Part shown: positions 1 through 64,000 of the stretch, in pieces
How positions within the stretch are numbered: the stretch's first letter is position 1
Layout: each line of letters opens with the position of its first letter
Source of the DNA: Pelosinus fermentans JBW45
GTDB taxonomy: Bacteria; Bacillota; Negativicutes; DSM-13327
Direction: 5' to 3'
DNA length: 64,000 nucleotides
Assembly (NCBI RefSeq): GCF_000271665.2
Contig: NZ_CP010978.1
Location: 1,830,501 to 1,894,500 of the forward strand
Translations under genes and position numbers: made by a program
Notes under the pieces: generated by a model
Told to the model about the DNA's origin: nothing
The model's input: only the letters and a program-made list of their open reading frames with translations
The model's database searches: none

Positions 1-2
1 AA

Positions 3-233
3 CTAGCCAAACAGCTTGAAATCATAAGAGCAACAGGAGCTAGGTTTATTATAGACAATCAGTATGGATTTATTATTCAGCCAATCATAGATCCGAATGG
101 TCAGCAGGGTTGGAAAAACGTTGAGCAGTATAATGCCGAACGAAAATACTTGCTGCCATACTCAAATATATTAATTGAGTCGCTGAAACAACTACGAATG
201 TTTTATGAAAACTACATGAATACGAGGAAGTGA
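3..233 (+). CDS. 3' end of an unidentified prophage protein (truncated by the window edge)
   Basis: An open frame runs from the first bases of the window to a TGA at 231-233 and encodes about 76 residues of a C-terminus. The residues are a plausible protein mix (for example QLEIIRATGARFIIDN near the left edge and a Tyr/Met-rich basic tail), with no recognisable domain. The end of the frame contains the Shine-Dalgarno stretch (gaggaag) used by the next gene at 240, so the two are tightly spaced and probably co-transcribed. I do not recognise the family. Its position before a late-regulator-like gene places it in the right part of the prophage early/middle region. Confidence 0.55.
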   Translation, partial: LAKQLEIIRATGARFIIDNQYGFIIQPIIDPNGQQGWKNVEQYNAERKYLLPYSNILIESLKQLRMFYENYMNTRK

Positions 234-239
234 TAAAAT

Positions 240-788
240 ATGAACAAAGAACAGATTGCAAAAATAGCAGGTGAAGCAGGAGCAAAGGCAGCTTTAGAAG
301 CTTGGGATAAAAAATGGCAAGAACAGAAAAAAACGCAATATACCACTAGGCTATGGAATACGCGTATGCTTCTGAAGCATTATACATCCTTAAAAGAATA
401 TTGCGACAAGGCTATTTATAGTAGGAGCTCGGAATCTACTGAAAAGCCAGTAGAAATATTAGAATCTTTAGGTGAATGCACTAAAGAAGAATATATAGAA
501 TCTATTAAGAGCAGCACAATAAGAACGATTACTATCATGGCCCATGTGGAAGCAATGTTAAAATTGTATAAAATTTATTGTGAGACTTCAGGTAAAGCGG
601 AGGATGAAAGAAGATATAGAATCTTACATGCCAATTATTTTGATAAAGTTAAAATTGCTGACATATGTGAAGCCGAAAATATTGACAGAAGCACCTATTA
701 TCGAGACAACCGCGAGAGTTCAGAGATGTTAAGTGCTTTAATATTCGGGGCTGACGGGCTTTCAGCAATGCGACAAAGAGGAAATTGA
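240..788 (+). CDS. Putative phage late-gene transcriptional regulator (ArpU/RinA-like)
   Basis: This 182-residue protein has a charged, helical N-terminus and a C-terminal segment at about residues 125-165 that reads as a sigma-70 region-4-like helix-turn-helix (RRYRILHANYF, then KIADICEAENIDRSTYYRD). The overall layout, an alpha-helical N-terminal half plus a C-terminal HTH lying shortly before the terminase genes, is the layout of ArpU/RinA/LmaC-type activators of phage late operons in Firmicutes. Function is inferred from that layout and position. The ATG has an SD (gaggaag) 8-9 bases upstream, inside the end of the previous gene. A strong terminator follows at 843-872, so this gene closes the preceding transcription unit. 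Confidence 0.6.
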   Translation: MNKEQIAKIAGEAGAKAALEAWDKKWQEQKKTQYTTRLWNTRMLLKHYTSLKEYCDKAIYSRSSESTEKPVEILESLGECTKEEYIESIKSSTIRTITIMAHVEAMLKLYKIYCETSGKAEDERRYRILHANYFDKVKIADICEAENIDRSTYYRDNRESSEMLSALIFGADGLSAMRQRGN

Positions 789-842
789 CGTAGGATTTCT
801 GCCGTGATAATATGGTAATATGAAATAAATATAACGAATCGA

Positions 843-872
843 AACCGCCTACATATGTAGGCGGTTTTGCTA
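843..872 (+). terminator. Rho-independent terminator after the late regulator
   Basis: The arms aaccgcctac and gtaggcggtt form a nearly perfect hairpin around a tiny loop, and a TTTT tract follows. It separates the regulator gene from the small genes preceding the terminase. Confidence 0.8.
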
Positions 873-942
873 TATGTAAATAGAGGAACTTTTTACCTTT
901 TTATCGAAATGTGTAGAAAATGATAATGAGGAGATGGTGTAA

Positions 943-1293
943 ATGGAGAAAGCGTATATTTATGAAATGCCGCCAATAGATTATTTTGTTCCTTTCAAGA
1001 CACTTGAACAGATTATTACAGATGTCGAGAAAGAAGTTTGGGTCGAACAAGTAGAGGGAGCGAAGCAAACTATATTAAAATTAGTAGAAACAGCTAAAGA
1101 ATGTTTTCGTAAGCATACTTTATGGGAAGGAGACGGGAGGGTTTATGTTTCGGGACTTCCTGACGTAGATTATGCAAATGCATTTTTTATAATAATAATC
1201 AAGCAATCGAATAATGGAACTACATTCTTATATTCGCCAGTTGAATTACCACATCTAGAAGAATATTTAGAAGCTACAATTATCAAAGATTGA
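943..1293 (+). CDS. Hypothetical prophage protein, 116 aa
   Basis: I do not recognise this protein. It has an ATG start with a GAGGAG-type SD at 928-933, a mixed alpha/beta-looking sequence, a helical acidic/basic middle (TLEQIITDVEKEVWVEQVEG), and a short very hydrophobic run of five isoleucines at about residues 82-87. It is isolated between two terminators (843 and 1524), together with the tiny gene at 1391. It sits just upstream of the packaging genes, where phages often carry small HNH or regulatory genes, but no HNH or HTH motif is visible. Confidence 0.5.
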   Translation: MEKAYIYEMPPIDYFVPFKTLEQIITDVEKEVWVEQVEGAKQTILKLVETAKECFRKHTLWEGDGRVYVSGLPDVDYANAFFIIIIKQSNNGTTFLYSPVELPHLEEYLEATIIKD

Positions 1294-1390
1294 TATCACA
1301 AGTATTACTCAGTCAAATCTTAGAGGAAAATGTTGCCTTTTGCCGAATTTAAGTATATAAAAATTTAGATTAAGGAAAGGTGATGCAAAT

Positions 1391-1486
1391 ATGATAGAAA
1401 ACTTGGGACAACATTGGGAAGTTATAAAGGGCGGTGTATTATTAGCCCTAGTAATCATGGGAATGCGCATTGCTAGTAGACTTTAA
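1391..1486 (+). CDS. 31-residue single-span hydrophobic peptide
   Basis: A short frame begins with ATG behind a good SD (aggaaaggtgatg) and encodes 31 residues: a polar N-terminus (MIENLGQHWEVIK), then one hydrophobic helix (GGVLLALVIMGM) ending in RIASRL. This is the architecture of a single-TM micropeptide. It sits between a hypothetical gene and a terminator. The SD and the non-random hydrophobic pattern support expression, but there is no homology evidence. It could be a phage membrane peptide, for example a small regulator or toxin, and function cannot be stated. Confidence 0.4.
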   Translation: MIENLGQHWEVIKGGVLLALVIMGMRIASRL

Positions 1487-1523
1487 AAATTCTGCTTTCT
1501 AAAAATAAGTATGTCGCACAGCT

Positions 1524-1550
1524 AACCGTCCGAATAGGGCGGTTTTCTTT
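1524..1550 (+). terminator. Rho-independent terminator before the packaging module
   Basis: The arms aaccgtcc and gggcggtt (one G-U pair) enclose a 4-5 base loop and are followed by ttctttt. It is followed immediately by the 14-mer TTTTATACCTAAAA, which recurs after another terminator at 8171. Confidence 0.7.
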
Positions 1551-1582
1551 TATACCTAAAACCAAGGAGGTGTACACCACAC

Positions 1583-1789
1583 ATGCAACTACGCTGTAAC
1601 AATAAACTCTGTGAATATAACGATCCAGATAAACTGCTGTGTGGTGCTACAGTCGTTTACTATGTGAATCGTTTGTGTCGTACGTTTAAAGATAGGCGTG
1701 ATAACTATAAAGACCTTATGCGGGTAGATAATCCGAATTGCCGTAAAAGCAATGGTAAGTGGGTGAGTAATCATGTTGGTAAAATATAA
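1583..1789 (+). CDS. Small cysteine-rich protein, 68 aa
   Basis: The ATG lies 10 bases after a perfect AAGGAGGTG site. The protein has five cysteines (about residues 5, 10, 20, 32 and 53) with CNNKLCEYN and LLCGA spacing that could form a small metal-binding or disulfide knuckle, and a basic middle (RTFKDRRDNYKDL). It resembles small zinc-knuckle proteins often found before phage terminase genes, but I cannot assign a named family. It is the first gene after a terminator and may be the first gene of the structural operon. Confidence 0.55.
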   Translation: MQLRCNNKLCEYNDPDKLLCGATVVYYVNRLCRTFKDRRDNYKDLMRVDNPNCRKSNGKWVSNHVGKI

Positions 1790-1810
1790 AATAAGATAGT
1801 AGGTGAGGTG

Positions 1811-2377
1811 ATGGCACGAGAAAAATATGATTGGGACAAAATTAAAGCTAAGTATTTAAGTGGTAGCTATAAGAATCTCAGAGACTTTGCCGAGAAGGAG
1901 AGTATTAATTATGACGTTCTAAGGCGCAAGGCTAGTAAGTGGCAAGTTGAAAAGTCACAAACAAGTCGCACTAAAGTCACAAAAATTGTGACTAAAACAA
2001 TTGAGAAGATTGCTGAGAAAGAATCTGACCGCAATGCAAGGATACTTAATATATCGGATAAGCTGGCTGATAAAATAGAAAAAGCAGTCGAGCAGCTAGA
2101 AAATTATATTGTTACTAATAAAGTTAAAACTAAAACGATTACCTATGATCCTGCTGCCAAGAAACCATCCAAGGAAGTGATCGTTGAGGAAGAAACGAAA
2201 GATATTGTCAGCGGTATTATTGACCGTCAAGGATTAAACTATTTAACTGCAGCTCTTGAGAGAATACAAAAGGGCCAGCGGATTGCAGAGGGACTGGATA
2301 AAGTAGAAGACGTTGAAAATAATAGCGTAATCAAAGATCATGCTAAACGTGTGCAAGATGCATGGGCTAACCGATGA
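1811..2377 (+). CDS. terS: Terminase small subunit
   Basis: This is the DNA-recognition subunit of the packaging motor. The N-terminus (about residues 1-45) is a basic helix-turn-helix (YDWDKIKAKYLSGSYKNLRDFAEKESINYDVLRRKASKW), typical of phage terminase small subunits. A long charged helical region follows, then a C-terminal region that would contact the large subunit. A GTG three bases upstream (1808) is an alternative start, but the ATG at 1811 has the better distance from AGGTGAGG. The stop overlaps the ATG of the large subunit by four bases (ATGA), which indicates translational coupling. The assignment rests on the HTH plus position next to terL. Confidence 0.85.
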   Translation: MAREKYDWDKIKAKYLSGSYKNLRDFAEKESINYDVLRRKASKWQVEKSQTSRTKVTKIVTKTIEKIAEKESDRNARILNISDKLADKIEKAVEQLENYIVTNKVKTKTITYDPAAKKPSKEVIVEEETKDIVSGIIDRQGLNYLTAALERIQKGQRIAEGLDKVEDVENNSVIKDHAKRVQDAWANR

Positions 2378-3768
2378 TTAGCGTTGAACCCATACTGCTA
2401 CAGCCTCATGTTATTACGTATTATGCTGATAATATCCTTGACTATGTTAAAGAAGTAGTTGGGGTAACGCCTGACGATATCCAAGCGGAAATATTACTAA
2501 GCGTTGCCAATAACCAGCTAACTTCTGTCAGATCCGGTCATGGTATTGGAAAATCCGCTCTTGAATCGTGGACTGTTAAGTGGTTTATGTACTCCCGCCC
2601 GTTTCCCAAAATACCCTGTACGGCTCCAACAAGGCACCAACTGCATGATATTCTTTGGGCAGAACTAAATAAATGGAATCGTCAATCGGCTGACGGCGAC
2701 TTGTTCGAGTGGACAGACGAACGATTTTATCATAAGGCACATAGAGAAGAGTGGTTCGCAGTTCCTCGTACAGCGGTTAAACCAGACGCTTTGCAAGGAT
2801 TCCATGCTGACCACATTCTTTATATCATAGACGAAGCGTCCGGCGTTGCTGATAAGATTTTTGAACCTGTTTTGGGTTCGCTATCGACTGCAGGAGCCAG
2901 GCTATTGGCGTGTGGTAATCCTACAAACCTTGCAGGCTGGTTTTACGACAGTCACAATGACAATAGAGAGATTTATAACCCCTTCCACGTAGATGGTCGC
3001 AATTCACCGAGGGTAACCAAAGAATATATTAAAATGATCATTGATATGTTTGGTGAGGATAGCGATGTATTTCGTGTACGTGTCGAGGGTAATTTCCCCA
3101 AGGCTATGCCAGATAGCTTTATACCTCTCGATTGGGTAGAGCGTAACAGCGTTAAAAAGCTGTTAATAATTAAACCACACAGGATTGATATTGGGGTTGA
3201 TGTTGCAAGATTTGGTGATGATCAATCCGTATTATGTCCTGTGTTTAATCGCCAGCATCAGCAAGAACCAGAAATATATAACCACAACGACACGATGCAA
3301 CTGGCAGGGCGTGTCATTCAAATGCTTGATCGATATACGGATAAATACGGACGTATCCCAATGTCAGTACGTGTTGACTGTGATGGTCTTGGCGTTGGTG
3401 TATATGACAGGGTTAAAGAAGTTGTTAAGCAGCGGAACATGACACATGTAACAGTGATTGAAGGTCATTTTGGCGGGGCTGGTGGTAAGTTGTTTACTTC
3501 CGATCCTGTGCGGTACTCTAACAGTACAGGCATGATGTGGGGCACGATCAGAGAGTTATTGAGATATAACAAACTGACTCTTTGGTATAACAATTCTCAA
3601 ATTAGCCAACTTAGTAACCGTAAATACAGAGTGAACTCTGATGGTGATATTGAACTAGAGCGTAAAGAGGAAATGAAAAAACGCGGCTTAAAATCACCAG
3701 ATTTAGGTGATGCATTGGCGTTGGCGATATACGTACCACCGACTATGAATATGGCATTCCAGATGTAA
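2374..3768 (+). CDS. terL: Terminase large subunit (packaging ATPase and nuclease)
   Basis: This is a 464-residue packaging motor. The N-terminal ATPase half has a Walker A-type loop at residues 55-61 (GHGIGKS) and a Walker B segment ILYIIDEAS with the acidic pair D153/E154. The C-terminal RNase H-like nuclease half shows three acidic clusters: DIGVDVARFGDD, RVDCDGLGVGVYD and LGDALALAIY. ATP hydrolysis would translocate DNA into the prohead through the portal and the nuclease would cut concatemers. The start overlaps the end of the small subunit. Length and motif order match siphovirus large terminases. Confidence 0.93.
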   Translation: MISVEPILLQPHVITYYADNILDYVKEVVGVTPDDIQAEILLSVANNQLTSVRSGHGIGKSALESWTVKWFMYSRPFPKIPCTAPTRHQLHDILWAELNKWNRQSADGDLFEWTDERFYHKAHREEWFAVPRTAVKPDALQGFHADHILYIIDEASGVADKIFEPVLGSLSTAGARLLACGNPTNLAGWFYDSHNDNREIYNPFHVDGRNSPRVTKEYIKMIIDMFGEDSDVFRVRVEGNFPKAMPDSFIPLDWVERNSVKKLLIIKPHRIDIGVDVARFGDDQSVLCPVFNRQHQQEPEIYNHNDTMQLAGRVIQMLDRYTDKYGRIPMSVRVDCDGLGVGVYDRVKEVVKQRNMTHVTVIEGHFGGAGGKLFTSDPVRYSNSTGMMWGTIRELLRYNKLTLWYNNSQISQLSNRKYRVNSDGDIELERKEEMKKRGLKSPDLGDALALAIYVPPTMNMAFQM

Positions 3769-3859
3769 AAAATAACTTTTCTCAACGTCCAATAAGAACC
3801 AGTTATCGAATATTGACATGTAAAATTTTAGGATAAAAATAGAAAGGAGGGACAGCACA

Positions 3860-5428
3860 TTGATTGTAGATTTAATCGCAAATCCTGATTATAGATTCTT
3901 GGAAGATTCCTACTATGCCACAGGCGGTTTTAAGGATGGCGAATACATTGTTAAACGTCCACGCGAGTCAGTTGACAATTATAATGTTCGTAAACAGCTA
4001 AGCTATTATCTAAACTATGTGAAACCTGTTATTGACTCGCATGTAAACCCTATATTTCGCACAGATGCATCTAGAGACTGGGGCGGGCGTAAAGAAAACA
4101 ATGGTTCGAATCTGTTTTCTTTGTTTTATGAAAATGTTGATACGGTTAAAACGAAACTACCTAAGTTCATGAAGAGAGCTGCACGTATAGCAAAGCTACA
4201 CGGAGCGGCTTTTATTGTTGTTGATAATGTCAGTGATCAGCCTGGATCAATGGCGGAGGTGTTGAAAACGAGAGCATTTCCGTATGCGTATATCGTTAAA
4301 CCTCACCAGGTGACTGACTACACCGTAAACAAAGCGGGTGCGCTTACAAGCATAACCTACACCATTGCAGGAGATAATTCTGGCAGCAATGGGAAGTCGA
4401 AAGAGGTTTGGACGTGGACGCAATCAACCTGGAAATGTAGCGGTCAAGATACCACTGAGAAAACAGGTCCTAATTTGATTCATAAAGTGCCTGTCGTTGT
4501 GTTGCTTGGCGCTGAGGCAGATCCAGGAGAATTAAAGCCTCAATCTGAGTTTTATAGTATTGCTAAGACAAATAAGCGGATCTATAACCTCTGTTCTGAA
4601 ATTGATGAGATTATTACCAAGCAGACATTTAGCATCCTTACCTATCCGATGGGGCCTAGCGCAGATCAAGACAAAGTCAAGGAAATGCTTACTGGTACCG
4701 AGAATGCTGTTTGTTACGATGGTACCGTAAGTAACTCGCCTGCTTATATATCTCCTGACAGTGCGCCTCTGGAGCAGCTACGCTTAGAACGCAAGGAACT
4801 CGTCCAAGAGATATACCGCATGGCGCAACAATCCCACGTTACAGGCGTTGAAACCAAAGCGTCTGGGGTGGCTAAATCCTGGGACTTTGAGCAGACCAAT
4901 CAGACACTAGCTGATTTTGCAAATAATTGTGAAGCTGCTGAATATGGCATAGCGGAGTTATTTGGATTATGGACCAAAGCAGAGGTTTATTATCAATCCA
5001 AGTACTCTGATGATTTTGGTATTGTTGATATTGTTAGTGAATTAGATGGTGTTGGCAAGGCACTTGACCTTAACATTGGCGGCCGGTTTAATACAGCAGT
5101 TAAGAAAAAGGCTGTTGATGTGTACTTAAATGATTTGCCCGAAGATGAATTTGACGCTGTTGTTGATGATATCGATGCAACGGCCAAGGATGAGACTTAT
5201 AAATTTGATGGTGATTCCGTTACATCTGCTGTAGAGATATTAACGGCGGTGGCAAGTAAAGCAATAGCTCCTGAAGCGGCTGTAATAATGATGCAGGCGT
5301 TTTTTGGTATGACAGAAGAAATAGCTAAGTCCTTGCTGGCAGCGCAAGAAAAGGTTATCGGTTTAGGGGGTGAGGCGAATGCAACGAATCAAACACCTGT
5401 ACCAGCAACTACGACACAAGTTGCTTAA
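3860..5428 (+). CDS. Portal protein
   Basis: This 522-residue protein sits directly after the large terminase and before a MuF-like protein, the conserved place of the portal that forms the dodecameric DNA channel of the head. The start is TTG at 3860, eight bases after a strong AAAGGAGGG. The N-terminal part (YYLNYVKPVIDSHVNPIFR) and the central long helix-rich segment (LRLERKELVQEIYRMAQQS, then SWDFEQTNQTLADFANNCEAAE) are characteristic of SPP1-gp6/DUF4055-like portals. The C-terminus ends in an Asn/Thr/Pro-rich tail. Confidence 0.85.
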   Translation: MIVDLIANPDYRFLEDSYYATGGFKDGEYIVKRPRESVDNYNVRKQLSYYLNYVKPVIDSHVNPIFRTDASRDWGGRKENNGSNLFSLFYENVDTVKTKLPKFMKRAARIAKLHGAAFIVVDNVSDQPGSMAEVLKTRAFPYAYIVKPHQVTDYTVNKAGALTSITYTIAGDNSGSNGKSKEVWTWTQSTWKCSGQDTTEKTGPNLIHKVPVVVLLGAEADPGELKPQSEFYSIAKTNKRIYNLCSEIDEIITKQTFSILTYPMGPSADQDKVKEMLTGTENAVCYDGTVSNSPAYISPDSAPLEQLRLERKELVQEIYRMAQQSHVTGVETKASGVAKSWDFEQTNQTLADFANNCEAAEYGIAELFGLWTKAEVYYQSKYSDDFGIVDIVSELDGVGKALDLNIGGRFNTAVKKKAVDVYLNDLPEDEFDAVVDDIDATAKDETYKFDGDSVTSAVEILTAVASKAIAPEAAVIMMQAFFGMTEEIAKSLLAAQEKVIGLGGEANATNQTPVPATTTQVA

Positions 5429-5496
5429 ATGGGCGGTGAAGGTGCTACTTAAGCAAGCTTTTATTGATGAGGTGGTTGCCAAGGAGCTGCTGGATC

Positions 5497-6759
5497 ATGA
5501 GTCAAAACGATGAATTGTTATTGCTTCTTGCACTGTATCAGAAAAAATATGGAGTATTAGCCTCTAAGACCGCCGAGCGTATTAAAAAATACCTTGCAGA
5601 TGGATATACGCCTGAAAAGGCAATCAGTCTTGCTTTAGGAGATGAAAAGTTCTTCCTGGAGCTTAAAAATTACATTACTGATGCTGCCGTTTCCGCTTCA
5701 CTTCTTGGCAAAATGGTTACGAATGATGCCGCCAGTACAACCAAAACAATAACCAGCTCTAGGGTGGGTGATGTTGAGGTTTATGTGGACGTCCAGCAGA
5801 AAACAGGTAAGGCAATAAATACTGTTAATGTTGCTGAAACTCGCAGTATCATACTAAATGAAGCCTGGGCGCCGGATAAAATGAATCTTTCTACTCGTCT
5901 ACATGGTAATGAAGCAGAGATACGTCAAACGATTGTGGACACAGTTTCAAAATCCATTAAGCAAGGTGAAACCTGGGTAAAAACATCACGGGCCTTGTAT
6001 GATGGCTATAATGCTGGACATATCACTAAAAAAGCGGAATTGCCCGAATATCTTACCGATCTAGTCAAGCAAGCGAAGAGAATCCTTGCCGAAGACAAAG
6101 CAGCGTTGAGGGAATATAACAAGGCCGTTGCTAAAGCTGAATATCAAATCAGCAGGTTATCACAGGACGGTGCTCCTACAAGAGCGATGAAACAATCTTT
6201 TAAAAACTTGCTTGATGCTGCAAAGGATTTGAATGATAAGGCAATTGATAAAGCTGTGTCTGTGGCGGTAGAGGAAAAATCCAGATATATTGCTGATCGT
6301 ATAGCCAGGACAGAGATATCCAGGGCTTGGGGTGATGGCTTTTTTGCGGAACACTTAGAAGATCCTGACGTGATTGCTTTTCGGTGGGATTTAAGCAGCA
6401 GGCACCCTGTATATGACATATGCGACATACATGCCAAAGTCGATTGTTATGGTCTTGGTAAGGGGGTTTATCCTAAAGATAAGTTTCCAAGGCGTCCTGC
6501 ACATCCACACTGTCTGTGTCCTGTTACTCCTGTGTATATTGGCAACCTGGATATCGACGGAGTTCAGGAAGCTATGCTACTCCAAAATGCTAAATTTAAT
6601 CCGAATGCAATTGCTAAGTACATTGACGGAGCTACAAGAAAACAACAATTATCATTGTTAGGAGCTGATGGATTGAAAGACTTTGAAAGGGATGGATCAT
6701 GGCAGAATTCATTGCGATTATGGGCGGGACATGAGACGCCAACAACTAGATTAAAATAA
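5497..6759 (+). CDS. MuF-like head morphogenesis / minor capsid protein
   Basis: The C-terminal third carries the phage Mu gpF-like domain: an ARTEISRAWGDG helix followed by the Cys/His-rich segment SSRHPVYDICDIHA and PAHPHCLCPV at about residues 285-345. Such proteins enter the head with the portal and are ejected or act in head assembly. The ATG at 5497 has AAGGAG ten bases upstream. The frame can be extended upstream to 5464, but that would add an unlikely Trp/Cys-rich leader without an SD. No toxin domain is visible C-terminal to the MuF domain; the protein ends about 65 residues later. Confidence 0.85.
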   Translation: MSQNDELLLLLALYQKKYGVLASKTAERIKKYLADGYTPEKAISLALGDEKFFLELKNYITDAAVSASLLGKMVTNDAASTTKTITSSRVGDVEVYVDVQQKTGKAINTVNVAETRSIILNEAWAPDKMNLSTRLHGNEAEIRQTIVDTVSKSIKQGETWVKTSRALYDGYNAGHITKKAELPEYLTDLVKQAKRILAEDKAALREYNKAVAKAEYQISRLSQDGAPTRAMKQSFKNLLDAAKDLNDKAIDKAVSVAVEEKSRYIADRIARTEISRAWGDGFFAEHLEDPDVIAFRWDLSSRHPVYDICDIHAKVDCYGLGKGVYPKDKFPRRPAHPHCLCPVTPVYIGNLDIDGVQEAMLLQNAKFNPNAIAKYIDGATRKQQLSLLGADGLKDFERDGSWQNSLRLWAGHETPTTRLK

Positions 6760-6775
6760 AGGGGTGGTGGTCTGG

Positions 6776-6796
6776 ATGCGTAAGTATCCTCAATAG
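6776..6796 (+). CDS. Six-codon mini-cistron (MRKYPQ) in front of a small gene
   Basis: An SD (AAAGGGG at 6758-6764) precedes ATG-CGT-AAG-TAT-CCT-CAA-TAG, and the next gene begins two bases after the stop. The following gene has no SD of its own, so ribosomes terminating here could reinitiate at 6799. The peptide may have no role of its own. Confidence 0.35.
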   Translation: MRKYPQ

Positions 6797-6798
6797 CT

Positions 6799-6996
6799 AT
6801 GACGAATAATGAAGAATATCTATCCGAGCTGTTCAATCGTGAGATTACGGATGATAGCATTTTAGCAACCTTGAATGCTAGTAATAAGGCCATAGAGAAA
6901 ATGCTACCAGGTTTAGTATCTCGCACTGAAAAAATAATGGGCATGACCGATGAGGAATGCCGTGAAGAACTTAAAAAGAGAGGAATCGTACTATGA
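6799..6996 (+). CDS. Small helical protein between MuF and scaffold, 65 aa
   Basis: This is an acidic, fully helical small protein (TNNEEYLSELFNREITDDSIL, then MTDEECREELKKRGIVL). It lacks a recognisable domain. Its start follows the mini-cistron stop by two bases and its own stop overlaps the scaffold start by four bases (ATGA), so it is embedded in the head operon and probably translated by coupling. A role as a head assembly accessory is a guess from position. Confidence 0.55.
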   Translation: MTNNEEYLSELFNREITDDSILATLNASNKAIEKMLPGLVSRTEKIMGMTDEECREELKKRGIVL

Positions 6997-7739
6997 CATT
7001 AGAAGAATTATTGGCGGCATTGGCTAATACTCCAGAAGGTTCTAAACTTGCTGAGGGTTTAAAAGCGTTAATAGCTGCTAAAGAGGCGGAGATTGCCGCT
7101 GCTTCCACTAAAAATAAAACTGGAAGCAAAGCACAAAAAGAGCTTGAAAAGAAGCTTAAAACCACAGAAGAAAAGCTATCCAAAGTGTTTGATATTCTGG
7201 GCATTGATGAAGATGATGACCTTGAAACCGCCCTTGCTGAGGCTGGTAAAGCAACTAAGGGCAAGAGCGATGACGCTTTACAGAAGCGCCTGGATAAGTT
7301 GGAAAAAGCACGTAAGGCAGAAAAGGAAGAGTCTGATCGGCTGTTAGGTGAAGAACGCGGTAAGCGTCATAATGCTACCAAGCGGCAAGAGTTATTAAAA
7401 GCTTTAACCGAAAATAAGGCTGCACGTCCAGAAGATTTGGTGGATATTTTATTCGGTAAAGTTGAGATTGGTGATGATGATTCTCTAACATTTACTGATG
7501 AGAAGGGCGTTGCCGTTAAGATTGCTGATGGAGTAAAAGGCTGGTTAGCTTCTCGCCCTGAGTTTGTCAGTAATGGTCAATTACCTGGTGGTGGATCAAA
7601 TACAAATCCGTTAAGTACCGCTAAAGGTGCTGACGGTAAACCACTTAGTCTGGGAGCTGCTCTTGCTAAACAAACTGCAGATAATTCTAAGGTTGCGTTT
7701 GACGCTCAGACTCATTTCTTTGGTGGGAATGGTCAATAA
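6993..7739 (+). CDS. Capsid scaffolding protein
   Basis: This 248-residue protein is Lys/Glu/Ala-rich with a long predicted coiled coil at about residues 28-135 (KAQKELEKKLKTTEEKLSKV; LDKLEKARKAEKEESDRLL), followed by a more globular, Gly-rich C-terminus. This composition and its location between the portal/MuF genes and the decoration and capsid genes identify a scaffold of the phage GP20 type, which templates prohead assembly and leaves before packaging. It is translationally coupled to the preceding gene. Confidence 0.85.
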   Translation: MTLEELLAALANTPEGSKLAEGLKALIAAKEAEIAAASTKNKTGSKAQKELEKKLKTTEEKLSKVFDILGIDEDDDLETALAEAGKATKGKSDDALQKRLDKLEKARKAEKEESDRLLGEERGKRHNATKRQELLKALTENKAARPEDLVDILFGKVEIGDDDSLTFTDEKGVAVKIADGVKGWLASRPEFVSNGQLPGGGSNTNPLSTAKGADGKPLSLGAALAKQTADNSKVAFDAQTHFFGGNGQ

Positions 7740-7762
7740 AAATAATTGGAGGAAATAAAAAA

Positions 7763-8125
7763 ATGAAATTTACTGAAACAAGTTACTCAAACAGGATAAA
7801 TATCCTGGCGTTTACGGACCACTACGTTGCAGTACCCGTAATGGTAGATAGTACGGACGCTGCCATCGTGGTAAATGTTGATGGCAAAAAGATACTCCCT
7901 GCTGGTACCATAATTGGCGGTGGATTTTTGTCTAGCCTGACAGCAAAAGCAACAACTCAAAATGATGCCGATGCCGAGGGCGTACTGCTCTATGATGTTG
8001 ATGTTACTTATGGGGATGCCCCAGGAGCAGCCGTAATTCATGGATTTATATCAAAGGCTAAGTTGCCTGCTGCGCCAGATGTTGCTGCAGTTACTGCACT
8101 TAGAGGTATAAAGTTCTTAGTATAA
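7763..8125 (+). CDS. Head decoration / capsid-stabilising protein
   Basis: This 120-residue beta-rich protein has the pattern seen in phage head-decoration and head-fibre proteins located just before E-type capsid genes: an N-terminal extended arm, a segment with LPAGTIIGGGF, then AEGVLLYDVDVTYGDAPGAAVIHGFISKAKLP. It would bind the capsid surface after expansion. The ATG lies behind TTGGAGGAAA. A terminator-like hairpin separates it from the capsid gene. Confidence 0.75.
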   Translation: MKFTETSYSNRINILAFTDHYVAVPVMVDSTDAAIVVNVDGKKILPAGTIIGGGFLSSLTAKATTQNDADAEGVLLYDVDVTYGDAPGAAVIHGFISKAKLPAAPDVAAVTALRGIKFLV

Positions 8126-8149
8126 TTTATAATAGCAAATCAAATTGAG

Positions 8150-8174
8150 CGACTATAAGTAGTCGTATTTTTTT
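8150..8174 (+). terminator. Terminator-like hairpin between decoration and capsid genes
   Basis: The arms cgacta and tagtcg are followed by tattttttt. In a late operon such a partial terminator or processing hairpin often adjusts capsid mRNA level. It is followed at 8171-8184 by the same 14-mer seen at 1548-1561. Confidence 0.6.
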
Positions 8175-8205
8175 ATACCTAAAAATAAGAGGGGGAAACT
8201 AATAA

Positions 8206-9261
8206 ATGATTTTATCTGATATCGTAAATGCCGAACAAATCGGATCGTATTGGGATACACTGCAGGAAACTGGCGGTAATACAGATCCATTCTTGGGAGC
8301 CGCATTGTTCCCAGCAAGAAAACAACTAGGATTACAATTGTCTTGGATTAAAGGAGCGAGTGGACTGCCTGTATCTTTGGCACCTGCCGCTTTTGATGCG
8401 AAAGCGCCTATACGTGACAGAATCGGCGTAAGTAAGATTGAAACCGAAATGCCGTTCTTCCGTGAAGCTATGAGCATTAAAGAACGTGATCGTCAAGATA
8501 TTAATATCATGTTATCTGCTGCTAATTCAGCACTGTTAGAGCCAATTGTACGCAAAATATATGACGATGCTGCTGAATTGATTCGTGGTGCTATTGTTGT
8601 TCCTGAGCGCATGATCATGCAACTGTTGTCTACTGGAAAAATCTCTATTGCATCTGCTGTAAATGCTTTGACATATGATTATGATTACAAGCTTAAGGCA
8701 GCTCAGAAAAAGGCAATCACAGTGGCTGAGTCTAAATGGTCTGCTGTTGATACCGCTACACCAGTTACTGATATTATTGGGTGGCAGGATAATATGGAAG
8801 AGCTAACAGGGGTTAGACCGATTCGAGCGATTTGCACACGTAAAACATGGGGATACCTGTTGTCTAACAAACAGATCCGATTAGATATTCAAACGAATGG
8901 CACTACCGTAGTTACCGACAGTATTTTACGTAATTACCTATTCGACAAGGTTGGTATTTCTGTATCTGTATACAGCAAGAAATTCCGTATTGATAATGAC
9001 ACTAGCAAGTCCTATTTCCCAGACAATGTGTTTACATTGATTCCCTCCGGCAATCTGGGCAATACGTATTTTGGTACAACTCCAGAGGAATCGGATTTGA
9101 TGACCGGCAATAATGCAGCTGCTGTACGAATCGTTAATACCGGTATCGCAATTACTACGTATCAAGAAGTTCATCCTGTTAATACCAACACTGTCGTTTC
9201 TGAAATTGTATTGCCTAGTTTCGAGCAAGGCGATAAAGTTCTAATTGCTACGGTTGCGTAA
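8206..9261 (+). CDS. Major capsid protein, phage lambda gpE type
   Basis: This 351-residue protein matches the E-type (HK97-fold) capsid family. It has an N-terminal arm, the DRIGVSKIETEMPFFREAMSIKERDRQDI segment, a central helix LIRGAIVVPERMIMQLLSTGKI, and a C-terminal domain with TYFGTTPEESDLM and TGIAITTYQEVHPVNTNTVVSEIVLPSFE. It forms the icosahedral shell. An SD (aagaggggg) lies before ATG 8206. The stop overlaps the next ATG by one base. Confidence 0.9.
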   Translation: MILSDIVNAEQIGSYWDTLQETGGNTDPFLGAALFPARKQLGLQLSWIKGASGLPVSLAPAAFDAKAPIRDRIGVSKIETEMPFFREAMSIKERDRQDINIMLSAANSALLEPIVRKIYDDAAELIRGAIVVPERMIMQLLSTGKISIASAVNALTYDYDYKLKAAQKKAITVAESKWSAVDTATPVTDIIGWQDNMEELTGVRPIRAICTRKTWGYLLSNKQIRLDIQTNGTTVVTDSILRNYLFDKVGISVSVYSKKFRIDNDTSKSYFPDNVFTLIPSGNLGNTYFGTTPEESDLMTGNNAAAVRIVNTGIAITTYQEVHPVNTNTVVSEIVLPSFEQGDKVLIATVA

Positions 9262-9725
9262 TGGACGCTAGTACGAGAGAAACGGAGGAGGCATTACTCA
9301 ATCTGAGCAATGCCTTTATCCGTAATAATAGGCTGGCAATAAAGACAGCATCCGTTGTTGTCCAAAGGCAAGCCAGAGCAAAACATAAATTTAGAACTAG
9401 AACTGGGGCGGCCGAGAGTGCCATTGAAACTCAGTTTGTCTCTAAACTAGGATTAGATGTTGGTTTTGTCAGGCTGAACAATAATGTAGCCTTACATGCT
9501 ATGTTTATGCATGAGGGCACTAAGCCTCATATGATTAGAGCAAAAAATAAGAAGTCGTTACGGTGGGTTACGGCAGGTGGATTTGCTTTTGCTACAAGCG
9601 TGAGACATCCCGGGACTAAGGCAGATCCGTTCCTGTACAATGCCTTAGATGATTGTGCGGCTCGTATAGATGCTATCTTTGACAGATATGCACAACGAAC
9701 GATTATGGAGAGTGGTTTATCGTGA
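9261..9725 (+). CDS. HK97 gp10-like head-tail connector / tail completion protein
   Basis: This 154-residue protein shows the gp10-like signature: an N-terminal helix, RQARAKHKFRTRTGAAESAI, a beta section, an HEGTKPHMIRAK loop and the end motif RHPGTKADPFLYNALDD. Members act at the neck during tail attachment. It overlaps the capsid stop by one base and the next gene by four. In many siphoviruses this gene follows the gp6-like connector; here it precedes it. Confidence 0.7.
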   Translation: MDASTRETEEALLNLSNAFIRNNRLAIKTASVVVQRQARAKHKFRTRTGAAESAIETQFVSKLGLDVGFVRLNNNVALHAMFMHEGTKPHMIRAKNKKSLRWVTAGGFAFATSVRHPGTKADPFLYNALDDCAARIDAIFDRYAQRTIMESGLS

Positions 9726-10117
9726 GCTATAGCGTAGTTAGTAATTATAAGGATGAATTATTAAAAGATTTTGTCGATGAAGATTATATTTCTGATTCAG
9801 ATGCCTATATAAACGATCTTGCCATTTCATTAAGTGTGTTTCCTTCGAAAATACCAATCCCTTGTCCTAATATTGTGAAGCGGTTATCAATAGCGTTGAC
9901 ATATCGTGATATTGCGCGAGACCGATCTTTAATGAATAGTGAAGGGGAAGACGGGAGAGACGCTTATGAACTGAAACGTGTTTATTGGGCGAAGGAAGTG
10001 GAAAGGCTGGAAGGATTAATCACAGCAGATGCGTTAACAGGTGGGAAAGACGGTCTAGGCGGTGGGTTAGCAACGAAAGTAACTTATCCTATGAGCGTTC
10101 CTATTTATCGATCATGA
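9722..10117 (+). CDS. Head-tail connector (gp6/gp36-like adaptor)
   Basis: This 131-residue, mainly helical protein has a GTG start overlapping the previous stop (GTGA). The features YINDLAISLSVF, ALTYRDIARDRS and a long helix AYELKRVYWAKEVERLEGLITADAL fit the four-helix phage adaptor proteins that sit below the portal. The assignment is by fold-like pattern and by position between capsid and tail terminator genes. Confidence 0.6.
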   Translation: MSYSVVSNYKDELLKDFVDEDYISDSDAYINDLAISLSVFPSKIPIPCPNIVKRLSIALTYRDIARDRSLMNSEGEDGRDAYELKRVYWAKEVERLEGLITADALTGGKDGLGGGLATKVTYPMSVPIYRS

Positions 10118-10542
10118 GCTATTTAATTTGGTGGACACTTTTAAAACATTTGCGAGACTTTGCCAAACTGCAGCCGGAAATGACTGGCATTGACGTAAGA
10201 GCAGGAGCAAAGAAGCCGAAAGACCCTTATCCATGTGTAGAGTTTATTTGGGATGATGAGGACGCGCAGAACCTATATAAGACTAAGGAAGGCGAACTTA
10301 CAATTTGGTGTGACTGCTGGATAAAGAACTCTGATAAAGACCCAGCAGCGGGATATGAGGAATTATGTGCCATGCAAGAAAAAGCATGTGAAGTCATTGT
10401 ACGCTGGACAGATGCGGTTATGGAAGAAATGAACATGTTTATTAATCTCGAACTAAATGGAATCGTGTCTGATGGCGAAAGCAATCGGCCACTATGCGGC
10501 AGCCGAATGGTACTAAAAATAAATTGGAAGAGGTGTGATTAG
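10114..10542 (+). CDS. Tail terminator / tail completion protein
   Basis: The ATG at 10114 overlaps the preceding stop (ATGA). A longer frame opens upstream from 9985, but that part is out-of-frame translation of the previous gene. The 142-residue product begins with a helix (YLIWWTLLKHLRDF), then a beta-rich body (EGELTIWCDCWIKN) and a helix (EELCAMQEKACEVIVRWTDAVM), the layout of lambda gpU/DUF3168-type proteins that cap the tail tube. It is directly followed by the tube gene, as expected. Confidence 0.65.
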   Translation: MSYLIWWTLLKHLRDFAKLQPEMTGIDVRAGAKKPKDPYPCVEFIWDDEDAQNLYKTKEGELTIWCDCWIKNSDKDPAAGYEELCAMQEKACEVIVRWTDAVMEEMNMFINLELNGIVSDGESNRPLCGSRMVLKINWKRCD

Positions 10543-11643
10543 ATGGCAAAAACAGCAACGCCAAGCGCAAAGAATATGCTGCTTGGTGCAGGTAAAGTAT
10601 TTTTTGATCGCTGGGATAATGATGGGAACCCTACTGGGATTCGACATCTTGGGAATGTACCGACTTTTGAACTTAACGAGGAAGTAACTAAAATAACAAA
10701 AAAGCAGTCCATGTATGCTGCCAAAACAACCTATTTAGAGGTAGTTAGTGAGATTAAATCAACAGCTAACATCACGTTGGAAGAGTTTACACCAGAAAAC
10801 CTTGCGATGGCTTTTCTGGGTGAGGAAGGCGTGTTACTGCAAACCGATGAATCTGTATCTGATGAAGCCTATATTGCAAGTCCAGGAAGAATCATACAAT
10901 TAAAAGACGCTTACAACGTGTCAAAGGTAAGTATTAAGCCTGCATCAACACAAGTAGCGTCGATTTCACCAGCGGAGGCGTATGGTACAACCAATACCAG
11001 TAATGGTACTGTAACTTCCTCTGGGACCTATTCAGGAACAGAAGATGCAAATTACTATATTCGCATCACTGCAGCGCCTACAGTGGCAGGAACGATTGCG
11101 GGATGTACGTTTCAGTGGAAAAAAGAATTGGCCGGGGCTTATAGTATTGATGTGACCGCAGGAGCTACTGCTGCTACGTTAGAGCTTGGCGTTAAAGTCC
11201 TGCTAGCAGTAACGGGATCTCAAACATTTGTAGTCGGAGATATGTATAAAATAGTTGCAATGGCTCCAATGACTGAGTATGTAGAGGGTAAAGATTTTAA
11301 AACGGAAGCATCTATGCTCCGTGCCGGCTTAATCACCATCCCTGCAACATCAAGTATTACTGAGGGGCAAGCTGTTAAAGTGAGTTATGATAGACCAGCA
11401 GGGGCATACCCTAAAATTGCAATGGCAACGGTAGGCAGCGTAGAAGGGTATCTGCTCTTTGCGGGTGATCCTACAAAGGGACCTGCTTATAATGCAGACA
11501 TGTGGCACGTTAATATTACGCCAAATGGTGCTCTTGGTTTTATTGGAGATGATACGGGATCTTTTCAAGTAACCGTATCTGTTCTAGATGATAGGGAAAA
11601 CCATCCTGACGAACCTTTATACCGATTGATTAAATTGAATTAA
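10543..11643 (+). CDS. Major tail tube protein with an inserted Ig-like domain
   Basis: The ATG is immediately after the previous stop. The 366-residue protein has an N-terminal tube domain (KNMLLGAGKVFFDRWDNDG, GNVPTFELNEEV, STANITLEEFTPENLAMAFLG) and a C-terminal completion with GALGFIGDDTGSFQVTVSVLDD. Between about residues 140 and 250 lies an extra Thr/Gly/Ala-rich beta domain (GTYSGTEDANYYIRITAAP) resembling surface-exposed phage tube decorations. The position directly before a G/GT chaperone pair supports the assignment. Confidence 0.85.
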   Translation: MAKTATPSAKNMLLGAGKVFFDRWDNDGNPTGIRHLGNVPTFELNEEVTKITKKQSMYAAKTTYLEVVSEIKSTANITLEEFTPENLAMAFLGEEGVLLQTDESVSDEAYIASPGRIIQLKDAYNVSKVSIKPASTQVASISPAEAYGTTNTSNGTVTSSGTYSGTEDANYYIRITAAPTVAGTIAGCTFQWKKELAGAYSIDVTAGATAATLELGVKVLLAVTGSQTFVVGDMYKIVAMAPMTEYVEGKDFKTEASMLRAGLITIPATSSITEGQAVKVSYDRPAGAYPKIAMATVGSVEGYLLFAGDPTKGPAYNADMWHVNITPNGALGFIGDDTGSFQVTVSVLDDRENHPDEPLYRLIKLN

Positions 11644-11657
11644 GGAGTGACTGCATA

Positions 11658-12128
11658 ATGAAACAGGAAAAAGAGTCATTGGATATACTGTTTCCCCTAA
11701 ACTTTGATGATATTGGCGGAGAGAAAATAAATCTCCGCCCTTTTGTTTTTGGAAAATGGCCGGAGGTTATTGCTAAATCCGTTAGCATAGTAAAAACATT
11801 TTTAAAAGTTCTGAGCGAACGTGGCGAAGAGACGTTAGATATTAACCTAAGTGATGCTGGGATTGAAGCAAGTGCTGACCTATTTACAGTTGTTAGTGAG
11901 ATCGTTATGGAAGGCGGAGAAGAATTATACGATATACTCGCTATAAGCGCTCGGAAGGATCGTGCTTGGGTAAACGAGTTAGAAGGCGAGGACGGTATAA
12001 AACTTCTTATCGGAACCATTGCGGTGAATAAAGATTTTTTTACCAAGAAGGTGGCCCCAATGCTAAAGACTGTGATGAAGAGTCGAAAGACAGCGGAGTT
12101 ACCTGGGGAGCAGTTACCCAAAGATTAA
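11658..12128 (+). CDS. Tail assembly chaperone, short form (G-like)
   Basis: This 156-residue acidic/helical protein lies between tube and tape-measure genes, the position of the lambda gpG family. SD TAAGGAGTG precedes ATG 11658. It contains a run of seven T at 12035-12041 placed exactly as a T TTT TTT slippery heptamer relative to its own frame. The -1 frame is open from 12032 to 12328, so a fraction of ribosomes should make a 223-residue GT-like fusion. Chaperones of this kind bind the tape measure and recruit tube subunits. Confidence 0.8.
   Translation: MKQEKESLDILFPLNFDDIGGEKINLRPFVFGKWPEVIAKSVSIVKTFLKVLSERGEETLDINLSDAGIEASADLFTVVSEIVMEGGEELYDILAISARKDRAWVNELEGEDGIKLLIGTIAVNKDFFTKKVAPMLKTVMKSRKTAELPGEQLPKD
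12035..12041 (+). promoter_or_regulatory. -1 ribosomal frameshift slippery site TTTTTTT
   Basis: The zero-frame codons are GAT TTT TTT ACC, giving the ideal X XXY YYZ heptamer T TTT TTT. Slippage by one base reads TTT TTT TAC CAA and enters an uninterrupted frame to the TAA at 12326-12328. The last stop in the -1 frame before the site is the TAA at 12029-12031, immediately upstream, as expected if the overlap is under selection. Confidence 0.75.
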
Positions 12129-12328
12129 TTGAATCGGGACACGCCATGGAGGACATAGCTGAATATACAAAAGATCAGCTAGTCCTTTTCTATAGTGAGG
12201 CGACTAAACTAGAGGCTGCAAGACGTGCAGATTTTATTTATGACGTAAGAGCGGCGGTATGGGCAGATGGAAAAGAATTTGAAAAGATTGCTAAGGTTCT
12301 GGTTAGCATTGCAAAGGAGGAAAGCTAA
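12041..12328 (+). CDS. Frameshift extension of the tail assembly chaperone (T part of GT)
   Basis: In the -1 frame after the slippery site, 95 codons continue through TQRLIESGHAMEDIAEYTKDQLVLFYSEATKLEAARRADF, a helical domain typical of phage tail chaperone C-termini, and end four bases after a strong AAGGAGG used by the tape-measure gene. A free-standing product could start at ATG 12146 (60 residues) but no SD precedes that ATG. I therefore read this as the fusion tail rather than as an independent gene. The stop overlaps the tape-measure ATG by one base. Confidence 0.7.
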   Translation, partial: YQEGGPNAKDCDEESKDSGVTWGAVTQRLIESGHAMEDIAEYTKDQLVLFYSEATKLEAARRADFIYDVRAAVWADGKEFEKIAKVLVSIAKEES

Positions 12329-15300
12329 TGGCAAAGAATGTTAGGGTAAGGATCACAGGAGATAACCAAGATCTTCTCAATTCATTAGCTGGCGGACTAA
12401 AAGGATTGCAAGACTTTGCCGCGCAAGTTAACAGCATGAACATTAGACTTAACGAACTCCGCCAAAATGCTGACCGTGCCAGTGCCTCTCTAAACAACTT
12501 AGGAAATAGGCGCAACGGTTCTGGGGGTTCTGGTGGATCAGGAGGTTCGGGAGGATCTGGTGGACCGAGTAATGCTAGTTCAGAAATTTCACGCCTGAAC
12601 TCTTCTTTAGGGGAAACGATTGCCAAGTGCGCTATAGTAGTGTATGCGCTAAAACAGGTAGCGGACGCGGCTATGTCCATTGTCATGCCTGGTTTCGACT
12701 TTACTAAAGAAATGGAAGCTAATGAGCTGGGTATTGCCGGTATCATACAATCCATGACACTCCTTAATGGAGAAGCTGTATCTTTCAGTAAGGCAATGGA
12801 AATATCTGCTGACCGTGTTGCTAAATTGCAAAAAGATGCCATTAGAACTGGTGCCACTTTAAAAGAACTTGTAACTGTTTATAGAGCTGTACTCGCTCCA
12901 GGACTAGGCGCAGACATGAGTTTGGATGAAATACAGACGATAACAACCTTAGGGGCTAATGCAGTTAAAGCAATTGTACCAGGAAACGGTGCCGCACAAT
13001 TGCAAATGGTACAGGAGGTAAGAGACTTAGTACAAGGCGGTATACAACCTGCTTCTTCTACATTAGCAACTTCTTTAGGAATCACTGACGCAGACATAAA
13101 AAAAGCTAAGAATTCCACTGAGGGTCTATATGCATTCTTGTATGATAAACTGAAAGGGTTCCAAGATGTATCAAATGCTTTTCCAGATACGTTACAAGGG
13201 AAGATAGATAATCTACAAGAAGTAGCTGTAATAGCTAGTTCTAAGATAACGGAAGCTTTTGAAGAGGACTTTAAATATGCTTTATCTTACATCACAGGAC
13301 TTTTTGGAGATTTAAATACGCAGACAGGTGAACTTGAACTAAATCCAGCTTTATTAACGGGCATACGTGATGTTCGCAACGAGCTTAAAGACTGGTTAGA
13401 TATTTTAAATCAATTATATAAGAACCAAATGATGACAGACTCTGAAATTCTTCAAGGACTATCTGATATATACAAAACTATAAAAAATATTATTTCTTCT
13501 ATGGTGGATTTAGAAACTTCCATAGAAAACTTATTAGGTATTGACGTATTAAGTAGCTTTTTCGGGCAGGGAATAAAAGACCTCCTGCATGACTTGCGAG
13601 AAGCGTCCGACATTATGGCAGAAGCTTGGCGTATTATATCTGGAAGAAAGAAAACGGTAGCATCTGATGGATCATCTTTAAGTCACCCTAACACAGCGTT
13701 AGAAGGTATCAGGGCAATACCGGCTACTGAAGATGATCGTAAAAAGTACGAGAAAGCTGAAGCTGATAAATTAAAAGCTAGGCATGAGAATGCCACTAAG
13801 GCGTTAGCAGAATCTCAGGAAGCTCTTAAATTAGCTGAAGCACAAATCAAGGCCGATGCAGAAATGGCTAAAGCCCAGATTAAAGCCGATGCTGCTCGAT
13901 TGGATTCCTTACATCAACAAGGTACTTTAATAAGTGAAGCCGATTACGCTACAAAGAAAGCGGCTCTTGACTATAAACTATTACAGGTTGACCAGGAGTC
14001 ATTGCAGAGAATCTTAGAAGTCGTAAATGGTACGATGTACAAAGATGATAAAACACAGCGTGAAAAGCAAGGCTCGTTAAACGAGCAAATTAAAGTAGCT
14101 ACCGCAGCATTAGAAAGGTTTGGAGCTACGCTAACGGATGTGGAAACCGCTGTATCAACTGTATCTGGTGAGGGGAATGCTTGGTCACGTGAAGTTGGGA
14201 ATGTCAATATTGAAGGTCTAAAAGATAATGCCAAAAGTGCAATTGATATGCTGGGTGCCTGGTTCCAAAAAGAAACAGGTAAGCAAATGACCGTTTCCTC
14301 TGGTCTTAGAGACTGGGGTGGTCACGTAAGTGGCACCAAGTTTGATGTTGTTGATGATTTTGTTTCTAGAGATTTAGAAGATAATAAAAATGGTATTCGT
14401 GATAGGATGATCGCATATGCAAAATCAATTGGCCTGCAAGTCCTTGACGAATATGCTGATCCTTCCGAAAGAGCAACTGCTGGACATTTAGACTTTAATG
14501 CAAAGGATTTTACTACTACCTTTGTTGCCCAAGCAAAAGCTAAATTTGAACCGATCTTAACGAAGAGTGGATTAGAATATCAAAAAGATATATTAGCTCT
14601 ATTTGCTCAAGCTGATGATATAGCTAAACAACTTGCAGAGGTACACGGCGATGTTTCCAGCAGGCAAAAAGCGGAACTTGCTGCAAAATATGATGAACAA
14701 ATCACAAAGTTCAAATTAAATAGCATGGATAATTTAGCTAAAATGACACAGGAGTTGAAGGATTCTGAGTTTGCAAAGCTTGATTTTGCTCAAGCACAGA
14801 AAAACCTAGAAATCGCCAACGAGGAAATGGTTACTGTCCAGATTGATCTGTTGAATAATATGGCCGATGGTACGAAGTCCGCGTCTCAGGTGAGCGATGA
14901 ATATGCCAAGCAGTATAATGGTAAAACGCAAGCTATCCTTGCTGAGTTGCAGCGGCAGTTGGCTACTGCTGGTGATGACCGGGAACTTGCCAATAAAATC
15001 CGTGCCACTATTCGCGGGATTAGCGATAAGTTAAGTACGTTTTTTGATGCTGTGATCCAGCGTATTGATGCCGAGCTGCAAAATGAGATTTCGATGATCA
15101 ACGCTGATCGCGGCTTGACTAGTATGCAGAAGTCGGATGCCATTGATGCGGTGACGAGGGTGGCATATGCTAAGAAGGCGGACGAACAGAAAAAGAAGGC
15201 GGATGAACTCCGCGATGCTGATAGAAGAGTTGGCACCAATTATAACGCTACTACTATTATTGATCTTGAAAAATCTGCTGAATTAAATCGCAGACTTGCC

Positions 15301-16008
15301 GAGACTCCAACTCTTCTTGATAAAATTCACCAATCCAGCAAGCAGGCTTTTGAAGATGGCTTACTTACGTTCCTCACGGATGGTATAACGCAATGTAATT
15401 CTCTTGGGGAAGCCTTTCGTAATTTAGCTAACTCTGTTCTACAGTCAATTCAAAAGATTTATGCCGAGGCAGTAACTAAAAATATTATGAGTATGTTGGG
15501 GTTAGGCGATGTAAATTCGGCAACCCCTACATTTACGATGCCTACCCAAACGGTACCTGCTTTTGCTGAAGGTGGTTCAATGGATAGCGGTTTAGTTAAG
15601 GGACCAGGGACTAGCATAAGCGATAGCATATTAGCCTATGCATCTAATTTTGGAAAGTTCTTGAACATATCAGATGGTGAGTTTGTTATGAAAGGTGCAG
15701 CGGTTAAATCGTTAGGCGTATCCGCACTGAATGCATTAAACAATGGTGTTGATCCGCGCCGGATATTTAAATCATATGCTACTGGTGGAAGTTTGATGGG
15801 AAATTCGGTAGCTTCTATGGCAGGACCACAAGATATTGCTGCTTCATTGCAGTCTGGAGATGTTAGTGTACCTCTAAAGGTTGTCAATGTAACAGATCCT
15901 AATGAAGTTGGTCGCTATCTTCAAAGCCGCAATGGAGAAAAAGTAATGGTGAACTTTATGAAAAATAATTCTGGCATGGTCCGCCAAATCTTAAACATAC
16001 GAGGCTAA
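12328..16008 (+). CDS. Tape measure protein with embedded M15-like peptidase domain
   Basis: This 1226-residue protein is the longest in the prophage and sets tail length. Its N-terminus is helical and is followed at about residues 64-79 by a low-complexity Gly-Gly-Ser repeat, then a hydrophobic segment (AKCAIVVYALKQVADAAMSIV) and long Ala/Lys/Glu coiled coils at about 475-540 and 760-950. Between roughly residues 630 and 735 lies a segment resembling the M15 D-Ala-D-Ala peptidase fold: SSGLRDWGGH with H666, D673 (HxxGxxxD spacing), and a later GHLDF with H720. Such a domain would open peptidoglycan during DNA entry. The C-terminus returns to Gly-rich, ejection-type sequence. Confidence 0.85.
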   Translation: MAKNVRVRITGDNQDLLNSLAGGLKGLQDFAAQVNSMNIRLNELRQNADRASASLNNLGNRRNGSGGSGGSGGSGGSGGPSNASSEISRLNSSLGETIAKCAIVVYALKQVADAAMSIVMPGFDFTKEMEANELGIAGIIQSMTLLNGEAVSFSKAMEISADRVAKLQKDAIRTGATLKELVTVYRAVLAPGLGADMSLDEIQTITTLGANAVKAIVPGNGAAQLQMVQEVRDLVQGGIQPASSTLATSLGITDADIKKAKNSTEGLYAFLYDKLKGFQDVSNAFPDTLQGKIDNLQEVAVIASSKITEAFEEDFKYALSYITGLFGDLNTQTGELELNPALLTGIRDVRNELKDWLDILNQLYKNQMMTDSEILQGLSDIYKTIKNIISSMVDLETSIENLLGIDVLSSFFGQGIKDLLHDLREASDIMAEAWRIISGRKKTVASDGSSLSHPNTALEGIRAIPATEDDRKKYEKAEADKLKARHENATKALAESQEALKLAEAQIKADAEMAKAQIKADAARLDSLHQQGTLISEADYATKKAALDYKLLQVDQESLQRILEVVNGTMYKDDKTQREKQGSLNEQIKVATAALERFGATLTDVETAVSTVSGEGNAWSREVGNVNIEGLKDNAKSAIDMLGAWFQKETGKQMTVSSGLRDWGGHVSGTKFDVVDDFVSRDLEDNKNGIRDRMIAYAKSIGLQVLDEYADPSERATAGHLDFNAKDFTTTFVAQAKAKFEPILTKSGLEYQKDILALFAQADDIAKQLAEVHGDVSSRQKAELAAKYDEQITKFKLNSMDNLAKMTQELKDSEFAKLDFAQAQKNLEIANEEMVTVQIDLLNNMADGTKSASQVSDEYAKQYNGKTQAILAELQRQLATAGDDRELANKIRATIRGISDKLSTFFDAVIQRIDAELQNEISMINADRGLTSMQKSDAIDAVTRVAYAKKADEQKKKADELRDADRRVGTNYNATTIIDLEKSAELNRRLAETPTLLDKIHQSSKQAFEDGLLTFLTDGITQCNSLGEAFRNLANSVLQSIQKIYAEAVTKNIMSMLGLGDVNSATPTFTMPTQTVPAFAEGGSMDSGLVKGPGTSISDSILAYASNFGKFLNISDGEFVMKGAAVKSLGVSALNALNNGVDPRRIFKSYATGGSLMGNSVASMAGPQDIAASLQSGDVSVPLKVVNVTDPNEVGRYLQSRNGEKVMVNFMKNNSGMVRQILNIRG

Positions 16009-16038
16009 TTGACTTAAAACGGCAAATAATGGTATATT
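16009..16038 (+). promoter_or_regulatory. Probable sigma-A promoter for the accessory gene at 16061
   Basis: TTGACT at 16009-16014 and TATATT at 16033-16038 are separated by 18 bases. They begin right after the tape-measure stop, indicating a gene expressed from the prophage independently of the late operon. Confidence 0.6.
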
Positions 16039-16060
16039 GTAGTCAAAAAGGGTGATTGAT

Positions 16061-16555
16061 TTGAGGAAAGTCGCGCTCATTTTGAGTTTGATTATGTTAT
16101 GGGGAGTGACTGTGGTTAGTGCAGAAATAACAAGAGGAATAGATACTTTTACTGAAGGAGTGACTATTAATAGTGGAATTAATGCAGATCCTACAAACCT
16201 AAAGTCGCTTTATTTCAGTAAAATTATTCAGCCTAATGCAGTGGTAGATTATGAAATTCAGGCAACTAGGATAAATTTAAAAGATTTCATTTTTTTAGAT
16301 ACTTTTATGGAAATAAATATTGACAATTATTCTGTTCAAAAGATAGCTGTTAAAGAAGCAAAAAAAATGTCCTTGGTTAACAAGAACGATATATATTCAA
16401 ATATTATCGTTTCAGTGCCAAACGGTATAGTTCAAGAAATTACGTCTGCAAAACGTATTGCATTGAGATTTCAAACTGCCGCAGGATCATACGTCTACGT
16501 CCTCCCCGATCCCGTGCTAGCCGAATGGCAGCAAGTAATCAACACCGAAAAGTAA
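16061..16555 (+). CDS. Exported accessory (moron-type) protein of unknown function
   Basis: The N-terminus is a clear signal peptide (RKVALILSLIMLWGVTVVSA followed by E), so the mature ~145-residue protein should act in the envelope. The TTG at 16061 has AAAAAGGG at the right distance; a GTG at 16052 would lie inside that SD. The body is beta-rich (VDYEIQATRINLKDFIFLDTFMEINID; AKRIALRFQTAAGSYVYVLPD) and matches no family I know. It has its own promoter directly after the tape-measure gene, typical for lysogenic-conversion genes, for example superinfection exclusion, which is only a hypothesis here. Its last codons contain the direct-repeat sequence that recurs at 18142. Confidence 0.65.
   Translation: MRKVALILSLIMLWGVTVVSAEITRGIDTFTEGVTINSGINADPTNLKSLYFSKIIQPNAVVDYEIQATRINLKDFIFLDTFMEINIDNYSVQKIAVKEAKKMSLVNKNDIYSNIIVSVPNGIVQEITSAKRIALRFQTAAGSYVYVLPDPVLAEWQQVINTEK
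16526..16536 (+). repeat. Left copy of 11-bp direct repeat TGGCAGCAAGT flanking the Panacea cassette
   Basis: TGGCAGCAAGT here encodes W-Q-Q-V at the end of the exported protein. The same 11 bases, again readable as W-Q-Q-V and followed by similar codons, occur at 18142-18152, 1616 bp away on the other side of the Panacea pair. Confidence 0.6.
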
Positions 16556-16638
16556 CGCTGGTATCTGAATTGAAGCAGCAAACAAATGGACATTGTAATA
16601 TTATGTATAAATATAAATCCCCAAAAGTTCATTTCGTC

Positions 16639-16667
16639 TTACTTTTTTGATTATTTTCGTATATAAT
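16639..16667 (+). promoter_or_regulatory. Probable promoter of the Panacea operon
   Basis: TTACTT at 16639-16644 and TATAAT at 16662-16667 have a 17-base spacer, and an SD (AAGGAGG) and ATG follow about 30 bases downstream. The -10 is perfect and the -35 is weak. This would let the pair be expressed during lysogeny. Confidence 0.55.
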
Positions 16668-16696
16668 AATAATAAAAGGAAAAGGAGGTTCTGGAA

Positions 16697-17137
16697 ATGA
16701 AGTATAGTGCATTAGAAGTTGCAAAATATATACTAACGTATTGTTTTAAGGCTGACACTCCTATCAGTAATTTAAAATTACAGAAACTCTTATACTTTGT
16801 GCAAGGAGAATTCTATAAAGAAAAAGGAGAACCTTTATTTACAGAAGATATCTCAGCATGGCAATTCGGTCCAGTGGTTCCAGATGTTTATTATGAATTT
16901 TGCGTTTATGCAGGAACACCTATTTTAAATTCATATACAACTGAAATCGGATCCGAAGACAAACAGCTCATTAATTCAGTTATTAAAGCCAAAGTAAAGA
17001 CACCTACATGGAAGTTGGTTGAGGAAACGCATGCTGTTGATACCCCCTGGTATGAAATTTACAATAAAAAAGGTAATCGGTCAGTCATACCCAAAAACTT
17101 GATTTTTGATTATTTTTATGCGACAGGTACTAACTAA
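16697..17137 (+). CDS. Panacea-domain (DUF4065, SocA/GepA-like) protein, candidate antitoxin
   Basis: This 146-residue protein shows the Panacea signature at about residues 22-75: LKLQKLLYFVQGEFYKEKG, EPLFTEDISAWQFGPVVPDVYYEF. Panacea domains are known as promiscuous antitoxins that neutralise unrelated toxins encoded next door, and SocA is the proteolytic adaptor form. The gene has its own promoter and an AAAGGAGG site, and the following gene starts two bases after its stop, the usual tight antitoxin-toxin coupling. This makes the neighbour at 17140 the probable toxin or effector. The domain call is firm; the activity is inferred. Confidence 0.82.
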   Translation: MKYSALEVAKYILTYCFKADTPISNLKLQKLLYFVQGEFYKEKGEPLFTEDISAWQFGPVVPDVYYEFCVYAGTPILNSYTTEIGSEDKQLINSVIKAKVKTPTWKLVEETHAVDTPWYEIYNKKGNRSVIPKNLIFDYFYATGTN

Positions 17138-17139
17138 GC

Positions 17140-18069
17140 ATGAACGAGGAGGAAGAAGAGAAGAAGCAAAATGAATTAAATAATTACCTGCGTGATTTAT
17201 CTGCTGATTCATATAACGATGAGAAGCTTATTGATAAATCACGCATTTTATTGAGCATTTACGATGGTAAATTTAGACATTCATACTCTCAAATCCTTGG
17301 AGTTATTTTTGATATAAAAAAGCAAGCAGAGAATAGTCATAATCAGTCTTCTGTTTCATTGGATTACTTATCAGATAATATTCAATCATTTAAAAATATT
17401 GTAATTAAACATGATGACTTTAACAAAAAAGCAACGCCTCTGAGTAAATTGTATGATCATGTTATGCTAGAAATTTCTCGTTTGAACTATATTGGAATTT
17501 TAAGTGGCAAACAAAGTGACTTGGAAACAGGAATCAGAGACAGCCAAACAAAACTCGAAAGAGGTACTCAAAAGCTTGATGATGAATCAAAGAAGCTGGA
17601 AACTGCTAAAGCTAGTTTGGATAAAACCATAGAGGAAACCGAAAATTTAAAAACAGAGGTAGTTACCATAATCGGCATATTTGCAGCTATCATGCTTGCA
17701 TTTGTAGGTGGAATGAATTTTACAAGTGCAACATTAACTAGTATGCATCAGTCCTCTATATATAAAGTTGCATTTATTTCTGTTATTTGTGGATTCACAT
17801 TTTTTAATACCATTCTTTGCCTGATGTATATTGTTTCAAGAATGACAAAAAGAAATATTTATTCTCAATGTAATAATGGTGATTGTATTGATGGTCAATG
17901 TGAGGAAGCTTGCGGTTTAGGAACTAAGATCAAGAAAAGATTACCCTATGTTTATTGGATAAATAGCATATTGTTATGGGGTTTAGTAATTGTAGTGTTG
18001 GCATGGTTCATAGAAGTTAAGACAATTGCTGGATGGGTAAGATCTTTAGTTTGGCGTACATTTAATTAG
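17140..18069 (+). CDS. Coiled-coil three-TM membrane protein, candidate toxin of the Panacea pair
   Basis: This 309-residue protein has an acidic N-terminus (EEEEEKK), a helical cytoplasmic region, a coiled coil at about 125-172 (DLETGIRDSQTKLERG; KLDDESKKLETAKASLDKTI) and hydrophobic segments near residues 174-194, 211-234 and 272-292. A Cys-rich loop (CNNGDCIDGQCEEACG) lies between the last two segments. I know no named family for the whole protein. Start spacing of two bases after the Panacea gene implies translational coupling. Membrane toxins are among the partners known for Panacea antitoxins, so membrane damage as an abortive-infection or exclusion effect is a reasonable hypothesis. 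It could alternatively be an unrelated membrane sensor. Confidence 0.65.
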   Translation: MNEEEEEKKQNELNNYLRDLSADSYNDEKLIDKSRILLSIYDGKFRHSYSQILGVIFDIKKQAENSHNQSSVSLDYLSDNIQSFKNIVIKHDDFNKKATPLSKLYDHVMLEISRLNYIGILSGKQSDLETGIRDSQTKLERGTQKLDDESKKLETAKASLDKTIEETENLKTEVVTIIGIFAAIMLAFVGGMNFTSATLTSMHQSSIYKVAFISVICGFTFFNTILCLMYIVSRMTKRNIYSQCNNGDCIDGQCEEACGLGTKIKKRLPYVYWINSILLWGLVIVVLAWFIEVKTIAGWVRSLVWRTFN

Positions 18070-18141
18070 ATTGGACAGACTGAAGTGTATTTGAAATTAG
18101 CCTTTAAAAACATTTAAAGATAATTCTACTTATAATCTAAG

Positions 18142-18152
18142 TGGCAGCAAGT
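18142..18152 (+). repeat. Right copy of 11-bp direct repeat TGGCAGCAAGT
   Basis: This is identical to 16526-16536. Here the codons following it (reading W-Q-Q-V-V-N-K-I-N-K-Q) look like an orphaned protein C-terminus, continuing similarly to the left copy. It is followed by the terminator at 18181. Confidence 0.6.
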
Positions 18153-18180
18153 CGTTAACAAAATAAATAAACAAGTAACA

Positions 18181-18206
18181 ACCCTCGGACAATTCTGGGG
18201 GTTTTG
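18181..18206 (+). terminator. Terminator closing the accessory cassette
   Basis: The arms aaccctc and gggggtt (one T-G pair) are followed by TTTT. Together with the promoter at 16009 this defines a self-contained transcription cassette between tape-measure and distal tail genes. Confidence 0.6.
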
Positions 18207-18237
18207 CTATGCCCATAATATATACGGAGGTGATCCA

Positions 18238-19137
18238 ATGGCAACCTATAACGGTACAGCAAACAGCGTCCTTGAACTACTCAAGGGCGTTGTTGCTTTT
18301 TTAACGGATCCGGCTAACTTTGATGCTGGGAAAGCATGGACACTCATGTCCCCTGTAACACTTGCTAACATTGACACCCTGCAGGAAGTCATTCTAAAAG
18401 GTGCAGGAGATGGTGCAGATGAAATTTACGTAGGCATGAAACTTGTCACCACAGGAACACAAATTGACATTGTACTAAATGGTTTTGCTGGATATGACGC
18501 TGGTCTTGCATGGAGAGAACAACCTGGTGCTATTACCCAGACGAGCTTACCAACCATACCGCTGGTATCGAATACCTTCATGACCTTTTGGTTAAGCGCA
18601 AATTCAAGCAGGTTCATCCTAGTAATCGAATTATCCACTCAATATGAATCAGCCTATTTAGGCCTCATGAAGCCGATCGCCATTGAAAATCAGTACCCAT
18701 ATCCCTTAGTCATTGGTGGCAGTGCTTATGAAGGGGTGCTATGGACCGATACCAGTACAAACCATAGTTCTTTCATCTGCCCCGGAGCAGGTACCTATAC
18801 ATCCTTAGCCATCCGAAGACCAGACGGCTCTTGGCGGCTGGGTAAAAACCAAACCCTTGGAGATTTATGCGTCTGGCCCACCAATATTGCGCCCGTCAGA
18901 ACCCTTACCGTATTTGATGATGTACTTACGTTAGAAAATGTTATCATGTACCCCCTTTATCTATACGAGAATAACCCCATTGGCATGATTGGTCAATTTG
19001 ATGGCGTGTACTGGATTGGCAATCGGGAAGACTTAGCGACCAAAGACGGCGTCATTTATAATGGCAAGACCTATAAAGTATTCAACAACATTCAGCGCCG
19101 GGACAACGATTCCTACTTTACCATAGAGTGGTTTTAA
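18238..19137 (+). CDS. Virion structural protein, first of three tandem paralogs
   Basis: This 299-residue beta-rich protein, with an ATG behind ACGGAGGTG, shares an architecture with the next two genes. The N-terminus is a short helix that ends with a calculation-like alternation (NSVLELLKGVVAFLTD), then comes a W-x-x-Q-P-G motif (WREQPG at about residue 97), a WLSANSSRFILVIEL strand pair and a LGLMKP turn. These appear to be distal-tail or fibre-associated proteins. No named family is recognised; the paralogy is visible directly from the shared motifs and order. Confidence 0.65.
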   Translation: MATYNGTANSVLELLKGVVAFLTDPANFDAGKAWTLMSPVTLANIDTLQEVILKGAGDGADEIYVGMKLVTTGTQIDIVLNGFAGYDAGLAWREQPGAITQTSLPTIPLVSNTFMTFWLSANSSRFILVIELSTQYESAYLGLMKPIAIENQYPYPLVIGGSAYEGVLWTDTSTNHSSFICPGAGTYTSLAIRRPDGSWRLGKNQTLGDLCVWPTNIAPVRTLTVFDDVLTLENVIMYPLYLYENNPIGMIGQFDGVYWIGNREDLATKDGVIYNGKTYKVFNNIQRRDNDSYFTIEWF

Positions 19138-19150
19138 AGGTGGTGACATT

Positions 19151-20542
19151 ATGCCATACATTAAAGGTAAGGCAACCAGTTTACAGGATTTACTGGACAA
19201 AACCGTTGCGTGGGCAACCGATACTGAAATCCACGGTGACGATGCTTGGGAATTGGTGAGGAATGATCCTTGGCCGAGAGGCACGATCTTTAAGGCGAAG
19301 GGCGTCAATGGAATCAACAGCTGCTATATTGGAATCATGCTAGTGACCCACGTCAAGGGAGAATCGTATCGTAATTGGCTACTACAGACGAAAAACCTGT
19401 TAAGACACTTTGTAACGATACCCTCACTTTTTTTAGACACATCTGCAATCATTCACACCAATGGTGCAGATAACTTTGATGTTCTGAAAGATAAACTAGA
19501 TGCTACTAAGGGAAGAAACAATTATAAGTTATATGACATTGATATCGTAAACACCAGTGGAACCTCTCTCGCCTTTGGAGTATTTAAGCAGTACAATGAC
19601 GGCTTAGATTGGCATGAACAGCCTGGGTGCATTGAATTTGGTGACCTGGGACAATACCCGATGTACTATTCCATTACGGGTGGTCATACAAACGTAGCTC
19701 CTCCCCTTTATCCAGGCGTTGGTTACCCTGGATTTGGAATGCCCAGCGGTGAACCTTTAAGTGGATATTTTGATTATTGGTTAACAAAAGACGCAAGCCG
19801 AATAACGATTGTAATTAAAAACAGAGAACAGTGGGATATGGGCCATGCTGGAATGCTGATTCCGTTTCACGCTAATATGCAGTATGCCTTTCCTGCCATT
19901 GCTGCAGGATCGTGCACTGGCTTACGAACGGTTGGATCTTCAGATGTTAGTGGTGTTACGAAAGGGAGTAAAATCGACTACTCTTACAATAGTAATGATA
20001 TGTCTAGAAGCATGCCTTGCGCTCCATGCATAAATACAGGCACAAAAACACCAGAACATTCACAACTTAGTCTTTGTTTGCCGGATGGAAAATGGAATTT
20101 TTTTAGTAATTGGACACAAGAATTTAAAACAAATAGCAGTAGTGGTACTTATTTTACCTATGAAAGACCCGTGAGAACGGTAACTGGTAATATGCTAAAA
20201 CCGACCCGTAAAGATCTAACGCAAGTGTCAACGATTTTAGGCGATGATACCACGATCACAATAGAACCTCTTGAACTCTTTCAAGAGAATACTAGCCAAG
20301 GAAGCACTAATATGTTAGGAAGAATATGGAATATGTATTGGCCTGGGGATCCATACAATCGGTACGGTGAAGTAGAAATAAACAATCAGCCCTATTTGCT
20401 ATTGCCAAACTGCTGGGAAGAACGAGCATGGCATTTGCCTTCCTTTAATAAATTCGAAACCCCAGAAAACCTATTAGCGACAAGCAAGGAGATCATCAAA
20501 TACGGGAAACAATTTAAAATGCTAATACGATTGGAGGAATAA
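19151..20542 (+). CDS. Virion structural protein, second tandem paralog
   Basis: This 463-residue protein repeats the plan of the preceding gene: N-terminal ATSLQDLLDKTVAWATD, then W-H-E-Q-P-G near residue 159, a YWLTKDASRITIVIKN strand pair and an AGMLIPFHANMQYAFPAI segment. It is longer by an N-terminal insertion (about residues 60-140) and a Gly/Pro-rich loop after the motif. SD AAAGGTGG precedes the start. It is probably part of the distal tail or adhesion complex. The precise role is unknown. Confidence 0.65.
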   Translation: MPYIKGKATSLQDLLDKTVAWATDTEIHGDDAWELVRNDPWPRGTIFKAKGVNGINSCYIGIMLVTHVKGESYRNWLLQTKNLLRHFVTIPSLFLDTSAIIHTNGADNFDVLKDKLDATKGRNNYKLYDIDIVNTSGTSLAFGVFKQYNDGLDWHEQPGCIEFGDLGQYPMYYSITGGHTNVAPPLYPGVGYPGFGMPSGEPLSGYFDYWLTKDASRITIVIKNREQWDMGHAGMLIPFHANMQYAFPAIAAGSCTGLRTVGSSDVSGVTKGSKIDYSYNSNDMSRSMPCAPCINTGTKTPEHSQLSLCLPDGKWNFFSNWTQEFKTNSSSGTYFTYERPVRTVTGNMLKPTRKDLTQVSTILGDDTTITIEPLELFQENTSQGSTNMLGRIWNMYWPGDPYNRYGEVEINNQPYLLLPNCWEERAWHLPSFNKFETPENLLATSKEIIKYGKQFKMLIRLEE

Positions 20543-20544
20543 AC

Positions 20545-21615
20545 ATGGCCTATTCTAAAGTTACTATCAATAATCCTAACGAATTCTTGCTAGCTTTAAG
20601 AGCCTTTGCTGTTGCGAATGGCTGGACGACACTAGTGGAAGCTGATGACCTCCCTATTGACGGCACAGCGACAACCGACGGTAAACGCCTTGTGATGAAA
20701 AGTCCTAGCGGTGAAACGTATGCACACTTTAGAGCTGCAAACGGCAAAAAGATATTTAATACCCACACGACAGCCGGGCATATGTACGGTGTTGGTTTAA
20801 CGTGTTCTGCAGGGTTTACGGAAATCCCGGCAAGCGGTAAATGGTATGATCAGCCAGGGGTAACTAAAAGCGCCTCCAGCGAAGTAATTGGCGTAGGAAT
20901 TCCATTGCATACCGGGATTGCATGTGATGTGTATTTTAACCACATTGCAGCTCCTGCAGAGCTGATCATAGCCTCGGTGGAGTTGTATCCTGGATTATTT
21001 CAACATATCGCTGTAGGAGAACTGCAAAAGATTGGATCATGGACAGGCGGTACAATCTATAGTGCCAGCTGCAGCAGTTCGAAGATGTTTCCAACTGCTC
21101 TTGCTCAGGGAACCATCGAAGCTACCTGCGGTCATTTATTTGGCGTTAACACGGATGCTAATACCTTTTTACGGGCGAATATCGATGCAGCTCCCTTACG
21201 GACTCCAGAAGTATTGTGGGCTGGATGCGCTCCTGCTGCAGGATTTGGCTATACGGGTAAACGTATTGCTTTATCAGTTGTCAATCGTAACGCCTTAACA
21301 ACAGTTCCTAAAATTCCCCATTACGGCTATCTACAGTCCCAATCAGCAACGGACTATGGCAGAAATGTAAATACGCTAAATTGTATTTCTGTAAATCTGC
21401 CAATTGCCGTTTATGTACTGCGTGATCCGGATGGGTTGGAAAACTATAGCCAATGCGGATACATTCCAGGAGTGTACTGCATATCCACTCGCAATGTGGC
21501 TCCTGGCAGTATCTATAGTGTAGACTATCCATCCTCTGGAGTGAATTATCAAGCATTGCCCCAGACGAAAAGGGGAGGAACTCTTGGGTATGATGGATTG
21601 GCGATCAAGCAGTAA
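20545..21615 (+). CDS. Virion structural protein, third tandem paralog
   Basis: This 356-residue protein starts two bases after the previous stop behind TTGGAGGAATAAAC. It has the N-terminal FLLALRAFAVANGWTTLVE helix, the shared W-Y-D-Q-P-G motif (about residue 103) and a PAELIIASVELYPGLFQHIAVGEL segment matching the strand pair and turn of its two neighbours. The body is Ser/Gly/Tyr-rich with many cysteines. It may have diverged after duplication for a different position in the tail tip. Confidence 0.65.
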   Translation: MAYSKVTINNPNEFLLALRAFAVANGWTTLVEADDLPIDGTATTDGKRLVMKSPSGETYAHFRAANGKKIFNTHTTAGHMYGVGLTCSAGFTEIPASGKWYDQPGVTKSASSEVIGVGIPLHTGIACDVYFNHIAAPAELIIASVELYPGLFQHIAVGELQKIGSWTGGTIYSASCSSSKMFPTALAQGTIEATCGHLFGVNTDANTFLRANIDAAPLRTPEVLWAGCAPAAGFGYTGKRIALSVVNRNALTTVPKIPHYGYLQSQSATDYGRNVNTLNCISVNLPIAVYVLRDPDGLENYSQCGYIPGVYCISTRNVAPGSIYSVDYPSSGVNYQALPQTKRGGTLGYDGLAIKQ

Positions 21616-21627
21616 GGAGGCATTGCA

Positions 21628-22494
21628 ATGGCTGATACCATCTCGTTTATGTACTCAGACCCGACACTTACGACTAGCGGCAGCGCCTCTTTAAAAGGAG
21701 ATACGGGGGCTGCCGATCTTACAAGGCTGTTTTATAATGCCAATCAGTCCATCATTACTAACAATAACTTTACCTGGGGATCATTAAAATACAGTAACAA
21801 GACTTGGGGAGAAACAAAGCCTTTACTGTATACCAATCCCGCATACGACTATTTTTGGGATATTGAAGCATCCTCTTTTATCGTAACCGATAATACGGGT
21901 GCAGTAACGGAACTCTCCCCGATTCACACCATCAAAGAGTTACAAGTTTCCTGGGGAGTGCTAACTAGCATACAGTTTATGAAACGCCGCATTAAAATTG
22001 AGGACCTGTTTCTAAAGGCTTTGAGAGATGATGCGAAAAGGGATTCTTACTTTGAGTCAATCGGTAACCTCATGTATAACGATTACTTAGAAGATAGTAG
22101 TCAACACGCTATCTTTAATCGGCTTTCAGACTACGATACGGCTTATGCATCAGAAATGAACACGCAAATGGAAGAGCTTCATGGAGAAATTATGTTAGAA
22201 ACCATACTCATTCCAGATATGGCAGGACTGCAAGTTAGTAACAGGTACCCGTTGGATATAACAGAGGGGACCTTGGATATGCATCCTGAAAGATCCGAAA
22301 ACAAGAAACATGGAACCAAATTTAATGAGGGACATTGGCTAATGATAGCATTGTTCGCTCAGCAGCTATTAAGTTCAGACAGTAAAATCATTTATGAACC
22401 GTGGATGCTATACGCTACGTTTCAGTGGTATTTTAACACGGTCCATGTTGCAACGAATAACAGGCAAATCTTTGATTTATCTCCAAGGTGGTGA
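21628..22494 (+). CDS. Virion-associated protein of unknown function, 288 aa
   Basis: An SD of TAAGGAGG and an ATG start a 288-residue protein with an N-terminal beta region rich in Thr/Ser/Trp (FTWGSLKYSNKTWGET) and a helical C-terminal half (IEDLFLKALRDDAKRDSYFESI; FNEGHWLMIALFAQQLL). No family is recognised. It lies within the distal tail block and ends six bases before the next TTG start, so it is probably a tail component. Confidence 0.55.
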   Translation: MADTISFMYSDPTLTTSGSASLKGDTGAADLTRLFYNANQSIITNNNFTWGSLKYSNKTWGETKPLLYTNPAYDYFWDIEASSFIVTDNTGAVTELSPIHTIKELQVSWGVLTSIQFMKRRIKIEDLFLKALRDDAKRDSYFESIGNLMYNDYLEDSSQHAIFNRLSDYDTAYASEMNTQMEELHGEIMLETILIPDMAGLQVSNRYPLDITEGTLDMHPERSENKKHGTKFNEGHWLMIALFAQQLLSSDSKIIYEPWMLYATFQWYFNTVHVATNNRQIFDLSPRW

Positions 22495-22500
22495 GAAAGT

Positions 22501-23718
22501 TTGGCTACACAAATATCTGAAACCCTTGAGTTTAAAACCCAAATCCATAGATCATGGGAAAACATCGAGCAGCGTATGGCGTTGCGGAAATATCCAAGGC
22601 GATCCGTATCCTATGATTATTATGGAATGACGGCATCCCAAAGTCAGTATTTACGTGCCTTATCCTATGCGAAACAAAATGAACAAATAGAAATCCCCTT
22701 ATGGCAAGCTGCCTGCAGGTTAACCGAAAATGCTTATGCTAATCACTCCATCCTGCATGTAACGCCCCAAGACCTGTGGCAATTTAGAGGCTGCAGCGGG
22801 ATAATCTTTTGGCATAATGATACAAGTGGTGGAGAGCGATATTTTACCAATGCGATACATGGTGACGGATCCATTCAGTTAACGGAAGTCATCGAACGGA
22901 ATTATCTGAGTAAACAGATTGCTATCCTGCCTGTATCCTATGGGTATTTAAAACCAGAAGATGATTACTCTTCCTATACGGATTCACATGTAACGATGCA
23001 ATTAAACGTTGACTTGCAATCGGATTATGCAAAGATTTATTTGCCAACATCATTAGACGAAAATCATTTTGAAATTTGGGGAACAAAAACACCTTTTCAA
23101 AATGAAATTCCTGCAAGTTACGCTGGAGTAGACCTGTTTCCACTTGCCCCGTCATGGACCAAAGATTTATCATCCAATTTTACTAGGAACGCTACTATGC
23201 TGGATAATACGAGCGGGATTGTAAAATACGACTTAAAAAGTATAAACGGATCGGAAAACAAAGAAATTGAATATGTTCTTGCCACCAGGTCGGAAATTAA
23301 TAACTTCCAGCGTTTTTTTACAAAATGTAAAGGTCGCTGGAAGTCTTTTTATGCACCTACCTGGCTAAGTGATATGGTGCTGGTGGAAGATGTGCCGAAA
23401 GGCCAATCCTATATGATGGTAGACTGGTCTTTGTACTGGAAGTATTACACAAGCATGGTACGGCGGAAACTGATCGTTGTATTTTTAAAATCAGGAAGCG
23501 TAAGGACAATACGAATTGCTGGATACTCTACCGATGAAACAGGCAAGTTTGGCAAGGTATATTTAGATTCGCCAATCAGTGCAGAACTACTTAAAAAAGA
23601 TGTTGTGATGATATCCTTTCTGTGCAGATATCGATTTGATAGTGACACACTGACAACGGAGTATGATACCACAGGGACTGCCACGATTTCAACGGTTCTT
23701 ACGGAGGTGACGATATAA
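22501..23718 (+). CDS. Distal tail protein, DUF2460-like
   Basis: The TTG start lies behind CCAAGGTGGTGAG. In this 405-residue protein the C-terminal third has the pattern NNFQRFFTKCKGRWKSFYAPTWLSDM followed by a strand-rich tail, reminiscent of the DUF2460/gene-transfer-agent-like distal tail proteins that have a helix FFxxCKGRxxSFxxPxW. The N-terminus (FKTQIHRSWENIEQRMALRKYPRRSVSYDYY) is also typical of such tail proteins. It directly precedes a BR0599-type protein and a tail-tip protein, the conserved order of this tail type. Confidence 0.6.
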   Translation: MATQISETLEFKTQIHRSWENIEQRMALRKYPRRSVSYDYYGMTASQSQYLRALSYAKQNEQIEIPLWQAACRLTENAYANHSILHVTPQDLWQFRGCSGIIFWHNDTSGGERYFTNAIHGDGSIQLTEVIERNYLSKQIAILPVSYGYLKPEDDYSSYTDSHVTMQLNVDLQSDYAKIYLPTSLDENHFEIWGTKTPFQNEIPASYAGVDLFPLAPSWTKDLSSNFTRNATMLDNTSGIVKYDLKSINGSENKEIEYVLATRSEINNFQRFFTKCKGRWKSFYAPTWLSDMVLVEDVPKGQSYMMVDWSLYWKYYTSMVRRKLIVVFLKSGSVRTIRIAGYSTDETGKFGKVYLDSPISAELLKKDVVMISFLCRYRFDSDTLTTEYDTTGTATISTVLTEVTI

Positions 23719-23720
23719 CA

Positions 23721-24617
23721 ATGGCAGATAGTAATATAACAGCATATGAAAATTCAATGCAAGACGGCATTCCTTTGGAGTGCTATAAATTTGTGTATGG
23801 CAGCACTACGTATCTATATACCTCAGACCGGTTTGATGTATCCTTACAGGTGGTGACGAATGGGTTAACCAGTACGGAACACTATACTGCAAACTATATC
23901 AAGCGCAACGGAATCAAGCCATCCAGTCAAGGCGGGGATTCAGCAGTCACCATCACCGTGGATAAAGATAACGCTGTTGCTGCTTTGTTTAAAGGATCAC
24001 CACCTAGTAAACCCGTCATGCTAACGGTAATGCGTTTGCATGATCAAGATCATTCTGTATATGACAAAGTCTTTGTTGGTGAAATCACGCAAGCTGCTTT
24101 TCAAGATTCTGAGTGTACGCTAACCGTAAAAATAGAAAACTGGTTATCCCGTAAGCTGCCTAACTTTATGAGGCAGTTTTTTTGCTGCAATATTATTTAT
24201 GATGCTTCTTGTCGTTTGCATAAGGCTGATTACGCCAAAGAAATATACATTGATAGTGTGATTGCTTTAACGGTCACCTCTGCCAATTTAGCAAGTTATG
24301 GCGATCAGTATTTTGCTGGTGGATTGATGTATTATGGCGAGGATGTCCGCATGATCAGCAGCAATGTGGGTACAAAATTAACATTGAGATATCCGTTCCC
24401 CACAACACCATTAGGGACCGTTACCATATACCCTGGCTGCGATGGTCTATTTAAAACCTGTGCGGCAAGATTTCATAACACTCTTAATTTCTCCGGTTGC
24501 CCTTATGTTCCACCACAGAAAAGTAATGATGCTAAGGTAGGCAATGGCGTATACTGGGTAGACTCATCCGTTGTAAAACGTGATACCGATGGATATGTTG
24601 GGACTATTTCCATGTAG
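23721..24617 (+). CDS. Tail hub-associated protein, phage BR0599/DUF2163 family
   Basis: This 298-residue protein is recognisable from its C-terminal signature YPGCDGLFKTCAARFHNTLNFSGCPYVPP, which carries the conserved GCD, C and GxPxxP pattern of the BR0599 family. The N-terminal domain (residues 1-140) is a beta barrel-like segment (VTITVDKDNAVAALFKGSPPSKPVMLTVMRLHD). In related phages and gene transfer agents this gene lies between the distal tail protein and the tip protein. Conserved cysteines may bind an iron-sulfur cluster or zinc. Confidence 0.8.
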   Translation: MADSNITAYENSMQDGIPLECYKFVYGSTTYLYTSDRFDVSLQVVTNGLTSTEHYTANYIKRNGIKPSSQGGDSAVTITVDKDNAVAALFKGSPPSKPVMLTVMRLHDQDHSVYDKVFVGEITQAAFQDSECTLTVKIENWLSRKLPNFMRQFFCCNIIYDASCRLHKADYAKEIYIDSVIALTVTSANLASYGDQYFAGGLMYYGEDVRMISSNVGTKLTLRYPFPTTPLGTVTIYPGCDGLFKTCAARFHNTLNFSGCPYVPPQKSNDAKVGNGVYWVDSSVVKRDTDGYVGTISM

Positions 24618-24630
24618 GAGATGATAAATT

Positions 24631-27600
24631 ATGGCTATGAATCCGTATGTAGGATGGGGCGTAACGACGCTCTTATCCTATTTTTTAAATAAGAGTAACA
24701 ACAGCTCTTCATCAAGCAGTGAACCCGCTGAATTAAGCGCGGAGGCTTCAGAACTTGGCACTCCCGTACCAGTAATTATGGGAAGATCGATACTTAAAAG
24801 CCCTTTAACGATTTATTATGGTGGTTTTAAATCAAGGGCCTATACCGAAACCTATTCCGCACATGCTAACTTTTCAGCATGGCCGATCATATTATCAGCA
24901 TTGGCTGTATGGGCGTCTTCTGCGATTACAGGAGCATCTATTACAGGTACACCTCATAGTCATGGATCCTATGCACCACCTCCAGGAGAGCACAAGCACG
25001 GGAATAAGGAAAGTGTTGGTCCGCAAATATTGATGCTATTTGTAACTTGGTTGCTAAACTGGCTCATTAATGGACGTAACTTAAAAACAACAATTCAAAA
25101 AGGATTCAAGTACTATCTAGGCTATCAAATGCTATGCTGCGTATCTGGCACCGATATTCGATTACGGGGCTTGTACATTGGCTACGATGCGAACAGTGAA
25201 TACGATAATAACGGAGCCGTATGGACTGGCAATATATCGCGAGAAGATCATTTGACTGCACCCTATGTAATTAGAGTTGATAAAGAGGAGCTATTCGGTG
25301 GGGTGGATGAAAATGGTGGCTTTGTAGGTGATGTAAGAATTTATTTAGGCGGTGCAGATCAACCCACTGATCCCTGGATGATCGAACAAATGAGTGCGGA
25401 TTCGGTGCAGGAAGAATTGCGCGGTCTTACTCCTGCCTATCGACCATTTGTAAGCCTGGTTGTCCCTGTTGCATACATCGGTAAACAAGCGTCAATCCCT
25501 ACAACATGGGTTGATGTGCAATGGATACCAAACCGTTTAGGGTTAGGGGGAATCGGAGATAATGACGCGAATCCAGCAGAAGTAATTTATGAAATGCATG
25601 TTAATAATGAATGGGGGCTTGGAAAATCACCGGAATTGTTAGACGTTAATTCCCTTAAGGCAATTGGTGCAGTATTAAAAACAGAAGGGTTAGGAATCAC
25701 CGTTAAAATCACCAGCAAGACAGAGGTAAAAACGCTCATTGATAACATCTGTGAGCATTTAGATATGGTACGATACGCGGATCCCATGACAGGGAAGTTG
25801 ACCTTTAAGCTCATTCGGGATGATTATGCGATTGATAACTTATCCATGATTGATGAAACCATGTGTAGCTCCATTGATTTTACCCGGGTTGTATGGTCAA
25901 GCTCTGCAGGTGAAATTGTTGCTAAATATTCGGATAGCTCTTCTCTGTATAATACCAGTACGGTAATGGAAAACGACCCTGCCATCATTGAAGCCAACAA
26001 TGGCGATCGAAATTCTCAGGATATCGATTTTACCTACTTTACTACGGCAAAGAATGCAGCATGGGCAGCAAACAGGGAGCTCAAGCAACAAGGCTTTCCT
26101 CTTGCCTCCGTAAAATTGGTTTGCAATCGCAAAGCAGCAGCCTATCGCCCTGGCGATGTATTTAAACTCAATTGGAAGCCTTACGGCATATCCAATTTGA
26201 TTATGAGGGTGAGTGATATTGATTTAGGCGATTTTATTACCGGCGAAATCACCCTAGAAGCCATAGAGGATGTCTTTGGTGTTGGCAAAACAACGTATGG
26301 ATCCAATGACACGACGTCCTGGACAAAACCGCCAACATACCCTACAGGAGTGCAACACTTTCGATATTTTGAAGCACCTTGGGAGCTCTTACAATCCAAA
26401 GAAAGCTATGTGTATGCTGCAGCTGTATTGCCCGATAGTCTTACGGAAAAGTGGAATCTATGGCGGTATAAGGATTCCTCATGGCTCAAAACAAACGGCA
26501 TGACCAAATGGACACCAGCAGGGCAGCTAGTTGGAACCCTTGCAGAAGAGGGTGAGGTGGAAGATGTCGTTGGTTTTGAGGTAATCAACTTAGGGGGAAT
26601 GCTGGATTTAGCACGGCGCAGTACCGAGTCAGGTATCCAATTAGCACGCAATGGATCCAGAATCATCATGATTGACAATGAGATCATGGGCTGGGGAACC
26701 ATATCACAGCTTGCGAATGGTAACTTTAAAATATCTAATATTATCCGTGCGACGTATGATACCGTGCCAGCTGTTCACACACCTGGCTCTATCGTATATT
26801 TCTTGGATTATGGGTATTATGGCAATGTGACTACTGGCGGTCCTGTGTGTGCTGCTGGTTATACCGTAAACGAGCAGTATAACATTACTACCGCTACTGC
26901 TTATAAGGAAGAAGCCTTTAATAGTGCTAGAAATACAAGGCTTGTCACCGTTAGACGCTCAGAACGACCTGCTCCGCCAGGGCGTATTCGCATGACCAGT
27001 CATTTACAGGCATCCGTCCCTAGACTGATAAAAGCGGCTGGCGATGTAACCATATCCTGGGCAGTGCGCAATAAAACAGCATCCCATGGGTGTGTGTCAC
27101 AGGATGATCTAACGGATTACTATTCTGGACAAGGATTTCATGCTCCGGAAGGGTTAGAGACAGTGGTAAGGGCTTACCTTGGAAGCACGCTGATTCACAC
27201 TGAAATATTGTCTCAGACAGCAGCAGGCGAAGGGGAAATTGATCCTGTGACTCCAACGACCGGCACTTACACCTGGGCGCAGCGTTGCTTATATCGTATG
27301 GACTTTACACAAGATACCACGATCACCATTGGATCCAAATTAGATGGGTTAGAGTCCTATCAAAGCCATAGCCGGACTTTTGCGTGGAAGCCTCCCTATA
27401 TTGTGGATGCCTGCGCTACGGAAGAAGAGGCGAGGGGAATTATAGCTCGTATTTACAGCAACGGGAATGTAACAGTGGTCTTTGATGATGCTACACTCAA
27501 TAAAACAATTCCTGTTACTTCGATGCCGTTAATCCTGTTAGGTACTGTTTATGAAACGGAACAGGAAGATGCAATACTAGCCCAAAATGGCAAATGGGTG

Positions 27601-27771
27601 GTACCAAACGGCATGGCAGTAGCGATTACAGGAGCTACTGCCTATGATGTGATACCTTTATCGAATGGCTACATTGCTCTCAGTTATTTGAATCCGGACG
27701 AGCTGGGATCCCTGATCGCGTATCAATACAATGGATCTATTTTTAATCAAATTAGCATACCGAATTTTTAA
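24631..27771 (+). CDS. Tail tip / central tail hub protein (phage tail protein, gpJ-like position)
   Basis: This 1046-residue protein has an N-terminal region (LGTPVPVIMGRSILKSPLTIYYGGF), then two hydrophobic helices at about residues 83-101 and 131-147 separated by a His/Pro/Gly-rich loop with H109, H111, H121 and H123, then a hub domain with PVAYIGKQASIPTTWVDVQW and a phage-tail_3-like region (NEWGLGKSPELLDVNSLKAIGAVL, VRYADPMTGKLTFKLIRDDYAI). The C-terminal 400 residues are beta-rich and probably carry receptor-contact domains. It would be the tip baseplate hub. The membrane-like segments are unusual and may serve in envelope penetration. Confidence 0.78.
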   Translation: MAMNPYVGWGVTTLLSYFLNKSNNSSSSSSEPAELSAEASELGTPVPVIMGRSILKSPLTIYYGGFKSRAYTETYSAHANFSAWPIILSALAVWASSAITGASITGTPHSHGSYAPPPGEHKHGNKESVGPQILMLFVTWLLNWLINGRNLKTTIQKGFKYYLGYQMLCCVSGTDIRLRGLYIGYDANSEYDNNGAVWTGNISREDHLTAPYVIRVDKEELFGGVDENGGFVGDVRIYLGGADQPTDPWMIEQMSADSVQEELRGLTPAYRPFVSLVVPVAYIGKQASIPTTWVDVQWIPNRLGLGGIGDNDANPAEVIYEMHVNNEWGLGKSPELLDVNSLKAIGAVLKTEGLGITVKITSKTEVKTLIDNICEHLDMVRYADPMTGKLTFKLIRDDYAIDNLSMIDETMCSSIDFTRVVWSSSAGEIVAKYSDSSSLYNTSTVMENDPAIIEANNGDRNSQDIDFTYFTTAKNAAWAANRELKQQGFPLASVKLVCNRKAAAYRPGDVFKLNWKPYGISNLIMRVSDIDLGDFITGEITLEAIEDVFGVGKTTYGSNDTTSWTKPPTYPTGVQHFRYFEAPWELLQSKESYVYAAAVLPDSLTEKWNLWRYKDSSWLKTNGMTKWTPAGQLVGTLAEEGEVEDVVGFEVINLGGMLDLARRSTESGIQLARNGSRIIMIDNEIMGWGTISQLANGNFKISNIIRATYDTVPAVHTPGSIVYFLDYGYYGNVTTGGPVCAAGYTVNEQYNITTATAYKEEAFNSARNTRLVTVRRSERPAPPGRIRMTSHLQASVPRLIKAAGDVTISWAVRNKTASHGCVSQDDLTDYYSGQGFHAPEGLETVVRAYLGSTLIHTEILSQTAAGEGEIDPVTPTTGTYTWAQRCLYRMDFTQDTTITIGSKLDGLESYQSHSRTFAWKPPYIVDACATEEEARGIIARIYSNGNVTVVFDDATLNKTIPVTSMPLILLGTVYETEQEDAILAQNGKWVVPNGMAVAITGATAYDVIPLSNGYIALSYLNPDELGSLIAYQYNGSIFNQISIPNF

Positions 27772-27787
27772 AGGCAGGTGATTTACA

Positions 27788-28732
27788 ATGGCTACAGAAA
27801 CACCGAATATAAAACTGAAACTCATTGAAGATACAGATCTAGTCAATCAGGATTTAATCAATGCCAATTCCTTACGCCTAGAGAATGAGCTAACGACGGT
27901 TAGAACGAATATAGCCACATTAAACGATAATGTGGGTAAAGTGGGCAGTAAGAAAGTGGATGAAGCCAGTAGAGTAAATGGTGCATCTCTAGTATGGGAT
28001 ACTGCGCTGGATCAGTATAAACATACAGTTATTACTGGGGGAGGTGGTGGTGCATCGTCGGCAGCGGATGTATCTAATACTCCAGCTGGTAATATATCGT
28101 CGGAAAATGTTCAGGATGCAATATATGAGTTGGACACGAAGAAGGCTAGTGTAGATTCTCCTTCATTAACAGGTACGCCAACGATAAATGGCAAAGCCAT
28201 AGTCGCTACTGATGATAGTAGACTTACTGATGAAAGGGTTCCTGTCGATGATAGTGTAACTGATGCTAAAATCGGTAATCGCACGGCTGCAGATGCCACG
28301 CCTCCCACTAGTTTAACATCTACATTACTTGGTCACCTAACAAACATTTATAGTATGTTTAAACTGATTACTGGTAAATCAACGGGTATATTGCCTCCAT
28401 CTGCATCCTTAGAAACATTGTGGACACAAGCTGATATAGGGACTTTATTCATCTCTGCGGGATCTACTTTTAGCCCTATAACGCGAGCAGGGCGTAATAA
28501 GACCTACAATAAGATTTTTGTAGATTGTCATGGGGAAACACCTACATCTTTAGTGCTTACTATCTATCACGATGGCGCCTTACTTTATACCTCTCCTGCA
28601 ATTATCCAAGATGAGACTTCCTTAAATGTAGCATTGAGTATTACAGGAGAACAAAAAGTACAAGCGTTTGTAAGTAATACTACAGGGCTGACAAAAGGGA
28701 TTAGCGTTAGTATTATGCAGGTGAATCGATAA
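27788..28732 (+). CDS. Tail fibre-like protein
   Basis: This 314-residue protein begins with a helical attachment segment (IKLKLIEDTDLVNQDLINANSLRLENELTTVRTNIATLNDNV), followed by a Gly-rich hinge (TGGGGGASSAADVSN) and a fibre repeat-like shaft (NISSENVQDAIYELDTKKASVDSPSLTGTPTINGK), the classic SLTGTPTINGKAIV element of collagen-free phage fibres. The C-terminal 100 residues form a beta-rich tip. An SD (AAAGGCAGGTGA) precedes ATG 27788. The stop overlaps the next ATG by one base. Confidence 0.8.
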   Translation: MATETPNIKLKLIEDTDLVNQDLINANSLRLENELTTVRTNIATLNDNVGKVGSKKVDEASRVNGASLVWDTALDQYKHTVITGGGGGASSAADVSNTPAGNISSENVQDAIYELDTKKASVDSPSLTGTPTINGKAIVATDDSRLTDERVPVDDSVTDAKIGNRTAADATPPTSLTSTLLGHLTNIYSMFKLITGKSTGILPPSASLETLWTQADIGTLFISAGSTFSPITRAGRNKTYNKIFVDCHGETPTSLVLTIYHDGALLYTSPAIIQDETSLNVALSITGEQKVQAFVSNTTGLTKGISVSIMQVNR

Positions 28733-29247
28733 TGGCGTGGGTACGTGAACCGAATAATATAGTGCCTATCATGACTAGCAATACTACGCCTAGAGGTGTA
28801 GCCTTTGCTAGCTCAGAGGGGGCCGCTAATGTGGCAGCAGCAGCATATAATAATAATTTAGGAACTGCTTGGTATCCTAAACAGTCTCCATTAACGCCAC
28901 CACCTTGGAAGCTTGGCTATGAGTTTGTAGAGCCGGCAAGAATTTATGGGTATACAATTTTATCTTGGATCTTGGTTGGTTGGGCACCTAAGAACTGGAC
29001 ATTTGAAGGATGGACAGGGACTGCTTGGAAAGTTTTACATACTCGGACAAATATAACAGCATGGTCTACTACTACACCAAATAGATATTTGTTTACCAAT
29101 ACTGAAAAATATCTAAAATATCAACTAAATGTGACTGCATCAAATACAACTAACACTTTATGGATATGTAAACTGGAGATGTTGGGAGATCCTTTACCAG
29201 AGCCAACTGCTAACTTGTTAATACCTCAAGCAATAGGGTGTTTTTAG
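28732..29247 (+). CDS. Discoidin (F5/8 type C)-like carbohydrate-binding protein
   Basis: This 171-residue protein resembles a free-standing discoidin domain: a start of SSEGAANVAAAAYNNNLGTAWYPKQ, then GYEFVEPARIYGYTILSWI, WTFEGWTGTAWKVLHTRTN and a final KYLKYQLNVTASNTTNTLWICKLEMLG. This fold binds cell-surface glycans and is used by phages as a receptor-binding accessory. It overlaps the fibre gene stop by one base, so stoichiometric coupling to the fibre is probable. Confidence 0.72.
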   Translation: MAWVREPNNIVPIMTSNTTPRGVAFASSEGAANVAAAAYNNNLGTAWYPKQSPLTPPPWKLGYEFVEPARIYGYTILSWILVGWAPKNWTFEGWTGTAWKVLHTRTNITAWSTTTPNRYLFTNTEKYLKYQLNVTASNTTNTLWICKLEMLGDPLPEPTANLLIPQAIGCF

Positions 29248-29269
29248 ATAGTACCGTTTATTAATGTAG

Positions 29270-29294
29270 GAGCCAGGTGAGGCTCTATTTTTTA
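29270..29294 (+). terminator. Weak terminator between the tail and lysis modules
   Basis: The arms gagcc and ggctc with a six-base loop are followed by tattttttat. The stem is short, so it is probably only partial. A nine-codon frame with SD lies downstream at 29305-29331 (ATG to TGA) and may be spurious. Confidence 0.45.
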
Positions 29295-29378
29295 TGAGGT
29301 GATTATGAATAGATCGCGTGAACCTTGCTGACTTATGGTCAGTATTTTTTATGTTTATTTTTAGGGAGAGGTGAGAGG

Positions 29379-29915
29379 ATGGATTTTGAAAACTTATTAA
29401 AAGCAGTTATAAAGGCAGGGCAAAGCCTTGCTGATGCCTGGTTGTTTAAAATGGTGGTAGCGTTAGTAATAAGCACTGTTACTAGTGTACATGGAAGTGC
29501 ATTAATCGCATTTGCTACGCTGGTATTTATTGATTTGCTAACTCGGTGGATTGCTTTATGCTACACGCATTTAAAGGATTGCGGGATGGAGAATGATTTA
29601 TTGAGTTGTATTCTGGACATTCCAAAGGCGTTTAAGGCGGGGTATATCAATAGCAATGCCATGAAACATCGATTTGTTGGTAAAATCATTGTCTACATAG
29701 TACTAACCTTTATGGCTGTGAAAACGGATGAACTGCTGCAGCTCTCAGGTGAAACGGCATTGATACTGAAAGTAACTTGGGTGTACCTGGCAGCAACAGA
29801 AGCCATTAGCGTGTTGGAGAACTTAAGAGATGCAGGAGTTGAGCAAGCTAACGGCCTGCTTGACTTTTTGCGGAGCCGGTTGGCTGTATTAGTGGAGAGA
29901 TTTAAGCAAAAATAA
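29379..29915 (+). CDS. Phage holin (toxin secretion/holin-like)
   Basis: The ATG at 29379 lies behind GGGAGAGGTGAGAGG; the frame opens upstream at 29325 but without an SD. The 178-residue protein begins with an amphipathic helix (FENLLKAVIKAGQSLADAW), then about three hydrophobic segments (FKMVVALVISTVTSVHGSALIAFATLVFIDLL; FVGKIIVYIVLTFMAV; LILKVTWVYLAATEAI) and a charged C-terminus. This is the pattern of holins of the Bacteriophage_holin_4 type. It is followed directly by the amidase, as in lysis cassettes. Confidence 0.75.
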   Translation: MDFENLLKAVIKAGQSLADAWLFKMVVALVISTVTSVHGSALIAFATLVFIDLLTRWIALCYTHLKDCGMENDLLSCILDIPKAFKAGYINSNAMKHRFVGKIIVYIVLTFMAVKTDELLQLSGETALILKVTWVYLAATEAISVLENLRDAGVEQANGLLDFLRSRLAVLVERFKQK

Positions 29916-29932
29916 AATTGGAGGAATTTATT

Positions 29933-30511
29933 ATGCGTATTGTAATTGATCCAGGTCATGCAGGGAGATTGACAGATCCGGGGGCTGTATCGCCCTTTAC
30001 AGGATTAAGAGAATCCGATGTTGTTCTATCAATGGCGTTTATGGTCCAGCGCTATCTGCAAGCGGTAGGATATGAAGTTTTGTTGACCAGGACCCAGGAT
30101 GAGCAGCCAGAAACCGATGATTTAAGCTATCGCACTAACTTAGCAAACTCTTGGGGAGCTGACTTATTTATTAGTCTGCACTGCAATAGTGCAGGTAGTT
30201 CATCGGCTAAAGGCTACGAAGTTTGGACATCACCAGGGCAGACCCAGGGAGATATTTTAGCAACAAAAATATTTAACCAGATTGCAAATGAGTTTCCGGA
30301 TCGAGTAGGTCGAACTGATTACAGTGATGGTGATCCAGACAAAGAAAGTCGATTCTACGTGCTCATGTATACAGATGCACCTGCTTGCTTAGTTGAGACG
30401 GCATTCATCTCCAATGAGGACGAGGGACAATTGTTGGCAAATCCAACTTGGCAGGATCGGTATGCTAGAGCTATTGCGCGAGGTATCACTGATTATGTAG
30501 GAGGTTTATAA
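29933..30511 (+). CDS. Endolysin: N-acetylmuramoyl-L-alanine amidase (Amidase_3)
   Basis: This 192-residue zinc amidase hydrolyses the bond between N-acetylmuramic acid and L-alanine. The motifs are IDPGHAG with H9, LRESDVVL with E27, SLHCNS with H83 as zinc ligands, and LVETAFISNEDE with the catalytic E155. The ATG at 29933 follows TTGGAGGAA; a TTG at 29918 lies inside that SD. No cell-wall-binding domain is attached, common for phages of diderm hosts with thin peptidoglycan. It is between the holin and a spanin-like gene. Confidence 0.92.
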   Translation: MRIVIDPGHAGRLTDPGAVSPFTGLRESDVVLSMAFMVQRYLQAVGYEVLLTRTQDEQPETDDLSYRTNLANSWGADLFISLHCNSAGSSSAKGYEVWTSPGQTQGDILATKIFNQIANEFPDRVGRTDYSDGDPDKESRFYVLMYTDAPACLVETAFISNEDEGQLLANPTWQDRYARAIARGITDYVGGL

Positions 30512-30513
30512 AG

Positions 30514-31077
30514 ATGATTAATCTAGATGTAAGCAAGTCGTTTATCGCAAATAACTGGAAATATTTCATGGGGCTAGTCGTTATACTGGCCCTTTTGTTT
30601 TGGGGCCGGCAAGAATACCAGCAGTGGAAGCAGCACATCATTGATCAAGCGCAGAAAGCAAATACTCAAACAGTTGTTACATTGCCGACTCAAGTGATAA
30701 ACACTAGTACAGAAACAATCAGAGAGGTTGCTGTACAAGCTCCAAGCCAGGAGGGGGCTATTCTCCAATTCGTAGAGCGACAAGGTAAGGTAATTGCTAT
30801 AGTAAATGGTCAAGAGATCGAGGTTCCAAACGTATCCGGTCAGCCTGACGTAAAGATAGGCGAGAATGGAGAGCTTAGATTTTCAACGTCATCTACTACT
30901 AAAATAGATGTTACCGACATGGCAAATGCTCAGGCAAGACTGATTGCTAACCAAGAACTAGAAAAACAGGCTAAAATAAATGCTGAGGAAATGAAAAAAG
31001 AAAAATCCTCCCGCAAGAAGGAACGTATTGGATGGATACTTGGGACTGCTGCAGGAGGATATTTACTGACACGTTAG
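30514..31077 (+). CDS. Membrane-anchored coiled-coil protein of the lysis cassette, possible spanin
   Basis: This 187-residue protein has one N-terminal TM helix (about 16-31, WKYFMGLVVILALLFWG), a periplasmic helical/Gln-rich linker, a beta-rich middle (VIAIVNGQEIEVPNV; DVKIGENGELRFSTSS) and a C-terminal coiled coil (ARLIANQELEKQAKINAEEMKKE) before a basic stretch and a short hydrophobic end (IGWILGTAAGGYLLTR). It starts two bases after the amidase stop. In a host with an outer membrane, a third lysis gene fusing the membranes is expected. The layout is reminiscent of i-spanins but no lipoprotein partner was found, so function is uncertain. Confidence 0.5.
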   Translation: MINLDVSKSFIANNWKYFMGLVVILALLFWGRQEYQQWKQHIIDQAQKANTQTVVTLPTQVINTSTETIREVAVQAPSQEGAILQFVERQGKVIAIVNGQEIEVPNVSGQPDVKIGENGELRFSTSSTTKIDVTDMANAQARLIANQELEKQAKINAEEMKKEKSSRKKERIGWILGTAAGGYLLTR

Positions 31078-31083
31078 AATTAC

Positions 31084-31123
31084 AGCCGTCTACCTTATTT
31101 AGGTGGACGGCTCTTGTATTTTT
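31084..31123 (+). terminator. Strong terminator of the phage late operon
   Basis: The 12-bp arms agccgtctacct and aggtggacggct (one T-G mismatch pair) are followed by cttgtattttt. It ends the structural and lysis transcription unit. Confidence 0.85.
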
Positions 31124-31130
31124 AGGCTGC

Positions 31131-31160
31131 TTTACAAAAATGGTATATTTAGGGTATCAT
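31131..31160 (+). promoter_or_regulatory. Probable promoter of the GHKL-nuclease gene
   Basis: TTTACA at 31131-31136 and TATCAT at 31155-31160 have an 18-base spacer, right after the late terminator, and a second -10-like TATAAT lies at 31164-31169. The ATG of the next gene is at 31200. Confidence 0.5.
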
Positions 31161-31199
31161 AAGTATAATTAGTCCACATGGTAATAAGGAGTGTTTCAC

Positions 31200-33167
31200 A
31201 TGTCTTTTCAACTTCCAGTTGTTGTTACTGATGATTTTTTAAATAGAATAAAAGCTTCACCTATTTCTGCACTAAATGAATTATTGTGGAATGGTCTTGA
31301 TGCCGATGCTAGTATTGTAGATATTAGTTATGAAGCTACATCTATGGGAGCAATAGAGCAAGTAATTATAAAAGATAACGGGCATGGTATCGATTTCAGC
31401 ACAGTAAATCAAACATTTGGTTTTTTAGGTGGATCTAAAAAACAACAACAATGTAAAACTCAAACTGGAAGAGCAATGCATGGGAAAAAAGGATCTGGCC
31501 GTTATTTAGCACTATCAATTGGTCGCAACATCACTTGGCAGAGTGTATACAGAAAAGAAGATGGTCAGAATTACCGCTTTGAGATTAATTGTGATGCTGA
31601 TAATCCTAATATTTTTAACATATCAGACGAGAACCCCACGGATGCACATACAGGTGTAGCTGTTGTGATTACTTGCATCCGAGAAAGCGTCTCTAACCAA
31701 TTAAACAATAGAGAAAAACTGCTCTTAGAATTAAATAAAACATTTGCTCCGTATTTACTTACTTTTACTGGAATTAAAATTGTTGTTGATGGACTACAGT
31801 TGCAACCGGAAAAAATGATAGAAGATAATGTAACTATTGGTCTTATGGTTAAAAATGAAAATGACGATCTAATTTCTGGGCAAATAAAGATCATACGATG
31901 GAAAAATAACAACGTAAAAACATTCTACGCTTGCTCGTTAGCTGGCGTTCCTTATGATACAATATCGCTTAATGTAGATACGGGAAGAATGCCAATCACT
32001 GCTTATCTGTGTTCTGAGTATATCGAAAGAATATATGATAACAATTTGATTATGGATACAGGATATGAACTTCTTTGCAATGGAATGAAGGGTAAAATAA
32101 AAGAATATTATCGTAATTGGGTTTCGTGTAATGCAATTCAGACTGTAAATAAACTAAAAGAAGAAGGAACCTATCCTTATAAAGGCGCTCCAAAAACAGA
32201 ATTAGACCTTGCTGAAAGGCAAGTTTTTGATATTTGCTTGGTTAATCTTAATGAAGCAAAGCCAGATATATTTAGTATGCCAAAAGCGGCGAAAAGTTTG
32301 ACAATGGGATTGATTAAAGAAGCTCTCCACCAAAATCCTACTAATCTAAAAAAAGTACTTAAAGAAGTTCTAAATTTATCAGAAAGAGATTTAGGTGACC
32401 TGGTTGACATACTAGAGAAGACAACTTTAAACTCTATTATTAGTACAACTAAAATGATAGGAGATCGTCTAAAATTTTTAAATGGTTTAGAGCAGATGAT
32501 ATACTCTAAGGAATATTCCAAATATGTTAGAGAGCGTAGTCAGTTACACAAAATACTGCTTAATGAACTCTGGATATTTGGGGAACAGTATGCTCTTGGA
32601 GTTAGTGACCAAAAACTTTATAATGCATTAAAAGATTATGCTAAATTTTTAAATCGTGAAGAGCTTGCTATGGATTTATTGCCTGAAGAAGTGCAGTCCA
32701 TGAGTGACATCCCTGATATTTGTTTATGGCAGCAATATTCACTAGGCAGGGCAGATACAGTTGAGAATTTAGTTATTGAGTTAAAGCGACCGTCGGTTGT
32801 TATTAGTGATGTAGAGATTGCTCAAATAAAAAGATATGCATTAACTGTAGCTGATAATCCTAGATTCCCCAAAGAGAAGACCAATTGGACGTTCTTACTA
32901 GTTAGTAGTGATATAGATAAGTTTGCACGTTTTGGTTTACGAGAAATTAATAATATAGCTGGGGTTAGTATAGATGATCAAAATATTCGTGTTATAGTAA
33001 AAGATTGGGGGCAAATAATTAGTGAGGCCCATGCAAGATATAAATTTTTAGAAGAAAAACTCAGTGCTTCCGTTACAAATAATGAGGGCATTAAGTATTT
33101 GCAGGAGAGATATTCTAAATTGTTGCCAAATTGTATGCTTGAGACAGCAAGCGCACTAGAAAAATAG
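31200..33167 (+). CDS. GHKL (HSP90-like) ATPase fused to a Shedu-like PD-(D/E)xK nuclease, candidate anti-phage protein
   Basis: The ATG at 31200 lies eight bases after AAGGAG; a GTG nine bases upstream is inside the SD. The 655-residue protein has a GHKL ATP-binding domain at residues 15-175: N-box E27-LLW-N31, G1 box D59-N-G-H-G63, and a glycine-rich lid at 95-100 (GKKGSG). A helical middle follows. The C-terminal domain has a nuclease core: D506 in IPDICLWQQ, E527-L-K529 in VIELKRP, and a following IAQIKRYA helix with Q, as in Shedu (DUF4263) nucleases. The combination of sensing ATPase and nuclease, flanked by promoter and terminator inside a prophage, fits a phage-defence or exclusion gene. 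Domain calls are from visible motifs; function is inferred. Confidence 0.75.
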   Translation: MSFQLPVVVTDDFLNRIKASPISALNELLWNGLDADASIVDISYEATSMGAIEQVIIKDNGHGIDFSTVNQTFGFLGGSKKQQQCKTQTGRAMHGKKGSGRYLALSIGRNITWQSVYRKEDGQNYRFEINCDADNPNIFNISDENPTDAHTGVAVVITCIRESVSNQLNNREKLLLELNKTFAPYLLTFTGIKIVVDGLQLQPEKMIEDNVTIGLMVKNENDDLISGQIKIIRWKNNNVKTFYACSLAGVPYDTISLNVDTGRMPITAYLCSEYIERIYDNNLIMDTGYELLCNGMKGKIKEYYRNWVSCNAIQTVNKLKEEGTYPYKGAPKTELDLAERQVFDICLVNLNEAKPDIFSMPKAAKSLTMGLIKEALHQNPTNLKKVLKEVLNLSERDLGDLVDILEKTTLNSIISTTKMIGDRLKFLNGLEQMIYSKEYSKYVRERSQLHKILLNELWIFGEQYALGVSDQKLYNALKDYAKFLNREELAMDLLPEEVQSMSDIPDICLWQQYSLGRADTVENLVIELKRPSVVISDVEIAQIKRYALTVADNPRFPKEKTNWTFLLVSSDIDKFARFGLREINNIAGVSIDDQNIRVIVKDWGQIISEAHARYKFLEEKLSASVTNNEGIKYLQERYSKLLPNCMLETASALEK

Positions 33168-33333
33168 TTATATATTTAGCAGTTCCTTACTTATAGTTTT
33201 TTACATAAACAAAATTATTGAAAATAAGCAAAGTCTACTTGTATAAAAAAATAAGAAATACCCTAGGCCTTAATGGATTAGGGATAGCTTCGTTTTAATA
33301 GAGATTAAAATTATCACAATTTTTTATACACAA

Positions 33334-33370
33334 AAAGCCGCCTTACTCTTTGAGTTTGGCGGCTTTTTTT
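33334..33370 (+). terminator. Terminator of the GHKL-nuclease gene
   Basis: The arms aaagccgcc and ggcggcttt enclose a 15-base loop and are followed by ttttttt. The left arm and loop share 19 of 21 positions with 34341-34361. Confidence 0.85.
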
Positions 33371-33421
33371 ATTTCTATTGATGTATTATAATTAGTATAC
33401 ACTTGTTAATGGAGGCGTATT

Positions 33422-34024
33422 TTGGAAATTAGAGATATAATTGCTGGTTATGCTGCTATTGCATCAACGGTTTCTATTGGATGGAATATATATCTGGAGC
33501 TTATAAAAAAGAGTAATCAAAGAAAAGCATTGGCAGGTTCATTGATTGCTGAATTACTAGCAATTGAAAATATGTATAAATTAGTTGAACTTAAGCCTTG
33601 GGAATATGAAGCATCACCACCTCTGGATATAGTGAAAATTGATTCTAATTATTTTGCTATATTTGATGGTAATACAGACAAAATTGGGGTTTTTAATAAA
33701 GAAGACGCCTTAATAATAGTTGGATCTTATATATTCTGCAAAGCATATGTTGATACATTGAAGGTATTATCAGAACAATGGCAAGAAACTGTTCGCTTTC
33801 GCCGAAGTTTACCATTAATTTTAGATATTAATTATGATGCTAAATGTAGGGTGTTAGATGAACGAAATAAAGAACTTAAGGATCTATATAATTTAGTTTA
33901 TAACCAACAAGCATACTTTTATAATAATATAAATAGTGCCAAAGGTGTTTTAATTAAAAATACTTTAAATAAGGATAGAAAAATTGTTAAAAGAATTGCT
34001 GCAATATTTACCAGTGATTTCTAG
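33422..34024 (+). CDS. Membrane-anchored accessory protein of unknown function, 200 aa
   Basis: The TTG at 33422 lies behind AATGGAGG. The protein begins with an N-terminal hydrophobic helix (IIAGYAAIASTVSIGWNIYLEL), and the rest is a cytoplasmic helical domain (ALAGSLIAELLAIENMYKLVEL; KAYVDTLKVLSEQWQETVRFRRSL). No named domain is visible. The layout resembles many small membrane proteins of phage defence or exclusion loci, but nothing firmer can be said. It is bounded by a terminator upstream and sits between other accessory genes. Confidence 0.6.
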   Translation: MEIRDIIAGYAAIASTVSIGWNIYLELIKKSNQRKALAGSLIAELLAIENMYKLVELKPWEYEASPPLDIVKIDSNYFAIFDGNTDKIGVFNKEDALIIVGSYIFCKAYVDTLKVLSEQWQETVRFRRSLPLILDINYDAKCRVLDERNKELKDLYNLVYNQQAYFYNNINSAKGVLIKNTLNKDRKIVKRIAAIFTSDF

Positions 34025-34088
34025 TTGATTTTAATCTTTTAAAATCATATAATCTAACCAAACATACGTTCTGTATAGAGGTGAGAAT

Positions 34089-34328
34089 ATGAGTGATTAC
34101 AAGGTATTTATTGAGGTCATAACTAAACATGACATACACGGCAACGTTCGTCCCTTATCAATTAAATGGGAGGATGGCAGAGTTTTTGAAGTGGATCGCC
34201 TTATTGATGTGTGCCAAGCTGCATCATTAAAAGGTGGCGGTGTAGGCATACGCTATACCTGTAAGATCATGGGTAAACAGGTCTATTTATTTGATGATAT
34301 GGGAAAATGGTTCATGGAAAGAAAATGA
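34089..34328 (+). CDS. Small conserved protein of unknown function, 79 aa
   Basis: This compact beta-rich protein (DYKVFIEVITKHDIHGNVRPLSIKWEDGRVFEVDRL, then GVGIRYTCKIMGKQVYLFDD, ending GKWFMERK) belongs to a short protein type I have seen repeatedly in Clostridia and Negativicutes, often beside DNA-repair or mobile genes. I know no experimental function. The ATG lies behind AGAGGTGAGAAT. It has its own short unit between two accessory genes, so it is probably part of the prophage cargo. Confidence 0.6.
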   Translation: MSDYKVFIEVITKHDIHGNVRPLSIKWEDGRVFEVDRLIDVCQAASLKGGGVGIRYTCKIMGKQVYLFDDMGKWFMERK

Positions 34329-34340
34329 GTAATATACACG

Positions 34341-34361
34341 AAAGCTGCCTTACTCTGTGAG
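34341..34361 (+). repeat. Degenerate copy of the terminator half-arm at 33334
   Basis: The segment matches 33334-33354 at 19 of 21 positions but lacks the second arm and the T-run, so it cannot terminate. It is probably a remnant of the same intergenic module. Confidence 0.5.
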
Positions 34362-34392
34362 ATAATATATGTTAAATTGTCGGGAGGTACCT

Positions 34393-35370
34393 ATGGGAGA
34401 AAAAAATAATGAACGACAAAAACAACATTTTGTTCCAAAAGGATACTTGAATAATTTTTCAATTTCAAGGAAAGGAACCTTGTGGCAGTACGATAAGAAA
34501 GAACAGAAATTATCACCTAAGAAGCCTGTTAGTTCTAAGAGCGTTTGCCAGCATGAGTATTATTATTATCAACACGATGAAGAAGGGAATATTGATCATA
34601 TAACCATTGAGAAAGAAACAGAAAAAGTCGATACAAAAGGGCTTAATATTATTAATCGAATGTTGTCAGTTCCGCAAAATCAATCAATAGAAATTACAGC
34701 AGAACGACAAGATATTTTAGCCTTCTTTCTGGCATTCCTACTAACTCGTAATCCATGTGTTAGAGATGGAATCAACCAGTCTTACGGAACTGCAGCTGAA
34801 ATACTTTCTAAAATATTACAGGATCAAGGTAAGTATCCCCCCTTACCTGAAGGTCTTAGTCCTGATATTATGGAAAAAATTCGATTAGAGATATTTGCTG
34901 AAGTAAGTTTGCGTCCTATGGTTATTATGGCGGAGCAGATTGCTTTATCAATGATGAAAAAATGCTGGTTTCTTTTGCGCGCGCAAGCTAATTCCTATTA
35001 CGTAACGTCGGATAATCCGGTTTCATTTGATTTCCCATACTCATCGTATGGAATGAATATGGGGCCGTCGCACCCCTTAAGCGAAATTTCTATTCCTCTT
35101 GGAGAAAGATTGGCTATAATTATTACTCCTTTTCCGAAGCAAGGGTTTTCTTGTAAAATTTCTACATTGGTTGCATCTCGTGAATTAAATCAATTGATTA
35201 ATTGGCGAACCATACGATCTGCAGCAAGATATGTATACTCTCCGTATCAATCCAATCAATTATTATCCTCTATAAAAAAAGCACATGGAATGGGACAGAA
35301 AGTTGTTTGTAATTTACCAGAGACAAGACGCATTAAAATTCTTGACCATCCATATTTAAATTTAAAATAG
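34393..35370 (+). CDS. DUF4238-domain protein
   Basis: The ATG at 34393 has CGGGAGG at correct spacing; another ATG at 34369 lacks one. The 325-residue protein opens with the DUF4238 signature RQKQHFVPKGYLNNFSI and continues with LWQYDKKEQKL and SVCQHEYYYY, then a helical section (ERQDILAFFLAFLLTRNPCVRDG) and a C-terminal YYVTSDNPVSFDF region. DUF4238 genes are frequent in prophages, islands and defence clusters; their biochemical activity is not established. It is convergent with Ku. Confidence 0.8.
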   Translation: MGEKNNERQKQHFVPKGYLNNFSISRKGTLWQYDKKEQKLSPKKPVSSKSVCQHEYYYYQHDEEGNIDHITIEKETEKVDTKGLNIINRMLSVPQNQSIEITAERQDILAFFLAFLLTRNPCVRDGINQSYGTAAEILSKILQDQGKYPPLPEGLSPDIMEKIRLEIFAEVSLRPMVIMAEQIALSMMKKCWFLLRAQANSYYVTSDNPVSFDFPYSSYGMNMGPSHPLSEISIPLGERLAIIITPFPKQGFSCKISTLVASRELNQLINWRTIRSAARYVYSPYQSNQLLSSIKKAHGMGQKVVCNLPETRRIKILDHPYLNLK

Positions 35371-35443
35371 CACATTAAACAAAATTAGATTAGTACCAAT
35401 TCTTAGCTTGTAAAAAGTGAAGCTATCTCAAAATGGACCGATT

Positions 35444-35466
35444 ATTTATACAAAGTTTGTATAAAT
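35444..35466. promoter_or_regulatory. Perfect 23-bp palindrome between convergent genes
   Basis: The arms ATTTATACAAA and TTTGTATAAAT are separated by one G, with eleven perfectly paired bases each side. No T-run follows, so it is not a terminator. It resembles a dimeric repressor operator or a recombinase site. Its position between two 3' gene ends is unusual for an operator. Confidence 0.5.
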
Positions 35467-35508
35467 GAGTATTCGCAATAAGCAAGTAGTTTGTCGAACG
35501 CAAATAAG

Positions 35509-35538
35509 AGAAACTCCCTAAATTAGTAGGGAGTTTCT
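35509..35538. terminator. Bidirectional terminator between DUF4238 gene and ku
   Basis: The perfect 12-bp arms agaaactcccta and tagggagtttct have a six-base loop and border the stop codon of ku. The flanks are T-rich toward ku and A/G-rich on the other side, so it can serve both converging transcripts. Confidence 0.75.
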
Positions 35539-36357
35539 TTATGCTGACTTTGATTTTGGTTTTCTAGTAGATTTCTTCTTGGCTTCGGTTTTCTTTATGG
35601 CTGCCATGCTTGCCTCTAGTGCTGACATAAGGTCTGCAAAATATGGTGAAGTGTCAACAGGTGTTGAAACAGTCATTTCGTTTCCGGCCTTAGTTTCGAT
35701 CATTGCCATTACCTGCTTGTGATATTCGTTTTGATATTTAGAGGGATCGAAGCTCGTTATTAATGAATCTATAAGTGTTTTAGCCATATTAAGCTCTTTT
35801 TCAGATAGATCAACATTAGAAGGTAAATCGTTTTCAAGTTCCTTGGCAGAAACAATTTCATCTGCGAAAAGCATTGTCGATAGAGTAATAATATTATCTG
35901 CCGGGCGTATAGCTGCTAAATATTCTTTATTGCGTAGTACAAATTTAGCTATACCTACTACATTCGCTTCCGTCATACCTTGTAATAATAGAGCGTAGGC
36001 TTTTCCTGCTCCCTGGTCGGGTACAAGGTAGTAAGAGCTATCATAATAACGGTTGTCGATTTCATCTAATTTCACAAAATCTGATATCTCGATTTGCCTA
36101 CTTGCTTTAGGAGCTATTGATTCTAAATCTGTGTCAGAAATAACTACATACCTATCTTCGGATAATTTATAACCCTTAACGATCTCGCTTGCTGGAACTT
36201 CTGCGCCATCCCCAGCAACCCTTTTATATTGTATTCTGCTAAAGTCACTTTTCCGTAGCTGGTTAAAACTAATAGTTTTGGAGCGGGTAGCCTTGTAAAG
36301 AGTCACAGGTACATTGACAAGACCAAAAGACAGCATACCTTTCCATACTGGACGCAT
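35539..36357 (-). CDS. ku: Ku protein (NHEJ DNA end-binding)
   Basis: This 272-residue protein is a bacterial Ku homodimer subunit: the N-terminal core MRPVWKGMLSFGLVNVPVTLYKAT, ISFNQLRKSDFSRIQYKRV, a central bridge region (YYLVPDQGAGKAYALLLQGM; AIRPADNIITLSTMLF) and a Lys-rich C-terminal tail (KKTEAKKKSTRKPKSKSA). Ku encircles DNA ends and recruits LigD; no ligase is in the window. It is the last gene before attR and transcribed opposite to the late genes. Some phages use Ku to circularise or repair their genomes. The domain is certain; phage use is inferred. Confidence 0.92.
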   Translation of the reverse strand: MRPVWKGMLSFGLVNVPVTLYKATRSKTISFNQLRKSDFSRIQYKRVAGDGAEVPASEIVKGYKLSEDRYVVISDTDLESIAPKASRQIEISDFVKLDEIDNRYYDSSYYLVPDQGAGKAYALLLQGMTEANVVGIAKFVLRNKEYLAAIRPADNIITLSTMLFADEIVSAKELENDLPSNVDLSEKELNMAKTLIDSLITSFDPSKYQNEYHKQVMAMIETKAGNEMTVSTPVDTSPYFADLMSALEASMAAIKKTEAKKKSTRKPKSKSA

Positions 36358-36547
36358 AAACCCACATCCTTTCTATAATTAAGTTTACATAATAATAGTT
36401 ATTATTATATCATAAATGGTGATTGTTCTGAACTAGTAAATGTTGCAATAAAACAGCCCAGCGCAATGGCTGGGCAAGTAATTATTAAAATATGCTATAT
36501 AATAAGGAAGGAAACTTATTAAAATATATTTATAGACATTATTTTTG
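36358..36547. other. Intergenic upstream of ku, no gene seen
   Basis: This AT-rich stretch contains the ku promoter region (an AT palindrome around 36395-36410) and a hairpin with arms gcccag and ctgggc at 36456-36475. The T-rich flank on the - strand would make that hairpin a terminator for leftward transcription from the att side. No protein-coding frame with an SD is seen. Confidence 0.4.
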
Positions 36548-36576
36548 GTGTGCAATAAGTGTGCAATGGTGTGCAA
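36548..36576 (+). repeat. Three phased GTGTGCAA repeats next to attR
   Basis: GTGTGCAA occurs at 36548, 36559 and 36569, 11 and 10 bp apart and all in the same orientation, about 95 bp from the tRNA fragment. Such phased direct repeats near an att core are typical of arm-type binding sites for a tyrosine integrase. Confidence 0.55.
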
Positions 36577-36671
36577 ATTTAGGGTATTTTTGATACTTTT
36601 TAGTGATTTTCTAAATATGCAAAGCTAATAAATCCAATATATTGGTCGATTTTATAGCTTTATTAATCGCT

Positions 36672-36716
36672 CTTCTAAGCCGTGGGTCGCACGTTCGAAT
36701 CGTGCCAGGCACACCA
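36672..36716 (+). other. attR: 3' part of a tRNA-Arg(UCU) gene
   Basis: From CTTCTAA (anticodon loop, anticodon TCT) through a perfect T arm (gcacg, TTCGAAT, cgtgc) to the encoded CCA, this is the 3' half of tRNA-Arg(UCU). The sequence before the loop cannot pair with gccgt, so the 5' half is missing. Integration of a phage into the gene leaves such a fragment at the far end. The intact gene is presumably at attL, outside the window on the left. Confidence 0.8.
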
Positions 36717-36727
36717 TTGAAAATCAA

Positions 36728-36770
36728 GCCTTCAAGGACATAAACCTTGAAGGCTTTTCTTATTTTTTTA
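36728..36770 (+). terminator. Terminator just after the att tRNA fragment
   Basis: The arms gccttcaagg and ccttgaaggc are followed by ttttcttattttttt. This is probably the original terminator of the tRNA-Arg gene before phage integration. Confidence 0.8.
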
Positions 36771-36880
36771 GATTAGGAAGGCAATAAGGTGTAATATAGC
36801 ATTACTTAAAAAAGAAAAAAATTTTGTGGCAAGCTCTATATTTAACCCTCAACAGGATTACTCCTGCGGGGGAACTTAAA

Positions 36881-36920
36881 ACACCTGAAACCCTTTTAAA
36901 TAGGGTTTCAGGTGTTTTTT
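36881..36920 (+). terminator. Terminator in the host-prophage border region
   Basis: The 13-bp arms acacctgaaaccc and gggtttcaggtgt enclose a loop and are followed by tttttt. No gene is recognised directly before it on the + strand. On the - strand no T-run follows. Confidence 0.7.
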
Positions 36921-36964
36921 ACTTATCGAAAATGAAAATCCAACTTTCTATTCCAATACTTTCT

Positions 36965-37105
36965 TTACTGTAATTTTTCCATCGGGATCTGTCTTGATTC
37001 AAGAACACTAAAACCTTTTCTGGTTTCCGATTGCTTCCAACTAAGAAAGCTTTGAATATATAAAGGTAAATATTGTTCGAATTCTCCAGTTGGCCTACCT
37101 ATACC
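36965..37105 (-). pseudogene. Possible C-terminal gene remnant, 46 codons
   Basis: A - strand frame with a protein-like composition (EFEQYLPLYIQSF, WKQSETRKGFSVLE, RQIPMEKLQ then stop) is preceded in frame by TAG without any start or SD. It looks like the leftover end of a host gene. No family is recognised. Confidence 0.3.
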
Positions 37106-37116
37106 CTATTGGTGGT

Positions 37117-37147
37117 GGGAGGGGAGGCTTGGATGGGAACGGAGGGG
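37117..37147 (+). other. G-rich block with a G-quadruplex pattern
   Basis: Four G tracts of three to four (GGG, GGGG, GGG, GGGG) with spacers of 1, 10 and 6 bases lie in an otherwise AT-rich intergenic stretch that holds no gene. The surroundings from 37106 to 37440 contain no coding frame. Confidence 0.35.
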
Positions 37148-37441
37148 CTAGGTTGGTATGTATGTTTTTGAAATGGCATAGGTCCTAGTTCCAATCCCCA
37201 GTATACGTCTTACTGGCGAGATCTAAAATTAGGATAAAATGATAATTATGTTGTTATTTGTAAAAAATGAAGTGGAATAAAAATGGAATTTAATGTACAA
37301 TTATGTTAAAAAAGGAGTATTATGTATTTAATATGAATTTAATTATTGAGCAAGTTGGAAATGCCTTTTCTCAAAAAATATTCTTGCAGTTTAACCGTGG
37401 CGATCCCTGCTTTATAGTTGCTTATGCCTTATTATAGAGGA

Positions 37442-38100
37442 TAAGTTAGAAGAAAATCGATTATCGATAAACTTCAGGCTGAATTTGCGACGGAACCAGG
37501 GACTTCGTATTAATAATATTGAAAAAAAATTGGACAAACTAAAAATATACGGCGATACTTACATAAAATATACACAAAACCAATCCAATCATAATGGTAA
37601 AACAACACTTACTACGCAAATTCCAAACCGCACTCGCCTTTATGTTAATGGAGTTGTTGATGACCGATGGTCGTATAACGTACGTATTCAGAATTTATCA
37701 GACCTTAATCGGTCTGATTATACGGCACAAAGTCAAAATGATTTGAAATTAAGTGAGACATATGTATCCAGTAAAATTTTGGGGGGAACATATGCGTTGT
37801 AGGCAAGGCATAAATGCTACGGTGCTTAATGGTTTAGTATATGACGGTTCTTTTAAAGGGCTATTCACTGATTATAAATTAGGCAAAACAGAAGTTATTA
37901 CTCGTTATGGAAGTGACGTATCAGTAGATTCATCACTTCTTCCGTTAAAATCAATTAATGGTAATATTCCCTCAGGGAATTATGATAATTATTTTAACGT
38001 TGTAGTGAAACAGCAAATGGGGTAATTAAATTTAGGTGCTGGCAGAAGTTATTGATAAATATGCATTATATCAATTCCATAGAGAAAGAAGTGCGGGATC
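37442..38100 (+). pseudogene. Frameshifted remnant of an OmpM/SLH-type porin
   Basis: Two frames together read as part of a Negativicutes outer-membrane porin. The first (to 37802) has the coiled-coil linker INNIEKKLDKLKIYGDTYIKY, then a beta-barrel start TRLYVNGVVDDRWSYNVRIQN and LKLSETYVSSKILGGTYAL. The second, shifted one base near 37799, continues GLVYDGSFKGLFTDYKLGKTEVITRYG and stops at 38025; fragments such as NLGAGRSY follow it. The N-terminal signal peptide and SLH domain and the last barrel strands are missing. The gene is thus truncated and frameshifted. Recognition is from the barrel pattern; the family assignment is moderate. Confidence 0.65.
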
Positions 38101-38127
38101 GCATTTAGTAATATTGGAGTCATTCCG

Positions 38128-38997
38128 GTGCTGGAAGAGCCTAATCTCTTTTATATTAAGCCACAGAATCCGGATGTAATCGTTGAAAATATGCAAGAAT
38201 ATGCTAATTATAAAACAGGCACTTTCAAGTACAAAAGTGAAATTGAAAATGGAAAGTGCAATGAATACGCAAGAGGTGTATTTTATGAAAACAAAGATAG
38301 AACTCCACTAAATGTCGTTTTAGTACATGGATGGAAACAAGACAACGAGCGAATTGAAGCAATCTATTTAAAGCCTTTTATGGAACAAAGTTATAATATG
38401 TATTTTATAACTTTGCCGTATCATACAGAAAGGCAAGGTCATAACTCGTTATATAACGGAGAGCTTATGCTAAGCGCTAATATAGAAAGAACGTTATCCT
38501 CTATAAGACAGGCTGTTGTAGATATGAGGGCCTTAATTAACTGGTTAAAGAGTACGGGGGACAAGGTTGTATTAGTTGGAATCAGTCTTGGAGGACTAAT
38601 GGTGACGACTACAGTAGAGGAAAACATAGACGGTAGTATATCTGTTTTTGCACCAAATGAGCTTTCCCATACTATATGGAATACTATTCCTGGGAAGTAT
38701 ATTAAGATAGATCTCCAGGAGAATGCTTTTACCTATTGCCAGTTAAAAAAATGTTGGGACATAACAAATACTAGCAACTTTGCGACTAAGATACCAAAGG
38801 AAAAAGTGCTTATTCTTTCAGCACTCTATGATAAGTATATAGATTTTAAAGATGCCGATAAGCTTTGGGAAACATGGGAGAGACCGGAGAGAAAACTTTA
38901 TCATTGTGGTCATGCAGGAATTGCATTGTGTAAAAGAAGCATAGCGAATAATTCCTTAGAGTTTATTAAAAAAAATGTATTGGGTGAGGTTTGCTAA
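38128..38997 (+). CDS. Alpha/beta hydrolase
   Basis: This 289-residue protein has an oxyanion-hole motif VVLVHGWKQ, the nucleophile elbow GISLGG with the serine, and the late acid and base in LYDKYIDF and HCGHAG. The GTG start has a GGAG about nine bases before it. It may process a peptide, ester or amide substrate. It is the first gene of a block containing a CPBP protease, a histidine kinase and a response regulator. Its role in that block, for example making or degrading a signal, is inferred only from position. Confidence 0.8.
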   Translation: MLEEPNLFYIKPQNPDVIVENMQEYANYKTGTFKYKSEIENGKCNEYARGVFYENKDRTPLNVVLVHGWKQDNERIEAIYLKPFMEQSYNMYFITLPYHTERQGHNSLYNGELMLSANIERTLSSIRQAVVDMRALINWLKSTGDKVVLVGISLGGLMVTTTVEENIDGSISVFAPNELSHTIWNTIPGKYIKIDLQENAFTYCQLKKCWDITNTSNFATKIPKEKVLILSALYDKYIDFKDADKLWETWERPERKLYHCGHAGIALCKRSIANNSLEFIKKNVLGEVC

Positions 38998-39038
38998 AAT
39001 AATCATTAATACAATAGTATTATGGGCTATTACACTAA

Positions 39039-40043
39039 TTGAATAAAGAGGTGGTTCATATGTTTTTTTTAATCGGAATAGTATCAACATTTATTATGCT
39101 TTCATTGCTTCCTACTACTTCATTTTATCGTAATAGAATAATTACGACATTGTTTATGTGCGCTTATTCTTCATTGTATTTTTTCATTATTCAGTATGGA
39201 TTAATTGTAAATAATTCTTTTAAATTACCCCTATTTTTTGTAGCATTAATTTTAATACTATATTTATCAATGGTCGATAGGTATATTAATCTAAAATTGG
39301 ATTTAGATAGGCTATTTAAAATTATTTTGTTTATAATGATTCCGATAGTATTGTGTTTTTCGTTCCAAGCCGATAATAATCAATTTCACTTAATTGATAT
39401 ATTAGTTCTTGCTTTAATTCTTGGAATAAATCAATCACGTTTTAGTAAAGCACCAATGTTATACCAAGAAAACACAATTGAATTCTATGGATTATCTACT
39501 ACATCTCATCTTTTAATTTTGTTTATTTTTCTGGGGTATAGGAAAATTAATATCAATCCATTTTTCATTAATACAATGGATGCATGGGGATTAACCTTGG
39601 CAGTTAGTTTTTTGTGTTGTTTTTTCGCGATTCTAATTGGAGTAAAATTAAACTATCTTTGTTTTAATTTTAAAAAAATTGAGATTAAAAATTTAATAAT
39701 ATTAACTATCTTCAATTTTTTTCATATAGCAATAGCAGAAGAAATTATCTATAGAGGATTTATCTATAATTATCTACGACAGTTCACAGGTGGAGGAGAT
39801 TGGATACCACTGGTATTAACAACTTTATTATTTGGGTGTCACCATATTAGCTTTGGTGGCAAAAGAATGTTTGTACTTTCTTCTATAGCTGGTTTCTTTT
39901 ATGGTTTAATATATATGCTTACAGGAAACCTATTAGCCTCGGCAATTATTCATACTATTACTAATATAGTTTGGCGATTATTTTTTGTTATAAAATCAGA
40001 CGGGGTTTCGGTTGTAAGATCTGATGTAGAGGCGCAAAAATGA
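39039..40043 (+). CDS. CPBP family intramembrane metalloprotease
   Basis: This 334-residue protein has about eight hydrophobic segments and the Abi/CPBP signature in its C-terminal third: AEEIIYRGF (EExxxR), GCHHISF and IIHTITNIVW providing metal-binding Glu and His. Such proteases act inside the membrane and in Firmicutes can mature or export peptide signals or give bacteriocin immunity. The stop overlaps the kinase ATG by four bases. Start at ATG 39061 (MFFL) is an alternative; GAGGTGG lies upstream of 39061 and this later start may be the real one. Confidence 0.82.
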   Translation: MNKEVVHMFFLIGIVSTFIMLSLLPTTSFYRNRIITTLFMCAYSSLYFFIIQYGLIVNNSFKLPLFFVALILILYLSMVDRYINLKLDLDRLFKIILFIMIPIVLCFSFQADNNQFHLIDILVLALILGINQSRFSKAPMLYQENTIEFYGLSTTSHLLILFIFLGYRKININPFFINTMDAWGLTLAVSFLCCFFAILIGVKLNYLCFNFKKIEIKNLIILTIFNFFHIAIAEEIIYRGFIYNYLRQFTGGGDWIPLVLTTLLFGCHHISFGGKRMFVLSSIAGFFYGLIYMLTGNLLASAIIHTITNIVWRLFFVIKSDGVSVVRSDVEAQK

Positions 40044-41419
40044 TGCTGGTTTTGGTTCTATTATTACTGTGGGGAATAGTAGCAATAATTATTTTATACA
40101 ATGATGTTGAAAATAAATTTAACTATTGGTATTCGGGGCTAATATTTTCTGTTTCATTAGGATTACTTTGTGAAATTATCAGAAATAACATAGTTCCCAT
40201 AACAATTAACAGAGAAATATTAGAACTAATTGCACGCTTTCTTTCAGCGTTGAGTTATCGACTAAGCCCCTATTTTGGAATTTTAGCCGGGGTCGCAATG
40301 TATTATCAAGATAAAAGGAAAATGAAAATTAGTATAGTTTTATTCCTACCAGTTATTTTAGGATTTATTGTTGATTTTATATACCCAGAAGCTAGTTTTA
40401 TTACAGTCTTCCCAGACTATAGCCCGTTCTTTTGGACAATAGTGATTTGGGCTGTGCCGTATGGTTTAATTACTGATACTTTAATGGTTTTATCTTATAC
40501 TAAAGAAAAATCACAACGGTTCAAACAGCAAAAATTATTAACATGTATTTTAATGCTTCCTATGATGATTTTAATGACTAGTGCATATTTAGTGCCGCTA
40601 TTTTTTCGTACCCATCCTTTTATATATAATTTGTTTAGTGATATCATGATTTTGTTGCTAATCCTAATGTTTGCTCTAAAATATGGTATCTTGGGTATTC
40701 GGATCAAATTTGAAAGGGAACGTTTAGATAGTACAATAAAAGCCATGACTTCAGGAACGGCAATACTGAATCATTCAATAAAAAACGAAATTTTCAAAAT
40801 ATCAATGTGTATGAAAAATATAAGAAAATCTGTACATAAGAATAAACTTGATATAGATGATGTAGATGGAAATATCCAAACGGTATTAGATGCTACCGAT
40901 CATTTAACAGCAATGATGAAAAGAATTCAAGACCAAATGAAAGAAATTATTTTGATGGAGAGCAGCGTCGATTTGGCTGAGATAGTAGGTAAAGCGATTG
41001 AAATGCAACAATATTGTCTAGAGAATATAACAGTTGTGAAAAACTATAGTCAAGGTTTTATTGTCAAGTGTGATCAGATACATATAACGGAAGTATTGAA
41101 TAATATTATAAAAAATGCGGTAGAAGCAATGTTAAAAAATGGAAAATTAGAGATAACGATATATCCAAAGGGAACGGTAGTTGTTATAGAAGTTAAGGAT
41201 AATGGAATTGGCATATCAAAAGAAAATGTAAAATATGTTTTTGATCCATTCTTTTCGACTAAACGCTCGTCGATGAATTTTGGATTAGGTATGTCTTATT
41301 CTTACAATGTGATGCAACATCATAGAGGAAATTTGGAAATTCGGAGTAAGGAAAATATTGGAACGATTGTATTGTTAATATTCCCAAAAGAAAGGATATT
41401 AACGGTTTCGCGTATATAA
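40040..41419 (+). CDS. Membrane sensor histidine kinase
   Basis: The 459-residue protein has an N-terminal domain of about seven TM helices (residues 1-225), then a His-containing helix LNHSIKNEIFKISMCMKNI, and a GHKL ATPase domain: N-box NNIIKNAVEAM, G1 DNGIGI, FDPFFSTKRS lid and G2 GLGMSYS. The multi-span sensor plus NarL-type partner resembles ComP-like quorum-sensing kinases. It overlaps the CPBP gene and precedes the response regulator by 15 bases, so it forms a single operon. Start may be the ATG at 40040 or 40043. Confidence 0.88.
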   Translation: MMLVLVLLLLWGIVAIIILYNDVENKFNYWYSGLIFSVSLGLLCEIIRNNIVPITINREILELIARFLSALSYRLSPYFGILAGVAMYYQDKRKMKISIVLFLPVILGFIVDFIYPEASFITVFPDYSPFFWTIVIWAVPYGLITDTLMVLSYTKEKSQRFKQQKLLTCILMLPMMILMTSAYLVPLFFRTHPFIYNLFSDIMILLLILMFALKYGILGIRIKFERERLDSTIKAMTSGTAILNHSIKNEIFKISMCMKNIRKSVHKNKLDIDDVDGNIQTVLDATDHLTAMMKRIQDQMKEIILMESSVDLAEIVGKAIEMQQYCLENITVVKNYSQGFIVKCDQIHITEVLNNIIKNAVEAMLKNGKLEITIYPKGTVVVIEVKDNGIGISKENVKYVFDPFFSTKRSSMNFGLGMSYSYNVMQHHRGNLEIRSKENIGTIVLLIFPKERILTVSRI

Positions 41420-41434
41420 AAGAGGTGCTATAGA

Positions 41435-42079
41435 GTGGGCGATAAAATCAGGATTGCACTAATAGAGGATGATCTAGGATGGTTAAAAGCTATGGTGAGC
41501 TTTCTAAATAATGAAGACGATATACTTATTGTTGGTACTGCAATGAATAAAAATGATGGAATAAACTTAGCTAAGAATTTACAGGTTGATATATTTTTGG
41601 TAGATATTAACTTAATGGAAAACAAGCATGATGGTATATATGCAGCAGTTGAAATATTGGAAGTTACTCAATGCAAAATTATTATGCTTTCCTGTGTGAA
41701 AGATGAAAAAATTGTTGCAGATTCTTTTGCAGTAGGAGCAGTACATTTCATTTCTAAAGAAGATTATGAAGATATTCCAAAAGTAATTCGCACCATACAC
41801 AGTAACTCATTCTCGCCTGTTGAGGTCTTAGCAAAAAAATATTTACAGTTAAAAAAAGAAGAGCAGCTTCACAAATTGACTTTCTCAGAAAGAGAAGTCT
41901 TTGATTTAATTGAACAGGGATATACACGGTCGCAGATTGGCGAAAAGTTGTTCAAAACGAAAAACACCTTAAAAACGCAAATCAAAAAAATACTAAGCAA
42001 ATTAGATGTAAGTTCGAGTAAAGAAGCTGTAAAAAAAGTAAAGTTTAATGGCATTTTTGAAGATTTCCTTGATAAATAA
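41435..42079 (+). CDS. Response regulator, NarL/LuxR type
   Basis: This 214-residue protein has a receiver domain (about 1-120): the acidic pair IEDD near residue 8-11, the phosphorylation site in VDIFLVDINLM, and VLSC/FISKEDY as the Thr/Lys switch area. A LuxR-type HTH lies at about 145-205 (LTFSEREVFDLIEQGYTRSQIGEKLFKTKNTLKTQIKKILSKL). GTG start behind AAAGAGGTG. It is the partner of the preceding kinase. A strong terminator closes the operon. Confidence 0.88.
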   Translation: MGDKIRIALIEDDLGWLKAMVSFLNNEDDILIVGTAMNKNDGINLAKNLQVDIFLVDINLMENKHDGIYAAVEILEVTQCKIIMLSCVKDEKIVADSFAVGAVHFISKEDYEDIPKVIRTIHSNSFSPVEVLAKKYLQLKKEEQLHKLTFSEREVFDLIEQGYTRSQIGEKLFKTKNTLKTQIKKILSKLDVSSSKEAVKKVKFNGIFEDFLDK

Positions 42080-42083
42080 ATAT

Positions 42084-42120
42084 AAAAAGGTGGGGTTATA
42101 TTTTGTAACCCCACCTTTTT
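42084..42120 (+). terminator. Terminator of the hydrolase-protease-kinase-regulator operon
   Basis: The perfect 15-bp arms aaaaaggtggggtta and taaccccaccttttt have a T-rich end. It follows the response regulator by four bases. Confidence 0.9.
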
Positions 42121-42278
42121 ATTTGGGGTGATAAAATATGACAGTATTCTAACTGTGGGAAAAATTGTATATTAGATGTAGCTTCTTTGAATCATAGGGG
42201 AGATTACAGATTAAATTCACGAAAGGATAATATTCCGGTTATTTTAAACCACCCACGGGAGGGAAAGGAGTTCTAAGA

Positions 42279-42467
42279 ATGACGGGTGATAATAGAATAA
42301 TCGATGCTCAATCACTGATCCGTTGGTTGGTGGTGATGGAAGAGGGAATGAATCTCCATCGCGGCAATCTATATTACGAGGGGGCCGCGAAATCATACCA
42401 TTCCATAATTGAAGTTGTGCAATCTGGTATATTTGATAAACGCCGTTCTGAAGACAACGGGGGATAG
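42279..42467 (+). CDS. Small hypothetical protein, 62 aa
   Basis: GGGAAAGGAG lies seven to eight bases before ATG 42279. The product is helical (DAQSLIRWLVVMEEGMNLHRGNLYYEGAAKSYHSIIEVVQSGIFDKR) with no recognised domain. It is the first of several tiny genes with strong SD sites after the signalling operon and might be a target of that regulator. Confidence 0.5.
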   Translation: MTGDNRIIDAQSLIRWLVVMEEGMNLHRGNLYYEGAAKSYHSIIEVVQSGIFDKRRSEDNGG

Positions 42468-42514
42468 GATTTTAGTTATTCTACCGTTACGTAGAATAGA
42501 AAGGAGAGATTTCT

Positions 42515-42739
42515 ATTACAAAAAAAGGAACCATGATAACAGTCCATACTTCTAATCGTACGATGGAATTAGCAGAAGTTAAATTTAACAAATATCTGTT
42601 AATTGAATATAACGGTAACGAGTATATGATCTTGGACTACTTTAGACAAAAGAGTCTTTATAAAGTATGCCACGACGATTCAGATCAGATAGTATTTATA
42701 TACATTGATACTATTGATAAAATAGATATTGAAAAATAA
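42515..42739 (+). CDS. Small hypothetical protein, about 68-74 aa, start uncertain
   Basis: This compact beta-rich protein is clear from MITVHTSNRTMELAEVKFNKYL onward. The ATG at 42533 has only a weak AAAGGAA with short spacing. The strong AAGGAG at 42501-42506 is ideally placed (8 bases) for an in-frame ATT at 42515, which would add six residues (ITKKGT). Both options are open; ATT starts are rare in bacteria. No family recognised. Confidence 0.45.
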   Translation: MTKKGTMITVHTSNRTMELAEVKFNKYLLIEYNGNEYMILDYFRQKSLYKVCHDDSDQIVFIYIDTIDKIDIEK

Positions 42740-42778
42740 ATAAGTTCATTCAATATCTGTGGTTTTAATAGTGGAAAG

Positions 42779-42895
42779 GTGGGCAAAAAATCAAATGTTT
42801 TAACTTTGGTTGAAAACCCGAGCGCGATATTTAAAGCGGACTCGGATTTCTTTGGCTTACTTTGGAACTCGACTTTTCTAGAAAGAAACTTATAA
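42779..42895 (+). CDS. Possible 38-residue gene or gene fragment
   Basis: A GTG-started frame gives a protein-like sequence (LTLVENPSAIFKADSDFFGLLWNSTFLERNL). The SD is not convincing (TGGAAAG directly adjacent). It may be a fragment of a larger lost gene. Nothing else on the same strand supports it. Confidence 0.25.
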   Translation: MGKKSNVLTLVENPSAIFKADSDFFGLLWNSTFLERNL

Positions 42896-43136
42896 AGGAT
42901 TTTATGCTGAAATAATTTTTTTGAATAAATATTTTTAAGATAAGAAAATACCAGTTAAATTACATACATCTAAATATAAATCCTAGTTCAAAAGTAGTAC
43001 AAGATTATCGAAGTCAAAAAATCTGTTCAAGAATTTATGATAAACTATTTTTCCGAAGGAAAGGACTCATATTTTTATGTACTTTAGCATAGAAAGAATA
43101 AGTGGTTTTTAATACCTAATCTATATAGGAAAAAAT

Positions 43137-43284
43137 CTAGGCGTTTAAATCCCAAATAAATCAAGGATTTTAGTTGTTTTGTAGGTGTTCCTAGACGTTC
43201 CTAGGTGTTGGATTTTACATTGCACCTAGACCGCGAACCTAGACAAGTCAATGGATTGATGTCCTCTCTAGGCGTTATAGGCGT
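43137..43284. repeat. Cluster of CTAGGYGTT repeats, partly phased at 10 bp
   Basis: Copies or near copies of CTAG(G/A)(C/T)GTT occur at 43137, 43181, 43191, 43201 and 43268, with inverted versions around 43223-43246 and a partial copy at 43277. The three at 43181, 43191 and 43201 are exactly 10 bp apart. The stretch from 42896 to 43403 has no coding gene that I can support. Confidence 0.6.
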
Positions 43285-43403
43285 AAAAAAAGGTATGAGA
43301 TAGGTAGTGGATAGATGCTTACCCACAAAACTTAAATCATTCAGTAAGCCACCACAGTGGGACATTTATATAGAAAGGAAAAATCACTGGACAACCTTAG
43401 TTG

Positions 43404-43433
43404 AAAGTTTGCATACTGTGCAAGCTTTTTTTT
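43404..43433 (+). terminator. Orphan terminator downstream of the repeat cluster
   Basis: The arms aaagtttgca and tgcaagcttt (one G-T pair) are followed by eight T. No protein gene precedes it within 500 bases, so it may end a non-coding RNA or a very small gene. Confidence 0.6.
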
Positions 43434-43654
43434 ATTGTCTAAAAGTGCAATAGAACACCTCGAAGATGCAGCGTTTGAATTTAAATTTAATTAGACTTCT
43501 ATATTGGAAGGTCATATTTCTTTTATGTAGTGGTCATAATAACTATATCTGTAAATGGAAGTTTGATAATGACATTAACAGCTTTTTGATGCTTGTAAGT
43601 AAGTTGTTTTTTACAGCCTGGTACAGATTAATAGCGAGCAAGGAGGGAATGCTA

Positions 43655-43873
43655 GTGGATAACAAAATTAACAGATATAAAAACAACGATAAAGTATCTT
43701 TTGAGAAGCGAACATTATTTGGAAGCTCTTTAGTGAAAGGAGTTATTGTTAGTTATCGATTCTTGAATTATAACTGGATATATTTAGTAGAATGCGGCAA
43801 TGATAAAAAATTGATTGTTGTTCCAGAAGATGAACTCTGGTTATTAGAAGAGAGTAGTGGAGAATCATATTAG
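43655..43873 (+). CDS. Small hypothetical protein, 72 aa
   Basis: A longer frame begins at 43466, but its first part is improbable sequence. AAGGAGG at 43640-43646 is correctly spaced (8 bases) from GTG 43655, giving a compact basic/beta protein (NNDKVSFEKRTLFGSSLVKGVIVSYRFLNYNWIYLVECG) ending in an acidic tail (PEDELWLLEESSGES). It is reminiscent of small SH3-like folds but not assignable. Confidence 0.5.
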   Translation: MDNKINRYKNNDKVSFEKRTLFGSSLVKGVIVSYRFLNYNWIYLVECGNDKKLIVVPEDELWLLEESSGESY

Positions 43874-44087
43874 GAAAGCTAAAGTATCTTAATTTCCTAG
43901 TAAATATGAATGCTCGTTGCTGTATTTCGCAATTGCTCTATTCTGTTCTATTGATTTTATATTGAATATTCTATATAATGTTAGTACATTTATAAGCGGC
44001 TATTTAGAAGAGATGTATATTGAATTTTATATTATATCCTTGGATATATCTTTAGATCTTAGTAATCTATATAGATAAAGAAAGGAA
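43874..44087. other. Intergenic leader containing a promoter
   Basis: This AT-rich stretch contains TTGATT at 43951-43956 and TATAAT at 43974-43979 with a 17-base spacer. About 110 bases downstream is the terminator-like hairpin 44088-44119. No gene is seen in it. Confidence 0.5.
43951..43979 (+). promoter_or_regulatory. Probable sigma-A promoter
   Basis: TTGATT and a perfect TATAAT are separated by 17 bases. It would transcribe a ~130-nt leader ending at the hairpin 44088-44119 or, with read-through, the secreted-protein gene at 44215. Confidence 0.6.
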
Positions 44088-44119
44088 GGTGGAGTCTGTA
44101 TAGAAGGCTCTGCCTTTTT
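44088..44119 (+). terminator. Terminator-like hairpin in the leader of the secreted-protein gene
   Basis: The arms ggtggag and ctctgcc (with two G-T pairs) are followed by tttttg. It lies about 95 bases before ATG 44215 and could be an attenuator or the end of a small RNA. Confidence 0.5.
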
Positions 44120-44214
44120 GTTTAAACGAAAGCATAGTAAAGACAGTGGCATGTCTATTGTACAAGGCTTTTTGGGCGGAAAGATATTATATCGAAACAT
44201 TAGGAGGTACTATT

Positions 44215-44814
44215 ATGAGAATACTAGGGTCCATTTTCGTATTGCTGGCATTGGTATGCAATCAGGCTTTTGCCATATCTCTTATTAATAGAGATGAAAT
44301 TAAAGCAGCACAGCATTATGGGGAGAAGCATGCTCATATGGAATGGGAAGAGTTCTTATTGCCATGGGTTTCTTATGAAGAAAAAACGCCAAGGCTTAAT
44401 GAATTTTCCGAAAAGGCGTATTTATATACAAAGTTTTTATTAATTGCCACTGATGCGAGAGAGAAACGTTTGAAAGGAGTAAGCCCTCAGTTAGAGGACA
44501 GTGAAGATATCTTAACAAATTATAATGGTTATCTGACCTTTAGCGTGACTTTGTATGGTTCTCAGGAGAAGTTTGGTCAGAACGCTATTGTTACTTTAAA
44601 GCAAGGTGATGCCTCCATAAAAGCATATCAGGTTGTCGTACCTCCTAGAGCAGAAAAGATGGCAAAAAGTACTGAAAAACCTACATATAGACTACAATGC
44701 TATGTATATTTTTTAGAAAAAAATATAGTCTATGATAAACCTGTTATATTATCAATTTCTACAAAGGATAAACAGAAGCATAATTTTTATTTTGATTTTG
44801 CGCAGGTGAGATAA
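44215..44814 (+). CDS. Secreted protein of unknown function, 199 aa
   Basis: TAGGAGG lies seven bases before ATG 44215. The N-terminus is a signal peptide (RILGSIFVLLALVCNQAFA), so the mature protein should be periplasmic or secreted. The body is partly helical (RDEIKAAQHYGEKHAHMEWEEFLLPWVSYEE), then beta-rich with a C-terminal KHNFYFDFAQVR. No named domain is visible; such proteins occur in Sporomusaceae. Preceded by a possible attenuator. Confidence 0.65.
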   Translation: MRILGSIFVLLALVCNQAFAISLINRDEIKAAQHYGEKHAHMEWEEFLLPWVSYEEKTPRLNEFSEKAYLYTKFLLIATDAREKRLKGVSPQLEDSEDILTNYNGYLTFSVTLYGSQEKFGQNAIVTLKQGDASIKAYQVVVPPRAEKMAKSTEKPTYRLQCYVYFLEKNIVYDKPVILSISTKDKQKHNFYFDFAQVR

Positions 44815-44906
44815 AAAACTAAAAATGTAAGAAACTATAAATAGATGTATTCATGATTTAATTTATTGCGGGGCGCGCGTAATGATGTACTAGCGGAGGG
44901 GAGAAT

Positions 44907-45989
44907 ATGGATGATACTACAATTCTGGAAGTTGATTTGGATAAAATTATATATAATACTTCTCAAGTCGTAGAAAGATGTCATCGTTTGGGAATCTCAG
45001 TATTGGGAGTAACTAAAGGGTTTAGCGCTATGCACCAGATTGTATCAGCTATGGTGGAAGGAGGCGTTGATGGCTTAGCGGATGCTAGGCTTGAGAATAT
45101 CATAGAACTTCGCAAACGAAATTTTAACCAGGAAATAACCTTATTAAGGCTTCCACGGTTAAGTAATGTTGAAACGATTATTCGATACGCCGATACGAGT
45201 ATTAATTCGGAAATGACAGTAATCCAGGCTCTATCGGAAACTGCCGAAAGTTTAGGAAAGAGACATAATATAATTTTAATGGTAGATGTAGGAGATCTTC
45301 GGGAAGGATTAATGATTGATCAAGTTCTTGATGCTGTGATGCAAATCTCTAGTCTAAAAGGAGTACGTTTATTAGGCTTGGGGACCAATATGGGATGTTT
45401 TGGTGGAATCTTACCCAGTCCAGAAAATCTAGGGGTATTAGTTACATTAGTAAATGTGATAGAGAAAAAGGTAGGAATCAAGTTAGAAGTAATTTCAGGA
45501 GGTGGAACTTCCAGTTTATCATTGGTAGAGAAGAATAATGTTCCGGTGGGAATTAATCAATTGCGTATTGGTGAGGGTATTTTATTAGGTACGGATACAA
45601 CTCATAATCGCAAAATACCTTGGTTGCTGCAGGATGCCTTTCTGCTTAGAGCTGAGGTGATTGAGGTAAAATGTAAGCCTTCTGTTCCGACTGGGGATAT
45701 TGGTAGAGATGCATTTGGGAATATACCTCAATTCATCGATAAAGGAGTACGGAATCGAGCGATTTTAGCTTTAGGCAAACAAGATGTGGATGTAGAAGGG
45801 ATTGTTCCAGTCAAGGAAAGTATAAAAATTATGGGGGCAAGTAGTGATCATCTAATTCTTGATATTACAGATTGTGAGGAGCAAATAAAGGTAGGGGACG
45901 ATGTTGAGTTTTCCTTATCTTATTCTGGATTGCTTTCAGTGAGTGATTCTAGTTACGTTACGAAAAAATTCAAAAGGGGGATATTATGA
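44907..45989 (+). CDS. orr: Ornithine racemase / alanine racemase-fold PLP enzyme
   Basis: This 360-residue protein is a fold-type III PLP enzyme with the N-terminal TIM-barrel: LEVDLDKIIYNTSQVV, PLP lysine K37 in GVTKGFSAM, LMVDVGDLREGL, LLGLGTNMGCFGG, VISGGGTSSL and IGEGILLGTDTT. The order and the LGTNMGCFGG motif match ornithine racemase (Orr), which interconverts L- and D-ornithine. A catalytic partner residue lies in the C-terminal beta domain. SD GGAGGGG. It overlaps the GNAT gene by four bases. Confidence 0.8.
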   Translation: MDDTTILEVDLDKIIYNTSQVVERCHRLGISVLGVTKGFSAMHQIVSAMVEGGVDGLADARLENIIELRKRNFNQEITLLRLPRLSNVETIIRYADTSINSEMTVIQALSETAESLGKRHNIILMVDVGDLREGLMIDQVLDAVMQISSLKGVRLLGLGTNMGCFGGILPSPENLGVLVTLVNVIEKKVGIKLEVISGGGTSSLSLVEKNNVPVGINQLRIGEGILLGTDTTHNRKIPWLLQDAFLLRAEVIEVKCKPSVPTGDIGRDAFGNIPQFIDKGVRNRAILALGKQDVDVEGIVPVKESIKIMGASSDHLILDITDCEEQIKVGDDVEFSLSYSGLLSVSDSSYVTKKFKRGIL

Positions 45990-46459
45990 TTGAGTTGGTG
46001 CAAAATGTTGAACCGGCTTTGATAAAGCGATTAGTAGAGCTAGAAATAAGCGCCTTTGGCGACGGTGGATTAAATAAATGGCATTTGGTTCCATTCATCA
46101 GGCATGGACGTGTTTTTATTATTCGCAAGGATCGAGAGATTGTTGGTTTGATCCAATACATGTTAGATTGGGGGTGCCCTCAAAAAGCATATATGGTTGG
46201 CGTATCCACGGATAAAAATTGTCGGGGGCAAGGGCTGGGAACCAGACTTCTACAAGAGAGTTTTAAAAGCTTGCATCAAGAAAATATTACAGAAATTGAA
46301 TTAACAGTAGATCCGAATAACGTTGCAGCAGTCGCGATATATGAAAAAAAACTTGGATTTCAGATTATAGAACGTAGAGAGAATGAATATGGGACGGGGG
46401 AGAATCGGTTAGTAATGAAACTAACACTTGCAGATTTTATGGATAAAAATATAAAATAA
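45986..46459 (+). CDS. GNAT-family N-acetyltransferase
   Basis: This 157-residue protein has the GNAT core: strand VFIIRKDREIVGLIQYM, V-x-x-x-x-R-G-x-G-x-G/A motif in VSTDKNCRGQGLGTRLLQES for acetyl-CoA binding and ELTVDPNNVAAVAIYEKKLGFQ. It is RimI-like. It overlaps the racemase gene, so it may acetylate an amino acid or its derivative in the same pathway, though substrate is unknown. A tRNA promoter follows directly. Confidence 0.8.
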   Translation: MIELVQNVEPALIKRLVELEISAFGDGGLNKWHLVPFIRHGRVFIIRKDREIVGLIQYMLDWGCPQKAYMVGVSTDKNCRGQGLGTRLLQESFKSLHQENITEIELTVDPNNVAAVAIYEKKLGFQIIERRENEYGTGENRLVMKLTLADFMDKNIK

Positions 46460-46465
46460 AAACTG

Positions 46466-46494
46466 TTGACATAATTGGTTAAAACCATTATACT
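46466..46494 (+). promoter_or_regulatory. Canonical promoter of tRNA-Arg(ACG)
   Basis: TTGACA at 46466-46471 and TATACT at 46489-46494 have an exact 17-base spacer; the tRNA begins 25 bases further. Confidence 0.85.
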
Positions 46495-46518
46495 ATTTAA
46501 GTAAGGCAATTACACAAT

Positions 46519-46595
46519 GACTCCGTAGCCCAGCTGGATAGAGCGTTTGACTACGAATCAAAAGGCCGCAGGTTCGAATCCTGCCGGGGTCACCA
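46519..46595 (+). tRNA. tRNA-Arg(ACG)
   Basis: The acceptor arms gactccg and cggggtc pair (one T-G), the D arm has agcccagctggatagagc, the anticodon loop is CTACGAA between tttga and tcaaa, the T arm has GGTTCGAATCC, and CCA is encoded. The anticodon is ACG. Confidence 0.95.
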
Positions 46596-46605
46596 TAGCT
46601 ATTTC

Positions 46606-46637
46606 AAAGGTTTTACGACTTTTCGTAAGGCCTTTTT
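46606..46637 (+). terminator. Terminator of tRNA-Arg(ACG)
   Basis: The arms aaaggttttacga and tcgtaaggccttt (with one mismatch) are followed by TTTTT. The AT-rich sequence changes within about 30 bases to the GC-rich block that contains the sugar genes. Confidence 0.7.
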
Positions 46638-46770
46638 CGTTTTTATAGCAGTTTGACAACAACGCGGCCGAACTGCCTTCCTAAACTCGCGCTCGCATCC
46701 GGACTTACGGGGAATGGAAAACAAAGCACGAGCCTCAAGGAACGGGGCAACCAACCGCTGTCAATGGGTT

Positions 46771-47847
46771 CTATATGCCCAGTAGGATTTTAAGAACTTT
46801 CTGGCTTACATTTGCGACAAGATATTCCCGCGGAGGCTGCCAGTTCCGGCCTTGATGTAACACTGTTTGCACAGCCCGTAAGATTGCCGCGGGGTCACAG
46901 CCGGCAAGCAGATTGCTGCCAGCTTCCAAGGTTTCCGGTCGTTCGGTCACATCCCGCAGCGTCACATTCGGTGTTTTATAAAGACAGCACTCCTCCTGAA
47001 CAGTGCCGCTATCACTCAACACACAGTAGGCGTTTTGCTCCAACAATACGAAATCAAACAGACCTAATGGTTCCACGATCTGGATGCCTGTTCCTATAAA
47101 GGTTCTTTTCTGTTTTACCAGCTGGGAGCGGGTGCGGGGATGCAGAGTGCAAATCAGCGGCAGCCCATATTCCGCATAGAGTCTATGAAGGGCTGTGATG
47201 AATTTCTCTAGACGATCTCCATCGTCAACATTTTCCGTCCGGTGCAGGGTTACGAGAAAATAACCTTGGGCGGCAACACCCATCGCCTGAAGCACCTGGC
47301 TTTGTAAAATATTGTCTGCGTAATGGCTGAGAACCTCCCCAATGGGATTGCCCGTAACATAAATACGATTGCCGTCGATGCCTTCCCGCAGTAAATTAGC
47401 CCGGCTTCGTTCCGTGTAAGGCAACAGAATATCGCTGCAATGATCGACAATCCGGCGGTTGATTTCTTCCGGTACCCGGTCATCATAACAACGGTTGCCT
47501 GCCTCCATGTGGTAAACCGGAATGCGCAGCCGTTTGGCAACCAGCGCCGCTAAGGCGCTGTTGGTATCTCCCAGTATCAGTAGGCGATCGGGTCTTTCCT
47601 TTAACATTACCTGTTCACAACCGCGGAGTATCTCGCCTATTTGGCCCATCGCGGTCTGCGCTTGACAGTCCAGCAAGTAATCCGGAGGACGCAGCTTTAG
47701 TTCAGTGAAAAATATATCACTCAAGGTCCGGTCAAAATTTTGGCCGGTATGCACAAGAATATGCTCACAAAGGTCGTCCAGGAGAGGAATAATCCGGCTT
47801 AAGCGAATAATTTCCGGACGTGTACCCAAAACGGTCATAATCTTCAT
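46771..47847 (-). CDS. capG: Non-hydrolysing UDP-N-acetylglucosamine 2-epimerase family (CapG/FnlC/WecB-like)
   Basis: This 358-residue protein starts with the family signature MKIMTVLGTRPEIIRLSRII and has HTGQNFD, the ILGDTNSALAALVA segment, HMEAGNRCYDDRVPEEINRR, a TLHRTENVDD motif and the SDSGTVQEECC UDP-binding site. In a locus with CapE- and CapF-like enzymes it would perform the C2 epimerisation that yields UDP-N-acetyl-L-fucosamine. WecB with UDP-ManNAc as product is the alternative. It is separated from its partner genes by an oppositely oriented gene. Confidence 0.85.
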   Translation of the reverse strand: MKIMTVLGTRPEIIRLSRIIPLLDDLCEHILVHTGQNFDRTLSDIFFTELKLRPPDYLLDCQAQTAMGQIGEILRGCEQVMLKERPDRLLILGDTNSALAALVAKRLRIPVYHMEAGNRCYDDRVPEEINRRIVDHCSDILLPYTERSRANLLREGIDGNRIYVTGNPIGEVLSHYADNILQSQVLQAMGVAAQGYFLVTLHRTENVDDGDRLEKFITALHRLYAEYGLPLICTLHPRTRSQLVKQKRTFIGTGIQIVEPLGLFDFVLLEQNAYCVLSDSGTVQEECCLYKTPNVTLRDVTERPETLEAGSNLLAGCDPAAILRAVQTVLHQGRNWQPPREYLVANVSQKVLKILLGI

Positions 47848-47893
47848 TACAGCAACCCCCTTCTATTTTTTTTACTGTCTATGATCTCCATTA

Positions 47894-47932
47894 AAAGCAC
47901 TTCACAATCTAAGTGCTTTACGTTTTTTTTTT
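47894..47932 (+). terminator. Terminator-like hairpin upstream of the + strand glycosyltransferase gene
   Basis: The perfect 9-bp arms aaagcactt and aagtgcttt are followed by acg and ten T. No + strand gene precedes it, so it is either an attenuator in the leader of the gene at 48074 or a remnant. Confidence 0.6.
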
Positions 47933-48073
47933 TAGATTATGCAGATACAGTCAACAAGAGAATTAGTTTTATACCATATTTTAATCATTTAGAAAGCAAT
48001 TTTCGCACCATTGCGACAGCAATTACATACACTATAATTAAGATTAAATTTCAACCATGGGGGAATTAAAACT

Positions 48074-48715
48074 ATGGATTATGAAATCGTTATCATATCA
48101 AACAGACCTCACCTTAGCCAGGGGGCGCAATCATGTTTAGCGGGCTTGAATAGCAGGATATTTGATGGCACAAATTACCCTTCGTTTTCAAAAATTGTTA
48201 ATGATGCGATAACGTCAAGTTTATATGAGGAAATTATCATATGTAATGATAAAGCCCGGCCAACACATGCGGCTGTAGAAAAAATTCTGGCTATGTTGAA
48301 AGATGGCTGGGGTTTGGTGGGGCTTTATCGGTTTGGTTTTTTTGGTTTCAAAAAGGATTTGATCAGGAAAATTGGTTTTTTTGATGAACGGTTTATTGGC
48401 GGAGGTTATGAGGATAATGATTGTATCAGAAGGCTGAAAGAGGCAAACATTAGTTATTATGAAAGCGAGGAAATTGACTATATTTATTTGCCCACATCCT
48501 GGCATTATGAAAAAACTAATATTGCTAAAAATCATTTCTTTGGAAAATGGAGAGAGGAAGGAAATGTGACAACAAGGCAGGTGGCCGAGGAAGATTACAA
48601 ATATGATATAGGTCCATTAAAAAACATAAACTTCACTGAGTTCGACAAATCAATTTTGTTACCGTACAATTTTAGATTGAAAGACATGATTATGCAAACC
48701 AGTCTATTGGATTAA
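48074..48715 (+). CDS. Glycosyltransferase family 2-like protein
   Basis: This 213-residue protein shows GT-A features: an N-terminal strand DYEIVIISNRPH, EEIIICNDKARPT, WGLVGLYRFGFFGFKKDLIRKIGFFDERFIGGGYEDNDCIRRLKEA (a family-2 core with GxxxF.ER and ED acid pair) and an end DIGPLKNINFTEFD. It is about half the usual length of GT2 enzymes, lacking a donor subdomain. It is AT-rich and on the + strand inside a GC-rich - strand operon, suggesting later insertion. Start ATG with a weak GGGG upstream. Confidence 0.65.
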   Translation: MDYEIVIISNRPHLSQGAQSCLAGLNSRIFDGTNYPSFSKIVNDAITSSLYEEIIICNDKARPTHAAVEKILAMLKDGWGLVGLYRFGFFGFKKDLIRKIGFFDERFIGGGYEDNDCIRRLKEANISYYESEEIDYIYLPTSWHYEKTNIAKNHFFGKWREEGNVTTRQVAEEDYKYDIGPLKNINFTEFDKSILLPYNFRLKDMIMQTSLLD

Positions 48716-48724
48716 GTTTTGAGG

Positions 48725-48766
48725 GGGTTCAATGAAAGTTTTGCTAGCAGAACTTTCATTGAACCC
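48725..48766. terminator. Bidirectional terminator between convergent glycosyltransferase genes
   Basis: The perfect arms gggttcaatgaaagtt and aactttcattgaaccc with a 10-base loop lie between the + and - strand genes; T-rich on both exits. Confidence 0.85.
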
Positions 48767-48793
48767 TTCCTCTTTATTACTTTTGGATAAATT

Positions 48794-51700
48794 TTACTTT
48801 TCCCGCCAGGATAATTGTGCCTGCCGTTTGCGGCAAATTGTTAAACCAGGAGCAACGGGAATCGTCATTAATTCATAGGCGCGGGTGTCCTGTGCCAAGA
48901 TTTCTATCGCCTGACAAGCGGTTCCGCACCAATTGGGATCCATCATAGCCTCGTCTTTCGGATGAGTATCGTGCAGCAAAATGAGACCATGGGGAGCCAC
49001 AAAAGGGAAAAAATTCAGAAAGTCCTGCAACACCGCCGCCTGCGAATGATCGGCATCGATGAATAGCATATCAATCTGCAGAGGCTTTACCGCTAATTCC
49101 CTGGCAAAGTCCTGCGTTGTCCCCTTAAAAAAGCGAGTTTTTGAAGATTGTTGCATGGCTTGCCCGGCTTCTGTGCTGATATCCACGCCAACTAATTGCT
49201 CCGCAAAAGGGATAATGCGGTTAAAAAGATAACACCGGTATAACCCAAGCTCCACGTAGACCTTCGGCTGTATGACGCCGGCCAAATGAACAATAAAGTC
49301 TTCATGCCAGTTTAATTTCACGAATTTTTCAGCCTCCTTGACTTGCTCATATTTTATAATGCCCCATTCTCGGCCTTCATTTCTAACGATTTGACCAATA
49401 CGGGAAAAATAGAGGTTTTTGTTATATTCCCATTCGGGCGGACCACCATTCACATAATAGCCGTCTGGCCGGGGGTGGTACAAGTGCACCGTGGACGCAT
49501 CAGTCTGACAATAATTGCAGCCGTTGCTTAATAAGCGTTGGATAAAATCATTGTCATCATAGGCCATGCCTACAAAATCCTCATCGTATCCCCCAATCGT
49601 AAAATACTGGCTGCGATGTAAGGCCATTAAGAATGGCAGCTTGACATTTAAGTCAATGCATTTGTCATAGATATCAGGGTCAGAGGTTCCATCATTGTTA
49701 TTTATATATTCCAGAAAAGCTCCATCACGGTCATCTTTGCCCACTGGAATACCCAGTAATTTGGGATTATCTAAGATGGGCGGCACAAGTTTGGCGATAG
49801 TATCATTGTTATGAAACATTTCCGCGCAGCCGATGATCAAAATATCCCCGGAAGAATGCTTTACGCCAATATTCATCGCAAAACCGGGTACCCGCCATAC
49901 CATCTTGCCGTTTAGATTTCTGTGCCCGGTAAATACATACTTCAAATTAAGTTTTTCCTTAAACTCGTTACAAACCTCTTCGGTCTCATCCTGTAATCCA
50001 TCATTAACCACAATGACTTCAAAATCAAAGGGTATGGTCTGGCGGGTTAAGGACCATAAACCCCATCTTAACAAGTGCACTCTTTGAAATGTAGTCATAA
50101 TTATGGATATTTTAGGCCGGGTTATTTTTCTTTTCCGGTTTTGTTCGGTCATCCTGCGTTCCTGAAAGACCGCGGTCAGCAACCGGTGCCATTTTTCCAT
50201 GGCATCCGGTGTATCGGGAATTACGTCAAAATCATACTCCGCATAGGAATGTGCGGTTTGCAAGGAGTTGGTCACAAGTTTGCTTGCTTGCTGCAAAGTC
50301 GCCTCCTGTTGGTCGGTTGCTGCACCCGCTGACCGGAGATCATCCTGCAAAAAAGCGATGGTATAGCGATTGGGATCAATGATATCCATATGCGTGGCGT
50401 TTTGAATAATGACTTCCACTTCCGGATAATGTTCCTCCAGATAGTTTTTGGAATGGGCGGCATAATGGTCCTGGATGCCAGCCAGAGGTGCGTCAAGAGC
50501 AACAGAAGAAGGCAAGGCCTTCAGCAGGGCACCTCCAAAGTCTTGTGCTGCTATTGATCCCATGACAAGGGCAACTTTTACTTGGCTTGGTGTAGTTTCC
50601 AAGGTTTCCAGACTACCCAATTCGCCCCACTGGAAATGATAAACAATGCTGTCAAAGGCTGTTTGATGTTTGATTCCAACGGCCTGGAGTTTCAGCATCA
50701 AGACCGTATCGCCGGCGATGCACGCTTCTCCCCGCTGGGCAATGACCGGCTGATAAAGATCGCTGCCCAAAAGCACCTGTCCTTCTGGGTAGCCTCCGAC
50801 CCGCTGAAAATGCTCCTTACGGATCAAGAGAGGCATAAACAGGCCGCCGTCCGCTATTTTGGCTTCTGCCAATTCACGGGCATACTGTTGAAACTGGCTT
50901 TCTTGATAAGACGAATAATCCCGGCCAAAGTTCCTTTCCACACCGTATTGACCACTGGGCAATCTTCCAGATTCCACCAGGCGGGAGACGACGCAGTTTG
51001 CTCCGTTATAAGCCTGCCATAGATGATCAAACCAACCTGGAGTAAAGGCCATGTCGGAGTTAATGAAAACGACGAAATCTCCTAGGGCCTTGTCGGCAGC
51101 AAAATTATAGGCCCGGTAAACATTATTGACGTACCACTCCTCTTGTTGCTCGGGAGTGTTCGTATAAATATAGTGCGGTATATAGTTATCCCGCAAATGA
51201 CTAAGCACGGCATCGTTGGCGTCATTGGCGACAAAGAAAAACTCCTTGTCAGTCATGTCCGTATATCTTAAGACCTGTTCATAAACGAAATCCAACCACT
51301 CAACGCTTTTATAGACTAAACATACGATGGAGAATTTTGGCTTAAACACTTCTTTACGGTATTGTTCTACATAGGTCAGGGCCTCAATAAATTTCAAAGG
51401 TTTTGGCGCTTCATCATCGATCCACAAACCTTCCGGGAATAGCTCACAGGGAACCTTTGCCAGCGTCAGGCTTTCTTCACTGATCAAACGGTCAAGCATA
51501 TCATAGCCGCGTTGTCCGTGAGATCTGTAAACCAGATATTTATAGGCCAAGTGCTGCTGCGAAGCGAATCCGTAATGCAGTACCTGAATGTCTTCCGCCC
51601 AGGCCATGTGTTGAATTGTCACAGGATGAGGTTTTTGATGGAGCCCCGGTTTTGGTTCACTAAAGCAAATGCCGGGGACGACCCTCCATAGACGGCAAAA

Positions 51701-52129
51701 CCAGCCCAAGTCAAATAAACTGTCTAAACGTCGCCAGGAATGACTGCGCCACAGATTCAGTTCATGAAAGCACACGCCATCCAGCTGTCGTTCTTCACAG
51801 GTTTTACACCAGTTTTGCAGACAATTTGCGGCATCGGCAGTCAAAACTTCGTCCGCATCCAGCCATAAGATGAAATCCGGGTTCAGCTTTAGGGCCTCCT
51901 GCAGCAGGAACTGTTTATGGTTTTGCTCATTAACAAAATCATTATTTGCAGCGCGCAGGACATAGGGGGTTTGCTGCAACATATATTCAAAGCTGCCGTC
52001 GGTACTGCCGTCATCATAGACGACTAAATCATCCACTAGGGGTTTTACATACGCTGCAAACCGCTCCAAGTTACCTTTACACATCTCATTATAGATCTGG
52101 CAAATACATACGATCTTATATTTTTTCAT
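48794..52129 (-). CDS. Giant multidomain glycosyltransferase with methyltransferase domain
   Basis: This 1111-residue protein consists of a GT2 domain at about 1-240 (VCICQIYNE, DDLVVYDDGSTDGS), a second GT domain at about 270-500 (KPKFSIVCLVYKSVEWLDFVYEQVL; NSDMAFTPGWFDHL), a linker with a third GT2 domain at about 690-930 (RPKISIIMTTFQRVHLLRWGLWSLTRQT; VVNDGLQDETEEV; DEDFVGMAYDDNDFIQRL), and a C-terminal SAM methyltransferase-like domain at about 960-1100 (VELGLYRCYLFNRI; LVGVDIS; MLFIDADHS). It could add several sugars and a methyl group in one polypeptide. It overlaps capE by four bases, so it is translationally coupled. Substrate not known; a surface glycan or flagellin is likely. Confidence 0.82.
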   Translation of the reverse strand: MKKYKIVCICQIYNEMCKGNLERFAAYVKPLVDDLVVYDDGSTDGSFEYMLQQTPYVLRAANNDFVNEQNHKQFLLQEALKLNPDFILWLDADEVLTADAANCLQNWCKTCEERQLDGVCFHELNLWRSHSWRRLDSLFDLGWFCRLWRVVPGICFSEPKPGLHQKPHPVTIQHMAWAEDIQVLHYGFASQQHLAYKYLVYRSHGQRGYDMLDRLISEESLTLAKVPCELFPEGLWIDDEAPKPLKFIEALTYVEQYRKEVFKPKFSIVCLVYKSVEWLDFVYEQVLRYTDMTDKEFFFVANDANDAVLSHLRDNYIPHYIYTNTPEQQEEWYVNNVYRAYNFAADKALGDFVVFINSDMAFTPGWFDHLWQAYNGANCVVSRLVESGRLPSGQYGVERNFGRDYSSYQESQFQQYARELAEAKIADGGLFMPLLIRKEHFQRVGGYPEGQVLLGSDLYQPVIAQRGEACIAGDTVLMLKLQAVGIKHQTAFDSIVYHFQWGELGSLETLETTPSQVKVALVMGSIAAQDFGGALLKALPSSVALDAPLAGIQDHYAAHSKNYLEEHYPEVEVIIQNATHMDIIDPNRYTIAFLQDDLRSAGAATDQQEATLQQASKLVTNSLQTAHSYAEYDFDVIPDTPDAMEKWHRLLTAVFQERRMTEQNRKRKITRPKISIIMTTFQRVHLLRWGLWSLTRQTIPFDFEVIVVNDGLQDETEEVCNEFKEKLNLKYVFTGHRNLNGKMVWRVPGFAMNIGVKHSSGDILIIGCAEMFHNNDTIAKLVPPILDNPKLLGIPVGKDDRDGAFLEYINNNDGTSDPDIYDKCIDLNVKLPFLMALHRSQYFTIGGYDEDFVGMAYDDNDFIQRLLSNGCNYCQTDASTVHLYHPRPDGYYVNGGPPEWEYNKNLYFSRIGQIVRNEGREWGIIKYEQVKEAEKFVKLNWHEDFIVHLAGVIQPKVYVELGLYRCYLFNRIIPFAEQLVGVDISTEAGQAMQQSSKTRFFKGTTQDFARELAVKPLQIDMLFIDADHSQAAVLQDFLNFFPFVAPHGLILLHDTHPKDEAMMDPNWCGTACQAIEILAQDTRAYELMTIPVAPGLTICRKRQAQLSWREK

Positions 52130-53190
52130 CGCAAAAATTCTCCATCTGTTTTATCCTCCTGACCAATCAACAAACGGTGTTTTGTCAATAAGGCCAAGGT
52201 TTCTGCAGAAGTCATGACAAAATCACCGGAGCTATATTCTTTTGATAACGCCTGTAGCCCCGGATCTGTTTTAATCAGTTCGGGAAGCATCGGCTTGATT
52301 GCGTAATAATTGCCACGATCATAGGTCCGCCAGGCCTCTTCTTCCGAAACGAGAATTTCATGCACCTTTTCTCCCGGACGAATGCCAGTATATTTTATGG
52401 ATATATTTCTGTCTCTCATCATGGCTTTGGCCACATCGACAATACGGGCCGCGGGAATTTTCGGTATATATATTTCACCGGGCTGAGCTCCTTCGAGGGC
52501 GGCAAAAATGGTATCAACCGCACTTTCCAGAGGCAATAAGAACCTGGTCATTTCCTTGATCGTAATTGTAACAGGGCCGCCATGCTTGATTTGCTCATGG
52601 AACAGGGGAATTACAGAACCCCTGGAGGCTAGCACATTGCCATAGCGTACACAAATAAACCTCGTCTGGGGAATGGTCACATTGGCAGCAATAAATAGCC
52701 GCTCTTGGAGGGCCTTGGAGATACCCATGGCATTCACCGGCTTGCAGGCTTTATCCGTAGAGACTCCAACCACCGTTTCTATGGAAAGCTTATGTTCACG
52801 TATCGCCCGGATGATATTTTCCGCGCCAAGCACATTGGTCAATACCGCTTCATAGGGAAAGTACTCACAAGAAGGCACCTGTTTGAGGGCGGCGGCATTT
52901 ATGACAATGTCCGCGTCCCTTAAAACGGAGCAAACGGAATGATACTCACGGATGTCCCCAATTCTGAACTCAATTAGTCGGGCAAAATTGTCATAGATCA
53001 CCTCATCGGTAGCCGTACTTTTGTGTTGGTATTCTACTCGCATAGCGTGCTGTTTCGCTTCATCCCGCGAGAAGATGATAATCTTCCGAGGGGAACCGAG
53101 TTCCTTTTGTAAGAGCCGATGAGTTAACACTTTACCCAGTGAACCCGTACCACCGGTAATGACAATCACTTTATTATCGAATAGCGTCAT
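52126..53190 (-). CDS. capE: UDP-N-acetylglucosamine 4,6-dehydratase/epimerase, CapE/WbjB/FnlA type
   Basis: This 354-residue SDR protein has GGTGSLG at about 13-19 for NAD(P), NAAALKQVPSCEYFP, and the catalytic STDKACKPVNAMGISK. The MGxSK (methionine in place of the SDR tyrosine) is what distinguishes CapE/WbjB/FnlA from PseB/FlaA1. It would carry out the dehydration and epimerisation on the path to UDP-L-FucNAc. It follows capF and overlaps the large GT gene. Confidence 0.88.
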   Translation of the reverse strand: MTLFDNKVIVITGGTGSLGKVLTHRLLQKELGSPRKIIIFSRDEAKQHAMRVEYQHKSTATDEVIYDNFARLIEFRIGDIREYHSVCSVLRDADIVINAAALKQVPSCEYFPYEAVLTNVLGAENIIRAIREHKLSIETVVGVSTDKACKPVNAMGISKALQERLFIAANVTIPQTRFICVRYGNVLASRGSVIPLFHEQIKHGGPVTITIKEMTRFLLPLESAVDTIFAALEGAQPGEIYIPKIPAARIVDVAKAMMRDRNISIKYTGIRPGEKVHEILVSEEEAWRTYDRGNYYAIKPMLPELIKTDPGLQALSKEYSSGDFVMTSAETLALLTKHRLLIGQEDKTDGEFLR

Positions 53191-53192
53191 GT

Positions 53193-54092
53193 TTATTCCC
53201 CCTTGGCCGTATCTTTTCGTTTGGATTTTTGCGAATAATCGTTATACATGTCACGTACCAGTTCCGGCCAAGTTGGCGGGTTATAGCCCGTGAGGGAGAG
53301 GAACGTCGAAGAGTCCAATGAACGATCAAGTCGAATACTGTCCTCCGGTTCAATGGTAATTTTCTTTTCGTACTGGACACTGATGAGTTTTAGCAACTCA
53401 TATTTTGAGATTGGATTGGCGGATAGGTGGTAAAGCCCCGTCAGTTCCGGACGAGGAATGATGTAATCCCTGATAATGCGTGAAAGTTCAATGGTTGGGA
53501 AGCCGGAATAAAGGACCTTTCTAAAACCACGCACCTTTTCTTTTTGGCTCAGGAACCATTCGACTAATCCGTATTTTCCTTTCAATTCATGCCCGATTAT
53601 AGAAGTGCGCAGGGTAATACAATGCGGGTAAGTTACTTCACCAAGATATTTTGTTCGCCCATAAAGATCATCGGCATTGGAAACATCCTGTTCCGTATAA
53701 ACTCCTTTTTCTCCATTGAAAACGCAATCCGTACTGATATGAATCATGCGCGTACCAGTCGCGCCGCACAGCAAAGCAATACGGTGCGGAAGTAATGCAT
53801 TAACGGTAATTGTTGTGAGCGGATCTTTGGCCTCCGGCACTTGTTTAATGATGCCAATGCAATTCACCAGGATGTCTGGCTTCACTTCAGCAAAAACATT
53901 TACAAGACTCTCTATTTGCTGCACATCTACATTACTGCGTACCTTCTTCATCATATCCGGAGGAAGCCAACGCGATAATTCATGCGCAGAGCGGACTGTA
54001 GTATAGACATCAAGATTCACAGCCTCGGAAAGAAAGCGAAACAAGGCATGCCCTAGCATCCCCGACCCTCCCAAGATCAGTACCTTTCTCAT
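53193..54092 (-). CDS. capF: NAD(P)-dependent sugar reductase, RmlD/CapF-like
   Basis: This 299-residue SDR protein starts with KVLILGGSGMLGHALFRFLS (Rossmann GxxGxxG) and has ILVNCIGIIKQ, HISTDCVFNGEKGVYTEQD, and the catalytic Y of LYGRTKYLGEV. It is about 70 residues shorter than FnlB/CapF enzymes, which carry a C-terminal cupin domain; that domain is absent. It would reduce the 4-keto sugar made by CapE. The first gene of the operon; it ends two bases before capE starts. Confidence 0.82.
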   Translation of the reverse strand: MRKVLILGGSGMLGHALFRFLSEAVNLDVYTTVRSAHELSRWLPPDMMKKVRSNVDVQQIESLVNVFAEVKPDILVNCIGIIKQVPEAKDPLTTITVNALLPHRIALLCGATGTRMIHISTDCVFNGEKGVYTEQDVSNADDLYGRTKYLGEVTYPHCITLRTSIIGHELKGKYGLVEWFLSQKEKVRGFRKVLYSGFPTIELSRIIRDYIIPRPELTGLYHLSANPISKYELLKLISVQYEKKITIEPEDSIRLDRSLDSSTFLSLTGYNPPTWPELVRDMYNDYSQKSKRKDTAKGE

Positions 54093-54121
54093 ACTATTTT
54101 CACAACCTTTAAGAAAAAGTT

Positions 54122-54143
54122 CCTACACTTTCTTGTGTGTAGG
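54122..54143 (-). terminator. Terminator-like hairpin in the leader of the sugar operon
   Basis: On the - strand the arms cctacac and gtgtagg are followed by AACTTTTTCTT. It lies between the operon promoter region and capF, only 30 bases before its start, so it could be an attenuator subject to antitermination. Confidence 0.5.
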
Positions 54144-54531
54144 TGCGTGAATAAACAATAGGTTCAGTATTGTTACTCAATCTATATTATTCAGGGAGTG
54201 CTCAGATGTTCTTATACCTTGTTATTTATTAGTCGATCAAAAATATTATGCTATCATACGGCAATGGCTATATCTATCTGCAAAAGTTGGTCATTTAGGA
54301 ATTGAAATATAATTCTGAATTAAAAGACTATTATTGTTGCTTTCTGTAGTTTTGTTAAAATGTATATGTTATAATAACAAGCAATATTAAAAATTGGTAA
54401 AGTGTAGTTTTCTTTATTGTAAAAAGAAGGGAATTTAAGAATTTATTAGAATAATAGTTAATGGTTATAAAGCTCTCATTATAGAAGAATTATCATTAAA
54501 TAAGTTGGAAATGTAAAGAGGAGGATCATTT
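54144..54531. other. Divergent intergenic region between the sugar operon and the chemoreceptor gene
   Basis: This AT-rich stretch should hold both promoters. I see no gene in it. Candidate -10-like ATAATA clusters are at about 54370-54385 and 54450-54460 but a clean -35/-10 pair is not evident. Confidence 0.35.
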
Positions 54532-56499
54532 ATGTTTGGGGGAAATAGTTTAAGAACAAAATTAGTTATATTTTTTATTTTATTTGCCGTTATTCCTGCG
54601 GCTGTTGGTGGAGCAATCAGCATATATAAAAATATAATTACTACTAAGGAGGTAGCGGTAAATAGCAATAATAATACTGCTTCACAGATTGCAAAACAAA
54701 TTGAAATTATGTTAGATGACTCAAAAGGGATGACAGAAGGACTGGCAGCTAGCCCTACGGCTCGTTCTTTGGATGGCGCTGTTTTACGCGATATGATTAT
54801 AAATTTTCAACAAAAAAATCCTCAGTTTGAATTGATCTATGTAATGGATGCAAGCGGTATGCAGGTTGCAAGAACAGCTGGTACGTTAGCGAATCGTGCA
54901 GATCGGCCTTATTTTAAAGAAGCTATGAAGGGGAGTACGTTTTTCACCGATATTTACATATCTTCTTTTACTAATGCTCCTAGTATAACAATATCTGTGC
55001 CAATTAAGAATTCAGCAGGAACAATTCTGGGGGTGTTTGCTGCTGATATTGGTTTACAAAGCCTCTGGGCAATTGCCGATAATGTTAAGGTGGGAAAAAA
55101 TGGTTATGTTGAAATCGTTGATCACAATGGTGTAGTGATTGCTTATCCAGATCATGAAAAGGTCCTGAAAAAAGAAAGCTTTGCAGCAATTGAATATGTA
55201 AAAAAAGTAATAGAAGGTCAAACAGGATCAATAGAAGCTATTTCAAGTCGTGGTGACAAGACGATTAGTGCTTTTACTCCAGTACCTAAATATCAATGGG
55301 GAGTCATTGTAAATGAACCGCTAAAAGATGTTTATGATGGGGCTATCACAGCGTCATATATTATCATTGGGATCTTACTAATTTCTCTAGCTTTGGCTGC
55401 GGTCACAGCGTTTTATATAGCTCGCAGTATTGTTACTCCGCTGCAGAAAGTAGTTCATTCAGTTGAATTAGTAGCGGGAGGGGATTTATCACACACATTA
55501 GTTGCAGACGGAGTTTTGGAAGTGAATCAGTTAGTGCAAGGTGTTAATCAGATGACGGTTGCTTTGCGGAAAATTATTTTGCATGCAGCTTCAGTTGCCG
55601 AATCAGTAGCTGCCTCTGCGGAAGAGTTGACGGCATCTGCTACTGAAGTAGGAAGAGCCTCAGAAGAAGTAACAGCCACAATTCAGGATGTAGCTCAAAG
55701 TGCTACCACCCAAGTGCGCTTATCTGATGAATCTTCTACTATTATGATAGAAATGCAAGCGGGTATTGCGGATGCTGTTCAAGCGGCCTGTGAAGTGGCT
55801 GGCGTTTCAGAAAGAAGTGAACAGTCAGCTGAAGGTGGTCTTAAGCAAGTGAATCATGCTGTTCAGTTGATGAATAATATTCGTCAAGATGTGGGTGATG
55901 CAGCAGAAAAAATAAATATTCTTGGTGAGAAGTCAAGGCAGATTGGACAAATCGTTGAAGTGATTACAAATATTGCAGGACAAACCAATCTGTTGGCGTT
56001 AAATGCTGCGATTGAAGCTGCAAGAGCAGGAGAACAAGGACGCGGTTTTGCAGTGGTAGCAGATGAAGTGCGAAAACTGGCTGAACAATCCCAAGAAGCT
56101 GCAAAAGAAATTGCTGAGATTATCGGTGCAATCCAAAGTGAGACAGTGCAAGCGGTAGATGCAATGGATAAAGGCAGTAAAGAAGTAGGAGAAGGCGTTA
56201 AGGTGGTTTCTGCTTCAAAAGTAGCATTTGAGGAAATTTATGTAGACGTAAAGGAAATGCGAAGGCAAGTAGATAGTATTTTAGCACTGATGGATTCTCA
56301 GTTAACTGGAAGTGGACAAGTTGGTCAATCCATTACTGGCATTGCCGATGCATCGAGAACCAATGCTGCTAGCTCTCAAGAAGTAGCAGCAGCGAGTGAA
56401 GAACAAAATGCCTCTGTGCATGAAATCGTAACAGCTGTTTCTGGTTTAGCAACAATGGCTAGTGAGTTACAAGAAGTAGTGCATAAATTTAAAGTATAA
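54532..56499 (+). CDS. Methyl-accepting chemotaxis protein with Cache sensor
   Basis: The 655-residue chemoreceptor has a TM helix at about 10-32, an extracytoplasmic Cache sensor (about 35-265; [32 protein letters not shown]), a second TM at about 270-295 and a HAMP segment ([19 protein letters not shown]). The cytoplasmic signalling hairpin contains the universal [40 protein letters not shown]. It senses a small molecule in the periplasm and controls CheA. AGAGGAGGAT precedes the ATG. A weak terminator follows. Confidence 0.93.
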
Positions 56500-56508
56500 G
56501 ATTGGTAA

Positions 56509-56545
56509 GGTACAACGCTGCTATTATGGCTGTGTTGTGCCTTTA
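56509..56545 (+). terminator. Terminator after the chemoreceptor gene
   Basis: The arms ggtacaacgc and gtgttgtgcc (three G-T pairs) are followed by tttat. Moderate strength. The rest up to 56786 is AT-rich with no gene. Confidence 0.55.
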
Positions 56546-56786
56546 TCGTATCAATCACGTATCCCTTAGTAAGATATCGTAAGATTAGTTTAATGAAGTT
56601 GTTGTAGAAGATATTTAGTGTAAAATAGAGAATTAGAAAGAATAAAAGACTTTTGTATGAAATAATTATATGAAATGTCCAAATATGGATATTGTATATA
56701 TAAATAATATTTGGTATACTAATAAAGTTGTTGCGAGGCGATGAAGGAATTAATTGATTGAAAGAAAATAACTTTTTAAAAAGTGC

Positions 56787-56815
56787 TTGACATAACAAGG
56801 TGGACATGATACAAT
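56787..56815 (+). promoter_or_regulatory. Canonical promoter of the tRNA operon
   Basis: TTGACA at 56787-56792 and TACAAT at 56810-56815 with a 17-base spacer precede the four tRNA genes by about 50 bases. Confidence 0.8.
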
Positions 56816-56862
56816 AAATCTTGTCGCTAGGGGATGTTGAGAGAAAACATCGCAGATAATAT

Positions 56863-56939
56863 GGTGGCTGTGGTGAAGCGGTCAACACGGCGGATTGTGG
56901 TTCCGTTATTCGAGGGTTCGATCCCCTTCAGCCACCCCA
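56863..56939 (+). tRNA. tRNA-His(GTG)
   Basis: The acceptor arms gtggctg and cagccac, the G-1 opposite C73 typical of tRNA-His, anticodon loop with GTG, T arm GGGTTCGATCCCC and encoded CCA are all present. Confidence 0.95.
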
Positions 56940-56965
56940 TTCATTAACTCTAGTAATAACGATAT

Positions 56966-57041
56966 AGGGGTATAGCCAAGTTGGTAAGGCACGGGACTTT
57001 GACTCCCGCATCCGTTGGTTCGAGTCCAGCTACCCCTGCCA
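56966..57041 (+). tRNA. tRNA-Gln(TTG)
   Basis: The acceptor arms aggggta and tacccct pair, the anticodon loop is CTTTGAC, the T arm is TTGGTTCGAGTCCAG, and CCA is encoded at 57039-57041. Confidence 0.95.
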
Positions 57042-57045
57042 TTAT

Positions 57046-57121
57046 GGTTCACTAGCTCAGTTGGTAGAGCACCTGACTTTTAATCAGGGTGTCCCGCGTT
57101 CGAGCCGCGGGTGAGCCACCA
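57046..57121 (+). tRNA. tRNA-Lys(TTT)
   Basis: The acceptor arms ggttcac and gtgagcc pair with one G-T, the anticodon loop is CTTTTAA between cctga and tcagg, the T arm is CCGCGTTCGAGCCGCGG, and CCA is encoded. Confidence 0.95.
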
Positions 57122-57135
57122 TTTAACTTAATTAT

Positions 57136-57219
57136 GCGGGAGTGGCGGAATGGCAGACGCACCAGACTTAGGATCTGGCGCCGCAAGGTGTAGGAGTTCA
57201 AGTCTCCTCTCCCGCACCA
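57136..57219 (+). tRNA. tRNA-Leu(TAG)
   Basis: The acceptor arms gcgggag and ctcccgc pair; it has the long variable arm (cgccgcaaggtgt) of a class II tRNA, anticodon TAG and encoded CCA. Confidence 0.95.
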
Positions 57220-57230
57220 CAAGAAATACA

Positions 57231-57263
57231 AGGCTTTCAGGATTTTACCTGAAGGTCTTTTTT
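57231..57263 (+). terminator. Terminator of the tRNA operon
   Basis: The arms ggctttcagg and cctgaaggtc are followed by ttttttta. Confidence 0.8.
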
Positions 57264-57538
57264 TATTACTATATAACATTTGTACAGCAACGCGAGAAAA
57301 AAGTATTGTTGTATTATGAACTCTATTTTTTTTAATGACTTTTGGTAGAACTGTTTAATTGACAGGAAAAAGTGGCTTAATGCTCGTGACTCACACTCTT
57401 TTTGGGAATAAAGGCGAGGGGGGAGATTGTCATTTCGCTTTCATAATTATTTGAAGAGATACGGACTTTACAGTATAATATTTTATTTGTACATCCCTAA
57501 GAAAATATCGAGTATAGATGCCGTTGTATAGTGAAAAC

Positions 57539-57567
57539 TTGTATATTGAATCAATATACAGTATAAT
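57539..57567 (+). promoter_or_regulatory. Promoter of the RNase J gene with an embedded palindrome
   Basis: TTGTAT at 57539-57544 and TATAAT at 57562-57567 have a 17-base spacer. The arms TGTATATTGA (57540-57549) and TCAATATACA (57551-57560) form a perfect palindrome around one A, filling the space between -35 and -10, which is the classic place of a repressor operator. The region from 57264 to 57538 is AT-rich and shows no gene. A ~145-nt leader lies between this promoter and the TTG start at 57712. Confidence 0.55.
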
Positions 57568-57711
57568 AATAAACAATAGTTATGAGCGGATATTTGGAGT
57601 TATGAGCATTGAGATGAAATCACCCATCTTTTAGGAATTGGTTGATTTGCGGGACATCTTATTGGTGAATATGTAAATTAATATATAAACTCAAATAATG
57701 GAGGTATTTTC

Positions 57712-59385
57712 TTGGAAAAACAAAATAAGCTCGCCATCATTCCACTAGGTGGACTCGGCGAAATCGGCAAAAACATGACAGTGATTCGCTATGGCGATGA
57801 CATCGTCGTACTTGACTGTGGTTTAGCATTCCCCGAAGATGAAATGTTAGGGATTGACTTAGTGATACCCGACATTACCTATCTTCTTGAAAACCAGGAT
57901 AAAATACGGGCAGTTGTGATCACCCACGGTCATGAGGACCATATTGGATCCTTATCCTATTTCTTAAAACAAATTGATGTACCAGTGTATGGTACGCGGC
58001 TGGCGATGGGCATAGCCGAAGTTCGGCTAAAAGAAAATAATGTAGCGAATTATACCTTGATTCCAATAAAACCAGGTGATGAACTGACCTTTGGCAGTAT
58101 TCAGGTAGGGTTTATTCAAGGAAATCATTCCATTCCTGATGTGGTAGGACTATATTTTCGTACGCCAGTAGGTACGATTGTTCACACAGGTGACTTTAAA
58201 ATTGATTATACACCAGTAGATGGCAAAGTAATTGATCTTCCTAAATTTGCGCAACTCGGAAATGAAGGTGTACTTGTCTTAATGTCAGACAGTACCAATG
58301 CGGAACGTCCCGGCTTTACCAAATCAGAGCGTACCGTTGGTGCTGCTTTAGATGAGGCATTTAACGGTGCGAAAGGTCGAATTCTTTTAGCAACTTTTGC
58401 ATCAAACGTATTGCGTGTCCAGCAGGCGATCAATTCTTCTTGTAAGAATGGCCGAAAAGTGGCAATTATCGGCCGCAGTATGATAAACGTTGTAAACATT
58501 GCTAGAGAACTTGAATACCTACTCGTCCCTGAAGGAACAATAATTGATATAGATGAGATAAAAAACTATCCCGATAACCAGATCTTAATTTTGACGACTG
58601 GCAGCCAAGGGGAACCGATGTCTGCATTGACGCGAATGGCGTTGAGCGATCACCGAAAAGTAGCGATTACTCCAAGTGATACAATCATCATTTCAGCTAC
58701 ACCAATCCCTGGCAACGAAAAGTCAGTATCGAAAACAATTGATGCCTTATTACGTTTGGGTGCAGAAGTCATTCATGAACGTTCCATGGGGATTCATGTT
58801 TCTGGTCACGCCAGCCAAGAAGAATTAAAGCTAATGTTAACTCTGGTTCGGCCTCAATTTTTAATCCCAGTACATGGAGAGCATCGCATGCTGATCACTC
58901 ATGGTAAGCTTGCACAAGACCTGGGAATCCCGAAAGAGAATATCTTTATTGGTACAAATGGACAGGTTTTTGAATTTGAGCAAGGCGTCGGTGGGGTAAC
59001 CGGAAAGTTAGCTGGGAAAGTAACCGCAGGCAAGGTTTTCGTTGATGGGTTGGGTGTAGGTGATGTTGGTAACATTGTTCTTCGTGACCGTCAAATGCTA
59101 TCTCAGGATGGGGTTCTTATTGTTGTCGTTACGATGGATAAAGGATCAGGTGGCATTGTAGCTGGACCGGATCTGGTTTCTCGTGGTTTTGTCTATGTAC
59201 GTGAATCCGGCTCCTTAATGGGAGAAGCCAAGCAACAGGTTAAGCAGGCCCTAGATAAATGCGAGGCCGGCCAAGTTACGGAGTGGGCTGCGATTAAGAG
59301 TAGTATCCGTGATGCACTGGGTAAATTTATTTACGAAAAGACTCGCCGACGCCCTATCATTTTACCAATCATTATGGAAGTATAG
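57712..59385 (+). CDS. rnj: Ribonuclease J
   Basis: This 557-residue MBL-fold/beta-CASP ribonuclease has the metal motif HGHEDH (H72, H74, D76, H77), VHTGDFKID, the beta-CASP region (LMSDSTNAERPGFTKSE, FASNVLRVQQAI, GRSM) and the conserved C-terminal histidine in the HVSGHASQEEL motif. It acts in mRNA decay and rRNA 5' end maturation. The TTG start is eight bases behind TGGAGG. The C-terminal domain is complete. The following IS end supplies a strong terminator directly after it. Confidence 0.95.
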   Translation: MEKQNKLAIIPLGGLGEIGKNMTVIRYGDDIVVLDCGLAFPEDEMLGIDLVIPDITYLLENQDKIRAVVITHGHEDHIGSLSYFLKQIDVPVYGTRLAMGIAEVRLKENNVANYTLIPIKPGDELTFGSIQVGFIQGNHSIPDVVGLYFRTPVGTIVHTGDFKIDYTPVDGKVIDLPKFAQLGNEGVLVLMSDSTNAERPGFTKSERTVGAALDEAFNGAKGRILLATFASNVLRVQQAINSSCKNGRKVAIIGRSMINVVNIARELEYLLVPEGTIIDIDEIKNYPDNQILILTTGSQGEPMSALTRMALSDHRKVAITPSDTIIISATPIPGNEKSVSKTIDALLRLGAEVIHERSMGIHVSGHASQEELKLMLTLVRPQFLIPVHGEHRMLITHGKLAQDLGIPKENIFIGTNGQVFEFEQGVGGVTGKLAGKVTAGKVFVDGLGVGDVGNIVLRDRQMLSQDGVLIVVVTMDKGSGGIVAGPDLVSRGFVYVRESGSLMGEAKQQVKQALDKCEAGQVTEWAAIKSSIRDALGKFIYEKTRRRPIILPIIMEV

Positions 59386-59442
59386 GCTGAAAGAATTTAT
59401 TGAACAGGTAGTCTGTAAGTATATATGTATGAGAACCTTCTG

Positions 59443-59504
59443 AAGGGGCGTGTCGCAAAACGTTTTTTGAAAAAACGCAATGCGACACGCCTTTTTTGAG
59501 CAAA
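59443..59504 (+). terminator. Terminator hairpin formed by the left IS end
   Basis: The arms ggcgtgtcgca and tgcgacacgcc, with a second inner inverted pair (cgtttttt and aaaaaacg), are followed by ttttttg. It lies 60 bases after rnj, so the IS end would terminate rnj transcription and protect the transposase from read-in. Confidence 0.75.
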
Positions 59505-59614
59505 AAGGAAGGAAAAACAGTAGGAAGAATGAAAAAAAGGAGACAAGAGCCAGTTTATGGACACAACAAAATAGAGGAAGCCTCTTCCCCTAAGAAAAAC
59601 TCGATATGAATTGG

Positions 59615-61225
59615 TCAGGATGCTTTTGGAATATGCAAGTAGGTCCCACACCGGTCGCTTTGGATTTTGTTATGGAGCTTGTTTACGTTATACCCCATGC
59701 ATAGTAATAGAAACTCGGTTTGCACCTTTACGCGGCCCCTCATCAGAAATCGCCGAAATCCCATGTCCTGTTTGAGCACCCCGAAAGCTCCCTCCACCTG
59801 AATGGAGCGGTTCATCCGAAGCATAACACCCTCCTCACCCTTGATACGTGCCTGCATTTCTTCACGTTGACGCAAAAAGGTTTTGGATACATACAGGTTC
59901 TTGCTTCGTTCTTCGAGGGGAGTCTTGCTCGCTCCCTTGATGCATTGGGCCTTATGCGGACAGCCGGCACAATCTGGACAGGTGTATACGGTTGTCACGA
60001 TGGGATATCCGGCCTTAGATCGGGTCTTTTTTTCATAAGCTGCCTGGATCGGGCGCCCCATGTGACATAGGTAGCTATCGGTCTTTGCATTGTAGTGCAT
60101 GTTCTCTCGCTTGCCGATGTCTGCCCTATATTTCTTCGTCTTGGCCTTCTCATAATTCGCGGGCTTTATAAATGCGATTTGGTTGTTTTGCTCGCACCAT
60201 GTGTAATTTTCCTCACTCTCAAAGCCCGCATCCGCTACGGGTTTTGTATACCCCAGTCCCTTGAGCGTCTCCAACATCGGGATCAACATTTGGCTGTCGC
60301 TTCGGTCCTGACCGATCATTGTGGATACTATATATTCCGCGTCCACCGCCAGTATCGCGTTGTAGCCCGGTTTAAGCTGACCATTTTTCATATGATCTTC
60401 TTTCATCCGCATGAAGGTGGCGTCTCTGTCCGTCTTGGAAAAGCTGTTGCGTTCTCCAAAGCTATGATTATAGTCATTATACTTTTTCTGCCGAGCAAGG
60501 TATTGGTCTACCGTTTGAAGCGCCCGCTGCAGCGAAGTCTTACGCTGTCCTTTGCCGTGAACAAAAACAATACGGCGTTCAGCTTGCAGTGCTTTTAGCC
60601 GTTTGCGCAGCTTTTTTAGGTCTTTGGGCTTTATCACCTGGCCGACATAAAAGCGAATCCCAAACTCCGCTGCTAGCGCCGGCAACTCTTCTTTCATCTT
60701 CTTCTGCATCTTCTCTTCATTTTTTTGCGTCGATTTCTTCCAGACAAAGCTGTATCGGTTCGCATTGGCCTCCAATTTGGTTCCGTCTATGAAAACGCTT
60801 GACAGCGACAGTTCTCCCGCATCGGTCAACAGTTGCACAAGCTGGGCAAACAGATCGTCCACGACCTCTGCCAGCCGTTCGCTGCGAAACCGTGCGATCG
60901 TCGCGTGATCTGGTGCTTTTCTCCGGCCTAGCAGATACATGAAGTTGACGTCCCGCCGGCATGCCTGCTCGAGCTTGCGGCTCGAATAGATGCCGTTCAT
61001 GTATCCATATACAAGTATCTTGAACAGACATTTCGGTGACATCTCGATTCTCCCCATTCGGGAGTACGCAGCGTACAATTTGCTGTAATTCATCCTTTCT
61101 AGCACCGCGTTGAGCAACCGCACCGAATCATCTGCCGGAATCATTTCGCCAATGTCCATCGGTATTACTAGTTGATATACATTTGAGTCTACTGTATAAT
61201 CTAGTTGTAATTTCTTAGATTTCAC
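59615..61225 (-). CDS. IS1182-family transposase
   Basis: This 536-residue transposase has the DUF772-type N-terminus (MIPADDSVRLLNAVLERMNYSKLYAAY; SPKCLFKILVYGYMNGIYSSRKLEQACRRDVNFMYLLG), a DDE-type core with D in FIDGTKLEANANRYSFVW, D in KPVADAGFESEENY and the E of EGAFGVLKQDMGFRRFLMRG, and a Cys-rich zinc-like insert (CPDCAGCPHKAQC). It is intact from start to stop. The GTG start has no SD, common for IS genes; an in-frame ATG at about residue 24 is an alternative. Confidence 0.9.
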   Translation of the reverse strand: MKSKKLQLDYTVDSNVYQLVIPMDIGEMIPADDSVRLLNAVLERMNYSKLYAAYSRMGRIEMSPKCLFKILVYGYMNGIYSSRKLEQACRRDVNFMYLLGRRKAPDHATIARFRSERLAEVVDDLFAQLVQLLTDAGELSLSSVFIDGTKLEANANRYSFVWKKSTQKNEEKMQKKMKEELPALAAEFGIRFYVGQVIKPKDLKKLRKRLKALQAERRIVFVHGKGQRKTSLQRALQTVDQYLARQKKYNDYNHSFGERNSFSKTDRDATFMRMKEDHMKNGQLKPGYNAILAVDAEYIVSTMIGQDRSDSQMLIPMLETLKGLGYTKPVADAGFESEENYTWCEQNNQIAFIKPANYEKAKTKKYRADIGKRENMHYNAKTDSYLCHMGRPIQAAYEKKTRSKAGYPIVTTVYTCPDCAGCPHKAQCIKGASKTPLEERSKNLYVSKTFLRQREEMQARIKGEEGVMLRMNRSIQVEGAFGVLKQDMGFRRFLMRGRVKVQTEFLLLCMGYNVNKLHNKIQSDRCGTYLHIPKAS

Positions 61226-61241
61226 AAACTTGATTTTACAA

Positions 61242-61287
61242 CAAAAGACGGCTTCCAGCTACTGCTGGTTGCCGTCTTTTGTTTTTT
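61242..61287. terminator. Bidirectional terminator hairpin at the right IS end
   Basis: The arms caaaagacggc and gccgtcttttg enclose a loop with its own small stem and have T-rich sequence on both exits. It lies upstream of the transposase start and prevents outside transcription from entering it. Confidence 0.75.
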
Positions 61288-61315
61288 AGGGTTGTCTTAG
61301 CGCGACAGCCCCCTT

Positions 61316-61600
61316 ACATTTTAAATTGAAATAAAATATTGAAAACATAAAATTATCAACAAAGATCCTTTATTTGGGGCATGCGTTAGATCACTGTCAT
61401 GAATCATCTATTAGGTCGAATGTAGCAAGTTGGTGTCTAAAGGGAGGATATTTAACTAGCCTCTTTCAGTACTCATAATGAATACAGGGGTAATGAAAAT
61501 GTTTTCAGAATATTATATATACATTTATTGAGTTTCAGCATATAATAAAAATCATTGAAAGTGTTTTTATTATATGGGTGAAAATAATGGAGGTATTACT
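61316..61600. other. Intergenic region between the IS and the small gene before uspA
   Basis: This is an AT-rich stretch, with no gene recognised. The frame before 61601 that opens at ATG 61574 has no SD. Confidence 0.3.
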
Positions 61601-61792
61601 ATGATTCTTGAAACCAAATACAGGCGACAAGCACTACAAAGATGGAAAGCGTCTTGTGAAGAAACAAAACAAGAAATAGAAGCTGATTTTTGCTCAGTGA
61701 AAGCATACCTTCATAGTATTTGGAATTATATATTACATTTAAATCCGGATCCCATGCAAAAAAAAACGATGTTTATAACTGTTATGACTTAG
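61601..61792 (+). CDS. Small basic/helical protein, 63 aa
   Basis: ATG 61601 is eight bases behind TGGAGG. The protein is helical (LETKYRRQALQRWKASCEETKQEIEADFCSVKAYLHSIWNYI) and ends in a basic hydrophobic stretch. The stop is 13 bases before the apparent start of the universal stress gene, so it is probably its operon partner. No family recognised. Confidence 0.5.
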   Translation: MILETKYRRQALQRWKASCEETKQEIEADFCSVKAYLHSIWNYILHLNPDPMQKKTMFITVMT

Positions 61793-61805
61793 GAGTTGAT
61801 AGAGT

Positions 61806-62231
61806 CTGTTTAAGAAAATACTGTTAGCCACAGATGGGTCCAAGCATGCCCATCGTGCCGCAGAAAAGACGGTGGAGCTTGCATTACAGTTAGGAAATGT
61901 AGTGATTACACTTTTTCACGTCTCGCCTGAAATTTCATCCAGAAACAGTTTGATTCAAGCCAATTTTGATATTCGATCACTCCTTGAGAAAGAGGCACGT
62001 TTGGCCATAATAAAAACAGAACTTCTTTTTAAGCAAGAGAAAATTCCATATAATTTGGCAGTTGGCCTTGGTGATCCTGCGGAGGAAATCGTTAAGAAGG
62101 CAGAAACAGAAGGCTATGATCTACTGATTGTTGGTAGTCGTGGATTAAATAAATTGCAAGAATTTGTTATAGGAAGCGTGAGTAAAAAAATTGTTCATGT
62201 AGTTAAATGCCCCGTCATGATCATCAAATAA
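61806..62231 (+). CDS. Universal stress protein UspA family, apparent CTG start
   Basis: The reading frame gives F-K-K-I-L-L-A-T-D-G-S directly after CTG 61806, the standard N-terminus of this family (usually MFKKILLATDGS). AGGAG lies ten bases upstream, and there is an in-frame stop (TAG) two codons before it. The first later ATG-like start (GTG at 61872) would remove the first strand and the ATP-binding loop. The rest has the nucleotide-binding motif GSRGLNKLQEFVIGSVSKKI at the C-terminus. The 141-residue length is normal. The CTG could be a true non-canonical start or a start mutation. Confidence 0.8.
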   Translation: MFKKILLATDGSKHAHRAAEKTVELALQLGNVVITLFHVSPEISSRNSLIQANFDIRSLLEKEARLAIIKTELLFKQEKIPYNLAVGLGDPAEEIVKKAETEGYDLLIVGSRGLNKLQEFVIGSVSKKIVHVVKCPVMIIK

Positions 62232-62269
62232 AAATTCACTACCCCAGATAATGGAGTAGTGAATTTTTT
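62231..62269. terminator. Bidirectional terminator between uspA and sulP
   Basis: The arms aaattcactac and gtagtgaattt with a 13-base loop have T-rich exits on both strands. It serves both converging genes. Confidence 0.85.
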
Positions 62270-62273
62270 ACTA

Positions 62274-63724
62274 TTAGTGTCCGCTTGGTTCATAGAGCCC
62301 GATTCTTTCCACAAGCATTTCGCTTTCCTCATTCAGCCAATAATGGTTATTTTTTTGTCTAGTTGCTGGTATTTGAGAATCACTTTTGCAATGGCATTTA
62401 CAGCGGAATGATCCCATACATGTGAATTAGCAAAGTCAATGATAACTACGTTGGGATCTTCATTGTAAGTAAACTGGCTGGCAAAATCAGAGGTAGTACC
62501 AAAGAACATCTGACCAAAGACCGTATAACATTTACTACCGTCTACTTGTATAGAAGAAGCAGTGCGAAGCTCCGCTATTTTCCAGGCAAAGATCAAAGCA
62601 CTTAACAACACTCCCGCCATGACACCTTTCGAAAGATCATGAGTCGTGACGACAATTGCTACGGTAGTAAGCATAACGATTACATCCCCAGTGGGGATTT
62701 TTTTTATATTCTGCAAAGAACTCCAGTCAAATGTGCCTATGGAGACCATGACCATTACCCCGACGAGGGCAGCCATGGGAATTTGTTTTACCACATTACC
62801 CAAGACAATAATTAAGAACAGCAAGAAAATGCCGGCTACGAAGGTGGATAGGCGTGTACGACCGCCGGACTTCACATTAATGACCGATTGACCAATCATC
62901 GCACAACCTGCCATGCCGCCAAAAAAACCTGCAATGACATTCGCAAAACCTTGTCCGCGAATTTCTTTATTCTTATTGCTTTTGGTATCTGTCATTTCAT
63001 CAACGATCGTTGCTGTTAGCAGCGATTCTAAGATACCTACAAGAGCAAGGGACAGGGAATAGGGAAAAATAATTAAGAGAGTATCCATACTAAACAATAC
63101 TTGAGGTAAATGAAAGATGGGGAGGGAATTTGTAATGGTCCCCATGTCCCCGACAGTATTCACATGCAGTCCTAAGCCAATCGTAGTTATGGATACTATA
63201 ATAATTGCTACTAATGCAGAGGGAACAGCTTTTGTAATCAATGGTAAAAGATAAATGATAGCCAGTGTAAAGGCTACTAGTGCATACATGATCCAGCTTT
63301 GTCCAATAAAATGGGGCAATTGTGCTAAAAAAATCAGTATGGCTAGGGAGTTAACGAATCCTGTCATTACGGAATGGGGTACAAAGGTGATGAAGCGTCC
63401 CAGTTTTAGAATGCCCATGGCATATTGTAAAATTCCCGCCAATATGGTTGCGGCAAATAAGTATTCTACGCCGTGATCCTTAACCAACGTCACCATAAGT
63501 AGCGCCATAGCGCCTGTAGCGGCAGAAATCATACCTGGTCTTCCGCCAACAATGGAAATGACAACCGCGATGCAAAAAGAAGCATAGAGACCAGTCATGG
63601 GGCTTACCCCAGCAATAATAGAAAATGCAATGGCTTCAGGAATTAAGGCAAAGGCTACCGTTATGCCTGCCAGAATATCAATGCGAGTGTTGGAAAACCA
63701 AGATTTATTTAGTTGTAGTTTCAA
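62274..63724 (-). CDS. SulP family inorganic anion transporter with frameshifted C-terminus
   Basis: The transporter has ten or more hydrophobic segments ([36 protein letters not shown] at the start; [49 protein letters not shown]) and a C-terminal STAS domain ([39 protein letters not shown]). The frame stops with TGA after ITIIG (62333). In another frame the expected ending [20 protein letters not shown] and a TAA at 62274-62276 follow at once. Thus one base is missing near 62334 relative to a normal gene. The shortened product lacks the last STAS helix. It could be a mutation, sequencing error or shift site. Confidence 0.85.
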
Positions 63725-64000
63725 TGAAAATAGTCCTCCTGTTTTTGTTTTAAATATACCTAGTGACTTTCCACTTTCAGAAAAGACGATGTCCGATATT
63801 CAATAGAGATCATTATACATAGATTATTTACAGAATACAATATAATAGTTTTTTCTGAAAGAAGTAGAATAATGAAAATTAAATGCAATCTTTTGAAAAA
63901 AATCTTTTGTGGCTATGATGATTCCACTTATCAAAGCAATGGGGACGATGGGAGTTGCATTTGGCATTAATGTTATTATCCATCGTGATTTCGAATGTGT
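63725..64000. other. Region upstream of the anion transporter, with an unresolved partial frame at the edge
   Basis: The first part should hold the transporter promoter on the - strand. From about 63917 to the edge both a + strand frame (MMIPLIKAMGTMGVAFGINVIIHR) and a - strand frame are open, and neither has a convincing SD or recognisable domain, so I do not call a gene. Confidence 0.3.

What the first reader, a model, noticed from the sequence alone, without database searches (positions are those of the whole stretch)
31131..33370. GHKL ATPase fused to a Shedu-like nuclease in the prophage accessory region
One protein combines HSP90/MORC-type ATP-binding motifs (E27/N31, D59-G63, glycine lid) with a C-terminal D...ExK...Q nuclease core. 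Single-gene defences such as Shedu (DUF4263 nuclease) and Tiamat (HSP90-like ATPase) use one of these parts each. A fusion carried with its own promoter and terminator at the end of a phage late operon would be a candidate for inter-phage competition. I cannot tell whether this exact architecture has been described.
Basis: partly seen in the sequence, partly recalled or inferred. Interest (0 to 1): 0.7.

Follow-up and report, generated by a model that had tools for sequence, protein, structure and literature searches.

The report
Probable prophage defence gene, ATPase–nuclease fusion
A prophage carries, in a slot where related prophages carry other genes, a single protein that joins an ATP-driven clamp to a DNA-cutting domain; it is most likely a one-gene defence against other phages, and this general design was already known.

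Summary
Window 31200-33167 encodes 655 aa: a GHKL ATPase plus S5-like domain (residues 8-311, MORC-like, Z about 20), a helical middle part and a C-terminal PD-(D/E)xK nuclease (E445, D506, E527xK529, Q542). These residues are invariant in 38 of 38 non-redundant close relatives (E27 in 37). The gene is an isolated unit in a 54-kb prophage in a tRNA-Arg gene. It fills a slot that holds other ORFs in related prophages; the next slot holds a DUF4238 gene, a domain with published anti-T7 activity. A relative (31% identical) occurs in 11 of 5426 E. coli genomes, in all 11 between psu and int of a P4-like satellite, a published defence hotspot. Anti-phage defence is the likely role.

The architecture is not new: it matches paraMORC3 (2008) and resembles VcSduA, shown in 2025 to stop phages through both its ATPase and nuclease residues. 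"Shedu-like" is only partly right: 0 of 16 members match the Shedu SduA_C model, and NucS/EndoMS and FokI-type enzymes are as close in fold. The group lies apart from a set containing BbrUII/HgiDII restriction enzymes. No activity was tested; VcSduA's sequence could not be compared.

The parts
31084..31112 (+). rho-independent terminator that closes the phage late operon upstream of the gene
   Evidence: scan; fold -21.8 kcal/mol, z -8.1
31131..31160 (+). promoter-like site TTTACA-18-TATCAT (weak evidence)
   Evidence: 10 of 12 matches; 28 sites in the region against 22.0 sd 4.1 in shuffles
31186..31191 (+). ribosome-binding site AAGGAG, 8 nt before the ATG
   Evidence: sequence read
31200..33167 (+). 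GHKL ATPase + PD-(D/E)xK nuclease protein, 655 aa, paraMORC3-type; PHROG 6203 over nearly its full length
   Evidence: (E 8.4e-65)
31221..32132 (+). residues 8-311: GHKL (Bergerat) ATPase + S5-like domain; E27, N31, D59-G63, lid H94-R101
   Evidence: VIA-align Z 20.2 to MORC3, 19.3 to MORC2, 16.3 to MutL; profile hits to MutL, Topo VI-B and MORC2
32058..32519 (+). residues 287-440: helical middle region
   Evidence: secondary structure of the AlphaFold2 model
32487..33077 (+). residues 430-626: PD-(D/E)xK nuclease domain, E445 - D506 - E527xK529 - Q542/Y546
   Evidence: model of this part alone and structure comparison; invariance
33332..33368 (+). rho-independent terminator of the gene
   Evidence: -22.6 kcal/mol, z -7.5
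33422..34024 (+). second cargo ORF in the same slot, 200 aa, unknown, separated by the terminator
   Evidence: no Pfam, PADLOC or NCBIfam match at E <= 1; only weak PHROG matches, best E 0.029
34089..34328 (+). 79-aa gene conserved in related prophages; right border of the cargo slot
   Evidence: 76-97% identical in 8 of the 12 stretches taken from genus relatives
34369..35370 (+). DUF4238 protein, possible second defence gene
   Evidence: Pfam E 3.2e-33; no PADLOC match; anti-T7 activity of a DUF4238 protein in PMC9122126
36684..36716 (+). attR: 33-bp exact copy of the 3' end of tRNA-Arg(tct); its partner lies 17.4 kb left of the window

Best explanation
The gene is prophage cargo that gives the lysogen a one-protein defence against other phages. 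The protein is of the paraMORC3 type: a GHKL+S5 module that, as in MORC and MutL, would bind ATP, dimerise and close around DNA, joined through a helical middle region to a PD-(D/E)xK nuclease. The likely mechanism is that engagement of a feature of invading or replicating phage DNA drives the ATP-dependent dimer, which positions or releases the nuclease to cut that DNA. Shown here: both domains and intact active sites, sequence conservation over the whole length, terminators that isolate the gene, prophage residence, a variable cargo slot, and the P4-satellite hotspot position of a relative. Inferred: anti-phage function, DNA as target, ATP gating, and direct restriction in preference to cell suicide.
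For: Domains and active sites. Prophage: integrase next to attL, repressor-like and anti-repressor genes, terminase, portal, capsid and tail genes, att repeat in tRNA-Arg. Variable slot: in the 5 stretches from genus relatives (4 distinct) that show both the spanin-like gene and the 79-aa gene, other ORFs lie between (241, 232 + two transposase-like by eye, 189, 356 aa); the window gene was not found in any of the 12 stretches nor in 59 relatives at E <= 1e-25. Hotspot: 11 of 5426 E. coli genomes carry a gene 98% identical in DNA to the Salmonella plasmid copy L036 (31% identical in protein to the window's), and in 11 of 11 it lies between psu and int of a P4-like satellite, the site described as a reservoir of antiviral systems in PMC9122126. 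Mobile elsewhere: 47 plasmid records, 2 Pasteurella phage genomes, 67 loci in viral contigs including distant ones. Among 9 annotated plasmid neighbourhoods seen (L035-L042, L157): Drt2 and R-M (L035), a type ISP R-M enzyme (L037), an abortive infection family protein (L040), DEAD/DEAH helicases (L039, L040, L157), toxin-antitoxin genes (L037, L040, L041, L042). Published analogue: VcSduA E27A and K557A both lose protection, while MOI kinetics suggest direct restriction.
Against: No activity was measured for any member of this branch. The P4 position is shown for a relative at 31% identity, and its 11 copies are 99.9-100% identical over the 4.2-kb segment, so they may be a single acquisition. 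Some relatives lie in neighbourhoods without an obvious defence gene: L036 beside type I secretion genes, L038 among conjugation genes, the two Pasteurella phages among tail genes. PADLOC-DB recognises only the ATPase part, as 'REase_II'. The isolated nuclease has no Foldseek match at E <= 0.001.
Confidence: 0.7

Rival explanations
1. Abortive infection: the GHKL module senses infection and unleashes the nuclease on host nucleic acid, so that the infected cell dies before phage release.
For: The same parts list would serve. WonAB, an ATPase + PD-(D/E)xK pair in a V. cholerae prophage, acts by abortive infection (PMC12137116 passages).
Against: The closest published architecture, VcSduA, protected at all tested MOIs, read by its authors as direct restriction. 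WonA is an ABC ATPase, not GHKL.
Confidence: 0.15
2. A solitary type II-like restriction enzyme of the BbrUII/HgiDII kind that depends on a methyltransferase encoded elsewhere.
For: Full-length homology to a set (A6) that contains BbrUII-type enzymes (hhalign probability 100%, E 1.1e-39); 2 of the 7 proteins of set C pass the NCBIfam BbrUII cut-off.
Against: The window protein scores 58 bits against a cut-off of 550, and set C is split from it with 100/99 support. phmmer with two C5-cytosine methyltransferases found no ORF in the window; it found one in 7 of 55 group A loci (flanks mostly up to 6 kb; the 55 include near-duplicates and 3 short copies of the window's own locus) against 4 of 7 set C loci, five of which have only about 1.4 kb flanks.
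Confidence: 0.1
3. A MutL/EndoMS-like repair or recombination enzyme that serves the phage's own DNA, perhaps together with the prophage Ku.
For: MutL is the best sequence match of the ATPase part, NucS/EndoMS is the top structural match of the nuclease (Z 10.1/9.8), and a Ku gene lies inside the same prophage. Iyer et al. also raised a repair role for members outside R-M contexts.
Against: The NucS match is within about 1-2 Z units of Shedu, BspD6I and FokI. The gene was not found in the 7 stretches of relatives that keep Ku. No Ku was annotated beside the relatives in the two E. coli satellites inspected.
Confidence: 0.05

Closest known systems
paraMORC3 family (Iyer, Abhiman & Aravind 2008, PMC2292703; parts 1-3 of 4 of the text read)
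   Same: N-terminal GHKL + S5, C-terminal restriction-endonuclease-fold domain with E-D-ExK, lateral mobility, a subset as stand-alone genes.
   Different: The paper reports stand-alone members mainly in Proteobacteria and Bacteroidetes and left their function open. I could not see its alignment, so membership rests on its written criteria.
VcSduA, Shedu type I-D (PMC12137116; passages read)
   Same: GHKL ATPase + PD-(D/E)xK in one gene, catalytic glutamate at residue 27, carried on a genomic island.
   Different: Described as carrying DUF4263. Catalytic E-to-K spacing 530 against 502 here (500-519 in 38 close relatives). No direct sequence comparison was possible.
Shedu SduA (PDB 8ps4, 8ps5, 8ti8, 8ti9)
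   Same: PD-(D/E)xK core of the same fold: Z 8.8 over 132 residues (8ti9), 8.2 over 151 (8ps4), 7.9 (8ps5), 7.2 (8ti8).
   Different: No SduA_C match; GHKL+S5 module in place of the Shedu N-terminal domain; other endonucleases score as high or higher.
BbrUII/HgiDII restriction enzymes (NCBIfam NF050001)
   Same: Homologous over the full length at profile level.
   Different: 58 bits against a cut-off of 550; separate branch; no adjacent cytosine methyltransferase found.
PHROG 6203
   Same: Match over residues 23-635, E 8.4e-65.
   Different: A sequence cluster without an assigned function; it scores BbrUII-type proteins still higher (L003, E 2e-160).

Membership tests
paraMORC3 (Iyer et al. 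2008) | GHKL domain with conserved ATP-binding motifs followed by an S5 domain | tested here: met
   Pfam HATPase_c_3 4.9e-15; residues 8-311 align with the MORC3 ATPase-CW structure, Z 20.2, 279 residues, 3.8 A; motif residues invariant
paraMORC3 (Iyer et al. 2008) | C-terminal restriction-endonuclease fold with E-D-ExK | tested here: met
   E445, D506, E527, K529 in 38 of 38 close relatives; fold of the isolated domain. That E445 is the E of that motif is my assignment
paraMORC3 (Iyer et al. 2008) | stand-alone subset without conserved neighbours | tested here: met
   Of 41 non-redundant loci, 32 have at least 1.5 kb on both sides; 3 of 32 have a same-strand ORF within 30 bp upstream and 3 of 32 downstream (simple ORF calling)
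paraMORC3 (Iyer et al. 2008) | grouping with the authors' own sequences | not testable with these tools
   Their alignment and tree are not held; species names in the figure legend only
Shedu | match to SduA_C/DUF4263 (PF14082) | tested here: not met
   0 of 16 members of A1 at E <= 1; two true Shedu proteins score 1.9e-36 and 1.8e-35
Shedu | nuclease core closer to Shedu than to other PD-(D/E)xK enzymes | tested here: inconclusive
   Z 7.2-8.8 against 8.4-10.1 for NucS, BspD6I and FokI; hhalign probability 24%, E 8e-4
VcSduA (Shedu type I-D) | sequence homology to VcSduA | not testable with these tools
   Sequence not held; only residue numbers E27 and K557 known from the paper, a spacing outside that of group A
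BbrUII/HgiDII restriction enzymes | score above the NF050001 cut-off (550 bits) | tested here: not met
   58 bits; positive controls L003 and L083 score 760 and 787
BbrUII/HgiDII restriction enzymes | adjacent C5-cytosine methyltransferase | tested here: not met
   none found in the window by phmmer with two methyltransferases; 4 of 7 set C loci have one
   PADLOC gave only REase_II matches; whether a Tiamat model is in that library was not checked

The most novel reading that the evidence does not exclude
The branch that holds this protein (groups A and B here) is a defence family of its own, distinct from Shedu and from the BbrUII restriction enzymes: a bacterial MORC-like clamp that topologically traps foreign DNA and cuts it with a built-in nuclease, spread by prophages, P4 satellites and plasmids and at present usually annotated only as 'ATP-binding protein' or 'hypothetical protein'.
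Probability: 0.25. Interest if true: 0.65.

Novelty: new member of a known kind. Interest (0 to 1): 0.42.

Why it matters
It ties a widespread single-gene family, for which I found no name beyond the 2008 class, to two sites where phages and satellites store cargo or defence genes, and points to a relative in E. coli P4-like satellites that can be tested at once in laboratory strains. It would also give a bacterial, nuclease-bearing counterpart in which to ask what MORC-type ATPases recognise on foreign DNA.

Tried and rejected
Considered and rejected: (1) chance motifs: excluded by family conservation over the full length. (2) Start at GTG 31191: possible, but the Shine-Dalgarno spacing favours ATG 31200. 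(3) Membership in Shedu proper: the sequence signature is missing. (4) Membership in BbrUII: far below the cut-off. (5) Operon with the 200-aa ORF at 33422: a strong terminator lies between.

Led nowhere or was discarded: the PHROG 6203 survey of 398 genomes 'rang' in 384 and in 14 of 14 control genomes, most likely because its ATPase part catches MutL and HSP90 (inferred), so that tally was not used. Only the 12 matches with E below 1e-45 were sorted: group A 4 including the window's own (others L007, L010, L012), group B 2 (L006, L009), BbrUII-like 4 (L003, L004, L005, L008), not placed 2 (L013, L014); a two-piece match in G303 (L016, E 1e-20) was left out of that count and later put in set C. 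In one search my text pattern for methyltransferases missed the annotated dcm of L035, so its count (0 of 32) was discarded and redone by phmmer. There, set B was cut by score and its 27 loci include two group A fragments (L071, L077); 1 of 27 had a hit. The spacing scripts failed through a wrong pattern; one search replaced them. The full-length structure search was filled by the ATPase part, so the nuclease was modelled alone. In the tree, B_L082 sits inside group A on a very long branch (4.11), so group A is strictly not one clade there. Alignment A1 holds one protein twice (L001, L043). The Shedu alignment A4 holds 8 sequences; L087, L089, L121 and L122 were left out. L156 carried no annotation.

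Literature: ten searches. None of the listings named this branch. PMC13092281 (DefensePredictor, 2026; passages only) reports 13 validated systems with PD-(D/E)XK domains; I could not see whether one of them is this family. Of the other papers cited, PMC2292703 was read in parts 1-3 of 4; PMC12137116, PMC9122126, PMC8011034, PMC12409362, PMC12409358, PMC12904381 and PMC12629846 in passages. The two Shedu papers (Gu 2025, Loeff 2025) are not held; I know of them only through papers that cite them.

Full report
WHAT IS THERE. Window 31200-33167 (+) encodes 655 aa, from an ATG with AAGGAG 8 nt upstream. Two strong intrinsic terminators bound it: one closes the preceding phage operon (31084-31112), the other is its own (33332-33368). 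A promoter-like site lies at 31131-31160, but such sites are nearly as frequent in shuffled sequence. G+C falls from about 43% over the amidase and spanin-like genes to about 33% here.

DOMAINS. Pfam finds HATPase_c_3 (E 4.9e-15) and, below its cut-off, HSDR_N_2 at residues 497-549. A 16-member profile hits MutL (4.4e-9), Topo VI subunit B (3.5e-7) and MORC2 (2.7e-6) chains in the PDB. The AlphaFold2 model (pLDDT 82.7, pTM 0.61, 29-row alignment) aligns over residues 8-311 with MORC3 (Z 20.2, 279 residues, 3.8 A), MORC2 (19.3), TRAP1 (18.5) and MutL (16.3). Residues 430-655 modelled alone (pLDDT 82.5) align with NucS/EndoMS (Z 10.1 and 9.8), the B. cereus Shedu nuclease domain (8.8, 132 residues), Nt.BspD6I (8.7), FokI (8.4) and E. 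coli SduA (8.2, 151 residues; 7.9 with DNA), and B. cereus full Shedu (7.2). Foldseek itself has no match at E <= 0.001 (best 1.1e-3, EndoMS), and the aligner's note says that 7-8 is a usual best Z for models without a clear match. Together with the invariant E445, D506, E527xK529, Q542 and Y546 (38 of 38 relatives under 80% identical to each other) I take the PD-(D/E)xK assignment as solid. A special tie to Shedu is not shown.

FAMILY. Relatives occur in 47 plasmid records (35 with at least 80% coverage), two Pasteurella phages, and 41 then 67 loci of viral contigs, the latter including distant ones. Three sets emerged: A (with the window protein), B (mostly 22-25% identical to it), and C, which contains BbrUII-type restriction enzymes. 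Profile comparisons over nearly the full length give A-B E 3.8e-79 and A against A6 (set C plus L013 and L014) E 1.1e-39. In a maximum-likelihood tree of 57 rows, C is split from A+B with 100/99 support; one long-branched B row (L082) falls inside A, so A is strictly not a clade. In set C, K529 is kept in 6 of 7 and Q542 in 4 of 7. C5-cytosine methyltransferase-like ORFs were found in 7 of 55 A loci, 1 of 27 B loci and 4 of 7 C loci (flanks differ, A includes near-duplicates and 3 copies of the window's own locus, B includes two A fragments). Group A genes mostly stand alone: of 32 non-redundant loci with at least 1.5 kb on both sides, 3 have a same-strand ORF within 30 bp upstream and 3 downstream. 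One of these (L037) overlaps a type ISP restriction enzyme gene by 4 bp.

PROPHAGE AND CARGO SLOT. The window lies in a prophage of about 54 kb between exact 33-bp repeats at the genome's 1813133 and 1867184 (window 36684-36716). The left repeat is the 3' end of tRNA-Arg(tct), with an integrase beside it and a repressor-like and an anti-repressor gene after it. Terminase, portal, major head and tail proteins are in the window. None of 59 other genomes in the relatives' set has the gene at E <= 1e-25. I took 12 stretches around lysis-gene or Ku matches from genus relatives, chosen from the matches. Five (4 distinct; L140 and L141 are near-copies) show both the spanin-like gene (window 30514-31077) and the 79-aa gene (34089-34328), and each has other ORFs between; a decayed second prophage in the same genome (L149) also has both, 16 kb apart. 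The window gene and DUF4238 were found in none of them by tblastn. Ku follows the 79-aa gene with no ORF of 60 aa or more between in 6 of 7 relatives' stretches that hold both; in the seventh a radical-SAM ORF intervenes, and in the window a DUF4238 gene. A DUF4238 protein from a P2-like phage hotspot gave strong resistance to T7 (PMC9122126, passage).

HOTSPOT IN E. COLI. The copy on a Salmonella plasmid (L036, 31% identical to the window protein) has homologues 98% identical in DNA in 11 of 5426 complete E. coli genomes (more distant ones were not sought there). In 11 of 11 the gene lies between psu and int of a P4-like satellite (two inspected with annotation). In 395 further genomes a smaller part of that segment matches; the four of these that were listed show psu and an integrase with other genes between. 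That interval is the defence hotspot described in PMC9122126 (passages). The 11 copies are 99.9-100% identical and count as one or few acquisitions.

FUNCTION. The parts, the isolation, the mobility and the two cargo sites point to anti-phage defence. The closest tested protein by architecture is VcSduA: E27A and K557A abolish protection, and protection was robust at all tested MOIs (PMC12137116, passages). For the window protein I infer ATP-dependent dimerisation on DNA, by analogy with MORC and MutL, that controls the nuclease. None of this was tested here.

KNOWN OR NEW. The architecture was described as paraMORC3 in 2008, with stand-alone genes noted and their function left open (PMC2292703, parts 1-3 of 4 read). 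The window protein meets that paper's written criteria. It does not meet the Shedu sequence signature (0 of 16 members match SduA_C) nor the BbrUII cut-off (58 of 550 bits). I therefore file it as a new member of a known kind. Ten literature searches did not turn up a name for this branch, but supplementary tables were not readable.

Noticed in passing
window 35539-36357 (-): A Ku gene lies inside the prophage, near attR, and is found after the 79-aa gene in 7 stretches from genus relatives (63-87% identical); of unknown use to the phage.
   Followed up: partly
window 34369-35370 (+): DUF4238 gene between the 79-aa gene and Ku, not found at that place in the relatives looked at; a DUF4238 protein has published anti-T7 activity.
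   Followed up: partly
window 33422-34024 (+): 200-aa ORF with, by eye, a hydrophobic N-terminal segment and no Pfam match; a 241-aa ORF in the same slot of a relative (L140:1284-2009) also begins with a hydrophobic segment.
   Followed up: no
L154:12001-13986, L155:10001-11986: Relative in the psu-int hotspot of P4-like satellites in 11 of 5426 E. coli genomes, annotated only as ATP-binding protein.
   Followed up: yes
L149:7854-8795 (G000:C1 near 2495650): In a second prophage-like region of the same genome, disrupted by transposase-like ORFs (by eye), a 313-aa ORF with a sub-threshold SduA_C match (E 2.9e-4).
   Followed up: partly
L037:1055-7965: In a Phaeobacter plasmid the homologue overlaps a type ISP restriction enzyme gene by 4 bp, which suggests a coupled operon there.
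   Followed up: no
L013:760-2790, L014:590-2521: GHKL proteins with no nuclease match in Pfam in their C-terminal parts; L013 has a very weak TIR match (E 0.19), reminiscent of paraMORC4 as described in PMC2292703.
   Followed up: no
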